From positions 20,635,803 to 20,699,802 of the forward strand of contig JAAOOA010000002.1 in NCBI GenBank assembly GCA_012861695.1: 64,000 nucleotides of DNA. Direction: 5' to 3'. How positions within the stretch are numbered: the stretch's first letter is position 1; every line of letters begins with the position of its first letter. A program made the position numbers and the translations under genes. This stretch comes from Trematomus loennbergii (lineage: Eukaryota; Chordata; Actinopteri; Perciformes; Nototheniidae). Positions 1 through 64,000 of the stretch are shown one piece after another. Below the pieces are notes generated by a model. The model made no database searches. It was not told where the DNA came from and saw only the letters and a list, made by a program, of their open reading frames with translations.

Positions 1-2471
1 AATACAAAGACAGGATGTTGGTTTGTCAGGCAGGTGTCGGATGCGAAGATGGTGTCCTGCATACGAATCCAACTGCCGACCAATGGTAACGTCTGACCAG
101 CAGTGCTTTATTCCTCCTTTTGTATGAGAAGTTTGAAGTATTACAGTCGATTTCACATGTGACAATACTTTTCATCCTGACTATGCCTAAACTTCATTCT
201 GGTCACTAAGTCTATAAGGCTGTGACATTGTATAGACTAAATAAAATATCATCTAATAAATGTCACCCTGATTTTGTGACATAATGTAATTGGGTAGAAT
301 AAGCATCAATAGTAGGATTAGTATTTAGCGCTAATGATGAACATGTTCTATGGCTGCATGTCATCAGCAGCTTTGTGCAAGTGAGAAAAGACGTCTTGAA
401 AGCATATTCTTTCACCTCTTGAGTGACACTGCTTCACATAAAGGTGCCTACAAGCAGTTTGCACAAGATACTGGGAAGAGTTACATTTGCTTTTATTATT
501 ATTTATTATTTTACATTGTGTTGTTTGTATAAATACATCTCAAATATTATCCGAAGATAGCTATATGTATGTTTTTCTTGAGGACTGATGAGCTTACCAG
601 GGTCAGTGAATGAAAATATTGTTTATTTTAAATCATTGTTTTCATCATTCAAACCATTTATATGTTATGTATAAACAGTCTCAACCATATCATTGGATGG
701 AAAATGCAAGACTATCTCTTACTGTTCATGGATTTTGTGATGGCAGTTAAAATCCCCTTTAAGCTATTGAACCTAATGACCTGTTTGGAAGTAAATCAAC
801 AAGTTCTAGTCACTGGCTGAAAATGTAGCTTTGTGGGTGCGTGTGTGTGGTCTTGCATTAATTTGCATTAATTTGTTGAGCTATAAAGTTTGTGATGAGG
901 CCATTTGCAGCATTCTGAGGCAAAACACCCCCTGAGTCTTCCTGAATGTCTTCTACCTCAGCTTTTGCATATTTTAGTTTTTTCTCAGCACTCACCTTAT
1001 GGGGGGAGTAAACTGTAAACAATTCTCGGTGAACCTGCTGTTTCTCGGAGGAGCTGATCTGTGGAGTAACGTGACTGACAGTGTGTTAGCTGTGTCGTTG
1101 AGTTCTGTACGTGTACATAAATGTGTGTCTGCTGCACTGTACCATTCAGGCTGCTGTTGAGCTTTTGAAGCAATTAATAGAAATCCTCAAGTGTGTTCAT
1201 CTTGACTCAATAGGCTATCTTTCAAGCAAACACACACACACACAAAGGACCAGTGCCAGGTCCAGTCCAGTGCCAGTGTGTGTGCGCTGGCAGTGCCAAG
1301 TGTGTCTTGCGGGCTGTTGTGTGGAGTGGGATTATGTTAATTTGTCCTTGGTGAAGGCACTCTCACCAACGCCTGCACTCAGGAGAGACAGACAGAGAGA
1401 GAGGGAAAGGAGTTGAGAAAACGAGTGGGAGAGAGCTGCAGTGGTAATAAGCAAGGAAAGAACAAAACGAACAGCAGAGAGATAGAAAAATAGGAAAGGC
1501 CTTAGGCGGATGGAAAGAAGTGGAGATGGAAGGAGAAGAGTGGAGTTTGGGATAATGAGGAAGAGAGAGAAAGACTGGGGAGGTTTAATCAGGTGGGTGA
1601 AGAAAATGAGCAAGAGAGGTAGTGGAGAAAGGAAGCATGATGAATGTGGGAGCATAATTGAAAAGGAATACATTTTATAGAGAAAGGATTGCTCTCCCAC
1701 CTCTCACTGCGATGCCACTCTTTTATAGTGAAAGTAGAGATACAAAGCAAAACTATAGAGTAGGGGGAGACATAGTGAATTGAGATCCATGGCCAAGGGT
1801 TTTGTGTAACATGGTTTAACCCCTCATACTGTACACCCCTGAACATATTTAAACCAGTAGATCCCAGCTTTGGAAACAAAGGCCCTCTGAGATTTCTGAA
1901 TATATTCACATTACCCTAAGTTTATTTTTCAATGGATATAGTGCAATGTTGTCAATGCACAGTATTATTAAACCCTGCACAACCAACTCTGCAATCATGT
2001 CAAATTCTCTCTTCTCAAACTTCCCGTTTTTTCTGTCCTTCAGGCCTCGTGAGTTCTAGTGACAAAAGCACTGCAGTGGTTGGACTGACTGTGTGTCTGA
2101 TCTTTTACAAAAAAAAGTCCTTACCAAGTCGTGTTAATTTCGCATGCTTGTGTTCAGCAGAAGCATGTGTGAAAAGTGCCTCAGAGAATTGAGCTCCCAT
2201 TCCTATTTGATTAGAAACAGTCTGAGTCGCTTGTTATTTGTTTGCACCTCAGTTGGATGTGTTTATCTGCTATCAGCACAGACAAGACATCCTATGGGCA
2301 CTGGTGTGTGTGAGCGTGTGTGAAGTGCTTCCAAAGCTGAAGCTGCGATAAGTTAGGAATTCAGGATTGGGAGGAGGCCAAGCGAGAGCGAGCGTGGAAT
2401 TGTGTAACTTTGGGATACTTGCAGATTTAAGCATTTGTGAAACGGCTCTTCCTCTGGAGTTTACCATATGT

Positions 2472-2551
2472 AAACTAGGAGACCTCCTTTGTGTGTGTGT
2501 TTGTGTGCGTGCAGGCATGTGTCTGCAGGCATGTGTGTGTGTGTGTGTGCG

Positions 2552-2584
<33 letters not shown>

Positions 2585-2594
2585 GCGCTATTAG
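2472..2594. repeat. GT-rich microsatellite, imperfect
   Basis: Runs of GT with GC and AT interruptions, read directly. They create spurious open frames on both strands. Confidence 0.9.
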
Positions 2595-2856
2595 AGCCCT
2601 CACTGGTTGTTCTTTGAGACAACAGCACCACCTGCTTGTGACTTTTAGTAACACCAACTTGAGGTGATCCCTACTCAGATATTTCATTTCCTTTTTTCAG
2701 TATTCCAGCTGACTCCAGGGTGACACTGAAGCTCTTACTGTAAATTAAAAGCAGGCTGCTGTTATTAATATACTGTCACGTGAGATTTGTACTGTCAGAA
2801 TGTGCTCAGGGTAACTTCTACAGCTAGTCAATAACATGCCAGTAAACTATATATAG

Positions 2857-3042
2857 TGGGCGGCTGTGGCTAAGTGGATAGAGTGCTGGACTTCGAATCA
2901 GGGGTAGCAAGTTTGAGTCCCACTGCAGTCAGCATGTCGTTGTGTCCCTGGGCAAGACACTTCACCCCAAATTGCTCCTGTGGGGATTGCCCACAGTATT
3001 GAGTCGCTTTGGATAAAAGCGTCTAACAAATGAAATGTAATG
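2857..3042 (+). mobile_element. tRNA-derived fish SINE (V-SINE-like)
   Basis: The head resembles an RNA polymerase III promoter. The A box TGGCTAAGTGG lies at 2867-2877 and a degenerate B box, GTTTGAGTCC, at 2911-2920. A body with TGGGCAAGACACTTCACCCC follows, then the tail motif TTTGGATAAAAGCGTCT, common in fish V-SINEs, and a short ATG/TAAT-rich 3' end. It lies in schip1 intron sequence in the same orientation as the gene. A reverse-oriented relative of its 3' half is at 26588-26722. The family name is from memory. Confidence 0.75.
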
Positions 3043-3202
3043 CAATATAAGTACCTTGGTTTGACGTGCCATGACAACAAGCATAAGCTTAAGAATCTTT
3101 GAGAAAGATAACTACTGTAATCCCTACCACCCTGACCTTATTGTGAAAGGTTATTAAGAAGACCATAAAGAGTAACCTTATCTTGTTAATGTTCTGTTGC
3201 AG

Positions 3203-6200
3203 GCCCAAAAGAATGAGAGGGAGTCGATCAGGCAGAAGTTGGCTCTGGGCAGCTTCTTCGACGATGGGCCGGGCATCTACACCAGCTGCAGCAAGAGCGG
3301 CAAACCCAGCCTGTCCTCACGGTAAGACCTCTGACTTATTTCTCAAACATAAACTGTGGCCGGTGGTTTTCAGGTATTTTTTGTGGTCACATCTCTGTGA
3401 AGAAGAATGTCCTGAAAGGGGATCCACCACAAAGTTAAGAGCAGTTTTTTTAGTGCCAAAGATACATGAATTTCAGCAGCATACAAGAGAAACAAAAACA
3501 TGGTAGGGTATAGGTCTTGGAATGATTTACTGTGTACCAGTAAAGGAAGAACAGACATGGAGGAAGAGAATGACAGGAAGCAGAGAGGAATTGTGAAGTG
3601 TGAGTGAGCCACGTACAGACAGACCATGAAGCTCTCACTTCTCAAAACACACACACACAAAGACGCTACTACCACCTCCTACACTGTAAGTTACTGGAAC
3701 TAGATGTCCTGTAAACACTCCAGTGCTCTTTGTATTCCTGTGATTTGAATCACGTGGATTCCTTAATAGTGCTGTTATGACTGATAGTGGTGGTTAAAGC
3801 CACATTGATGAGTACTTGGAAAAAGTAGGATGACAGTCATTTGTGCAATGCTTGTCTGGGTTACCAACGTTACTGACACACTGTATCAGAGCCCATCTGA
3901 TTCTGGGTTTTTGAGTGTGGTTGTAAAAATATGTACACACCAAGATATGTACAGAGTGAATTATTGTTAAAAGATAAAGTTCTCATGTTCCAAGACTGAG
4001 TCCCCTTTCTCTCCTACTTTCCTGTCTATCTTCAGATATTAATAAAGGCAAAAAGCCCAAAAATTATCTTAATCGAATCTGTGGTATTTCTGTTTGTAGA
4101 TTATTTCTACTTATCGGATAGCATATTGGCCAATACTACTGCTGATATATGCAATCATTTTGTAGGTTGTTTTGGAGGTTTTTAATGCTGCTACCCCAAA
4201 CAAAACCTCTCAGGCCCTATTTTAATGAAGACTGATTGGATGCTGTGTAATCAATCACCTCTGTTTGTAATTACTGCATTGAATAAGCAGATTATTGATC
4301 CACAGAGGGCTGGATCTACACTTAGTGATATTCTGCTGCTTCGTGGCACAAAAACACCCCACCGGTCCCAGGCAGATTGGATCAGACCTACCGGAGGCTT
4401 CCTGGATCGATCTTTATTGAAGAAAGAGGGGAGATGATTAAAAACAAAAGCCCTCTTTAATTCTATCCTCCGCCAACACTTTGCTCTGGTGGTGAAGGTA
4501 GCTTGTGTCTGTTAGGATCTTTTTTCCAATTTTCTTCATTTTCTTCTCTCTTTATCACTACTTCATAGAGTACACAGCTCACTTTGCATACTCTAAATCG
4601 TTTATTGAGGCAAAGCACTTTGTTGAACTCATCATAGGTCATTTGTATTGGCTGCTGAGCTGTGAACGTTGCTGTCCGAGTCGATGACTGCAGAATGAGC
4701 CCACCGTGACCTGACGTGACTCTTATCTGCATTTATGCTAATATGAACATCTCTCCCTGCAGGCTTCAGAGTGGGATGAACCTGCAGATCTGTTTTGTCA
4801 ACGACAGCGGCAGCGACAAGGACAGCGATGCAGACGACAGCAAGACAGAGACCAGTCTGGACACTCCTCTGTCCCCCATGGTATGCACTGTGTCCATTTG
4901 TGCACTTTGAAGCCTACACAGAGTTTTGATAGCATTTATCCAAAATTCAAGATTTCAAATAAATCTTGAAATGACTATGAATTGGGAATTTTGATTTACA
5001 GGGCTGACTGTGTCAAAGGGTGAAAGGGTAGAGATCTGATCGTAAGAAAGTGACATTCAGACTGAAGAATAATGAAACAGGGGAGGTATTCATTATGAAT
5101 CACATGGATAGATTGTGGTTTAGTTGCTCTATGAATGTCTTTGATCATGTTTTCTGGCCCGTTAACCAATTCACAAGCAGCAAATGAGAGGTGAACTGGA
5201 ATACGCTCACCATGGCCATGGATGACTGCACACATTAACCTCCCACCAGCTTGAGACACATTTAACAGAAAGAGGGGGAGAAGAGGAGAATTATTACCAC
5301 TCTACATGTTCATCTGCGCTCTCCTCACATCCCATCACTGACGTTCCTGTCAAATCTACATAAGAAAATGCAAAGAATACATAAATATTAATCTTCTGAC
5401 CTGGCCTTTCTTGTCTTTCCTTTTCTTTCTAATTCCCTTTTCATTGTCTTCTCCATATTTAATTCCACCCTCTCTTCCTCCTCTGTCCTCCCTGCAGTCC
5501 AAGCAGAGTTCGTCCTACTCGGACAGGGACACCACAGAGGACGACTCTGAGTCTCTGGAGGACATGGACTTTGTGAGTCGACAGAAGAAGCTGCAAGCGG
5601 AGGCAAAGCTGGCCTTGGCTATGGCCAAACCCATGGCCAAGATGCAGGTGGAGGTGGAGAAACAGAACCGCAAGAAATCCCCTGTGGCTGACCTGGTCAG
5701 TACCAGATTTGCACTGCTGTTGACCATGAAGTTTCAGATTAACAAGGCAAACTTTTGCCAAAAAATACCTAGTCTTATTTTCTATATGACTTCTGTATTT
5801 CCACATATTACACAATTCATTTATGTATATTTATAAAGATAATGTTAGCATGCAAATACTACACACAATATAAAAACTGGGACCATTAAATCCACTGATT
5901 TAAATGAATAGAATAATAGAATAGGCATAGTTGTTGTTTTCAAGCTTTTGGTTCTACCTGAGCAACTATAATCAGTATTTTCATATTAACAATGGATCAA
6001 CTGACTACTTACTTGTATGTGAAAGGGGTGTTTTAGTGATGAACTAACTTCCAGAGAATTCGCTCTGTCCTTTCCCTCAGCTCTACTGAGATTTATAGCA
6101 TCTTTCAGCTCATTGTTAAGATTTTACAACCAACAAACTTTACTGTTTTGATTCTTTCTTATGGTTCTAATCAGTTTTTGGCAAACCACTGTTTTGATCA

Positions 6201-9200
6201 AAAATCCCAATTAGTGACTAGATGGGGATGAATGTGTGACTTTCACCAGCCAATCCTTTTTGTTCTCTGAGTTGGTAGTATAAAAACAAGGCTTATTGTT
6301 TATAAAGAAGGCTTTGAAATTAGCCTCTGAGTAAGTCATACATTCCTATTTTCACCTTAAATAAACTAAGATGGCTATTTGGAACAGAGATCCACCAGAT
6401 GTGATGTATACAAATACATACGGTATAACTTTTTCTCTTTTTTTATTTTTTATGGTTAAGACATATTATGGTCATCATGTGACATTCAATTTCAAAAGAT
6501 ATCCATTATTTGGTTGATTAGTCAAAGTGGGAATAGATTGGTGGGTTGAGTTTCAGTAACATATGAGTATGAGCCGAACAGGTCACATGTGTATATTTTG
6601 ATGATATCATAGGAAGCCTCCCCCACCTCCTCGCTTTCTTCCTCTCGGCCCATTTAGAGGAAGGAAGGCGATGACGACACGGCTCATAATTTTTTCAGCC
6701 GTTTCTATCTGCCTCACTGCCTCCTCAGGAGCTCACACGCAAACACAGTCACACACCCACACTGTCAGATTTACACACATTATATATCCACCCAGAAGTG
6801 CGTTACTTATTCAGAGCAGAGATGGGCAGCTCGGCCGGGGCCATCTATAATTCATACGCCGGAGAGCATTGACTTCAGTGTTTAGGGATATAGCAGTGAG
6901 TGCTCTGCAGGCGGAAGACATAGCTGTCACATCTTGACAGTGAATAATAAGATGTATTAAAGACTCAGCCATCTGCCATGGTCTCAGCACTAGAGATCAA
7001 TTCATCTATAAAAGTTGCATGTGCTAAATGCTTCCCCAGAACACTGATCCTTAACTAAGGGGTACTAAGGGAATTGTGAAGTAGCTAAACTATGTGGGAA
7101 CAAAATTGAAATGATAAATTATTAAAAGCATATACAAATTCAAATAAGATTACACCTTCAACAAACACTTATTGCTACATAAATTGCATTAAAATGATTT
7201 GGGAAGTGACAAATCAAAAATAATAACGTAAAAACAATAGATATATTCAATAAATATTCAGTTAAGAGTCATCCAAATAGTTAGATTTATAATAAGGAAT
7301 TAGATTAAACATATAGCTATAAGTAATGGTTTTATTGTTTCAATTGTTAGCTTAAATGTAAGGATTGAATGGTAAAATAAATAGCTAAAGTATTGTATAA
7401 GTAGTTGAATTTATAATCTATAAGTCATTTATACAGTTGACAAAACTTGCTAAAAATATTGATAAACTTTTGAAATAAAAGTTTATTAAAAGAATTGGAT
7501 GAACAATAAGAATACTTTGCCCAAAGTAATGCATAAATAGTTTAAATAATAGCTTTAAGTGATGGATAAATGTTCAAAGGGCCGGATAAGACAGTTGTGG
7601 TAAACATTGACAACTGAATTGTATGAAAATGTATTGTTACAAACCACTTTTTATTAACTTAACTGATGAAATACTTAAGTTAATCTGATAATATAATTAG
7701 TCCCACAGTGGGCACATCTTTAGTGTTACAGCAGACACAGAGTGCAAAAACAAGAGTTATCAATTAGAGAAGGACGAAAATGATCATTCATAAGTGAACA
7801 GCAAAGAGACATGGGGGGATATATCAAACTACAAAAGACCAATCACTCTTGTTGGTTTAGTTCAAAAGTAACTGTCAATGGAAAAATGAAGTGAATTCGG
7901 CCCGCTCAATAAGCCTGAATCCAACTGTTAGCCTGTGTACTGGGAGTTTTTTTTTTCCCTAAATTTGTACACACAGAGTCACTGACAAAAAGTAAAGTAA
8001 TCGTGAGAAGAAAGGGGAAATTATTCAGATTCTACTGTAAAACCGCAATCCTCTCGCTCAACTTCAATCAGAGGTAGATGCAGTTCCTCAATCTGACAAA
8101 GAGTCATCGCTGGAGATTCTGCTGCTTTAAAGATTCTGCTGCTTTAAAGATTCTGCTGCTTTAAAGATTCTGCTGCTTTAAAGATTCTGCTGCTTTAAAG
8201 ATTCACTCAGTGATTTGAGATCGCACGAATCAGTCAGAAGTCAGAAGACTGACCTGTTGAGTCATGAACATCGTCTCTGAGCTCTCCTCCTCAAATTTCC
8301 TCTGACATCACAATTATCTCTTTGCCACGTCTCGGTCCACTGCCATGTGTGCGTTGTCCTGTCCCTCGAAACTGAAACTGACACCTTTAGTACAGTTGGT
8401 CATAGAGCCAATGTGAAAGTGAAAGAAGGGTGAGACATGACATCAAAAACATGCAAAACCAGAGCGGGCACATTTTCTTACCTACTGTTTGTCAATAATG
8501 GATATAAAGTGGGAGGGAAAATGAAAGAATGTAGAATCGGTTGGATGGGCGTGTTGATCGAAGGAGAGTCTGGTAAACAACAGGCAAACTCTCTGCCAAT
8601 TTGATGCACACGCCAAATGTTATTCCATGTTGTGACGACACTCCAAAGTTGACTGAGAACATAATACGTTGTCAATTAGTCAAAGTCACTGTTTGGAGTC
8701 AATACAATATTAAGCACTACATGAAACAGAAGCCTTTCATTTTCACTCATAAGGAGTAATGTGTTTATTCTCACCGTTTGTTGTTGCTGTACCTTTGTCT
8801 TGGATCACACATTTTCAAAGTTCCAGTATAAAGGGAAAGGGAAATCAGATTGTAATTTTTAAAATGAGATATTAATAGAAACTTGCTCCAGTTTCTAATA
8901 TGAGAAACATCAGCATCACTACTGGCTTCAACTCTACACATTCACTAAGTTCATGTGCTGTTTATTTGTTTAACAAAAAGGACTGTCTTTCTACTTGGAA
9001 TCCCCCAGCTTAACAGTGTCCCTAAACATTTTAGAATTAGTAAGATTCCTTTTTATTTCATCTGGGGCATTATCAGGAGAAGCCAAGAGACTGGACTTTT
9101 TCCAAATGTTCCCAGCTCCAAATCATAAAGCCTATTTGATCATTCATTTTTTAAGAATTGTTTCTAAGTGGACCAAATCCAAAAACACAGAACATGATTC

Positions 9201-11770
9201 AAATAAAATGTTCTACAGTAGTAATATAGATGGCTATGGGTTGATGAGAGGATGACTGGCAGAGGAAAGAGGAAATATGTGGATATAAATGTCAGGATGG
9301 CATGGCATGGCAGGAAGAGGAAGCAGCGCAGCGATTGCCAGCAGGCAGGAAAACAGGAACAAAGCACAGGAAACAAGCTAGCATTCACCTGGGTAACAAG
9401 TACACAATAAACACTTTCCTTCAAAATATATTATATCTTGGCTAGAGCATACCACCAAGACTGGAGCTGGGGTTGGTTTACTTAAGAGGTGATGAGCTGA
9501 ATGCAGGCAGGTTTGCTGGTAGGGTTAGGGGTGAGGGAACAAGTCTTACACACACACACAGAGAGGCAAACAGGGGCATGAAATACAAAGGAAAACACAA
9601 AGGAGGGACAGGGGCACACATTTTGATTATTCTTTTTCAGGTATAGATCAATTGCTTTGTGTAAAATGTCAGAACAGTTGTAAAAGATAACAGTGCCAGT
9701 TCAGTGAGAGAAAAATCCAACAAACCTCCCTTTTGAGAATCTGGCACCAGTACATTTCTGGCAGTTTTTCTTCATACATTATTTAAAAGTTTGATGGATT
9801 ATCGGAGTTGTTGTTGAATAATTGTCTGTCAACAGATTCTGTCAATACAGCAGACTAATTGTTTTTGGGATTCTTATTTATTCATGTCTATATATTTTAC
9901 AAGACAAAAGATCCATGAGTTTATGCTCTTTTTGCTGCATGAAATACATAATTCAACACAAATGCCTATAAAGGGAATTGCATAAATATGTGAAAGACAA
10001 GTCATACAACAGGAACATGTTTCTTTGTAGATTAACCCTGTTTTAACCTGTGCATAAAGATGTCTAGTGTTTCTTTTTCATGTAACCCTGTTTCTTTGTG
10101 TGTATTTTTCTGGCAGCTTCCACACATGCCTCACATCAGTGAGTGTCTAATGAAAAGAAGCCTGAAGCCCACCGACTTGAGAGACATGACGCTGGGACAG
10201 CTCCAGGTTATAGTCAATGACCTGCACTCCCAGATCGAGAGTGAGTTGACCACAAACACACATACAACGAGTTACTACTTTCAATTGCAGATATGACCAA
10301 ATGGGGAAAAACATGAACATGCATACTGACCCCTACCGTTCTAAGTGGATGTGAAAGTACTTTTAATTATGTTCGACAATTCATAGAATTTTACCAGTTC
10401 ACAGCTTCCCTGTGAGTATTTACTGTCACTGCACTGAACTGAGCATTGACCCTGCTACTCAGGGATGAATAATCTCTCAGCTAACATTAACCAGCTCCAA
10501 AATTCCCCCAAATGAGTCCAGAGTCATAAGCTGATTTTTACTTACATACAGATTTTCCCTTTAAAATGTCTTTTGTGTGTGCTTCATATTTTCTGAAAAA
10601 AGGAGAAACAATAGCTGAAAAACATGTGATGTGAGAACAACCACATTTGTGTGGTCCGAGTGTCAATACTCATTATGGGTTTGATGGCTTTGTGAGTCAT
10701 TTTATCAACACGTAATGAAAGCAGTATGGTAGTGTTTCATGCAGATATATTGTCCATCTATTGATAAGGGTCACAGTATATGTGGTGTTTAAAGTATTTC
10801 CATATTGTACATATATGATGTAAATACATTCCTGCTTTGTCATTACGATAAGTTTGTAGCCTGACATGACGTTTATATTCTTCCTCGTGTTATCTGCCCC
10901 TGCAGCTCTGAATGAGGAGCTTGTCCAGTTGCTGCTGATTCGGGATGAACTACACATGGAGCAAGATGCCATGCTGGTTGACATAGAGGACCTCACCAGG
11001 TGATGAGGCATTTAATGAGGACCTTATTCACTGTGTGAAGCTGACCAAGCAAGGAGGCAGAGAGTTCAAATATAACCCGGTGTGGGCATTTATTAAATCA
11101 TGGGCACATGATTCACAGCCTCAATATGACTGTTACCCATGAACACAGTGACCAGCAACAAGGATCTCACACACACACTAACAGGAAAACAGAACCTAAA
11201 TACACACAGACTAATCAAACCAACAAGACACAGGTGAAGGGGGAGGAGACAACACAGGGCACCAGGTGAACGCAATCACCAGCAACAGACAAGACGGGAG
11301 GGGAACACTTTTCAAACTAAAACACCAACGAAGCTATACAATCCGTAACGGAGGCCGAGATCTATGGCCCCAAAGATCAACCCCCGTTAAAACCACAAAA
11401 AGGCACAAATAACTTTTTCCCACTTGTAGTTGTCGTCCCTAAAACTTGTGAACACTTTCATGTGTGACATTTTTGGGGAATCCCTTCAACAAATAGTAAC
11501 TCAAACAGAAGTAAATAGTGCATTTGTTATAGATATTTGTAGTCGCAGATTTAGTGCGCTTACTGAGCATGTAGTGCAGCAGGACCATGTATTTGTTATT
11601 TGCTTGGTTTTTTGGGGGTTTTCTTTTGGGTTTTTTCTTCACAACAAAATGAATAAATACATCACCAGTCTTATCCTCTCTATAACTGTATGTATAATAA
11701 CCTTTTCTCTTTTTCCAGGCATGCTGAGAGCCAACAGAAACATTTGGCTGAGAGGACCCTATCCAAATAA
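3203..11770 (+). CDS. schip1: schwannomin-interacting protein 1, C-terminal six exons (5' end outside window)
   Basis: Exons: 3203-3321, 4763-4880, 5498-5695, 10117-10240, 10906-10999 and 11719-11770 (TAA at 11768-11770). All have GT-AG borders and join in frame to 235 codons including the stop. The product begins [20 protein letters not shown], followed by a Ser/Asp-rich acidic stretch ([17 protein letters not shown]), a basic/Ala-rich region ([20 protein letters not shown]) and a C-terminal leucine-rich coiled coil with ESLNEELV-like heptads (here [17 protein letters not shown]). This matches SCHIP1, known as a partner of the NF2 product schwannomin and, as IQCJ-SCHIP1, of ankyrin-G at axon initial segments and nodes of Ranvier. 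The acidic Ser region fits known CK2 phosphorylation of the family. The protein ends AERTLSK rather than the mammalian AEKMPAK. The 4.4-kb intron 5696-10116 is the largest seen. Upstream IQCJ-type or alternative first exons are not in the window. Confidence 0.95.
3322..4762 (+). other. schip1 intron
   Basis: Bounded by a GTAAG donor and a CTCCCTGCAG acceptor. Apart from a CA run near 3648, I see no feature. Confidence 0.85.
4881..5497 (+). other. schip1 intron
   Basis: GTATGC donor; long pyrimidine tract before CCTGCAG at 5497. No other feature recognised. Confidence 0.85.
6610..6900. promoter_or_regulatory. Candidate conserved non-coding element in schip1 intron
   Basis: A mixed-composition block (TTTAGAGGAAGGAAGG, CATAATTTTTTCAGCC, GGCCATCTATAATTCA) inside otherwise AT-rich intron. 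The complexity and homeodomain-like AT cores suggest an enhancer, but this is judged by eye with no cross-species comparison. Confidence 0.25.
8114..8204. repeat. 17-bp tandem repeat, five copies
   Basis: Unit AGATTCTGCTGCTTTAA is repeated exactly five times (8114-8130, 8131-8147, 8148-8164, 8165-8181, 8182-8198), then a partial copy. It is a young, length-variable minisatellite in schip1 intron. Confidence 0.95.
10241..10905 (+). other. schip1 intron
   Basis: GTGAGT donor after a split codon (GAG A) and a CCCTGCAG acceptor. No other feature seen. Confidence 0.85.
11000..11718 (+). other. Last schip1 intron with a probable interspersed repeat
   Basis: The intron runs from GTGATG to TTTTCCAG. 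Its first part (about 11040-11400) has the look of a dispersed fish repeat: an AC-rich stretch with ACCAGGTGAACGCAATCACC and repeated ACACAC/AACAG motifs. I cannot assign it to a family. Confidence 0.5.
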
Positions 11771-12230
11771 GATGCCAGTCTCTGCTCCACCCTCCCCCCT
11801 CTCCCCTCTCCCCTCTCCCCCCCCCCCTCCTGCCCAGCTAAGCTCCCGCTCCAAACCAGACTTTCCCCCTGGCCATTCCACCTCTGCTCCGTGTCGATCC
11901 AAACCCCCCGCTTGTCCCCAGTATTTTGCTCCTTGCTGCTTCCCCATCTCCCCTTGTCTCCCTTCCTGTCCAAACCCACTGCAGCAGCAGCACAGAAGAA
12001 GCTTCTGTGGTTTTCTCCCAGCGCTAAGGATGGAGGAGCACTTCCTGCTTCCTGGGAGAAAAAGGAAACTGATTGTGTGTTGTCATGGATTCTGTACCCA
12101 GCTTCCTGTGCAGTGATCGGCCTTGCTTTGCTATCGTTTCTTTTTAACTTTCTACATTCGCCACTAAATTATAACTGTCAAATGCAAAAATTGTGGGAAA
12201 AAATAAAATAATAGTGAAAAATTAAGTAGA
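11771..12230 (+). other. schip1 3' UTR
   Basis: Begins after the TAA with a C/T-rich tract of CCCTCT repeats (about 11785-11830). AATAAA at 12202-12207 would give a 3' UTR of roughly 450 nt. A second cluster of AATAAA-like hexamers near 12630 could serve a longer transcript. Two open frames (11430-12116 and 11891-12211) overlap this region and are not credible as proteins. Confidence 0.7.
12202..12207 (+). terminator. Candidate poly(A) signal of schip1
   Basis: AATAAA hexamer 432 nt after the stop codon, in A-rich sequence. Other candidates lie further on. Confidence 0.5.
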
Positions 12231-14740
12231 AAGTCAGTCATGAGAAAAAAAGAAACTCTATTGTATAAAAAACAGATGGAAACTAACTTCTTCAGACCAT
12301 TTTAAGTTGGACAGTAATTTTATTACTGTCCTGTAATTTTATTACTGTCCAAAAGTATTTCAAAGTCGACCTGTTTTTTTCTGCACAAATGGTAGTTTTC
12401 AACTGAGAAATGTTTATTTGAAGGTGCTAAAAGAGTGTAAAGGAAACATGCCTGCCTTGTAGTGGAGTTGTAGCTTTTGGTAACATTCACTCTAATTGCT
12501 CTTCAACATTTTGTGAATGTTGATTTTCTGACACAAGTCATTTTAAATGAATAAGTGTGTTAATATCGTTTTCATCCTACTGTAATCAGAAACTTTATTT
12601 GAGGGAAGAAATGTTTATGTACAGATATGTAAAATAAAGAATAAACTTTGTTTCATATACATTGGTTTGTTGTGAAGTATGTTTAATTTGTGTTGCAGCA
12701 AGTAAGAATTGAAATGAGCTTCCTCTTTCTGATGAACATAGGAAGTGTAATAAGTGGTCGCAACTGCAGTGAGACACCGGCACAATACACGGAGCATGAC
12801 TCAACTCCCCTTTTTTCACTCTTGGTCTCTTACTCTCTCATCTGGGTCGCTTTTAATACTATTCATTTGGACAACCCCTTTAGAGTCATAATTAGGATTT
12901 ATTTTCCCTTTCACATGAAGATGACAGCTTGTGCACTTAGAATGTATGATGACGGGTCAGTTGTGGTTCAAGGAAAACATGTGAATTACATTGAATCTGG
13001 TTATTCTTTATGTAAAATATGAAAAATGTATCTCTGAGAAAATCCCCCCACTCTACCGGTGGGTCATCTATGATCATATACTGCATTTAAAGAGTCAGTT
13101 TCAGTCTTGAATGTTCTTATGGTGCAGCAAGAAAAAGGCCAGGAAACTCCTGTCAGCGACTCACTGTCCACTACAGTTTCAGAACAACAAGTAAATCACC
13201 GTTCCTAAGAAAACTGGGACGGTATGGCGAGGATGAAGTAAGTGTCTGTTGCCACAGCGATAGTGTCACAACCTTGCGAGATGCAGTCGTAAATCCAGGT
13301 CGAGTTTAAAGATCTAAGCAAGGGAAGCAAAGGGGCCTTGCATTACGTTCAATATTCATCAATTTAAGATCCAACATGCTCTATTAATCAGACAAAGGTT
13401 TCAAGGAACGTTTTATTATGTTTGTTCAGTGATGACCCCAGTTAAAGTTACAATTTGATTTTTATCATAGCTTTTTTAACTTTTTTATAAAATATTATTC
13501 TGTGACATATTTGCGTCTCTTTTGACATGCAATACTTTATTATGATGGCTACTATCCCATGACATTTTTAGCATAATATATATACCATGACTTCATTTAT
13601 GAAAACATACGATACATTTGTATGCCATATTATTATTTGACTATATTTTAATGACTTTTTTATGACTTTCTTTCTCTTCTTTTGAAAACTTGAATTTAGG
13701 ATTTTTTCTTTATTACAAAATGATGAGTATTTAGGACATTTTTGGCCTACTATTTTTGGTGCATTATTCATTTTTCAAAAAAAAATGTGTCATGATGTTT
13801 TCATGTTTTTTTTATTTAGACATGATATACATGATATACTACTGACTTTAATCGGAGCATTCATTGACTGAACTGCACTGTTCAGGTTGGATATTCAAAA
13901 GAAAGATCTTGTTTCTTTTTGAGAAAGCTTCCATATCCTGTGACTTTATGACTTGATGCAGAATCCAGTTGTCCAGTGAAGTACTACAATGTTTTGGAGT
14001 TATAGGGTCAAACAACAGTGAAGCTTTTACAAATAAATCAAAACCTTTTAATGGAAAATATAGTTTAAAAAATGTTAAATACTTTGTAAAGATGTATATC
14101 CCACTTATACTGATGCATTGACTTCACTGGGTCACATGACATATAAGCTTCTCAACAGAAATCAGACTTTCCAATAAAGAAACTGCTGAACACTAATCAT
14201 AGAAAATAGAAAAAGCACTAAATTCAGTAATTTCTGATGGTAGTAGTTGTAGGAGGGGTTTTGATTATTCATGGTTATACTTAATATTTTTGATGTGATT
14301 CATAATTGTAGGTAGCCATGGAAAGTTTATTGAATCAAATTAGCTAGTAAAATATCAATTGTAACATGTAGGTATTTATTGTAGAAAAGTTTTTGAACTG
14401 ACAAGAAGAGAGCCATCTGTGTTAATATTAGCCTATACAGAGATAGAGAGAAGACCCAGTGTTGTCTCCTGCATATTTAAAAAAAAAAACACAAGGCAAA
14501 ATCACGCACAGTTGCGTAACATTGTTACACATGTAAGACCGTAAATTGTTTGGTGTCTAATATTAAACAGTTACATCACACCTTGGCTTATTTTTTTTCC
14601 CGGAGCTGCTTTCGCTCGGTGAGACATTTGAAACAAACAATGCAACTTCCCGTTTCTGCATGTTCAAATGGCTGCTGAGAGATCAAGGAGGAAATTACAT
14701 ATGACGTTTTAGTTTTCTTTTTGCTGGCTCTCCTGCAGCA
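12231..14740. other. Intergenic region between schip1 and il12a
   Basis: AT-rich, with no gene recognised. A 19-bp near-repeat (TAATTTTATTACTGTCC, twice) lies at about 12314-12352. The short open frames show no family features. Confidence 0.6.
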
Positions 14741-14746
14741 GTGTCA

Positions 14747-14756
14747 GGGAATCCCC
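14747..14756 (+). promoter_or_regulatory. NF-kB site upstream of il12a
   Basis: GGGAATCCCC fits the kB consensus GGGRNWYYCC exactly. It lies 14 bp upstream of the TATA box and about 98 bp before the il12a ATG. Mammalian Il12a promoters are known to be driven by c-Rel/NF-kB through a GGGAATCCC-type site, so the position and sequence make functional sense. Confidence 0.7.
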
Positions 14757-14769
14757 CGATGTATATGCA

Positions 14770-14777
14770 TATAAAAA
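14770..14777 (+). promoter_or_regulatory. TATA box of il12a
   Basis: TATAAAAA within GCATATAAAAACAATC. Transcription would start near 14800, giving a 5' UTR of about 55 nt before the ATG at 14854. Confidence 0.7.
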
Positions 14778-14853
14778 CAATCACATCGGGAGTCAGCAAC
14801 ACACTTATACTGATTCACCTGGATTAAGCACAGTTATCTCTCTGACCAGAAAT

Positions 14854-16716
14854 ATGGCATTTGGTAATTTCTGTAAGTCAGCGAGCCCGAGAAAAAAACT
14901 TAAGATATAAGAACATATTCCAAGTTTCTACTATTTTATCATGCTATTCTGTTGTAAACCGATAAGAGTCATGTGTTGATGATTCTTATTCTCTTGCCAC
15001 GCAGACTCCGCCAGCTGTTTGATACTGCTGCTGCTGTCTCTGAGCTGGCGCACATCCACTGGGCTCCCGGTGCGCACGGGTCTGAGCGCAGAAAAGTGCG
15101 CAGACTGCTCTTTGCTCTTTAAGAAACTCCTCCTGAATATTTCAGGACTCCTCAAAGATGTGAGTACAATTCACGGTACTAGCATATAGTTAATATGTTT
15201 ATTTTTCTTTCTGTTACACTTTTACACATTGTTTTATTTTACAGAGGGAGTTGTTCCATAGAATTGACACTGATGCATCTGTGGTTATCAGTCAAGCTGA
15301 GACAGTACTGGCCTGCGCACCCACTCTGACTCAGGTGAGAATTGTTTAAATATCATTGATATTAATTGTTAATGGTCAAAATACAATAAAAAACAACTTT
15401 TTCTTTGGCTTATTCATGCTTTTTGTGTAAGGGAAAAATAAAGATCCCACTGATTTATTATTTTCTCAAATAAGATAGAGACGTTTTGGACATATTTTTG
15501 GAAACACCCTCATAATTTCAGCACAGCTTTCACGGACTTTTACTTTGACCAAGTCATATAACCAAATGTATGGACCAACGATTCTTAAGGGCCATCTGAC
15601 TTAAAACAAATGTTCATATTTAAAATGATTTTACCCCACAGAACTCAACCTGCATGATGCAAAGAAACTCAACTTTCAGTGAGGTATGTTTAAGTTAACT
15701 TTCCTTTTTAAATGCTTTTGGAATTATGGGACATACTTTTCTACACAATTATAATGTAAATCCAGAATCTATTTGACTTAATTGAAGCTTTACAATGTTA
15801 TTTCTGCCATTTTATACATAAGAATTAGGATATTTTCCAATATAAAGGTTATCCTCCTTACTTTGTTATAAAGCAGACTAAAAATTGATGTGTAATTTTT
15901 CCTGTTCGACTCAACAGAGTGAATGTCTGGGGAACATCATGAAGGACTTGGCCTACTATTCTGCTGTTATTCAGTCCTACACCAACTCCGACCTCAGACT
16001 GCCTGAAACAGAAGTGCCACTTCTAAATTCAACTTTGGAAATAATACGGAGCCTGAGGAAGGTGTGTTTATCAAGGTTCAAGGTTCTTTATTGTCAAACT
16101 AACATAGCTACAGAGTAATTATGTCGTTGAAAATCTTATGTCACAGGCTTCTCCAACAATGCAACATAATAATACAGATAGTAAAAGTAATACAAAAAGA
16201 AAAATAGTTCTAAAATAAAGTGAGTATGTGGAATAGTGCAGTACGAGTCTATATAAAAGTTATTGGAATGATATATATTAGATAGTAGATATATAGTACA
16301 TGCACGTGTAGGAGAAAATCTCCTGGGGAATAACATTTGAAAGTCGCTTATAAAATGTTTTCATTTTTACAGAGCTGCTCCCTGACGCCAAATGGAGAGA
16401 ACAACATTCCAGAGGTATTTCTGTCTTCCTACTTCTTTTTATTTCCCTATTTAATCTTCATTGCCTACAGTATTGAAGAGGAAAACTGATATTAGATGAA
16501 TTCTTGTTAACATTTTCCAAAGAGGGCATGCGACTTTTGAGTCTCCATGTTGGTAACCTCTTTTCTGTCTATTAGGATGTTGGTGCACCGAAGTGGGAAA
16601 ACAGCTCATACGAAAACCGACAACAGATGTTTAAAATGATGAAGGGCTTCCAGGTCCGAACCATCACCATCAACAGAGCTCTGGGCTACATTTCCTCAGG
16701 AGACCACAGGAAGTAG
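14854..16716 (+). CDS. il12a: interleukin-12 subunit alpha (p35), complete, seven exons
   Basis: Exons: 14854-14872, 15005-15159, 15245-15334, 15642-15683, 15918-16061, 16373-16414 and 16576-16716 (TAG). Every border is GT-AG; the sum is 633 nt, or 210 aa. The protein starts MAFGNFYSASCLILLLLSLS, a typical signal peptide with cleavage likely after the STG/LPV region near residue 30. It continues as a four-helix-bundle cytokine with the conserved blocks CADCSLLFKKLLLNISGLLK and ECLGNIMKDLAYYSAVIQSY, and a final helix MFKMMKGFQVRTITINRALG. Several N-glycosylation sequons are visible (NIS, NST three times, NSS). p35 pairs with p40 to form secreted IL-12, which drives Th1-type and interferon-gamma responses. 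Seven exons agree with human IL12A, and the position next to schip1 is conserved. The start was chosen because the kB site and TATA box lie just upstream and the short first exon matches the family layout. Confidence 0.93.
16066..16345 (-). mobile_element. LINE tail-like repeat in il12a intron 5
   Basis: TCAAGGTTCAAGGTTCTTTA at the start of the intron is the reverse complement of the repeated TTGAACCTTGAA tails of fish LINEs, and a matching tail occurs at 26780-26815. The remainder is AT-rich. The right-hand boundary is uncertain. Confidence 0.45.
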
Positions 16717-16789
16717 ACGTCATGCAGCCCCTTCTCCATCATCGCCACCATTTACAACTTCCGACCAAGTAGTCCTTTCCACTGCATAA

Positions 16790-16850
16790 CAATATTTATT
16801 TAAATTATTTATTTATTTATATTTACTTATTTATTTGATGGCCTGTGATG
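16790..16850 (+). promoter_or_regulatory. AU-rich element in il12a 3' UTR
   Basis: At least six ATTTA pentamers, several overlapping as ATTTATTTATTTA, lie 75-125 nt after the stop codon. In cytokine mRNAs such clusters are known to give rapid decay through proteins such as TTP. The role here is inferred from the sequence. Confidence 0.75.
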
Positions 16851-16915
16851 TTATTTGTTATTTATTATAAGTATTTTTTTAAATGAAGTACTGAAAATGG
16901 AAGTGAATTTTTGCA

Positions 16916-16921
16916 AATAAA
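16916..16921 (+). terminator. Poly(A) signal of il12a
   Basis: AATAAA 200 nt after the stop codon. Cleavage would fall around 16931-16951, next to the poly(A) signal of the opposing gene (16965-16970, minus). Confidence 0.75.
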
Positions 16922-16964
16922 AACTGATGACACTTAAGTGAACAGAAAGTTGTCAAGTTGTATT

Positions 16965-16970
16965 TTTATT
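16965..16970 (-). terminator. Poly(A) signal of the FIIND-death domain gene
   Basis: TTTATT on the plus strand, AATAAA on the minus strand. It is the first perfect hexamer I find downstream of the minus-strand stop at 18230, giving a 3' UTR of about 1.27 kb. Its expected cleavage zone (16935-16955) overlaps that of il12a. Confidence 0.6.
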
Positions 16971-18229
16971 CAGTCAACATCGCTGTGTTACAATTATTAC
17001 AAAGTCTTTGGAGAGACATGATAGAAAGAGGTGCAGAAAGGACGGACTGGATTTTTGTTGGTAAGAGGTTTAAGGAAGCAATGGATTGTAAACAATACTC
17101 ATCATAGTGGTAGACCCTCAAAGATTTCATGATCCAAATGCCATTTCTGCAGCATTTTTTTTTTTTCAAATAGTGTGTGAGATGTCTTGAAATAATGCCA
17201 TTTGCGAAAAGGTGAAAACAAAATAAGAGCTATGACTTATGATAAGATAATTTAACTGAAATGTTTTCAACAGTACAGTTGGTGTTCGAAGTTGTACAGA
17301 TATGAAATTAGCATTGACAAGATGATACATACAAATATATATACACATTGCCAGGCTGTAGCTGCACCACATACACTTCAATTAGGCCCTGAATCCAAAT
17401 GCTGGTGGTTAGTTTGTTTGTTCCCCACAGTGTACACTTTTGTTAAACACAAACAACATGTATATATAACAAGATGTGTGTTCCAATCACAGGTTGGCAG
17501 GAATGTATTTATAATTCAAGTTAAACTACAGAATCATAATTAAGGACCTCTTGCAACTCCCTTGAGCTTTTTAAAGGTTCAGAGTTGTGAAATAAAACAC
17601 CAACAGACATAAACATACAAAACAGACTTAAAAATAGATCACAGGTACAGTAGTTGGTAAAAAAAGATTATGTACAGGACAAATAAAAATGTATAAAAAA
17701 AGCTCAGTACATCAGTCTGTATGCCTAGGACAGTCAGACAATCAAGTGCGTGTGACGTAATGCCTAATATTTATATAAAAAGAATCCCACAAACATAATG
17801 TGGAAACAATATACACAGGTTGTATTTTTCCCATTTTTTGCAGTTTCAACAGCACCTACATTTAAACATGTTACTGGCTACATATTTAGCTACTGTACAT
17901 CACAATGAACTCTACTGTTCATTTTTTTAAACAAAATATTGCTACATAAATGAAGTTTTAGGTACAGCTTGTCTTTTCTGTATTCATTACAGAATCTGAG
18001 GACTACATTTCAACAAAAATAGGGAAAACGTCCTTCCAAAGATAAGACACCAGCCCTTTCCTTTAACTGTGCCGAAATAAAAACCCAGGTATCAGGGTCA
18101 TTTCCAGGAAATATTGTTGAGGGGAATCACAAACAGAAGAGGTGAAGTTTGGTCTGTATCAATCCGCTGCTTTGTTGAATTCCTGAAATCGTATTTTCTT
18201 CCCGAAGATATCCAAAGGTTGTTTCTTTT
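16971..18229 (-). other. Probable long 3' UTR of the FIIND-death domain gene
   Basis: AT-rich non-coding sequence after the minus-strand TGA with no AATAAA hexamer until 16970-16965. No coding feature is evident. Transcript evidence would be needed to rule out an earlier variant signal. Confidence 0.5.
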
Positions 18230-21200
18230 TCACTTAGCTGCTCGATTGTCCATCATGCCTGGAAAAGACAACAAAAATAAAACACAACAAACTCAGTCTT
18301 GTTAGTTTCATTATAGATAAATATGGACAATTACAGTAACAATAACAGTATATTATTTGTTTTAATATAATTTAGAATCAATAATATTTTGTATATCAAT
18401 TTGACACTGCTTAATTTTGTATTGTATAATAATTCTCATGTTACATTTTTGTATTATTGTTTACACATTCGAAAAAAATCTAATCAATTATAATTTCACA
18501 AGAGATGCATTCACTTGTGATTTTGTTGGTTATCCATCATCATTATCTCAATTATATGGTGTTTATTACCTTTCAATGTCTGGCGGACCTCGTTTGGCAA
18601 GTCATCCAGGTCCACTAAACTCTTCAGCAGGTGATGCGCCGTGGCCTCTCCCGCCCCCCTCCTGCTCTTCCACTCCACCAGCATCTTCAGCTTCTGTATG
18701 GTCACATCTTTCTCTGCCGCCTGGATGTCGTCCAGCTCCCTGGAGTTCAGGTCCAGATAGATGGCCACCTGCTTCCACTCCTTCCCGAGCCGCTTAGCCA
18801 CCTGCAGTAGCTGCTTCTCCGACATGTCCTGACCCGGAGTCATCGCTGGTTTCACTCCATCTGGAAAAAGACCCACAGGTACTTTATGTCAGTATAACTT
18901 TAGGGGAACAGGTGCACCGGTAAATAGTTCAGGTGTGTACCGGTTTCAGATGACCTGATTTGGGAGAAAACTAAAGTTTGTGCCTGAAGTTATTCTCAGA
19001 TCAGTTACCTGACACATCCTGCCACCGAGTCCTTTTACAGCCGAGTTCTTCTTCTGAGGGGCTGCTGCTTCTCTGTATGCCTGTAATAGAGGGACATGAT
19101 GTGAGACAACCGGTAAGAGCTGATAGCATGGTGGAAAACAACAATCTTATTAAAAAAACAAGAAGCTTACTGATGGTCCTTTTTCTTGACTTTTTTTCTG
19201 TGTTGTCCACACAGTCACCTAAGAGAAGAAAGTAAACATCATCACTGCTCTGGAGTTAAGTAACACTACACACAAACTTAAAAACACAACAATATGTGGA
19301 GCCCAGTCAAAGCTGGTTTATTTGCAGATGAAAAATCCTTGTTTCTTTTATTGTCAACTGTTTTATAAACAAAGAAAAATGGTTGAAAAACTATAACTTT
19401 TTAAACAAATATGGTCCGATTCTTTCGCCTCAGCTCCTAGCTTTTAGTTTCCCCACCCCCTACAAATCACCAAACATATTCAGTATGAGATTCAATGAGC
19501 AGGTACCTTCTCTGATGGTGGCGGACCATACGGTCTCCTCAGTGTTAATCTCTATGAGAGACAATTTAAAGGGAGGAGGCTGCTCGAAGAAAGCTTCAAA
19601 GTAGCCCTTCATCTTTGTCACAGCAAGGGTGAATTTCAAATCCTGTACAGGGACAAATATATACATATTTATACAACGAAATATAATTAAATTGTGATGT
19701 CTGTATACTACTGTGTATTTATATATAAGAGTAGACACACAAGCATATGCGAAGAGACCCACCTGAGGTTTGATCTCTCCCTCTGGCTCACTAAGGAGAC
19801 GATACGTCCCCTCGTCCAGTTTACATGTGGGAGGCTTCTCTATTCGGATGTAGCGATTCTTGTAGCCCCGCACCTGTTTGCCTATATCCTGTTTGACATA
19901 AGGAGAGCAGGAAGACAACGTAAAAGATAAGCCACTTCCTTGCAGTTTGATGAGCAGGCTAAATGGTGATTAACATTTACTAATGGAAAAACTGAAGGTG
20001 TCTCAAAGGAAAAAACATCCACAGATCCGGAAATAACTATGATATATCAAATCAAACCAAATCAAGTTTTATTTATAATAGCACATTTAAAAGCGATTTT
20101 TGGTCGAGCCAAAGTGCTGTACATGTAATAAAAACACATTACTACAATCACAATAAAAGACAATAATTTACAACAGAAATATAAAAAACACAGGGAAAAG
20201 TCAGGAGTCGTGCTCCGCTCTGACTAGAAGGCCAGGGAGAAGAAGTGTGTCTTTAGTGAGGATTTAAAAACCCCTAGTGTCTCGGCCGACCTCACATGGA
20301 GGGGCAGAGTGTTCCAGAGCCTGGATATATATGAGAAGGAGTTTGATAAGGTCATTAATATTAGTCACTAATCACTCGCCAAATATACTTTAATGTACTA
20401 CAAAAAACTGAAAATCTGTGGCCAACTCTACCAAGTGTTGAAACAAAATTAACAAGAAGTGAAAGTTACTGTTTGTTTTGGCTCTGATTCTGTTCTCAAT
20501 TTTGGCACACAATTTCATTTTGCTGGAGTTTTATCCAGTAGGCAGTTGTTATGATTAAAAGTCATGATTTACATTTTTAGGAAGACTCAAGGGATGGTTT
20601 GACAAATGGAATATTTATTGGTAAGGAAACAGCACAAAGAAATTTGGGGGATTTTGGTCCGTTTGATTTTTTTCCCTTGGGCTCTCCTAAATGAAAACAC
20701 TTAAATGTGCATAGACCAACAAACTTGCTCATTCACATCTTAAAAAAATCTTTACTGGTTCTATTTAAATATGTGTAAGAAGTGGTAATCAAAATGAATG
20801 TGTAATTAATTTGCCTTAGGAAGCAGAGTAAAACATGTGCACTTATTATACAAGCTTGTATGTATTCAAACGTCCTGTCGATACCCAGTCATTTAAAGGA
20901 ACAGATACAGCAATGTCAGTCAGTCAGTCCAGACAGATGGTGAAAGCAACAAAAGAAACAAAGGTTCAGACATGAAGTAACTGTTTAAAGTGGAAAACTG
21001 CAACTATAGGAAGTCTCTGAGAAATGACCACATTTCTCAAACAGCTGTCACATTTGTATTGGTTTAAAAATGCACCTTAAGACCGCTGACAACGACAGCT
21101 CAGACACCAAGTCTTAAAAGGAGCAAGTCAACTGTCAATCATCTATTTTTGAGAAAAAAAATGTATTCAGTTCCACATTCACTTTTCATCTAATGCTCAC

Positions 21201-24200
21201 ATTGATATCAGATGAACTGTTGGTGGCCAGGTAGACGTGGAAGCTGTAGTTGTTGTTGCCACTGCCCACCTGCTTGTAGACCAGGACCACCCCGTGGTGT
21301 TCTACAGATTGGCTTGTCTGAATGATGGGACCCACGGGAGACAGAGACGTCACGTTCCACTTAACATGGCTCCCCGAGTGGTCCACTGTCGGCTCAATGA
21401 GAGGACGGTTGTCCTTTATGTGCAGGACACTGAATGTCATCTCTTTTTCTGGATCTGTGTGACGTCATATGGAAAAGAGAAGGTTCGATGTTTCACTTAG
21501 AGCAGCTTTAAATCATAGATAAAAGAATATGATACTCACTAAAATAACCTATTTTGTGTGAAGGTCTTCAAATAAGTATACTCTAACATCAACTAAATGA
21601 CAACCTCCAGGCAAAATCTTGGAAAAAATGTATACTATTAACATTGCATTATGGGCCATGGAGTCACCACAAGACCATGGTTATGAATGATATCCTACAC
21701 CAGGGGGTATCCAAACTTTTTTCAACGAGGGCCACATACAGAAAGATATACGAAGGGCTGGGCCACTCACCAGAGGTATATTGCCTCATAAGTTCAGTTA
21801 TAAGTTAGCAAAATCAATCAAATGTAGGTAAATTATGCTTGTGAGTGTTGGCAGCTCATCCCTTAAAACAGAAACCTCAGAGTGATTATAATAAGGAGAA
21901 ATAGGAAGGGTGTATTTCAAGCTTGTTATGTAAATAAGTTATTGGGCTTTTTTCTTATCAACTAAGATATGTTAGAAAATGTTTCCAACTTTAATTGACT
22001 GAATTGATTTGAAAAGTGGTCTTATTAACACATGAATACTAGTGTGTAATATATTGTACTTCTTAAATATAAATGTAAAAATATAAGACAAGCACAAGTT
22101 TCATTTGTGGGCCATATTCCATTATACTTTTTAATTTGCTGAGGGCCGATTCAAAATGGTCCGCGGGCTGCATTTGGCCCCCGGGCCGTAGTTTTGACAC
22201 CCCTGTCCTACACAGAATACACAGGAGTCCTGTACTTCATTCTCACCAGCAAGGCAGATGGAGTGAGGGAACTGGATAGACGTGAGGACAGAAGCGTCCT
22301 TATTGACTGTGTCCACGTTAAAGATGGGTCCAGCAAATTTCCAGGAGTCCGGCAGTAACGCGCCAAACCTGGACCAGGAGAGGACTGAGTACCGCACGAT
22401 GACCCGCTCCGATGCTTCAAACACCAGGCCGGTAAGCGAACACTCGTATGTGCCCTCTCCTTCCAGCTGCACCCTGAAACATACAGAGTCAGAGATGATG
22501 GACATACAGACTCAATTCAAATGTGTACGGACAAGATCAGTGGTCTTACTCACTGCAATCGTCCCTTAGAGATCCTCCTGGGGGTAACAAGCTCCTTGCC
22601 ATGGCTCTGTCAAACAGACAATTTGGAAATTATGTTATATTAACGCAAAGAAAAATGTATCAAGTACATTTCAAAAGGTTGCTTAAAAAATTATCTCAGT
22701 ATTATAAAGTACAATTGAACTGTGCCTGTGGGTATGTATGTATTATTATGTACAATTATTTGTATTTTTTTGTTTGGCCTTATGATAAAATTGGATGACC
22801 ATCTTAGTTTTCACTTCATATAGCACTGTAAATTGCATGAAATTATGAGCTGTTTTGTTTTTGTTTTGTTTTATGTATGTTTTGTGTGTGTGAGGACCCC
22901 AGGAAGAATAGCCAATGCGCATGCTAGTGCTAATGGGGATCCTAATAAAGAATAAGTATTGATATGTAAACAAGAGGAAGGCCTACACAAGTTGCTCCCT
23001 AATATCATACAGATCTCAACTATATTCAAGTATAATAAAAATACTCAGGCAGACAACACAATTAAGATCACCACATTTTGTCAAATAAACATCTGAATTC
23101 TGCGCTCACCTGCTGAACGGCTTTGCATTTCACACAGCATGATTTGAAGTGACACTCTTCTGCAAGGACATATGTATTAAACAAAATGGGATGTTGTTAA
23201 CTGGGTGACACAATCTGCAGAACATTTGTTGTGCTGATATATCAGTTACGATCTGCCTACCTTTCCCTTTTGAAACCTCAACTTCAGGTCCAGGGATTGA
23301 ATCTAAAAGGGTGAAATAATTAACGTTAACATATTAAAATCATGTGTCGGAAAATTAAAGCTTGTGTTAAGTCTCCGGGAAAACACCCTAGATTATCTTT
23401 TCAGATTGTGGGCAGATTTGATTTTGGTTGTGAGCGAGGGTGGTGCACAGTTAATTACACATCAATATTGTGTTCCAAGAAAGCCAGCAAAGTTCTGCGT
23501 TTTATGGCGTAATTATGCAGTATTGCTGCCATTAAAATGTTATCCTGAGTTATGACTAGAGCCATTGCAACTATGACAACAAACTGACATGGCCATCTGG
23601 ATGTAAAATACTCAGTCTGACAAAGCAGTTACTGACACAAGTTGCATTCACCATTTTTGGACTCTTCCGCATTGGCCTCTTCATGGTCTGCAAAGAACAT
23701 AAAGGAGATACATTTAGGTAAACACCATTTGTTTTTTTACCTTGTTAAATCCTTGGTTCCAAACATTTTGAAGGATTGATAAAAGGATGTTGGTTCTTAC
23801 CTTCCTTTTCTCCATTCTTCTCAGCACAGCCTTTTGGTGAAAGAAAGGAGGATAATTAAGGATAAAGTTCAATATTTTTTTTTGCGACATGCAGCAAAGG
23901 CCGTAGATAGGATTTAGAATGCAGATGGCTGCTAAGGGTTTAGCCTTCTTACACGGGGCCCTCGCTTGACATAAAAAAAAAAACGTATTTATCTTCTTGC
24001 AGATATAGATCAGAATACCAGCAATCTGTCTCTTGTCTGTATGGTTAATGTGAAGCTACCAATCGCAGCAAATTAGCTTAGCTTTAAACAAACACTGGAA
24101 ACAGGAAAACAGCTAACCTGGCTCCGTGCAATGGTAACAATGTCTTACTGCTGACCCCTCTAAAGCGGATTATTAAAAGCATTATAGCTCATTGAGTCCT

Positions 24201-27200
24201 GAAGCCTTACTTGGTTACATAACAAGCTCTTGGCGATGATAAGACAAGAAAGTCACTACTCCTGTGGCAAAATACATACTTTGGATTTTGTACTTTTAAA
24301 ACAAAGGTATAAAAATGATAATTAATGAGCTTTAGTTTACTGGGGCTGGCTTGTGGATTTTGTTAGCTTCTGACAGAGCCAGGCCATTTTATGCTAAGCT
24401 AAATGAACAATGTCCAGGCTGTAGCTTCATAATTAATGTACAGACATGAGTGATATTGATCTTCTTATCTCACGCTCTACTAAAAAGTAATTTATGACTA
24501 AATGACTATTCATTAGATGTATGATTAGTGATGAGTCAAAGGCAGCCTCTCACCAGAATTCTCATCCTCCTCTTCGTCTTCCTCTTCCTCCTCTGAGCTC
24601 TCCTCAGTGGATGTTTCTGTGTTCTCTATTCGACAATTCAAAGTGTAAGTGACACGTGTAAAATATTGAATAATGAGTATAAGTGATTTATGCCACAAAG
24701 TGTAAATGTTATGAGAGAAATAAGTTGCATTTAAATAAGGGAATTACATTTAAAATTATGTTTTTCAGTTATGTAAAGATCAAATTAGTTAAACTTTTGT
24801 GATGTGATATGTGTGTGTTTACCTGAACTGCTGCCGTCACTTTCTCTCAGGTTATCTGTAACATATTAGTAATTATTTTAGAGTTGGTACCATTTAAACT
24901 AATTCCATAATGTCAAAATATGAGAAAAGGTCAATGTAGATTCCCATCTTATTATTACCATACATCATTACTAATACTTGTTGTTAACCAGATAACCATC
25001 ATCATCTTTACGGGAACTTTCAAAGGTTTGATAGTATCATCAACCCATTTATGTGGTTATCATATTGCCCAGCAGTTAAGTTCCTCACCCACTTAGGTTT
25101 CAGAACTAGTAAACAAAAAGTCTCATGATAATTTGACCTGAACAGGAAACATACAATTAAAAACAGAACTTAATTCTATTTAGCCACAAACGTTTCACTA
25201 ACCATTTTCTACAGAATAATCCATTACTATATAGGGGGAAGTATGTTAACTTGTCTGCTTCTTTACTTTATCATGCATCGAAGCCCCAACTCAACTCTGT
25301 TTTAAACTTCCCTAAGGAAAAGAATAATAGAATCTTAATGTATGTCAGAAAATGTGTAAAAGTACCAAGTTTTACTTTGTGTCACTGGGGTTCTTCCTTT
25401 AACAGGTGCAACCCCAGGCAGTGAGAAACCTCAACTTTTAGTAAATATCTATGTTTGCATGCAGTGTGTGTGTTTTCATCCATATTACTCATAAAAAATC
25501 CCTCAGCATTTCTGACTTACACCACTAGCTTTTACATATCCATCACTCCTTAGCAGTTGAACTGTGGCACCCTGTGAAGAAGCCTGTGATAAGTGCCATG
25601 CATTAACATTCTGGCACATTTATATAGATGGGTCCAGAGGAGCTGCTGCGTCCTCTCTTCCCAGCAGCAGTGAATGCACCAGGCCATCTGGCTGAGTGCC
25701 TGGCCGCCTAATGGATGGAGCCCGTCCTCTCTAGCCCACAGAGTTTTATCTTAGACTAACAAGCAGATGCTGCCATCACTGCTCCACACGCAACACCTCC
25801 CTCATCAATCTCTCTCCTCCACTCGCCTCGATCTGTCTGCTTCACCTCTCACTGCACTCACCCTCCTCCATTTCTCTCTCCTTGTCCTCGTATGCCTCCT
25901 AAGGCCAATCTCTCTCTATACTGCTGCCGCCACCTCATCTGAGCCAGCAGGCATCCCTCTTCACTCCGATGGACAAACAAGGTGGAGATAAAACACCAGT
26001 AAAGATACACACATGCAGACACAAACAAACACACACTATTTAGCAGTTTCAAAGGTTGGGACTGGTTCATGGGTGTTGCCTGCCATCTGCTGGTCACAAC
26101 AACATAGCAAAAGCACTGCTTAAAAAGGTTTATGTGTGGTGTACAGCAATGGCTATGAATCTTTTGGCGAGACATGACCGATACACAATAAATACTGTTT
26201 CCATTTTAGTGTGTCAATATAGATTCAGTGTCTCCTTCCTTTTATATTCATTAAGACACAGACATATCTTCAGGATACTCTGCAACTTCTACAGGTGCAC
26301 CATAGAGAGTATCCTGACTGGCTGCATCACAGCCTGGTACGGCAGCTGCACCGCCCTCAATCGTAAGGCTTTACAGAGGGTGGTGAAAACTGCACAGAAC
26401 ATCACTAGGACGGAGCTGCCATCCATGGAGGACCTTTACTCCCAGCGCCTCAGGAAGAAAGCCCTCCGGATTATAAAAGACCCCATCACCCCAGCCACAA
26501 ACTGTTCTGTCTTCTGCTGTCTGGCAGGCGTTACCGCAGCATCCGGACTAAAACCACCAGATTCAGAGACCGTTTCATCCCACAGGCCATGACATTACAT
26601 TACATTACATTACATTACATTACATATTGTATTGTCACTTGTTATACGCTTTTATCCAAAGCGACTTACATACTCAATACTGTGGGCAATCCCCACAGGA
26701 GCAATTTGGGCTGAAGTGTGAAGCCTGTGACCTAAGATTTTAATGGGCATAACTACACTGTAGCTATGTTCGTATGACAAAATAAAGAACCTTGAACCTT
26801 GAATCTTGAACCTTGCCTCATGTTACCTTACATACATTATGCAAATTAGTTGTACACAATGTGGTAAACACGTTTCACATTTGTGAGAAATAAAGCACTC
26901 ATATTTGACAGGTAATCTGTATAGATGTATTTTATCTGGTATCTGGAAAGAAGTCAGATCACTGGTTTCTTAATCATCAGCAGTTGCACATGTATTACTG
27001 CTGCAGGTTGTTATAAAATGGACATTAATAATGCTAATGGGATTATTCTAGGCAAATGTTAGAGAAAAGTCTGACAAATACTTCGTGTACAGGTGTGCAG
27101 TGTTAGGATATAGCAAATGCAAAACTGCGTACACCAAAGATCGTATGACTGTGCATAAATCTTCCTGCCCTTTAATGCAAATGTATTTGAGAGCAGGAAG

Positions 27201-29776
27201 GCCAGAGTGAGGTCAGAGAAAGTGGAAAGGGAAAGAAGAAAAGCAGGAAGACAAAAGAAAGATAGATAATAGATGGGGATTTACTACATTTAGATATTAA
27301 AAAAGGAACGAGAGACGTAGCCCAAACACTGTAAAAAAACAAAGACGTTAACACAGGTGGCTCTACGTCACAACATGTGCGGTGAGAGAAAGCGAAACCA
27401 GAAAGAACAGTGAGGGGAGGGAAAGAATGAGATTGGTGTGCGGTTTACCTTTGTTTTCCATCGTGGGGACATCTCCGTCTCTGTAGGGCAGAGGAGATAA
27501 CATTCAGACATCTTTAAGTTACACTCTGGGAGGATTTAAAGAAGGAAGACAGTGACAGCTCTTAAAACCGTGCAGCTACAGGCTTGTGTAGTACGCCACT
27601 TCTGCTTTCACATAGGAACACACAGCCACATAAAAAAACAGGAAGTGTGTACATGCTGCCTTCCTTCATCTCACTTTTTCACACAACCCATCCTGTTGGG
27701 TGATAGATTCACCTTTCCACCCCAACTCCCACACTGACCTACTTTCAGAGCAGTGTCGATGGTACAGCCATGGAAAGATACTGGCGGTTACTTTCCTCAT
27801 CAAACAAAACTGGTCTGGACACTTTTTCTGCTTTCATTACTCAAATAAAGCAAGGGGATTGGACGATTTATATTTAGAGTTGAACCTCTATTTACTTTAA
27901 GTGGCATCATATTGTGTTGATTTGATCATAAGGTTTCATCCAAGTATCGATATCTGCACTGTAGCTTTGCGGAATTGATTCCAAGCACATCGTTCTAATT
28001 TACTGAATGTGATTGTCCATACATCTGCATTATCGTTTTAAACATGTATGAAAAGGATTTTATCAAAAACCTGACATTAGTTTGAACCATATCACCCGAC
28101 CGTGCACAGCAGGCATGAATACCTGATGCTCCTGACTTTTTAGCTCCCTAAATGTTTTGATATGTGCTCCACTATCCATGAATGTAGTATCAAACAAACA
28201 ATGAGCCCAATCCATGTGTAATGTTGTATCTGAGCAGATCACTGGTGCAACCTGTTGACGCAGGCTCAGCTTCAACAAGAGGAAACACGCCTGAGATCCC
28301 TCAGGGGGAAAGACAGAGAGCCCAACCTACAAGAAGACAAGGTCACCACCAGCAGGCATGGAAAAGTGTAGCAGCTTGGCGATCAAAAGAAAAATATGAT
28401 CTATCAGGAAAAGGATTATAAAGACTGGACGAATTAGGTTATTTTATTTAGCGTCTGTTAACCCTGATAAGGCCCTGTGGTTTCCTTTGCTTTCAAACAT
28501 ATGTCCAGGAAACAATGTTTTCTCCTCCTCTTCAAGGTCAGCTCTTTCTCTCTCTGCCAGATAGTCACAGCACAACAACAGCAAGGCTCATTAGTTGCCA
28601 TGGTAATCTTCTCTTCCTATTAGCAAAGTTCTACTTTGCGAAGCTCTGATGTTTTCAGACAATAAATAAACTCCCTGCACAAGTTCTCAGACTTTCTCTG
28701 CTCTCACTTGTTTCTATCTTACTCCCACAAAATATGATAACCCAGTCCTCTGCATCTGGCTGAAAGATAAAAGCCACAGCATTGAAATACTTTCTACAAC
28801 TTGTGCAAACACAATGAATTGAGAGGACATCTGTGTGCAGATAAACAAATGTCAGTTGGCTTCCACCGAATACAGGAAAAGTACAACAACAACAACAACA
28901 ATTGTGTCTTTCTACTGATTTTAATAAGGTAAGGTAAATTAAACTATATACATTTCCCTGGATATAATTTCACTAATGCTTTAAAAGTTCTAACAAAGCG
29001 TTGTGGTATTGTGAATTCAGGGACTTTTATAGCCCTCATCACTGGTTCAATGATACCCTTGCAAACATGGTAGCATTCACAGAGGACAATGAGTCATCAG
29101 TATCACCTGTCTGTGGTTGACAATACAGCTGGCACAAAAACGTGAGCATTGAATCATAAACCATTCATTCAAAACTGTCAGCAGGAAGTTATAGTGGAGT
29201 GTTTGTTTGTAGTCCACTGTATGATAGGTTACACAGGGGCATGTTTTCTCTCTTACAATATTATATACTGATTTTCAAGTTTATTTACAACATCTAATCT
29301 GTTACAATAATTGGTATAAAACGTTTTATATGTATTGCTTTACAACTTCACCTTTTTTTTTTTAATCAATCGCTCTACAATCGCCCCCTTCGAACAGCTT
29401 GATGTTACGTTGTTGTCAGTGAGTGATCACAATATAACAACACAAAAGCGTTCAGCGCAAACGGACAACAACAAAGTGTCTCACTCCAGTCACTTTCTAT
29501 TTGAACATATATTCAATTACACGAGAATATAACGCGGAGGAACTCATTTGTCAATGTTTATAAATGCACAAACACATGAGCTCAGAACAGACAGCAACAA
29601 AAGACACCACTTCCTGTTTTGAAGCGACACGATTTAAGCGCGTATCCTGTGCATGCATACTGTCTGAAAGTACAGCACGAACACTTTTGTAAAGCCAAAA
29701 GAAGAAACCTGTGTGTTAAAATATCAAAAAGGTCTTACCCGTCCTCCAGGTCAGAAGCCGCTCCGCAGCTCGCCAT
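18230..29776 (-). CDS. FIIND (ZU5-UPA) and death domain protein, complete, 17 exons
   Basis: Exons in coding order: 29776-29739, 27480-27449, 24855-24823, 24625-24554, 23830-23801, 23687-23652, 23302-23261, 23159-23110, 22606-22554, 22473-22247, 21448-21201, 19888-19763, 19642-19507, 19218-19171, 19080-19009, 18860-18570, 18258-18230 (TGA). They join in frame to 1563 nt, 520 aa. Residues 1-94 are acidic and low-complexity; 95-111 hold C97, H98, C102, C103 and C106. Residues about 120-287 are a ZU5-like half with LPDSWKFAGPIFNVDT and FPHSICLAG. H214 and S241 match the FIIND catalytic His and Ser, 27 residues apart. Residues about 242-374 are UPA-like (GVVLVYKQVG, NRYIRIEKPP). A basic linker follows, then a death domain at 427-511 (LLQVAKRLGKEWKQVAIYLD, LLKSLVDLDDLP). 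FIIND proteins known elsewhere end in a CARD, while PIDD and UNC5 combine ZU5-UPA with a death domain. It is probably cytosolic: I see no signal peptide or membrane segment. Function is inferred; no symbol is assigned. Confidence 0.85.
18570..18860 (-). CDS. Death-domain exon of the FIIND-death domain gene
   Basis: One 291-nt exon encodes residues about 415-511. The pattern of six amphipathic helices is visible: LLQVAKRLGKEWKQVAIYL (helices 1-2), SRELDDIQAA, TIQKLKMLVEWK and HHLLKSLVDL. The LGKEW motif with Trp and a second WK typify death domains rather than CARDs. No PYD features are seen. Confidence 0.85.
20047..20345 (-). repeat. Dispersed fish repeat with AAATCAAGTTTTATTTAT start
   Basis: It begins with ATCAAATCAAACCAAATCAA and TTTTATTTATAATAGCACAT, then CCAAAGTGCTGTACATG and TCACATGGAGGGGCAGAGTG. 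This sequence type is common in fish genomes, probably a retroelement 3' part in reverse. It lies in the intron between the two UPA/ZU5 exons of the minus-strand gene. Family not assigned. Confidence 0.55.
21201..21448 (-). CDS. FIIND exon with conserved His and Ser of self-cleavage
   Basis: Encodes residues 205-287. H214 lies in FSVLHIKDN and S241 in VTSLSPVG. In human NLRP1 (H1186, S1213) and CARD8 (H270, S297) the catalytic pair is also 27 residues apart, and the cut falls just before the Ser. Here residue 240 before the Ser is Leu, where those proteins have Phe. The next part, GVVLVYKQVG and YSFHVYLATN, resembles the start of the UPA half. Confidence 0.8.
21701..22205. mobile_element. Non-autonomous hAT-type element, 505 bp, with exact 8-bp target duplication
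   Basis: The ends are CAGGGGGTATCCAAACT and its imperfect inverse AGTTTTGACACCCCTG. They are flanked by TCCTACAC at 21693-21700 and again at 22206-22213. An 8-bp duplication and CAGGGGTGTC-type ends are characteristic of hAT elements. It contains GGGCCACATA and GGCCATATTCC subterminal motifs and no transposase. It is inserted in an intron of the FIIND-death domain gene between exons 22247 and 21448. Confidence 0.88.
22840..22961 (+). mobile_element. LINE 3' end fragment
   Basis: GGACCCCAGGAAGAATAGCC followed by GCTAATGGGGATCCTAATAA and an A-rich end is a familiar fish non-LTR retrotransposon 3' terminus. It is a short 5'-truncated copy in an intron of the minus-strand gene. The clade is not assigned. 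Confidence 0.6.
23885..24520. repeat. Dispersed percomorph-type repeat
   Basis: Contains AGCTTAGCTTTAAACAAACA, CTGGAAACAGGAAAACAGCT, AACCTGGCTCCGTG and its inverse GACAGAGCCAGGCC, then GGCTGTAGCTTCATAATTAA and GTACAGACATGAGTGATATT. I recognise these motifs from a very abundant percomorph repeat, which supports the guess about the organism. It separates two short exons of the FIIND-death domain gene. Confidence 0.6.
26260..26590 (+). pseudogene. LINE ORF2 C-terminal fragment (non-LTR retrotransposon)
   Basis: Translates to the region after the reverse transcriptase of fish LINEs: SILTGCITAWYGSCTALNRK, then ALQRVVKTAQNITRTELPS and LRKKALRIIKDP. The fragment is truncated upstream and loses the usual frame near its end, so it cannot make a working enzyme. 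It is probably of the L2/CR1/Rex1 type, named from memory. Confidence 0.8.
26588..26722 (-). mobile_element. 5'-truncated SINE (V-SINE-like), reverse orientation
   Basis: A pentamer ATTAC/ACATT run (26590-26625) leads into TACGCTTTTATCCAAAGCGA and TGTGGGCAATCCCCACAGGA. Read in reverse, this matches the 3' half of the SINE at 2857-3042. The tRNA-like head is missing. It sits exactly between a LINE coding fragment and a LINE tail, suggesting insertion into the LINE. Confidence 0.7.
26725..26816 (+). mobile_element. LINE 3' tail
   Basis: ATGACAAAATAAAGAACCTT followed by a repeated CTTGAA(C/T) heptamer, the usual 3' end of L2-type fish elements. Probably belongs to the fragment at 26260-26590. 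Confidence 0.6.
27481..29738 (-). other. First intron of the FIIND-death domain gene
   Basis: GTAAGA donor just after the 38-nt first coding exon, CCTACAG acceptor at 27481. AT-rich with a short ACA repeat near 28890. No feature recognised. Confidence 0.75.
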
Positions 29777-32583
29777 CTTCGCCACCATCCTCCTGTGTAA
29801 CCGGACCCCGTTACACTCTCTGTCCACCCAGCGTGCAGCGGCTGCGCATTAAAGCACCTGAAAGGCAATATGATCCTATCATCTGCTATCAGTATCTTGT
29901 TAACACGCAGGACAGTAATTGGCGGTAATGGTCATCGGAGCCCTCGTGGCTGAACTGCTTCTTATCACTTTGGTGCAGCATCCACAAGCAAAGCATCTGG
30001 ATTTGACCGGAAATATTCCTAAAAACCATAAAGAAATCAACCGTTTTGCAGAGTATATGTGAATGTTTTGTTTCCTCTTACAAACACGGTGCTTGTGTGC
30101 AAGCAATACATCAACACAGATGTTAACATCATGACGTTCATAACTGCGCTTTTTTTATAGCACAATGCGCAGCTTTCAAGACTAGCGATGGCTGCGCAGT
30201 TGCAGCGCAGTGCATGGAGAAGCAATACTGAAGGCAACATGTGGGCGGGGCCCAAAATCCCGCCTTTTGCACGGGCTCCATTAATATGTTGATGATTTAC
30301 AGTAGAGTACAGACTGACTTTCACTAGATACCAAGAATAAAGTAGTCCCTGGTCGAGTAGATAAGGAGATGTTTGCTGTTGCATTAAATACAAGATTGAA
30401 ATCTGCTGCATGTCTAGCTCTGTTGTTTGTGGAGTGAATACAGCTAGAATAAAGGAAAACAATTAACATTTTAGACCCCATTCATAATCATTGTTTTGCA
30501 TTACTTCGCACCATAGGGTTTAGGGTTTATCCTGCAAGCAAATAGGCTATCCCAGTAAAGTAAAGTATACAAAAACTTGAAAGGGAGTTGTAAAACAAGA
30601 AGCAATATTAGCTTATTCTGTTTCCCCTGCTTAAAAAGAAGACCGCTGTGTTCTTCTGAGACGTATTTTTTAGCTGCTGATTTTCTCCCACATGTAAACT
30701 AAAGACTAAAGAAAGACTCGAGAGGGGCAAGAGCACTCCATAATACAACACAGAAAGCGGTAAAACATACAACAGATTGCAGAACTGCAATACCCAGCAG
30801 ACACCAGCAGATGTCGCAGCAGACAACAAAACAAGTAGTAGAACTCAGCAGAAAAAACATGCTTCCTCAAATGATCTTGCAGAAGATCACATTCAAACTA
30901 GATTCATGACGGTTCGACTAATAAAAGTTTCAACATAAAATAAAGTTGAAATAAAAATAATTTAAGTGTCAATCCGTGGCAAAAGCTCACTGTCCATCAC
31001 AGAGAGCTCTCTGTGAGCGTCTGAAATGTCCATTGGGAGAGATGAGTGAATGATCAAGGGCTTTCCTATTGATTTTCCTAACATTGATCTTTTTTCCTTT
31101 TCCCCTATCTCGATTTGCTCGTCCAACTTTCACGAATAGATGTGTAGTTTGCAGCAATGAGGGAGGAGAAAGAGACAGATGCTGGAGACTTACAGGACAG
31201 GAACATTATCCAAGTCTCAGAGTCTAAAGGGAGAGATCATTTCCTTGGTGCAAGGAGAGACAGCAAAACATTAGACTCAGTGGCGAGACGATACCACCAA
31301 TACCTCAGGAAATAAGAGGAGATAAAGTGAGAGAAGTGAAGGGAAGGGGAAAATAGAGAGAAAAGGACGAGAAAGGTCAGAAAGAAACGAGACAGTGGGT
31401 TGTGAGGAGACTAAGTAAGTAAATACAAAGATATGCTCAGTATATAAGAAGAAGGGAAGCTGTTATTCAAGTTATTTAAACAACAGCTTGTATGATTTAG
31501 GGGGATATTTTGGCAGAAATTGAATATTATAATCATGATATGTTTCCATTCCTTTCGTATTTGATCCCCAGCACCTGTGGTCCACATGTCGTGTCCTTGA
31601 AGTGTGAATGCAAAGGCAAAACACCAAAATCCAATTTACTAACGTTGACATTGCCAACAGTGTCGTACAACATACCATATACGACATAGTGCATGTGAAT
31701 GTTGGTCTCTCCTTAGCAGGTAGCACGTGTAATGGCAGCATTTGCTTCCAATGTATGAATGTGAATGCTGACTTGCTAGAAAAGAGCTATTCAAATGCAG
31801 TCCATTTACCTATTACATTGGGAACAGGTCCTCTTTACAGAGTCAGAGTCATGTAGCACCTCCGAAGGGGGAGGGGTATTCAGTTGGTTGCAATTTACAT
31901 CCTCAACACTAGATGTCACTAGACTCTACACAAAAGTTAGGACTTTGTCTTTAGGATTTGACTACCTAAAGACTTGACTTGACTTTTAGACAATAAAAGG
32001 ATACTTAACCTCAGATCATTAAAGGTCTAAGACTAGAAACTGTACCACAGACGGTTTAGAAAGGGGTACATTTTCTGTATCTGTTTCACATGGGTTTCAC
32101 TTTCACCAGTGCCACACCCCAACATTTTTTTAAACCTGTGTTGTTCAATTTATCAATCAGGAACAATAAAGTGTACTGACTGACCAATACTGTCATATTT
32201 TGAGTCATGCTCTAGCTAATGTGGCTAAAATGCTGAGCTGTTGTGCTTTCACTCACAAAGAGATGGTTCGTTATTTGCAAATGGACATTTAATGCACTGT
32301 TTTGGTATGCATTGGTGGCTTGACGATTTTGCCAATGTAATTATCATGCGAAGTGTTGATGCACAAAAAATACTTGTTTTTTGACTTGCATGTCAAGTTT
32401 CAAAGACTTGAGACTTGCCTTGGACTTGATCCAAAACATTGTCACTCACCCTGAAATGCATACTTTATATCAATATTGTGTAATGATTGAGGTTAATTTA
32501 AAAAGAAAAAAGGTATTGGTCGTTTTCAAAAGAAACAACTGATATCATATTCTAATCTCTACTATAGCTCAGTTAAAACAGTA

Positions 32584-32584
32584 G

Positions 32585-32641
<57 letters not shown>
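32584..32641. repeat. (GT)n microsatellite
   Basis: Uninterrupted GT dinucleotides, about 28 units, followed by a T run. Confidence 0.95.
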
Positions 32642-32643
<2 letters not shown>

Positions 32644-35243
32644 GACAGGGCTTTTTTTTTTTTTACAGATTGACCAACCTGGTTGGAAACAATGATGTCA
32701 AACACCCTAGAGGTCTAATATGAGCCCTCATTGTGCAGACTCATTATCCATCACATAGACACACACTCAAAATTACACACAAAAACACAAGCACTCACAT
32801 TATGAGGACACACGGTCAGGCAGGAAAAAACCCATAACCTCTGTTCTCAAACATTGCCTTTATAACATACATGTATTCACACACACAGATGCACAAAAGG
32901 TGTCCTCTTACTCTGGAGTTGAGGAACTCCTTATCCTTTCAATTTCAATGGGTCATTTTGCTATCCGGGCTGAGTTATCACGGGAAAGATCCAGAGTAAC
33001 AAAAGAGCCATGGCTGCAACCCTGCATAAAGAAGCTGGAGAGAGGTGAACACGCACAAAGAGCAACACCTTTGCATATAGAAAATGGGAGAGAGGCTCTG
33101 GAAATCGTCCAGCCATGACAGATTTCAGAGGCATCCTCATTCAATCAATGGGAGATACTCCATATGGAGGAACGGGATCCCAATAACAGGGCAGTGTTGT
33201 ATTTCATGAAATGTAAGTTGATGTAATCAAAGTTAACTCTATGACTTGGATTAAATGACACAAACAACTTTGTACTGAACTTCTCCCTAACCTCATTTTC
33301 ATTATCCAAGTCCTCCCTTCTCTGTTTGTTCTTTATTTTTATACGTGTGTGTTTTTCAGAAGTTACCTCTGTTTGCTGTTGCCGTCGTCTTTTTTTCCAC
33401 GTGTTGAGATGTTTTATGAGTCCCTTGGGCTTCTTTTCATCTCACCCACACAGTTTACACTTCTTTTGTTCTCTATTTTCAGTGTGTTGTGATTTTAGAT
33501 GAGAAAATAAACCAAGGAAACCCTTCCCTTTTGTGTGTGTTTTTGTTGACACAAAGGTGACATTTATTTTCTAGCTACAATTTTCCATTGAGTGGACAAC
33601 TGTACATAACTTCCTACTATTTGGCATGCAATACTTGATCTTGATGTGATCGATCCCAAAGTAAAACGTTTTAAGCCATCTCTCTTTGCATAGAATAAGT
33701 ATATGATGACGCACCCACCAAAAAGTGCATGAAGATGAAGAAGTTAAGCTTTACAATTAACATTTCTTGTTGTAGTATGTGTTCTTCGTGAAGGAAATAA
33801 GAGTTAGTCCCAAATAAATCTGTATCATGTGTAAACTGTGTTCTCTGAGAGCACAGCTGTCCTTGATGATGTTGGTGTTTAACACCTACACAGTGTTACT
33901 AAGAGGGTCTTGGGACCATTTCATTGTTTCTCCTTTCACAAGAGAGGATCGGCTTTAATTGTTGAGCGTTTTCACATATTACCAGATTTCCTGTCTCTGG
34001 ACATCCATAAAACTGGATGGAGGGAAGAAACAGGAATGGAGGCCATCATTTAGGCGAAAAGGGGTGTAAAGAGAGTTTAGTGTCTGCATGGTCTCTGGAG
34101 AACTCAGATGTGCCTACCCCTCTCCCTTTCTTCCCTCACATTAAAATAAACCCTCCCTTCTCTTACACACACCCTCCACTTATTGCTCCTTATTATACTT
34201 AGCCTGTCAGCGTTTCTGTGTAATGTATGTTGTGTCATGGCCTCTTCCTCTTTTTATCTTTCCCGCTTTGTTGCTCCCACATTTTGGAGCCCTTAGGGAA
34301 CCCTGTATATTTAGGGGGAAAAGGAGAATACTGGGACAACTGTGGGCGTTTGGTAGGAGGGACGCGACTGAAGGCCATGGTCTAGTCACCTTCAGAGACG
34401 CAGACCCCCCCCCCTTAAGGGGTGACTCAATTCAGTAGTGCGGAGGCAGGGGGTCAAAAATCCCCTGCCCTCCGCCTCCACTCAAAACATGTGGGAATGG
34501 GAAAACTTTATCCTATATTTAACCTCCAGGTGTCTGTCTGGTTTACATGTGTGTGTGTGTGTAGCAGTGTGAGTCCCAGTAACTGAGTCATATGCAGCTG
34601 TGTGTCGGTAGACGGCTTATCTGATAGGGATGATGAGTTTGCCGTTGTTTTTGGGGCTTGGTTGGGGGCTTTTAGCGGTTTAGGAAAAGCTGTGTGAATG
34701 CCCTTAAATGCTCCAGCCTCACCTCCCTCTGATGAGAACTTTCCCCATGAAATCTGTCTCAGGTTAGTGTGTGTGCATTTGATTTGTGTGAAATGCAAAT
34801 AATTAAATCCCATAATCAGCTGTCAGCTATATTATATTTAAAAAGTTGAACGAAAGACAGCCCGCCTTGTTATAAAGAGTAAAGAATTGTCCCTCTAAAG
34901 TTAATACATCATTTTTACAAAGAGAGTTACATTAGCCAGGTTTAAGATCTAAGGCTGGTTAATGATAGGAGGTAAAAGTCAGTAGTTGATATACTGTATG
35001 TCTATACAAATATTTCCTGGCAACATGAATTTTCTATTCAAACAGAAAGCAACAATGCTGAGTCAAATCACTTAGTGCTATTACCCATCAAACCATTCTG
35101 AATGATAGCTGTGTATTAGGGCCTATATGGCAGCCTTATACAGTTTTCACTGTAAAATCAAAAAGCCCAGCTCAGCATAAACCTACCAACTCTAAGATTT
35201 ATTAAGAGCACCGAGAGTGGTTCCCCTGAGACATAAAAAGGTT

Positions 35244-35250
<7 letters not shown>

Positions 35251-35288
<38 letters not shown>
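35251..35288. repeat. (CT)n microsatellite
   Basis: Uninterrupted CT dinucleotides, about 18 units. They explain the Arg-Glu and Leu-Ser repeats in the overlapping open frames. Confidence 0.95.
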
Positions 35289-35291
<3 letters not shown>

Positions 35292-38200
35292 GTTAAAGAT
35301 GTTTGGCCTCTTAGAGGAAGTTTCTCCTCAAAGGAAGTCAGATTCTCATTTTTCTTCAAGCCAAAAACGACACGCTCTGAGAACAAGCCACATAAAGGTA
35401 AGAGTCAAACGTTTTCTTTAAAACGTATTTGCCAGAATTGACCACATGCACACGCTTGCTCTTTTGAGTCTTGAGGAAAAGTTTTTAAATGAAATCTGTC
35501 CCGTAACCTGTAACACATATCATCCCTTCTCTCTTCATTTGCCATGTCCCACTCAACCACATCATCTAGTGAAAAAAAATGCTTAAAACATTACAACGAC
35601 ACCCACACAACAACGTGAAACACAAATATAGTTGCCCCATACTCTCAACACACACACACACACAACCCGTAAACTTAAAGACCTCTGAGCCAGCAGAGCG
35701 ATAAGATTAGAGGAAGTACGTGGGTGTGAAATAGCTGTGGTGTGGGACTTTCTGGGTTCACACAATCTACATGGACTGCAGGCCCTGCTTTTTATTAGAG
35801 TTCAAACTGATGGGAATACACAGACACTGATGACACCCACTAGTGTCCTGCGTTTCTGGGCAAAGAACTGACACACAAACAAAATGAACAAGCCAAAACA
35901 TATATCCCCCATAGTCTGTAAATACAGACAAAACTGTTGTAACAAGTTCTAACACAATATATTTCAGATGTGTGTGTGTGGACAATGCTGTATGACTATG
36001 GCACGTCATGTTAAGTTCAGTTAGTGCCCTTCAATACAGTACGTAAAGAAGCTAAACAGGCTATAGTTGGTCTCAGGGCAGTAACCCTGAGGTCGTGACT
36101 TCTGCTCTCGTGCCAACAAAGTGTAAAACCCAGAACCATCAGTGGGTCTATTAACAAAGCCTGAGGCTGGACAAGGCTTTCTTTGTTTCATAATTAATGC
36201 AAACGCGATAACCGTGACATTGACAGTTGGGCGGTCCGTACATCAACGTCTCATGACACATGAAAATGAACGCTGCCATTCATCATCGCTCAGGCCTAAT
36301 GGACCCCATAAAACTGAATTATTAAGCACAACACAAGAGACCTTTGTAGCAGATTAATGGAAGCATAGAGCACAGCACATTTATAACAGTAATATAGTCT
36401 AGTCGCTGTGTTATCGCCTTAATTGTTAGCCATACAGGAGGCTGCAACTTCAAATTATTTTGTCAGTAAACGCAACAGAAGCAGTTCCCTTCTTTTGTTG
36501 CTGGTGGTAACAGATTTGTTCTGTGTGCCAAGAAAGCACAATACATTTGATTACATTGGTGAATTGTGATCTCAATTCTTGTTTACATCTTCGTCAACCG
36601 GCAACTACAGTACGTGTCTGGTGTCACATGACTTCTGTTAGAGCAATGACACTCAACTTTCTGTAAATATGCGTTCTGGGATGTAGTTGGTCTCCAATTA
36701 GTTAGATGTGTTTGACGTAAAGTTGATCCTAGATGGATTGAGACAAAGAAGTGGAGGAGGTAGATAATTTTGTGGAGGATTTCAGTAAAAGTGGGGAAAG
36801 GGGCAGGGTGTGGTGGTGAGCAGGAAACAGACTTGAGGAGAGTAAATATTCAGAGCAATAAGACCAATAAGAGAGAAAAAGGAAATTGGCATATTTGTAT
36901 TTATTGTTTAAAATGGAAATATGACTATGTAATATACTTTCAGTTATACTTAACATTTGCCACAGTTCATTTTAATTTTACTTCTCATTTTATAATTGCT
37001 TGCATGGGTAGGATTTGGATGTGATTGAAATGGTTAATAGCCTCACGTTGTTCTCTACTCTGGAGCATTTTTCCACTTTCCAGTCACAGCAGTCAAAGCT
37101 GTGTTTAAAAATAGCAGTTGTTCCCTATGCATGTCAATAAGAGCCTATACAAGCAGTAGAATAGCAAAAGTGCTGGGAAAGCCCTCATAACAAAGGAACT
37201 GACGAGGGTTTCTCTCAGAGCCAATGTCCACAGGCTATTGATTGTGTATTTGTTTATTCGGTTAGAAGAGTGCCTTGAGATCATGTTTCCCTAATCGAGG
37301 CAGATTACTGAAAGAAATACGATGCTGCATAAATTAGGTTGCATGATGTTACCCTTCTACTGAATTTCACGTCATAATGCTCCAGTAATTAGATTTTGTG
37401 TTTTGTGCATTAGGCCTTGTTTAGGAAAAAAAAAAAAACAGACCGGCTATTAGTGACAAAGAGTAACATGAAGACAGGAGGGGGTGAAATGTTCCCGTAA
37501 TTTAAAAAGATTCCATGCATGATTTACACCATGAGGACTGGATAAAAGACTGTCGAGGCCAAATCTCATTACAAAGATCAGTGATTTATTGGAAATAAAG
37601 TAACAAGTGTTCTTTGTTCACCCCATTATCATAAATCCTTCCTTCGGATCCTTTCAGATCCCATAAGGACACACAGCTTTGAAAGTGACCTTGGTCCCTC
37701 CATGTAACCCCTGTAGAAAATTATTCACAGATTTATTTTGCAGTACAACAAAGTATGCAGACTGGTTTAATAAATCAGTTAATATGCTGTTATTGTAGAG
37801 CAGCTTACTAAGCCATCTATCATAGTTGGATGTTATCCAGAGACATCTTTAGTGTAAATTAACACGTTGGGCGAGGAGACTGTCGTTTCAACGGGAGATT
37901 TCGTTTTATGGTTATGTTCTCAAATGCTGCAGACACATGGTCCTCTAGGGTGATGGTGGACCGATGTGATTCCAGACACTCTTCTAATGGGGGCCATTAC
38001 AACCCACACTGCAGGATCTATTCATTTTTTATGAGAGGGGTAGATCTGTCGGCGCCTCATATTGGTGAAAGTCATCATGTTCGTACAGGATTCAGTAAGC
38101 TGCAAGCTTTAAGCATTGTTCAGCGTTTTGGGCCGATGGATCATGAAGTCGGATCTGGGACTTGCATGAAGTTTGAGTACATTTACACAAGTACTGTACT

Positions 38201-39179
38201 TTTACATAGCCTACTTTGATTTGAGATGGAACTATCATACTTTTGACTCCACTACAATTATTTGACAGTTTTGTTATTAAAAAGGCTACCTGACAAATTA
38301 AGGTTTTATACGAGGATCTTAAAACACAATAGGCACTGTTAAAGATCACCATTATATAAAACAGTTAAAATTAGCTTCACCTAATCCAAATACAATGGCA
38401 AAAGGATACTTACACGTTAAAGCATCAGACATAATAGTCTTATGATTTAAGCTAATTCCCTCATGGGAACTACTTTCTTGCAAGATGAGTAGGGCCTATT
38501 TTTACTTTTGATGCTTTAAAAGGGGAAACCTCTTAAATTAATAATGGCCATAATGTCATTTCCATGGCCTATTAAAGTTGAATCAATATTCGTGAACATG
38601 ATCTTCTCTCTTTCAAAGCCAGAAAGCAGAGAAGGAAGTCTTAAATTGTGATGTCATCAAGTATTAGGTCTGAAGCGGCTCCATAGATAGACAATAAATG
38701 CTGTATAGGACTGATTTTGATCACAGAATGTTTATTTTAATTTCAATTCCAGAATGAGCTTTAATCTATTATAGTGTTCAAAGTTCTATCAAATAAACTA
38801 TCCCTGTATCCTCAGAACAATTAACTGGCTGCTCTTGTGTTATCTTTACCATATTTCCAATTCATTGTTTATGCAGCATTTTCAGACCTGCATAATGAAA
38901 TCCCAAATGTTTGCTATAGTGCTGTAGTTTTTGAATTTGGTAGATAGTTGTTCATGTTTACATATACAGTATTTATATTTAAGGATCTCAATCCTCCCTC
39001 AACCACTGCGGAATGATGACTATTATACTGTAGATTTCTCACTCTCCTATGGTCATTCCCCCTAAATGTACATAATTCCTTAAATCAAACAAGATTGATA
39101 TTATGGCTCTGCATAAAACATGCATTGTTCCGAGTGGGGGTTGTTTTATTTGGGGTCACAATAAAACCACCCGCACTCG

Positions 39180-39445
39180 TGTCCTCTTGGGCAGGAAAGT
39201 TCAGGTAAAGTTGAAAGAGGTTTAATTTAACACGACATCTATTGCACGTCTGTCTGTCCTGGGAGAGGGAATTCTCCCCCATTAACTTTGGGGTTTTCTT
39301 TAAAGGTTTTTTTCCTGTCCAATTTGAGGGTCCAAGGACAGAGGATGTCATATTTGTAATCATTCTGTACATACTGGTCCACTGAGACAAATGTAAAATG
39401 TGTGATATTCTGCATAAATAAACTTTGATTGATTGATTGATTGAA
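39180..39445 (+). mobile_element. L2-type LINE 3' UTR fragment
   Basis: GTCTGTCCTGGGAGAGGGA, TTTTTTTCCTGTCCAATTTG, GAGGGTCCAAGGACAGAGGA and a terminal TTGATTGATTGATTGA repeat are typical of a ubiquitous fish LINE 3' end. It ends 350 bp before the C3orf80-like start codon, so it may lie in or beside that promoter. Confidence 0.65.
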
Positions 39446-39791
39446 AGTGACAATCTCAGATGCTGTGGAGCAGCAATGTGGGTTTCATTAGACTGTTAAT
39501 GACCATACGTAATGATGTAAGAGTATTCATGATTTCCATCAGTGCTCCAACAGACACTGATGCTGCTCCTCCACTCATATCGACCATATAACAGCAGACA
39601 GGTCTTCCTCAGTGGAGGGGGGGGCACCTGCTGTCCCGCGTTGCACTGGCTGTGATGAGAGTAGCATACATTAAAAGTGTACAGCTGGAAGGAAAGGCAG
39701 ACCTGTAACACCTGATCGGACTTATAATATTAGCACGCACGGGAGACGCAACACGTCCATTAGGCTTCTTTCCATCCCGGGAGACCCCAAA

Positions 39792-40454
39792 ATGATCTCG
39801 TCTTGTTTGCCAGGCGGCGGCAGGATAACGTGCAGGACCACTGGCACCCTTTTGTCGGCGTGTCTGGTCTCCGCTTGTCATGCTCTCCGCACCTGCGGGG
39901 AGGTCCAGTGCGGCGATGGCCACCAGTGCTGTCCGCCCATCGCCAACGGGAACGGCAGTGCCAACTCCGCGGTGCGGTGCTGCAAGCTCCCTATCCACAT
40001 ATTCTTCGACAACGTAGGTTGGTTCACGCGGAAGCTGTCTGGCATCCTCATCCTGTTGCTGCTATTCGCCATGGGCTACTTCATTCAGAGGATCATCTGC
40101 CCGCGGCCCCGCCGGCCTCCGCACAATGACCGCAGCGAGGAGCCCTCCCTCTTTCACGGGCACGCATCGGCGTCCCAGGACTCCCTGCTGGACCGGTACC
40201 CCGAGTACAGCCTCGGGGACTTTGCCTCTCCGAACCTGCCAGCATACGACGAGGTCAAATATTTGCCCACGTATGAGGAAAGCATGCAGGAGATGCACAG
40301 AGACCGGTCCGACGATAACTTGCTGTCTGAAAACGAGATTATCGGGCAGGGCAGAGAGAGAGCGGCGGGACCGAGAGCCGCGGAGCAGAGGCGGGAAGTC
40401 CTCGAGGAGGCTGCACCGCAACACAGCCCGAGGACATCCCGGAACTCTGTCTGA
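39792..40454 (+). CDS. C3orf80-like single-pass membrane protein, single exon
   Basis: A 220-aa open frame, GC-rich against AT-rich flanks, in the C3orf80 position between IL12A and IFT80. Layout: hydrophobic N-terminus that could act as a signal peptide (residues 15-32, TTGTLLSACLVSACHALR); a short Cys-rich outer part with C35, C40, C46, C47, C63 and C64, including CGDGHQCCPP; a membrane helix at about 83-101 (SGILILLLLFAMGYF); basic stop-transfer residues (PRPRRPP); and a cytoplasmic tail with two LPxY motifs, LPAY at 149-152 and LPTY at 158-161. This plan, small Cys-rich ectodomain plus PY-type tail, resembles Shisa, WBP1, VOPP1 and CYYR1 proteins, whose tails bind WW-domain ubiquitin ligases. 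That similarity is inference; C3orf80 has no established function known to me. The ATG opens the frame, and AATAAA follows 109 nt after the stop. Confidence 0.88.
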   Translation: MISSCLPGGGRITCRTTGTLLSACLVSACHALRTCGEVQCGDGHQCCPPIANGNGSANSAVRCCKLPIHIFFDNVGWFTRKLSGILILLLLFAMGYFIQRIICPRPRRPPHNDRSEEPSLFHGHASASQDSLLDRYPEYSLGDFASPNLPAYDEVKYLPTYEESMQEMHRDRSDDNLLSENEIIGQGRERAAGPRAAEQRREVLEEAAPQHSPRTSRNSV

Positions 40455-40562
40455 GCCCGGGCAAAGCTCTACAGACAATATAGCTCTCTTATTTTAATAT
40501 TATCAGGGTAATTATCTTGCAGAGATATAAACTCAAGTGCAATTATAATCCTGAATGTTAAG

Positions 40563-40568
40563 AATAAA
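40563..40568 (+). terminator. Poly(A) signal of the C3orf80-like gene
   Basis: AATAAA 109 nt after the stop codon, the first hexamer downstream. Confidence 0.6.
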
Positions 40569-43500
40569 GAAGAAGGCTGAGAAAATGTACGTGTTTTGTA
40601 AGATTATGGCGGATTTATCGCCTTTTGTATGCAAATGACCGCCTGGGTTAAGTAAAGGGGATTATGAGGAAAGCGAAGGCGGCTGAAATTGAAGGTCTCT
40701 GTGGCAGGGACAGCTAATTTGGCTCCGGTACAATCGCATTAAGATTTACTTCAACACCTTCATTTTAAGCAGCACTGTGAGACGGTTTTATTCTTATGTC
40801 AAATTCTCGGCCTTTCTTACTCTTAATGTTAAATGTTCTGCTGAACCCGAAAGACCTGGTTTTCTTTTATATATTCTTTATTGAATGTGCAACCAAAAGG
40901 AATAATATTTAGATTTGTATTTCCCACCATACCCTGGAATGTGTGCTGAAGTAGGGAGTGAGGGGATGAATATCAATTTTAATACTTTCTGCAGTTTTCC
41001 TTATCAGCAAGCTTTAGAGCCATTTCATTTAAAATATTTCATCAGCATGAAAGCAATATTTTCCTCAAACTGCCTCACACACATGCATATTCACACAGTT
41101 CAGAGGGAAATGATAGATGAGTATTTTATCAGTGACCTGAGCCATGTCGCCTACAGCAAGATCATGATCTAGTCACAGCAGAAAAGTGCAATTTTTTTAA
41201 ATACTCTGATGCTGTGAACCATGTGTCCGCTGCTACATATTAGTATCACTATAGGTTCTAAAATGAGTAAAGCTATGGCAAATATTACAGCCGGCATGTG
41301 ATATGGTGTAAGCTTCCAAAGTTCGTTTTAATGTTAGCAAGTCAAACAAGGTCACAACTGCTGCCCCAAGCAGAACTAACACCCTACAGCTCAGACCAAA
41401 CGAAGGAAAAGACAGATGAGCTCTATCAGAGACAGGAGGCAGTCCATTCTTTGTTCTGGTAAAGTGGACTGAGAATACCATATCAATTTGTATGTTAACT
41501 TAAATGTGTTACTGTTACCTGCTGGTGAAATGTAATGCATCACTGTCTAATAAGAAAATATATTTTGGGGTTCTGGAAAATTGAAAACCAAACTGACACC
41601 ACACACACCTCATTACATCAAGCTAAATGGCCTGTTTACCAAGATTAAAGTTGAAGGGTGTATTTAACTTTCCATTAAAATGCCTCATTATTGTATATTG
41701 AAAAAGCTCCTTTGTCATTGTCACTTTAATTTGACATGTGTGAATGGTCACATTTGTCTTTCGTTCTCTCAAACACAGACTTGAAAAACATTAGTACATT
41801 TCATGTCCCAGGCCAAACAAGTAGAAGTCAAGTCAATTACAATCAGACATTGTAAAACAAATGACGTAAACATTATATTGTCATCCTTAAACAATAATCA
41901 AAATAGTTGCAAATTCATTTATTCTAACTTCAGTTACATAAAACAAAATGTTTCGACCGAGGGCAAATATATACACCAACTTATTTACCTAAGTGCTGTT
42001 AGTATATAAACTGTGAAGCTTTATTAACCTATACTTTCTTTAATGTTCCTTTAACTGTGAATCACTGCGTTTAAAGCAACCAGTCACCTTATGAAATCTG
42101 CCATCAGAAAGACAAATGCATATTGTTTGGAGAGTGTAATAACTGACATTTTATCAAAGCACTCTTCTTCACCAATAAACTTCAATTTTGGCCAAGTTTA
42201 GCTATTCAAATACAGAGAAAGTTGCTGCTAAAGCATTTTTATCCGTGGTCTTCACAATTAGAGACCTTGAGCTTCTCTAATGCTCCCGACACTAGAAGTC
42301 TGAGTGGGATTGTGGTGGCGTGAGTAATCTGACACTGCCAGACCATGATGGCAAAGCCAATAGTGAACACTGATGGATTTCCTTTCCCGAGGGATATTTG
42401 TGGGTGGCTGCAGTTTGCACTTAAAAGCATAAATCCATGCCTAAAGCCCACAAATGGGTAGATCAGGTGGAGTATGTGACTTTAAGATGCATAAAGCCAT
42501 ATGCAAGTCCTATACTCAAACCATAAAAGGTGTGAATTTTGCACTTCAGGATGTCCTTGGAGCTATCGCAGTTCATTATGAACTAAACTGTAAAAGTGGG
42601 TTGAGGAGCAGAGGGCATGTCTCCTACAGTTCCCAGCATGAGACTTGAATCAGATATTGTACAGCTGGGACATCAACTGGCAGAGGAGAGGACAGTGATA
42701 TATTTGGTTTTCTATTCCTTAAATCAAAACATATACTGCACGCACAAACATACTGAGCGACACTGACAGAGACACAGGGAAAAATACACAGGGCACAAGC
42801 AACATTGAAAACTGCGTCAGAGAGTCACTGGACCAAAGAACGGATCAACTATGAAGGTCAAATCAATGAGCATTAACCTCCTCATGAATATTATCCACTA
42901 AGTGTATTTTGTAGGTGAGCTTCATTGTTTGGCCATCAATCTAATTTCGGAGAACTTGCAAGTCATTGTACATGGATATACAGCTCAGTGGTTTAATACA
43001 AGTATAATATCTGTTTATTTTTTTGTTCTGTGTAGTTTCAAAGATATGAAATGCTGTAAAAGTATATTTACTGTTCAGTAAATAGCACAGAGTCAAAAGT
43101 GTAAAGATTGGAAATTAATTGGACCATTTTATTCCTAATTTACAGTTGAGGCTAAGAATGTTCATTTAGAATTGTATTCTATTTGAATTAATTAATTACC
43201 AAAATGCAAAAGAAATCGTAGTCATGCGAGGATGTATAAATACAACACATTGTTCATTTCTATTTTTCAGTGTGTGTGGCCTCTCTCATGGTAATGCAAG
43301 TGAAATCTGACTCCCCGCTGATAAGTCCTTTCATAAATGAATGTTGTTTGGCCCGGAGGAGTAGGTTTATCACACAGTGAGTAGGCTTCCAAAGAAAGCG
43401 GATGGAGGGAGTAAAATATGAAGAAGAAAGTGAGTCAGAGAGAAACTTGGGCGATAAGCAGCCAAAAGTACACAGTGCTGATAAAAAAAGAAACAGCAAG

Positions 43501-43570
43501 AGAGAATAACCCATTGATAGATTTTCCTACATCTACCGTTTTCTCTGATGTTTTACGAGTGGCCACTCAC
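40569..43570. other. Intergenic region after the C3orf80-like gene
   Basis: Three kb with no recognised gene. The first part (40600-40760) is unusually complex and may be regulatory. The rest is AT-rich with short, uninformative open frames. Confidence 0.6.
40600..40760. promoter_or_regulatory. Candidate conserved non-coding element
   Basis: TTATGGCGGATTTATCGCC, GTATGCAAATGACCGCC (containing the octamer-like ATGCAAAT), AGGGGATTATGAGG and GCAGGGACAGCTAATTTGG occur close together. Clustered homeodomain, POU and bicoid-type cores in non-repetitive sequence suggest an enhancer. No conservation data are available. Confidence 0.3.
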
Positions 43571-43789
43571 ATTTCCAGGCAATAGGACGATCAATTTCTA
43601 CCACGTCGGCGCGCATCAGGGGGATATGGTTGAGCAGTTGTTTTTTCGGAAAGCCCTTGGACCAGATCTTCTCCCTCATTCGTCCCTCCTGGGCGGCTAG
43701 AGGAGATGGATAGGCTATAATGTTCCGCTGATGTACTGGCCTCCTGCCAACCAGGGGGCTGAGCTTCATGCCATCACTTGGTTTCACAC
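43571..43789 (-). CDS. Exon-like open frame of unknown identity
   Basis: On the minus strand a 219-nt open block is bounded by TTTTCTGCTGAG (acceptor-like) and GTGAGTGG (good donor). Read in the one open phase, it gives a 72-codon peptide containing MKLSPLVGRRPVHQRNIIAY, then GRMREKIWSKGFPKKQLLNH and IPLMRADVVEIDRPIAWK. A TGA lies just before the acceptor, as expected for an intron. Composition is ordinary globular protein, with no repeat bias. I do not recognise the family. It lies 740 bp beyond the ift80 stop on the same strand, so it could be an exon of an unannotated gene, a distal alternative ift80 exon, or an old gene fragment. No partner exons were found. Confidence 0.4.
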
Positions 43790-44531
43790 CTCAGCAGAAA
43801 AGGAAATACAAGAATAACTCAAAGAGAAGAACATACTGTAGATGTATTGAACTCTAAAACACACATGTACCCAGAAATACCTTGTGGGTGAAGCTGAAAA
43901 AAACACTTCAAAGATACTCTATGATCTCTGTATAAAAATCCAGTGAAGCATCAAGACATTAAAAGGGTATGAAAAATAGAGAAAGAGCAAGGTAAAAGAG
44001 GGTCATTCGGCGAAAGGTATACATTATTTCTATCAGTTTTATTTACTGAACTCTTTTTAGTGTTTACATGAGGCAAAATGTTGAATATATAAATTGTAAA
44101 AATATCTATCCATATAAAAATACACAATCAATCAATCATACATCACTGAAAAAACAAAGCAATACATCTTTGCATGACTGAGCACATCAAGTAATTCTCG
44201 ACAACTGTAAAAGATAACATTCAGATTTGAACTTGACACACTGAAATCACTCTGAAGCTGATATGACGGAAAGGCCATTATGTTGTAGTATGTGCGAAGT
44301 GTATATACTCTTATCAGAAGTCAAAATCATCCACCCGGCGGTAACAGAATGCCAATGTTTTACATTACACAGCACAACCCACAAGATTTTAGTGTAGAGC
44401 CAAAGTCAACAATATATTCATCAGAGCAATTCTAATCTTCACATCTCCAAATTATCTTGAAGTTAATGCACTTGTAACTTATCGTAGCCATGTTATGCAA
44501 GTAGAATTTTAGAAGAAAGGTCCACTGAACA
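43790..44531 (-). other. ift80 3' UTR and short flank
   Basis: The ift80 TAA is at 44534-44532. AATAAA on the minus strand at 44043-44038 gives a 3' UTR of about 490 nt. Confidence 0.6.
44038..44043 (-). terminator. Candidate poly(A) signal of ift80
   Basis: TTTATT on the plus strand, AATAAA on the minus strand, about 490 nt after the stop. Confidence 0.55.
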
Positions 44532-46135
44532 TTAACGTCGTGAGGCCACGCTGCTCCTCACAGAGGTGTTAGCAGCCTTCTCTCTCTCATTAGACAACTC
44601 CATCTCTATCTTCGCCTGGACTTTCTCCCAGTCCACCTCAACCTGGCAGAAATACAAGAATAGGAGAAGTAAGACACAGTACTGCATTTAGCTTTCATCA
44701 GTATAGGATCAAAACGAAAGGATGCTATTTAATTCCATTACATAATAAGACGGGTTCACACTGGACGCCTGAAAAGTGTGGTGTGTGTATAGTTTTTTTT
44801 TTCCTCCTGATCATTTAATAATGCTCCACCAAAATAAACAGAGTTCGGCAGCTAACAGCAACAACTTCTAGATTGTTCGTCATTTCTGGCTAACATCCGC
44901 CGGTTTTTCCAATATGACAGCAGTGAAAAAGGCTGAAGTGATATTGAATTTTGTATCCCCTCAGAGTTAAAAGAGTGTATAAGTAAAAAGCTGATAACAC
45001 TTGAACAGCTGTAACAGTGGCTTCCAGTGTGATTAATGAATTAATGCAGTGCAGTGCTGTCCTCACTTACCCCTTCAGAGTACTGCAGGAATCTCTTGTT
45101 GGTCTCCTTCCTGCCAAATTTCTGTAGGAACTTTCCTCTATAGGCCAGCACCGTGTCAACATGGGTCTTGTGTTTCACTGCCAGCTCCAGTGCCCTGGAC
45201 ACAAGATGAAAAGAAGATGAAGATACACATTCAACCATCCTGCAAGGACAAACTCTCACTTAAACCTTCTATAGAAGAGACAGCCTTAAGAGGCTAAGAA
45301 AAAGCATCCTCCTAAAGACTTAAAATGTCCCTCTCCTAACACCTATACCTTCACACACAGATTCCGTAAATCCCTGAGCTGTACCTCTCCCAGTTGAAAA
45401 GGTCGATGTTGACTCGTATGGCCTGATAGATGAGACCAGCTTGTAACAATGTGGCCTCCGCCTCCTGGACCTGACCACTGAACATCAGCATGTGGGCCAA
45501 AGATGACTCCTTAGATGGCTGCTCCTTTATAAAGTTGATGTACTGCACCCTAGGTAGCTGAAAGAAGAGAGGTTGGGGTACTTATGTTTGAGAACCTGGT
45601 TAAAAACAAGGTGTGTTCGACTGATATAGCCATTAACTAATTTGCTTACCTCTCCGATGGCAGCATAAGCCATCTCCGCTGTGGTCAACTCCCTGTGGCC
45701 ATCGCCATTCCAGCAAGACATGCCCACAATGACTGATCCTAAAGATGGGGGGGAGCAAAGGTAGTGAGCATCTTTAAAACAGAAAATCTCACCATCTGAG
45801 AGAATGACCTGAAGACACATTGTTCTAAGTGTTTCCCTTATTTATTGATGAACATATGTGTATACCATTAATTATTTCTTATTGGTAAAGACTCCCTTGT
45901 AAACAGAGTGTTAGGAGCACAGCTTAAGGTGAGTGACAAAGTGACAGAAACTGGTTAGCTATTTTTGCCGGACTCTATATATTATATTAACATGTGACTC
46001 TTATTAAACTGTGTGCTAAATGTTTTTTTTTAAATGCAAAATCATTTTCTAGTTAGCAATGATTACAAATACTATGCAAAGCATGATGGGGATAGCAGAT
46101 TCAAAATAGTTAAAGGTTTGTGTATTAATGTGTGT

Positions 46136-46213
<78 letters not shown>

Positions 46214-49200
46214 TCTATGATTCTGCTTTATAGCCCCTATTATATCCTTTTGGCAGGCCTCATTGTAGTCATGCTCCAAGCCATTAGGAAAACATGCATG
46301 ACACACAGAAAACCGACATAAACAAAGATGTCTGCCATTTACAACATCAATGAAGGTAAACAAATGTGTCACCACTTTTATTCCGGGCAGCTGCATTCAT
46401 TCAAATGAAGCCTTAACCACCAATTGCCCAACAACAGTTGAGCAAACTTCACACTGGAGTCACCACTCTGTAAGCCTCCCTTTAATTACTGTCCATCACT
46501 ATGACAAACGATTGAATCAGAAAAAACTACCCCTGGAAAAACAAACACATAACACTGTCAACCACGGCCTGACGTCAGAAACTTCATGCAAAAAGTTGAC
46601 AACTTTTACCAAATCTTTCGTTGGTGTACATGTGTCAGATTTGTCATCTTGTGTATGTCACGTCTGTCTGTTTGTATACGGCTCTAAACTATTACGCGTG
46701 TCAACTCCTATCAGTTCAGGGCTTACTGGCAATGACTGTGATTCTGGGAAAAGCTGTGCTGCCACCAAACTCTTACCAGAAGTCAAGGAGGGGGGGGGGG
46801 GTGCCTCTCTCTGTCCCTTTAGTCCCGCCCTCCTCTTGCTACTAGCAGTCAATTTCTCCTGAGGTTGTGGTTATTGCATCATCGCTAAAGCAAAGACCCA
46901 GTCCAACACAGCATTCAGCGCGCACACGCGTGCGAGTTTACACATGCATAGTGAAGCGTGTATTTATGAGTGAGCTATGGGGGCTAAATCCGGTAAATGG
47001 TGTCACCAGGCTAATTGAAGGCTAATTAAAGCCTGCTGGTCTGGGCCCATAAACCTGTCTACTACCTCCTCATTTCGGACTCTGTCTCACTCTCTTTCAT
47101 ACATACATGTGTGTGTGCGTGTGACACACCCACAAAAACCTGGACTGTGTTACACTATGTCAAAGTCAATTATATAGGTAAAAATGCTTAACAGAAGTAA
47201 TGTGTTTATTAATGCTAGGAAGAAAAGCTTGCTGTTATTGCTGTCCGGGTCAGAACCAAGCACGCAGAAGCTTCTTTTAGCTTTTATCTTCCACAGATCT
47301 GGAGCAAACTTTCTCAACATCTGAGTTCTGCCGCAACACTGAGTTATTTCAAATCAAGGCCTAGAAATCTTGTCTGTCTACCGCTGCTTTCCAGAGGTCA
47401 TTTAACTATGATTTATTATTACACTCGTGCAGCATCATCTGTATCATCTCTTTTATGAAATGTCTTTTTTGTTTTATTTATTATGTGTTAATGCTTATGT
47501 AAAGCATTTTGAATTGCCTTTGTGTCTGAAATGTGGTTTATAAATAAACTAAACTTAACATTATTTTAGTTTGGGTATCTACCATCTAAAGAGACATTTC
47601 AAATGGGTATACAGGAACAAAGAAGATGTAAGAAAACAATTTCTTCACAGGGACAATAAGCACACATCACCAGCATTGACGATGAAGATGATATCTAAAA
47701 ATAAAACATTAGTATCATCTTAATAATACACATGATAAGATTGTGAAAAAAAATCTAAAGAATGTTTACGCTTTTGTCATAGGTTTAAGTTATGGGTACA
47801 GACTACATACACTTGTATTCTAAGTGTAACTTCTTTGCCAAAAAAGGGAGAAAAACATAAATAAACAAAGTTAAAGATGAATTTGAGTGACAGCATTGAC
47901 CAGAGGCCTGTACGACGAAGCCGGTTCAACATAACCTGGAAATGTTTGAGTTACCCGGTTTACCTAATCCAAAACAAAGGCGCTCTCGCTAAGCGGTCCT
48001 ACGACGCTGGCTATCAACTCGATCGCTCAAGCCAGCCGTGTCCTATCTAGTTAGGTGCGCGTTCACATAAAAGGGGTGGTATTTGGAGCATTCGACCAAT
48101 CACAAACATGAAGAAGCGTTCTGACAGCGCAGCGTTATACTTCCTGAATGAAAAGTCAACTATAATATTAGTCAAATATGAAGAAGTTAAACTTTAAACA
48201 TCCATGACTTAAACACTTTATCCAGGCTAAAAGCCACATAGTTGCACCTGCAAGGTGAATACAGCTGGTATAAGAAAAAGTGTTTGAATGCGTACATTAA
48301 CAGCTTTATGATATCACTGCCCCGTCCAAGACACGAGTGGATCTGACTTTAATTACATTTGACTCGAGTGTTTCGTCAACTTAATGTGTTGCTTAAAATA
48401 ATACTTCTGCATACAGTATGTGACACTGTGAGTGTTGCACGGCCAGATACGGCTCAAGAAGCTGACTCAGATAAGGAAATATATGATAGGCCTACATTAT
48501 GATGTGATATGAATGATAATGGGACACATCGACGTCTGCACTCACAGTGCCGCGGACTGTAGGCTACGTAATGTTACTTTGATCCGGTTACTTATGTTGT
48601 GGCAGATATTTAAGTAAGCTTTCTTAACGCTAATGTTATAATAGTCAGATTGCTCTGAAGATGGGAGGTGATATTCTATTCATTTTCACGTTCACACAGT
48701 CTGTGATTTTGGCCGGCCGTCTTTCCTGCAACGGCAGTTTAAACTGTATTTCCTTTCTCCTGTCATATTAATTGATCACTTTAAACTCCGCACACTGAGC
48801 TCTGATTGGTCAGCAGGCAGTGCTTTTATCCTGGAACCTAGCCTGCTCCGGAGGCTAGCCGTTCAGAATAAGTTATCTAGCCCGCTAAGAAGTGAACCAG
48901 CGTCGTAGGACCGGAAATCCAGGAAGCGAAAATCCTGCTTCGTAGTATAGGCCCCTGCTTCGTAGTATAGGCCCCTGGGGCCTATACTACGAAGCAGGAT
49001 TTTCGCTTAGCGAGCTAACTTCCTGGATTTCCGGTCCTACGAAGCTGGTTCACTTTTTAGCGGGCTAGATAACTTATGCTGAGCGGCTAGCCTCCGGAGC
49101 AGGATAGGTTCCAGGATAAGAGATCAACTCAGTGAAAGCACCGCCTGCTGACCAATCAGAGCTCAGTGTGCGGAGGAAATACAGTTTAAACTGCCGTTGC

Positions 49201-52200
49201 AGGAAAGACGGCCGGCCAAAATCACCGACTGTGTGAACGTGAAAATGAATAGAATATCACCTCCCATCTTCAGAGCAATCTGACTATATTAGCCTATAAC
49301 TATTATACTATTATTATACTATTATGTTAAGAAAGCTTAATTAAATATCTGCCACAACATAAGTAACCGGATCAAAGTAACATTACGTAGCCTACAGTCC
49401 GCGGCACTGTGAGTGCAGACGTTGATGTGAGTGCAGACGTCGATGTGTCCCATTATCATTCATATCACATCATAATGTATCATATATTTCCTTATCTGAG
49501 TCAGCTTCTTGAGCCATATCTGGCCGTGCAACACTCACAGTGTCACATACTGTATGCAGAAGTATTATTTTAAGCAACACATTAAGTTGACGAAACACTC
49601 GAGTCAAATGTAATTAAAGTCAGATCCACTCGTGTCTTAGACGTATCATAAACCTGTTAATGTACGCATTCAAACACTTTTTCTTTTACCAGCTGTATTC
49701 ACCTTGCAGGTGCAGCTATGTGGCTTTTATCCTGGATAAAGTGTTTAAGTCATGGATGTTTAAAGTTTAATTTCTTCATATTTGACTAATATGATTGACT
49801 TTTCATTCAGGAAGTATGACGCTGCGCTGTCAGAACGCTTCTCCATGTTTGTGATTGGTCGAATGCTCCAGATACCACCCATTTTATGTGAACGCGCACC
49901 TAACTAGATAGGACACGGCTGGCTTGAGCGATCGAGTTGATAGCCAGCGTCGTAGGACAGTTTAGCGAGAGCGGGTTTGTTTTGGATTAAGTCAACCGGA
50001 TAACTCAAAACATATCCAGGATATGTTGAACTAGATTCGTAGTATACTCCCCGGGTTAGCCGCTCAGCATAAGTTACCATGGAGATCTAGCCCGCTAAGA
50101 AGTGAACCAGCGTTGTAGGACCGGAAACCCAGAGTTTTCCCTGAAGTTAGCCCGCTAAGCGAAAATCAGGCTTCGTCGTACAGGCCTCTGGACAATGACC
50201 TGGAAAAACGTTGTTCAAAGTGTTTCCCTATATTCCAATTTACTACATTTATTGTTCGACATATGTGTATACTATTAACAATTTCTTATTGGTAAAAACT
50301 CCCTTGTAAACAGAGTGTTGGGAGCACAGCTTATGGTGAGTGACAAAGTGACAGAAACTGGTAAGCTCTTTTTGATTTTGAGTATTTTGAGAATTTGAAT
50401 GACAGCATTATATTGTTGTTTTTTATTCAAATGTGCTATGGATATTGCGATAAGATCTTTGTTTTGAATTATTTTTGCCGTGAGAATTGTGTAATGAAAA
50501 TCTGATATTGCAGACCCTTACACTGTGTTGGTTTCTTACCTTTGCGAAGCGGCAGAGGCGCAGAGCATCCTCCCAGCGGGCGGAGGCACTGTATTCATGC
50601 AGGAGGGCTGGGTAGGGGGGTATATTGCTGTACACCAGTGATCCGTCTCCTTGGCGTAACGTCACCTTGGTGCCAACATAGCTCAGAATGTGGGGAGCAC
50701 GGCTGAACTCACTTTGACAGGGACAAACACACACGCACACTTCAAAGTTAGAACAAATTCATGTAACCACATCCTCAGAGTTTTGCTGTCAAACGGAAAA
50801 AACAGCAAGGAAAACTCTCAGTGTTTGCCTGCTTGTAAGAAGTGTTAGTAGGCGTGAGAAAAAAGTATGAATGCTCATGTTGGAGAAAAAGACTGATTGT
50901 TCAATAAAACACACCGGTTAATGTAATATTATAAACAAGTTAACATTTATCATGAGGAGAATGATGAGTTCTGCCAAGAATAAGTGTGAAAATACAACAA
51001 TCAACCTTTTGACCAGTTTCCATACGTGTGAATGCGTGTGTGTCAGAATTTCTGTTAGAGAGAGCAATTTGTGGCAGCCCACCACATATGCAATTGTGCT
51101 GTTCTGATTATTTGACATAATGACAGTGCTGCTTTTGTAACTTGCACTGTGCTTGGTCCAAACTCCCTTCAATCTCAGATATCCTAAAAACCTAGACACA
51201 TTCCTTGAAGTGGAGACTTTGTATTTATTTATTAGCCCACTTGATATCTGGTGTTCCCCATTTGTTCATAATATGAAAACAAACTCTTAATGACTGCCAT
51301 GATAAAGTCGGCCTGTAGAACACCAAAAGTAAAATGTTGAAAAAATAACTGAAAAACATCAAATCAAATTGAGGTTGTGTGAACATAAGCAACTACTTTA
51401 ACCACTGGATTGGCGCAAAACATAAATGAAAACAAAACTGTGCAACCAAAGGTTCAGCGTAATGTAGCAGAGAAGTAGTGCAGGCAGGCTTTAGCACCTC
51501 CCGTAATGGTTGAAGCTGCTGGAAAAAAAGTGCCTGAATCAGAATGTGTTGTACCTTGTGGAATAAGGTGGGCGGTGCAAGAAAGCTGCTTCTATCTCTC
51601 TTCTTAGTAGCTATTTTGTGACACATTGTACTCTCTGGTGAAAAGTGTTGGCCGTTTTTGGTTAAAATCCAGTACATAAGTGAGGGATAGGGATGTCTAC
51701 CTGCCATCCTTTATGAGTAGAGTTTTTGGCAGCAGTTCCTTGTCAGTGAAGACAACACTCGGGTAGTACCACACTGTCAACTGGTTGTCCTGGATACCAC
51801 ACAGGATGTTAGCAGCATCGTTCCATGCCATGCTGTGCACCATGCTGCCTACAGGACAGAGCACACACAACATGTTTATCCAGTGTTAGCAGCACTTGTG
51901 GGTAGAAACAAAGAGTCCCTACACATTTGCCACATTAGTTTCCTCCTCCCCGTCTCACCAAGTTTGCAGATTTTGGTTTCTCGCCCAAGATGACGCACAG
52001 AGGTCACGTAAAGGTCACGGTTCTTGTCTATAAGGGCAATCTTCCTTTCATTGGATGGGCCACTCTGGTCCAGAGCTATTTCCACCACCTCCAGCTGCAT
52101 ATCAATAAAGACACACACAAGCACAAAGGTAAGAGGGAGTGAATGATGAAGGGACAACAAAAGATCAGGAGAAGGGAAAAGGGCCCTTCAACAGCCCTTC

Positions 52201-55200
52201 TGCAACGTGTGTGAGCGTGTGTGTATCAGAATGAGAGGGAAGGAGTGAGAGTGTGTGTGTGTTTGGTCAGAGCCAGCTGGCTTCGGAACTGTGTCTTGGA
52301 GCTGTGGAACTTCTGGCAGACAAAGCCACGCTGACAAACAGTAACTACTGCTACCTCCACTTCTTTTCCTTTCCTTCTCTTCTAATTCTTTTCTTTTTTT
52401 GTCTATTTCCCTCTCAGTTTGAATCTAAAACCCTTCCCCCATTCTCTTACTGTGTCTTTATTGTCTCTTTCCCTTCTGAATATGGGTTAGTATACTTTAA
52501 AGCACAGACACTCACTCTGAAAATACTGCTTATACTCAGCTATATCTAGTTGGATGAAATGTGGCTTGTTAAATGATCAGGGCTAACAAATAAATGGTCA
52601 CTACCTTTAGCTAAAGCTTTAAGGTTGAGGGCAAAAAGTCGGCATCATCAACAGTTGGAAAAGAAAGAAAAGAAAGAACAACTTCAATCTCAAAGTACAG
52701 GTTGGGTCTGGCAAGTATTAAACTACAAGATGTAGGGGTAAATGCTAATGATGGCTACATCAATATACAAATTGTACTACTTATTACAATTTCTCAAACC
52801 TAGTGAACACAGGCCTACATTTTTCAAGGGTTCATTTGGGCTTACAACACCACATCTACTACAGAGAGTGACACAAAAAAACATCTGGTGCAAAATTAAA
52901 TTCTGCTCGAACTGGTTTACTGTGTTTGCAGTTGCTGTGCAAACGTATCAGTTTCATGTCACAAGTTATTAATACTTATATTCTTTACAAACTACTTGAT
53001 ATTTGGTGTGATGAATCTGAATGCCAAACTTATAATAAATCCTCGCATTCACCCAACTGTGCAACATATAATAATTATGTATTGATTATAACATTTGAAA
53101 TAATTAGCTTGTCACACAATAATGAGTCATAGCTAACTGGGCTTTGTGTCGTGTAACTAACCAAATGAGTCTCCAGTATGCATGTAGAAATATCTTGACT
53201 GGCAACAATCTGCTTCTGTCATGCCATGCTATCGTTTTCACTAATTATAACACATAGAAAACAATGCCAACACATTCAGATATCCACAGTGATTTTGATA
53301 ACAGTAACATGACCAGCTGATCCTGGGGTTGTGCCCCTATTTTCTTCCAGCATTGTCAATCCTTCATTCTTCATGTTGAATGACGGAACTGGTAAGGTAT
53401 AAATCCAGGCGAAACTTGATCACAGACAGAAAATTAACTGACATAATGGGGCACATTCAGTGTAGACAGTGAGTTAAAAAAACACACAACATAAAGTGTA
53501 ATATATGGGCAAAGGATTCCCCACCTTGTGAGTCAGGGGCTTGCCATCGCCAAGGGCTTTCCCGCTCAGAGCGTCAAAGAGAAGAATGACTGGTGAGTCA
53601 AAAGGAAAGGAGAACATTGTTAAAACAAAGTACAGGATTGTGTGGAATCATAACGGTGACAGAGGTTCTTCCCTCACCTTTTTCATCACTCTTGTCTCTG
53701 ATGCCGATTGTGTCGTAACTCAGTGAAACACCCTGGGCATTTAGGATGTCAGCTCTCATGCCAGGGAACTTGGGGGACGATATTAATCGACCCTCATAGG
53801 AAAATACATACAAGCCTGCTCCATCCACTAGCAGAAGATGTCTGGGTGTAGGAGACCGGAGGATACAGAAGATGAGAGCAAAGTAAGTGTACTGTATATA
53901 TCAATATATCACTTTATATGTGGGATAGTGGGATGGCATTAGCAGGGAAGAAGGGTACCTGTAAGGAGATATGATGGATGTAAAATAATGAAAGAGTCAA
54001 GAGTCTATAACAGCTAATAGACTTTCACAAGCAGGTAATGGAGACATGTTATGCACATTAACAAAGCATTGACTGACTTGACTCAGCAAGACTCATGTAA
54101 CTCAACTGTGAATTCAGAATGGCCAGTAATCTGTTTAGCTCTATGCTGAGTGTCAGGGACCTAGCACTGGAGTATTGCACAAGAGCTACTCCATATTCAT
54201 CTAATTTCCCCCAGTGGTTTCACTCCCAGCCTTATTGTTTGACATGGCTGGCTAATCGAGAGCACAGACCCGGTGTGTGTGGTTGTGTGTGTGTGTGCTT
54301 GATGAGTGGTCAATGTGAAGCAATGAAGCATTAGAGAAGCTGTTAGACGATCCAACAGTCTGTTCCCCCTCTTGTTGCTTGGTTCCTGGAATCGAGACAC
54401 TCACTTCTCTGCTTGCAGGATGAGGCTCACTGTTCCCTCCTTCAGGTCAAAGATGAGCGGAGTGTTCCAGTTTCTTGAGCTGGCAGAAATACACAGAACA
54501 AACAGCACACGTCAAAATCTGTAAAAACGTACTACTAAGATGAAAGTTCTACATCTGGCATACGTGCAGAGGCGGAAAGGCCACAGAAACATGATATGAG
54601 ATACCAGGTGAAGAAAGTAAAAGATTAGAATGAAAGACAACTCAACAAAGGAAATGTCATGGAGCATGAAGAGTGCAGTGATAGAAAAGAACGGGCAAAA
54701 ATGACAAATAAAGAAATTAATTAGAAAAAAAGGGCAGGGGCTGTCTGCGTTCTTAATCCTACCATATCCATTATGTTTAAACGTAAAAAGACAACTCAAA
54801 TGAACCTGCAAAAACATACACAGAGGTCTGATAACATTACCCAAGAAGACAGACTTGATTGTTGTTTTGTTCCCCATCAAGACTCCTTCGTTTTCCCGTG
54901 TTTTTTTAATTATTTAACCACATTTTAGGTTTAAAAATTGGAAGCTTATCAAGTTGTAATACATGGCGTGGAATCTTAGTATATTTCGGTTACATTTGTA
55001 GGAAATCAACAAGATTTGGTCAATAGATAAGCATTTTTTTCCCAAATATCTGGTGTGTGATGGAAAATCTAAAATCAGACATAAGAATTTTCAACAGGAG
55101 AGCTTCAGGTGAAAAGGAGAAGTAGGCTACTGACTTGTAGACATAGCACTGGAGGGAAGTGGCCACCACCAGGTGACCGTATGCAAGAGAGGTTTTGATG

Positions 55201-56786
55201 ACTCGATCCCGAAACTCAAGCACATCCACCGCATCGTTCATCACATTCCTCACCTGAGGGAAACAGAAGCAAAGAAAAGACAGAGGGCGAAAAGTTCAGT
55301 AAAAAAAAGAGTTCTGTACAAGAGTACAAATGAATACATCTGACAAATTACAGAAGAGGCGTACACTTTTACATTTTTCTCTAAACAAACACTTCAAATC
55401 TGAACATGCAACAAACTGGCTTCACTAACTGAATGGAGTGTATTAATTCTTTATTTATACAGGAAACAGTCTAGTACGTCGTAGTTTGCGTAGGGCATGT
55501 GGTCAGATAAAAGCAGTTTTTACTGTTTGAGGTGTGTGCATGCAGTGGTCGGTCCTCTTTTTTTCACCTGCATAGATAAATACTTCCCTCCGGCCATCTC
55601 TGTGAATGAATGAAAAGGCCTTTTCCAGCACCAGGTGAAAGGTGGGGTTATTTTTACAGCTTTACAAATCTTCCTCTTCTGCTCCTTCTAGCAAGCCAAA
55701 TTTAAATGCAACACAACCAGGAATAAAAAACATTTGACCGCAAGGTGGTAAATTTAGCTGGCTGTTTCACAAACCACTGGCAGATGTGCACTTTAGAAAA
55801 AAAAGGACTACGAGGAGAAGAGGGGAGGAGGGAGACAGAAAAGCGCCTGCAACTCTGAAAATAAACAGCTGATGAACAAACTTTATTTAGTTTACACACA
55901 CTGCACTTGGTAAAAAAAAGGTCTATGGCAAATGAGTGCACATGTATGTAGGCAACCATACACAGCAAGTGCGTGTCCTTGTTTCAGTAGGTCTGCTTGT
56001 GTATACCTGTCTGAAAATCATCCAAGTGTGTATATATGCACATTCGGGTGTGTTAACCACATTTAAACGCTACCTTGAGGTTAGCATTGGTTTAAACAGT
56101 AGAGAACGGTAGAGTGAGAGAGGCAGCTAGACAGGCTGGTCATTGTCATCGCAGCGCTGCACACTGGGAGGGTCCTACTTCAATATACAGCCACAACGAG
56201 TCAAAATCTAGGAAGCATTTGGGTTCTCTACATGGCATGTTCACTCACTCTCCCTGGCCTCACAGTGCTTTCAATTCTCTTGTTATGTTGAAAGAACTCT
56301 GGTAATGTTTGAGAATCCTTTATCTTTTCCCACAGACATGCTGGTTTTCATTTGTTGAAAAACCCTCATAGGCAGCTTTAACATGTTAAACAACAACTCT
56401 CTTTTAATTGTTCCAGCATGACTCTTTTGTAAATGCATAAAACTGTGCCACTTGTTAAGCTGAGATTTACTTAAACTTGTATTTATCTCCTTTCTTCTGT
56501 TTCCTAGGATACATCCAAACTTAGCAATAGCAGGAGTCACTCAATTCTGAGACAAGACAATTTACTTTGAAGCAGAAATGTGGATTGTGTGTGGCTCATT
56601 GTATACCTGCATGGTTCTCCTCTTTGTAAGGGTGATCACAAAATTCTTCCACTCCCAATGCTGCTCCACCACATGGGCAAAGATGACATGCCCGTTGCCG
56701 CAGGCCCCGGCCAGCTGGGTGCCGTCTGCAGACCAGGCCAAGCTGAACACACTGCCTGTGTTGGGCTTCTCCAATGCATAGGACCA
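44532..56786 (-). CDS. ift80: intraflagellar transport protein 80, last twelve exons (5' end outside window, one frameshift)
   Basis: Exons in coding order: 56786-56607, 55253-55135, 54479-54405, 53841-53678, 53589-53525, 52094-51959, 51848-51701, 50711-50540, 45738-45650, 45557-45385, 45194-45071, 44642-44532 (TAA). The first opens [20 protein letters not shown] and [20 protein letters not shown], the end of the first WD40 propeller. The second propeller follows ([72 protein letters not shown]), then the alpha-helical C-terminus ([59 protein letters not shown]), ending [13 protein letters not shown]80 is an IFT-B subunit needed to build cilia; human mutations cause short-rib thoracic dysplasia. 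About 518 codons are visible, two thirds of the usual 770 or so. All junctions keep phase except that exon 45738-45650 is 89 nt where 90 is needed. Confidence 0.93.
45650..45738 (-). CDS. ift80: ift80 exon with an apparent 1-bp deletion
   Basis: Both neighbouring junctions are phase 0, so this exon should be a multiple of three, but it is 89 nt. Read from its 5' end it gives the expected [14 protein letters not shown] and then a stop. Read from its 3' end it gives the expected [15 protein letters not shown]. The two frames switch near 45696, where the coding strand reads GGCCACAGGG and a codon for the expected Asn before Arg lacks one base (GGCCAACAGGG would restore it). As given, the last roughly 150 residues would be lost. 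Confidence 0.8.
45803..45968. repeat. Direct repeat copy A in ift80 intron
   Basis: Shares AACATATGTGTATAC-type sequence, TTTCTTATTGGTAAA, ACTCCCTTGTAAACAGAGTG, GGAGCACAGCTTA and GTGAGTGACAAAGTGACAGA with copy B at 50194-50375. Identity is high in its second half. Confidence 0.9.
46138..46212. repeat. (GT)n microsatellite
   Basis: About 36 uninterrupted GT units in the ift80 intron. It is the source of the poly-Val/Cys and poly-His/Thr open frames here. Confidence 0.97.
46950..47060. promoter_or_regulatory. Candidate conserved non-coding element in ift80 intron
   Basis: GGGCTAAATCCGGTAAATGG, CAGGCTAATTGAAGG, CTAATTAAAGCCTGC and GGGCCCATAAACCTG: two paired homeodomain-type TAATT cores and a TAAATCC-type site in clean, unique sequence. 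A suggestion only. Confidence 0.25.
47222..47560 (+). mobile_element. LINE/SINE 3' tail-like repeat
   Basis: Ends with TGTAAAGCATTTTGAATTGCC-like sequence, GTGTCTGAAATGTGGTTTAT and AAATAAACTAAACTTAA, a common fish retroelement terminus. The left boundary is uncertain. Confidence 0.5.
47901..50190. mobile_element. 2.29-kb near-palindromic DNA transposon-like element
   Basis: The termini are perfect inverted repeats, CAGAGGCCTGTACGACGAAG at the left and its complement at the right (ending CGTACAGGCCTCTG). Two arms of about 1.07 kb mirror each other around 48976 (GGCCCC-T-GGGGCC). Mirrored pairs include CCGCACACTGAGCTCTGATT with its complement, and GGCCGGCCGTCTTTCCTGCA with its complement. Another 140-bp end fragment (about 50045-50190) makes the right side nested. 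Inside are two direct copies of CCTGCTTCGTAGTATAGGCC. A GAC triplet directly flanks both ends and could be a 3-bp target duplication. No transposase is encoded. The superfamily is not assigned. It lies in the ift80 intron between exons 50540 and 45738. Confidence 0.85.
50194..50412. repeat. Direct repeat copy B in ift80 intron
   Basis: Begins AATGACCTGG directly after the palindromic element and its flanking GAC, and parallels copy A (45803-45968). Its end, GAATTTGAATGACAGCATT, also matches the sequence just left of the palindrome (47879-47897, GAATTTGAGTGACAGCATT). Confidence 0.85.
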
Positions 56787-59700
56787 CTGGAGGGAGGGGA
56801 GAGAAAAGGAATAGATGGGAGATAGAGAACAATATAGTCAATGGCTACAGATATTTATTTACAATTGTAATGATTACCTGCGGGGCAGCTTAGGAACTGG
56901 AAACAATGAGGATTTTTGGAGAAGAGAAGCGGTGTGTCAGGCGTCAAGTATGAGTGAGTGCATATGCATATAATGTAAACTCTGCAAGAAAGACAGGGGC
57001 CCAGTCAGTCAGTCACTGAGCTGTGATGAACTGTGAGACACTGAAGTAGCGCTCGGCCTGCCAAGTCCAGCACTCGCGCTCGTAAACATATACTCTGCTA
57101 TCCTCATTTATTACATACACGGGGGGCAGGGATACAGGGAAGGAGCGTGAGGGTTTATATACGAGCCCCCAAACTGAAGCCAAACGCTGATTAACAAGAC
57201 CTCTCCCTTCTCTTTATAAGAAATGCTTGAAAGAGATAGAGCTTTGGGGAGGGGACTGAAAGTTCCAAAGGGAGTTGCTTTTCTCCATGTAGGCTCTGCT
57301 GTGTCAGCAAGACTCTGCTCTGTTGATGACTGTTAGATTGTGAAAGACACATCTAAGGGACATCTAAAGTGTCTTTTACTCATAGTAACCCGTAAACTAC
57401 TGGCATGAACTCTAAGGCACAGCTAGAATTGATCAATATTCACAGATGCTCTAAATGTAGCAGTCCTGGGCCTTTTTCACACAAGCCATGGGAAAGATGA
57501 AATAGATGTGGCCAGTTAGGGTCCAGCAGATGGCGATAATGCAACACTTATGGATGCAAACCGTCAGAAAAATCAGCAGAAGAAGAAGACGCTAGGACAA
57601 GTCCCTGCAGACATGTACACAGCAGAACATTACATTTTTCTGAAAAAAAAGGTGTGTTTGGCAAAAAAAATAACTGTGTGACAATCTGCTAAATATTAGC
57701 GTAAATTCGAAATAGTAAGCATATCACATATTCAAATATGATCTGCAATCAGTTTGCTTGTCAGTTGGACGTCCTTTATTCGTTTGTCCCTGCAATGTAA
57801 CTGCTTTCATTCACAACACAGCTGTACTGGCTTTTGTCTTTTTTCTTGATTTGGGAACTTGACTGTACGAATTTCCCGAAAAATTATCCCTGCTGCTATT
57901 CACACATGACCCCATGCAGGAATGAGGTGCAAAAACATTCGTGCAGTTTGATCCAACACAAATCAGTTGAGACAGTCTCGATCCACCAGCAGTTTAACGT
58001 TTTCCAAAAAGCAGAGTGTGGTACACTTCATATTTTTTTATCTCCTCCAAATATCATTTACTGTGTTCCACTGTGCACACCTGGAATCTTTCTGTTATAT
58101 CTTGAATACTGCTGACTGTCTCACAAAAGACCCATCTCCAACAAACAGACCCATCAACATCTGACAGCCGACCCTAGCCCTCTGACCTCACTCTTGCTTA
58201 AAACCCAAGTGGCTGACTGATCTGAGTCAGCTGTGATCTTGCACACAAATACATGCATTCACACTGCAAACTGCTTACGAAGGGAGAAAAGTGCTAATGT
58301 TAGCCTAGCGCTGCCTGCGATTGAGGGGCAAGCGTGGTGCAGCAGGCCAAGTGCTGTGGTGGAGTTTGGAGAAAAGGCCCTCAGTGTGTTCGCTGCCTCA
58401 TACACATGCAGCTGCAAGATGTGAGCTGTGGTGTGAGGTAACAGTCGGCAGGCTGCAGGTTACATGCCGCTGCTTGGATCCCTCTCCCTCTTCCTGGTCT
58501 GTCTGTTTGTCTTCCTTATGCCCACGCCATTCAGATGGTTTTGGTCAGCACCCTCCCAGCAGTTAAAGTCATATCAGGAACTTAAATAGTTGGAGGGTAA
58601 AATTAGGCCAGTACAGCTATGTGGACAAGAAACAGATAAAAGTCAAATTAATTTCTATTTACCTTTGTTTCCCTCAAAAGGATTCAGTTCCACGCTTCTA
58701 TCCGCTAACAGGAACAAGCGTGCCTTAATCTTTTTAATATTTATTCTTTATATGTCGATTACTTTTCGGTTTTCTTAACCTGAGAGATCTCGTCTTTTTT
58801 TCAGCTAAAGTCTTGAGATGGCTCGCTCCGTGTTAAGGCACCCCGAGGGGACAGGAGAGGGGGATGAAGGAGAGAGGGATAGATAGATGGAGAGATGCAG
58901 CTCAATGTATACACCAGACTGTAATGAAGCAGGACATATGATATCAGCCCAAGGAGCACTGCTGGATTCATGCTTACCTAATGCTTTTAACACATTGAGC
59001 CATTTGACTCATTCTAGAGCCAGCCGGCAAGCCAGCAAGTGAGAATGGGTGTGTGTGGGGGGGGGGGAGTGTCTTTTCATTTGTGCACACATAAACTCTG
59101 TGTATGTGTGTCTAAGAGATGAGATGAAGATAGTGTAATTGCACATCAGATTAATGTGTGTGCAAGACGACAGGAAAAATGAACGTTGTTACCCCCTCTG
59201 GTGAGTGTCCAATGTCTGTTTTGAAGGTGTGCATGTGTGTCAAAGGATTGAATTAGTTCAATTGAATTGATCCCATGGCCTGTCAAGAGTTGTCAGTCGA
59301 TGCCTGAGTTTAGGACACAGTGGGATTACTGAATTTCCTTTTCAAGAAAAGCTTGCAGATACAAAATCTCTGCGTCTCTCCCCTCCATGAGCTACTTGAG
59401 GTTAGAGGTTCTGAAAGCTGGCTGCCTAACACCAAAGGAGAAAAAGTGCATCAAGAAGTTCTTCAAAGAGAAAAGAAAGAAAACAAAAGAAACATAGAAA
59501 ATGTAAACGTAGGACTGGCACAATGTAGTTACTTTGCGTACCCTCAGTGGGTTGAACTTTTTAAACATTTAACTCTATAATTAATTTTTTTTTTGAGTCG
59601 CACAAACACAATTATAGATTGCATTGAGACCAAATAACTAACTTTTGTTGTAACATAAATATAAATACTGATCAATCACAACACCTGTATTGTATAATTT

Positions 59701-60471
59701 CTAAAATGCTTATTTTTTACACTAATCCAAACTAGTGTTGGAGAAGGTTTGATGCTGGGGAAAAATTGCTGGTTGGGTTGATAATGCACTATTACTAAGA
59801 CAGGAGGAATGTAGGCGAAAGCAAAAGGAGAGAGCAGCAGGGGGGGGGCATTCAATCAGTGATTCAGCAACTGGTTTTGAAGCAGATAAAAGGGGTGGAG
59901 CTCTACTGTATACGGAGAAAGCTACTGGACAAGGCGGTAAGGTTATTTCAAATGTGTGCAGAGAGATATAGGTAATAGACAGCGAAACAAAAGAGTAAGC
60001 AGACATGCAGAAACAGTCTCTAAGGGCCAAAATGAAAAGTAAGGGGGGTCTGTAGCAGTTGGGACTGGGCCTTCTTCTAGCTGGAGTCCACTCTCTGGTC
60101 ACTGAACCCTGTCTGTTCATAATGGGCAGCATTGTGGCCGGAGAGAAGGTGGCAGACATGACGTGTAGTTCTCAGCTGAGCTCTGTGGGAGAGAGGGGGA
60201 GACCCCTCAAGCGTACAATGAGCTTATACACGCAGACTATGTACACATAGCAGCAATGTATGGCTGTGCATGGAAGTTCTAGGTGAATTAAACACACACA
60301 AACCCACACATGTACTTGTGTCAAAGAACAAGGCTGGTCATGTAACATTTGTGATGATCACTTTGAGCACCAAGCAGAACGCCCACACATGCATCCTGTG
60401 TGTGTTGACATGTGTGTGTTAATGTGACTCAGACACACAGACGTAAGTTGCATGTAGGTGACAAACTCTGG

Positions 60472-60622
60472 AGGGCTGAACTGGTAAAAATGACCTGGTG
60501 GGATGCGGCCAGAATATTTGATAACGCTGCTCTACCATCCTTCACCATATTTGGCTGGTGTTGCTATCTGGCTCTCTTTTGTTTCAGTGGGACCCCCAAG
60601 TGATGGTCCACAGACCCTGACT
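60472..60622. repeat. Duplicated block, copy 1
   Basis: From GAACTGGTAAAAATGACCTG to AGTGATGGTCCACAGACC. Nearly identical to 63473-63615 with a handful of substitutions. Confidence 0.93.
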
Positions 60623-61859
60623 TTAAGCATGCATCCCACCATGAGCCCACACAGACATGGGGACAGCTCTGCAGGCAGCGGCACATTTGCACACACACAC
60701 ACACATATGCATGCACGCACGAAAGAAACACAGCCAATCTCCGAACACACTGCCTCTTTAGAGCCTCTTTAAGGAGTGTGCTTGCCCTCTCCCCCTCCTC
60801 CCTACCTCCTGCTCAATCTCTCTGAATTTCTCGACATATGTTTACCATTAAGACTGGCAGGTGTTGTGTGCCTGCCCCTTCTCTCTATTGTTGCCCTGCA
60901 GCCGCAGCCAACATGGGGAGGCCTGCAAAAAGGTTACGTAAAAATATAGTAAAACGTTAGCGCAAAAGCAAGGACAATGTGACTCCCTCAAAATAAATGC
61001 AGCGGATATATATATTCTAAAAGGGACCCTCTGCCTCTATAGCATACAACTAACTCTGCCCTTTTACATTTTCAATTGTTTTGTGGCCCTTTTACTCTTC
61101 CTTTTAAAATCACAAGACAATTAAAGTGATATTAGACTGGAGTATTTTGTATGAAATACTTATTCCCTGTAGGCTTGAAAGGCGGCTGCTGAAAGTCAAA
61201 AGTTTGGGTTTTCCACAGAACAGCAGCTGTGTTCAACTTGAATTAAGTCACAGGCATTCCAATAATGACAACATGGCAGAAAGAAAGTATAACAATGTAA
61301 AGGTATCAAGTTTGCTTTCATGGTGAGCTTTTTTGTTGGTTGTCACAAGCATAGTAGTTAGCCAACTACATAGATGCTGTGTGTTTGGTCATATTTAGCC
61401 AAAATATGAGCGTTGGAACATATTGCACATGTGGCTGGATAGTTCAGATTTGGATTTGCTTCTGGAGTAGTTTGAGAAGTTTGTATGGACCTTTTGATAC
61501 GTTTTCTAATGTTTTAATTATTCAAATCTATCATAACTGACATGATGGGGAACACAGTCGATTGACTTCTTGTTTAACCTTCACCTTTAAAGCAGACAGG
61601 GTGTAAATATTTGATATAAAGGATTTCATTGGAACAAGAATTTAACGCTATCAAACCGCCTTATTTAGCCGGAATACTGACTAAAATAATATACAGAACA
61701 AGCAAATGCTAACGTGAAAACAAAGCACTGAAAAAGTTACAAGCACACAGAGTGAATACTCTAGAAACAAAGTCAAAGGAGAAAAATAAAGTTTGTATCA
61801 GTGCCATTACCCCTTCCCCCTCTCTCTATCTGCACTACCTGAAACACTGCTCTGGTCTT

Positions 61860-62080
61860 CATGGCCCGGGCTGAGGGGAGTGGGGGTGGGCGGGGTGCAG
61901 TTTGGGCCAGGGAAAGGGTTAATGACACATGTCTGAACTAATGGCTCCCAGTGGAGCTATCTGCTGATTCAGCCCCATTACTTCACAAGCATTAAATATG
62001 TCTGCCCTGACCGCTCTCTGCTCCCCCCCAGCCCTAATGCAAGTCAACAACATGCTAATCAGAGGGGGTGCATGAGATTT
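61860..62080. promoter_or_regulatory. Candidate conserved non-coding element
   Basis: CAGGGAAAGGGTTAATGACA, CTGCTGATTCAGCCCCATTA and CAAGCATTAAATATGTCTGC stand out as unique, mixed-composition sequence in an AT-rich intron. Judged by eye only. Confidence 0.22.
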
Positions 62081-62408
62081 CCAGACTTTCTATGCTTTTC
62101 TAGCCCTACGTCTGACACTTCTGTCACACTGAAGCAAGCATCTTTGAAAAACTTGCACCAGCCATTAGTGTTAATGGGTCAACCCGAGTCTGTGACCCTG
62201 CTAAAAACCTGCATTTTATGCAGCTGCAACACAAGTACTGTACTGGCCCTATATTTAGTACACATACGGTACTGTATAGAGTACATGTTGTAGAAATGAT
62301 CCTGCACTTAATATGGACTGTGGGCTGTAGATCTATCTGATTCCCCACCTCTTCATTGCAACAATTGTCTTAACATGATTGTCAACGGTATGTGACATGA
62401 GTCATGAC

Positions 62409-63326
<918 letters not shown>

Positions 63327-63472
63327 GTCATGACATTACATTACAAACAAATTGATAATCTACACTGTAATGCCTGTCATTAAAATCTCAAATGCAAAAA
63401 TATAATTGTGTCCGAAAATGTTAATGACATCGAAACATGACAGTTACCCACAGTGTTATCAATGGTCACAAG

Positions 63473-63615
63473 TGAACTGGTAAAAATGACCTGGTGGGAT
63501 GCTGCCAGAATATTTAATAACGCTGCTCTACCATCCTTCACCGTATTTGGCTGGTGTTACTATCTGGCTCTCTTTTGTTTCAGTGGGACCCCTAAGTGAT
63601 GATCCACAGACCCTT
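63473..63615. repeat. Duplicated block, copy 2
   Basis: Second copy of the block at 60472-60622. It is itself bracketed by a shorter direct repeat containing ACATGACAGTTACCCACAGT (about 63434-63474 and 63640-63678). Confidence 0.93.
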
Positions 63616-64000
63616 GCTTGTGTCAGTAACTTTTAATGACATGACAGTTACCCACAGTGTTATGAATTGTCACGAGTGAGTAAACATGTTCGACATCTTA
63701 GATCACATGAATACTCCAAGTAAAGTTTCTCGACAAAGCAGAACAAATTATAAAAACGTCTAAATTATGCTTGAATGCTGAATGACCCTTCGTACAAAGA
63801 AGGAAATTGCATAAATCTGGTAAAAAGGTGAAAACTTTGTACATTACGTTGCAATCAGGTGCAAAAAATAGCTAGTGAGTGATTGAATTTACCAGCCACT
63901 CAATAGATTTTGGCTTTTTTTTTTTGCCATGACATGACTTATTTCATTAATAGATAACAGATATTACCACGAAAAGCCACCATTTTGTTCAAGCCTATAG

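Follow-up and report, generated by a model that had tools for sequence, protein, structure and literature searches.

The window analyzed, a 64,000-nucleotide stretch of the Trematomus loennbergii genome, carries on its minus strand a gene of 17 exons that runs from position 29776 to 18230, spans 11.5 kb, and encodes a protein combining a FIIND with a death domain (hereafter the FIIND-DD gene and protein; Table 1). The exons have GT-AG borders (17/17) and splice in one frame into a protein of 522 residues from the ATG at 29776; an in-frame ATG four codons upstream, at 29788, gives 526 residues and is the start used by the Pagothenia borchgrevinki model P0002, which begins MVAKMASCG. The exon count and frame of the initial annotation were recovered, but its length of 520 residues was not. 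A false joining of separate genes was ruled out by the in-frame GT-AG exons and by full-length relatives in many species.

Table 1. Features of the FIIND-DD gene, in positions of the window.
Feature	Position	Strand	Description
Exon 1	29739..29788	-	Start codon, start of acidic N-terminus
Exon 2	27449..27480	-	N-terminus; GT-AG, in frame
Exon 3	24823..24855	-	N-terminus
Exon 4	24554..24625	-	N-terminal acidic Ser/Glu-rich stretch
Exon 5	23801..23830	-	N-terminus
Exon 6	23652..23687	-	N-terminus
Exon 7	23261..23302	-	N-terminus
Exon 8	23110..23159	-	Conserved CxxC (C103, C106) N-terminal of FIIND
Exon 9	22554..22606	-	FIIND start (ZU5-like); Pfam FIIND 125-254
Exon 10	22247..22473	-	FIIND, ZU5-like part
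Exon 11	21201..21454	-	ZU5 end and UPA start; carries catalytic site
His216 codon	21420..21422	-	Aligns with CARD8 H270 / NLRP1 H1186
Glu225 codon	21393..21395	-	Aligns with CARD8 E279 / NLRP1 E1195
Leu242-Ser243	21339..21344	-	Candidate self-cleavage bond (= CARD8 F296-S297)
Exon 12	19763..19888	-	UPA, including K307-P-P-T-C311 loop
Exon 13	19507..19642	-	UPA end
Exon 14	19171..19218	-	Linker, basic cluster
Exon 15	19009..19080	-	Linker: Ser/Glu-rich, then KRTR
Exon 16	18570..18860	-	Death domain (Pfam Death 432-501)
Exon 17	18230..18258	-	Final residues and stop codon

The FIIND-DD gene sits between il12a and a DUF4719 gene. On the plus strand, il12a ends about 1.5 kb beyond the 3' end of the FIIND-DD gene and scores below its Pfam cut-off (PF03039, 20.1 bits against 25 bits), and the DUF4719 gene, presumably C3orf80, lies at 39675-40451 (PF15843, E = 7.8e-34). 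Beta-propeller exons taken as ift80 are weakly matched (PF23335, E only 0.033). An in-frame stop at 25954 on the minus strand interrupts an alternative first exon that is similar to the N-terminus of Sebastes P0006. The window contains 16 ISRE-like sites (GAAANNGAAA), compared to 4.9 expected; five of them fall within 500 bases (8368-8844) beyond il12a as seen from the FIIND-DD gene, whose intron 2 holds a further two (27225 and 27388). The nearest site upstream of the start (31093) is 1.3 kb away, and nothing is claimed about an interferon response of the gene.

The FIIND-DD gene is confirmed to be real and intact and not a chance reading, as its product passes the Pfam cut-offs and has a close relative in P. 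borchgrevinki P0002, which shares 98% identity across residues 100-522, the entire part used as query. An exon search of the T. loennbergii genome, in which the best candidates were scored, found six strong matches, all at this locus, and four further matches that are FIIND stretches with 32-33% identity. Among the best 120 of 342 matches in the homologue search, 12 came only from the source “lgn” on contigs of 2.0-3.0 kb; compared to the 11.5-kb gene, this length suggests that they are spliced transcripts of other species.

All three Pfam domains of the FIIND-DD protein exceed their curated cut-offs: FIIND (PF13553, residues 125-254, E = 3.5e-34, 117.7 bits against a cut-off of 25.8), UPA-FIIND directly behind it (PF23679, residues 257-374, E = 2.8e-23), and Death (PF00531, residues 432-501, E = 2e-7, 31.5 bits against 22.6). 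The death domain takes the place of a C-terminal CARD, which Pfam did not find, and a family-specific death-domain profile built from 120 of the aligned rows matched 247 of 248 rows. With residues 1-94 bearing a net charge of -28, the architecture first described for this protein (acidic N-terminus, FIIND, linker, and death domain) holds. NCBIfam has no family for either P0002 or zebra P0142.

The order of ZU5-like part, UPA, and death domain is shared with PIDD1 and UNC5CL, the latter being a ZU5-UPA-death domain protein of about the same length, and membership in the UNC5/UNC5CL, ankyrin, or PIDD families has to be considered. However, these proteins belong to another ZU5 family by Pfam: PF00791, which UNC5CL carries, was not reported in the FIIND-DD protein by a Pfam search at E up to 1 whose filters remove the majority of weak matches, nor did Pfam find the leucine-rich repeats (LRRs) and two ZU5 units of PIDD, which is cut after each of its two ZU5 domains. 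In searches of solved structures, all significant matches to the ZU5-UPA part were NLRP1 or CARD8, both with the fish profile (E up to 10), for which the only other lines touching the start of this part were argonaute-2 (E = 0.93) and LSG1 (E = 0.57), and with the tetrapod profile, which gave one CD47 line (E = 0.1). UNC5 was not matched by the fish profile, and ankyrin was matched in the death domain and not in the ZU5-UPA part. An alignment with human NLRP1 (hhalign, probability 97.8, 27% identity) places His, Glu, and Ser in register. Membership in these families is thus rejected at the domain level and very improbable overall. The initial annotation had named UNC5 or ankyrin matches as the outcome that would overturn its NLRP1/CARD8-type FIIND; that assignment stands, although UNC5CL had been left unconsidered.

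The FIIND-DD gene corresponds to the uncharacterized fish gene si:dkeyp-97b10.3, with which it shares end-to-end similarity and domain order across the orthologue group. The open-licence literature yielded no mention of si:dkeyp-97b10.3 and no study describing a FIIND-death domain protein of this family. The named species among the best 120 of the 342 matches are all teleosts, with many entries called si:dkeyp-97b10.3. A lengthened query retrieved 48 proteins, including those from turtle, caecilian, horse, zebra, and birds, and the zebra protein (P0142, 42% identical to P0002 over 465 residues) had 230 matches at E up to 1e-10, from 8000 scored candidates. The best 120 of these 230 include placental mammals (perissodactyls such as horse, artiodactyls such as sheep, whales, carnivores such as dog, bats, pangolin, hedgehog, moles, shrew, sloth, and armadillo) as well as marsupials, echidna, turtles, alligator, birds, geckos, and a caecilian, whose entries are often named “CARD8” or “NLRP1”. 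Pfam confirmed FIIND, UPA, and Death in zebra, chicken, echidna, green turtle, caecilian, and microbat. The Pipistrellus entry P0198 is filed as CARD8, yet Pfam places a death domain at its end, and it was therefore assigned to the FIIND-DD gene; other mammalian entries named CARD8 among the matches listed bear a precomputed Death domain.

The evidence for mammals consists of gene models in databases that carry the Pfam domains. Of the 120 matches listed, four have no species name (P0213, P0228, P0229, and P0241), and the named ones include no primate, rodent, lagomorph, or afrotherian; no shark or other cartilaginous fish is among the matches listed. Human cells therefore seem to be without a FIIND-DD gene, as far as the named rows tell. 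The initial annotation, which knew of no such gene between IL12A and IFT80 in mammals, missed that orthologues are present in many mammals, with no named primate or rodent row listed.

A 28-row tree of FIIND and UPA sequences separates the FIIND-DD family from a group (97/95) made up of human CARD8 and the NLRP1 of human and rat. Within the family, the tetrapods (100/100), mammals (98/93), and reptiles with birds (92/82) are grouped, whereas the branch of the whole family (83/97) is not starred. The root falls inside the family, with the distant outgroup joining among spiny-finned fish and herring, Arapaima, and Paramormyrops next to the tetrapods; as this contradicts the species tree, it is best read as a misplaced long outgroup branch. 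Other oddities are the pairing of green turtle with gecko and a long fish CARD-type row that is only 45% filled. The FIIND-DD protein is most likely an old protein of bony vertebrates, and its position in the tree suggests that it forms a third lineage of FIIND proteins, next to those of NLRP1 and CARD8.

The catalytic site was examined in an alignment of 248 rows, comprising the window and 247 homologues; of 270 proteins retrieved, 23 had been set aside as fused, rearranged, or partial. All rows but one carry His216, Glu225, and Ser243 (247 of 248; the exception, P0229, has a gap), and the spacing of these residues (+0/+9/+27) is that of H270, E279, and S297 in CARD8. Only 27 of the 250 FIIND and UPA columns are invariant at that level, so that three chosen sites would be invariant by luck about once in 800 under independence of the columns, an assumption that does not hold. 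Pro244 is kept in all 247 lettered rows, and S243-P244 matches S1213-P1214 of NLRP1, in which the triad is H1186, E1195, and S1213 (PMC9700037). With regard to DPP9 binding, the comparison covered this S-P at the start of the UPA. In CARD8, cleavage requires S297 and H270 and is lowered by E279A (PMC3210808). The residue before the predicted cut (P1) is Leu in 246 of the 247 lettered rows and Phe in one (P0234, leatherback turtle), such that the predicted site at residues 241-243 is S-L↓S and not S-F↓S. The FIINDs of CARD8 and NLRP1 that were studied are described as sharing a fully conserved SFS motif, cleavage is severely impaired by F296H in CARD8, and PIDD cuts itself at HF↓S (PMC3210808). 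GAIN domains, on the other hand, cut at HL↓T/S with the Leu held in a hydrophobic pocket (PMC4810088, PMC11697300). Because of the S-L↓S site, the self-cleavage carried over from NLRP1 and CARD8 by analogy in the initial annotation is not warranted, and despite the kept His, Glu, and Ser, self-cleavage of the FIIND-DD protein can be called plausible only. A TFS motif at residues 211-213 (exon 11), which would imply a lost catalytic His, was rejected as the cut site as it lies 30 residues too early; the aligned register leads to SLS at 241-243 with His216 kept.

The T. loennbergii genome also contains a very large FIIND expansion (e.g., L009-L020), for which 150 of 437 first-look candidates were scored, giving 151 matches. 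Several copies overlap stop codons at places where the reading runs through introns. The FIIND site was readable at 17 of the 24 distinct places fetched; 10 of these have Leu and 7 have Phe. The ten distinct places with Leu (L004, L006-L008, L011, L012, L018, L019, and L021-L026) have H-L-S where mammalian NLRP1 and CARD8 have S-F-S. The two copies checked end in a CARD, namely L012 (H-L-S; Pfam E = 5.1e-16) and L010 (P1 Phe; E = 1.8e-13). A further FIIND-UPA gene with H-F-S (L015, 5066-6963) has a ZU5 that by eye is closest to the FIIND-DD family, and no effector domain was found downstream within the fetched stretch.

The main rival reading is that cleavage has been lost and that the FIIND-DD protein, like UNC5b, which is not known to be cut, may form a closed ZU5-UPA-DD unit, kept together by contacts within the molecule, and either signal or inhibit as an intact chain. 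The near-invariant P1 Leu would fit this, as UNC5b has a Leu (L677) at the matching position and Phe is important in CARD8 (PMC3210808). On the other hand, His, Glu, Ser, and the following Pro are kept in 247 of 247 lettered rows, GAIN domains work with Leu (PMC4810088, PMC11697300), and H-L-S recurs in the other FIIND family of this genome, whose H-L-S copies may or may not cut themselves. We regard the closed chain as unlikely.

The UPA carries a KPPTC loop, in which K307, P308, and C311 are kept in 246 of 246 lettered rows and P309 in 245 of 246. This loop aligns with the UPA-UPA contact loop of NLRP1 (PMC8081665): both Pro residues of the rat interface (N, P, P, and V at 1032, 1034, 1035, and 1037) are kept, N is mostly replaced by D or E, and V by C. 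In CARD8, the UPA reduces the threshold for CARD filaments about 100-fold (PMC7794386).

Gene models of several fish join modules of this family to caspases. The order CARD-caspase-FIIND-UPA-DD is found in a livebearer (Xiphophorus) and a goodeid (Girardinichthys), and cod P0155 combines this family's death domain with CARDs and a caspase but no FIIND. Cod P0121 and P0125 have the order DD-FIIND-UPA-CARD, and cod P0153 has FISNA-NACHT-LRR-FIIND-UPA-CARD with a FIIND from the FIIND-DD family. Cods in general (P0121, P0125, P0129, P0138, P0153, and P0155) show many mixes of death domain, FIIND, CARD, and caspase, with up to six death domains and six CARDs per chain. Such automatic models may join neighboring genes, yet they recur in several species, and this recurrence suggests that the FIIND-DD module is linked to caspases.

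The death domain names no partner. Against the 18-sequence profile, its matches were, in order, THOC1 (1.7e-10), ankyrin-3, PIDD, CRADD, ankyrin-1, FADD, and RIPK1, with THOC1, ankyrin-3, PIDD, and CRADD scoring alike. A choice of partner by sequence was rejected because the ranking shifts with the profile, PIDD being first in some (e.g., fish) and THOC1 in others (18-sequence, tetrapod). THOC1 is a nuclear protein, and the basic linker leaves room for a nuclear role, in which the FIIND-DD protein, whole or released, would enter the nucleus through this linker and act on RNA or chromatin complexes and not on caspases. A bipartite basic pattern is present in 116 of 118 tetrapod linkers (121 rows minus three with short linkers) compared to 15% in shuffles. 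In fish, however, the strict pattern occurs in only 45 of 127 rows (18% in shuffles) and is missing from the window's own row, ankyrin, PIDD, and CRADD match the death domain almost as well as THOC1, and the fusion models lead to CARD and caspase. A nuclear role for the protein is improbable.

The N-terminus changes faster than the remainder of the protein. Compared to Sebastes and Oreochromis, it is 59-65% identical, whereas ZU5 and UPA are 88-96% identical; Sebastes alone gives 59% for the N-terminus, 93-96% for the FIIND, and 88% for the death domain, and dog compared to zebra gives 63%, 94-97%, and 73%, respectively. Rapid change is to be expected of disordered regions in general.

Among known systems, human CARD8 is similar in having a disordered N-terminus, FIIND, UPA, one terminal death-fold effector, the same His/Glu/Ser spacing, and no NACHT or LRR, but the FIIND-DD protein differs in its death domain in place of a CARD, its P1 Leu in place of Phe, and its position outside the NLRP1/CARD8 group. 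NLRP1 has the best-scoring FIIND and shares the S-P after the cut and the KPP of the UPA loop, whereas the FIIND-DD protein is without NACHT, LRR, and CARD; cod P0153, however, pairs a FIIND of this family with a CARD in an NLR model. In zebrafish Gbp3 and Gbp4, a FIIND module occurs together with a CARD (PMC4932187), although these proteins differ in having a GTPase in front and a CARD as effector.

The likeliest reading, though in our judgment no better than an even call, is that the FIIND-DD protein is a CARD8-like sensor that releases a UPA-death domain fragment. As such a sensor, the protein would cut itself between L242 and S243, and both halves would stay together as a non-covalent pair, with the quickly changing acidic N-terminus as the putative sensing part. 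Degradation of the N-terminus by the proteasome would free the UPA-death domain fragment, which may then cluster through its UPA, nucleate a death-domain assembly, and activate a caspase via an adaptor with a death domain and a CARD. More tentatively, the family may represent a third FIIND sensor of bony vertebrates that was lost toward humans and mice, forming an inflammasome that is built on the death domain and triggered by a protease or by degradation (Leu↓Ser self-cleavage, UPA-DD release, and caspase activation) in which effectors were swapped among death domain, CARD, and caspase in fish.

NLRP1 and CARD8 have been stated to be the sole FIIND sensors of mammals (PMC11760013), and a third FIIND family, present in dog, sheep, horse, bats, and chicken, gives a different picture of where the degrade-to-release switch came from. 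A loss of CARD8 has been reported for microbats (PMC10249858), and the Pipistrellus “CARD8” P0198, being a FIIND-DD gene, calls for caution with entries filed as “CARD8” or “NLRP1”. The FIIND-DD family also allows one to ask directly whether the degrade-to-release switch can drive a death domain.
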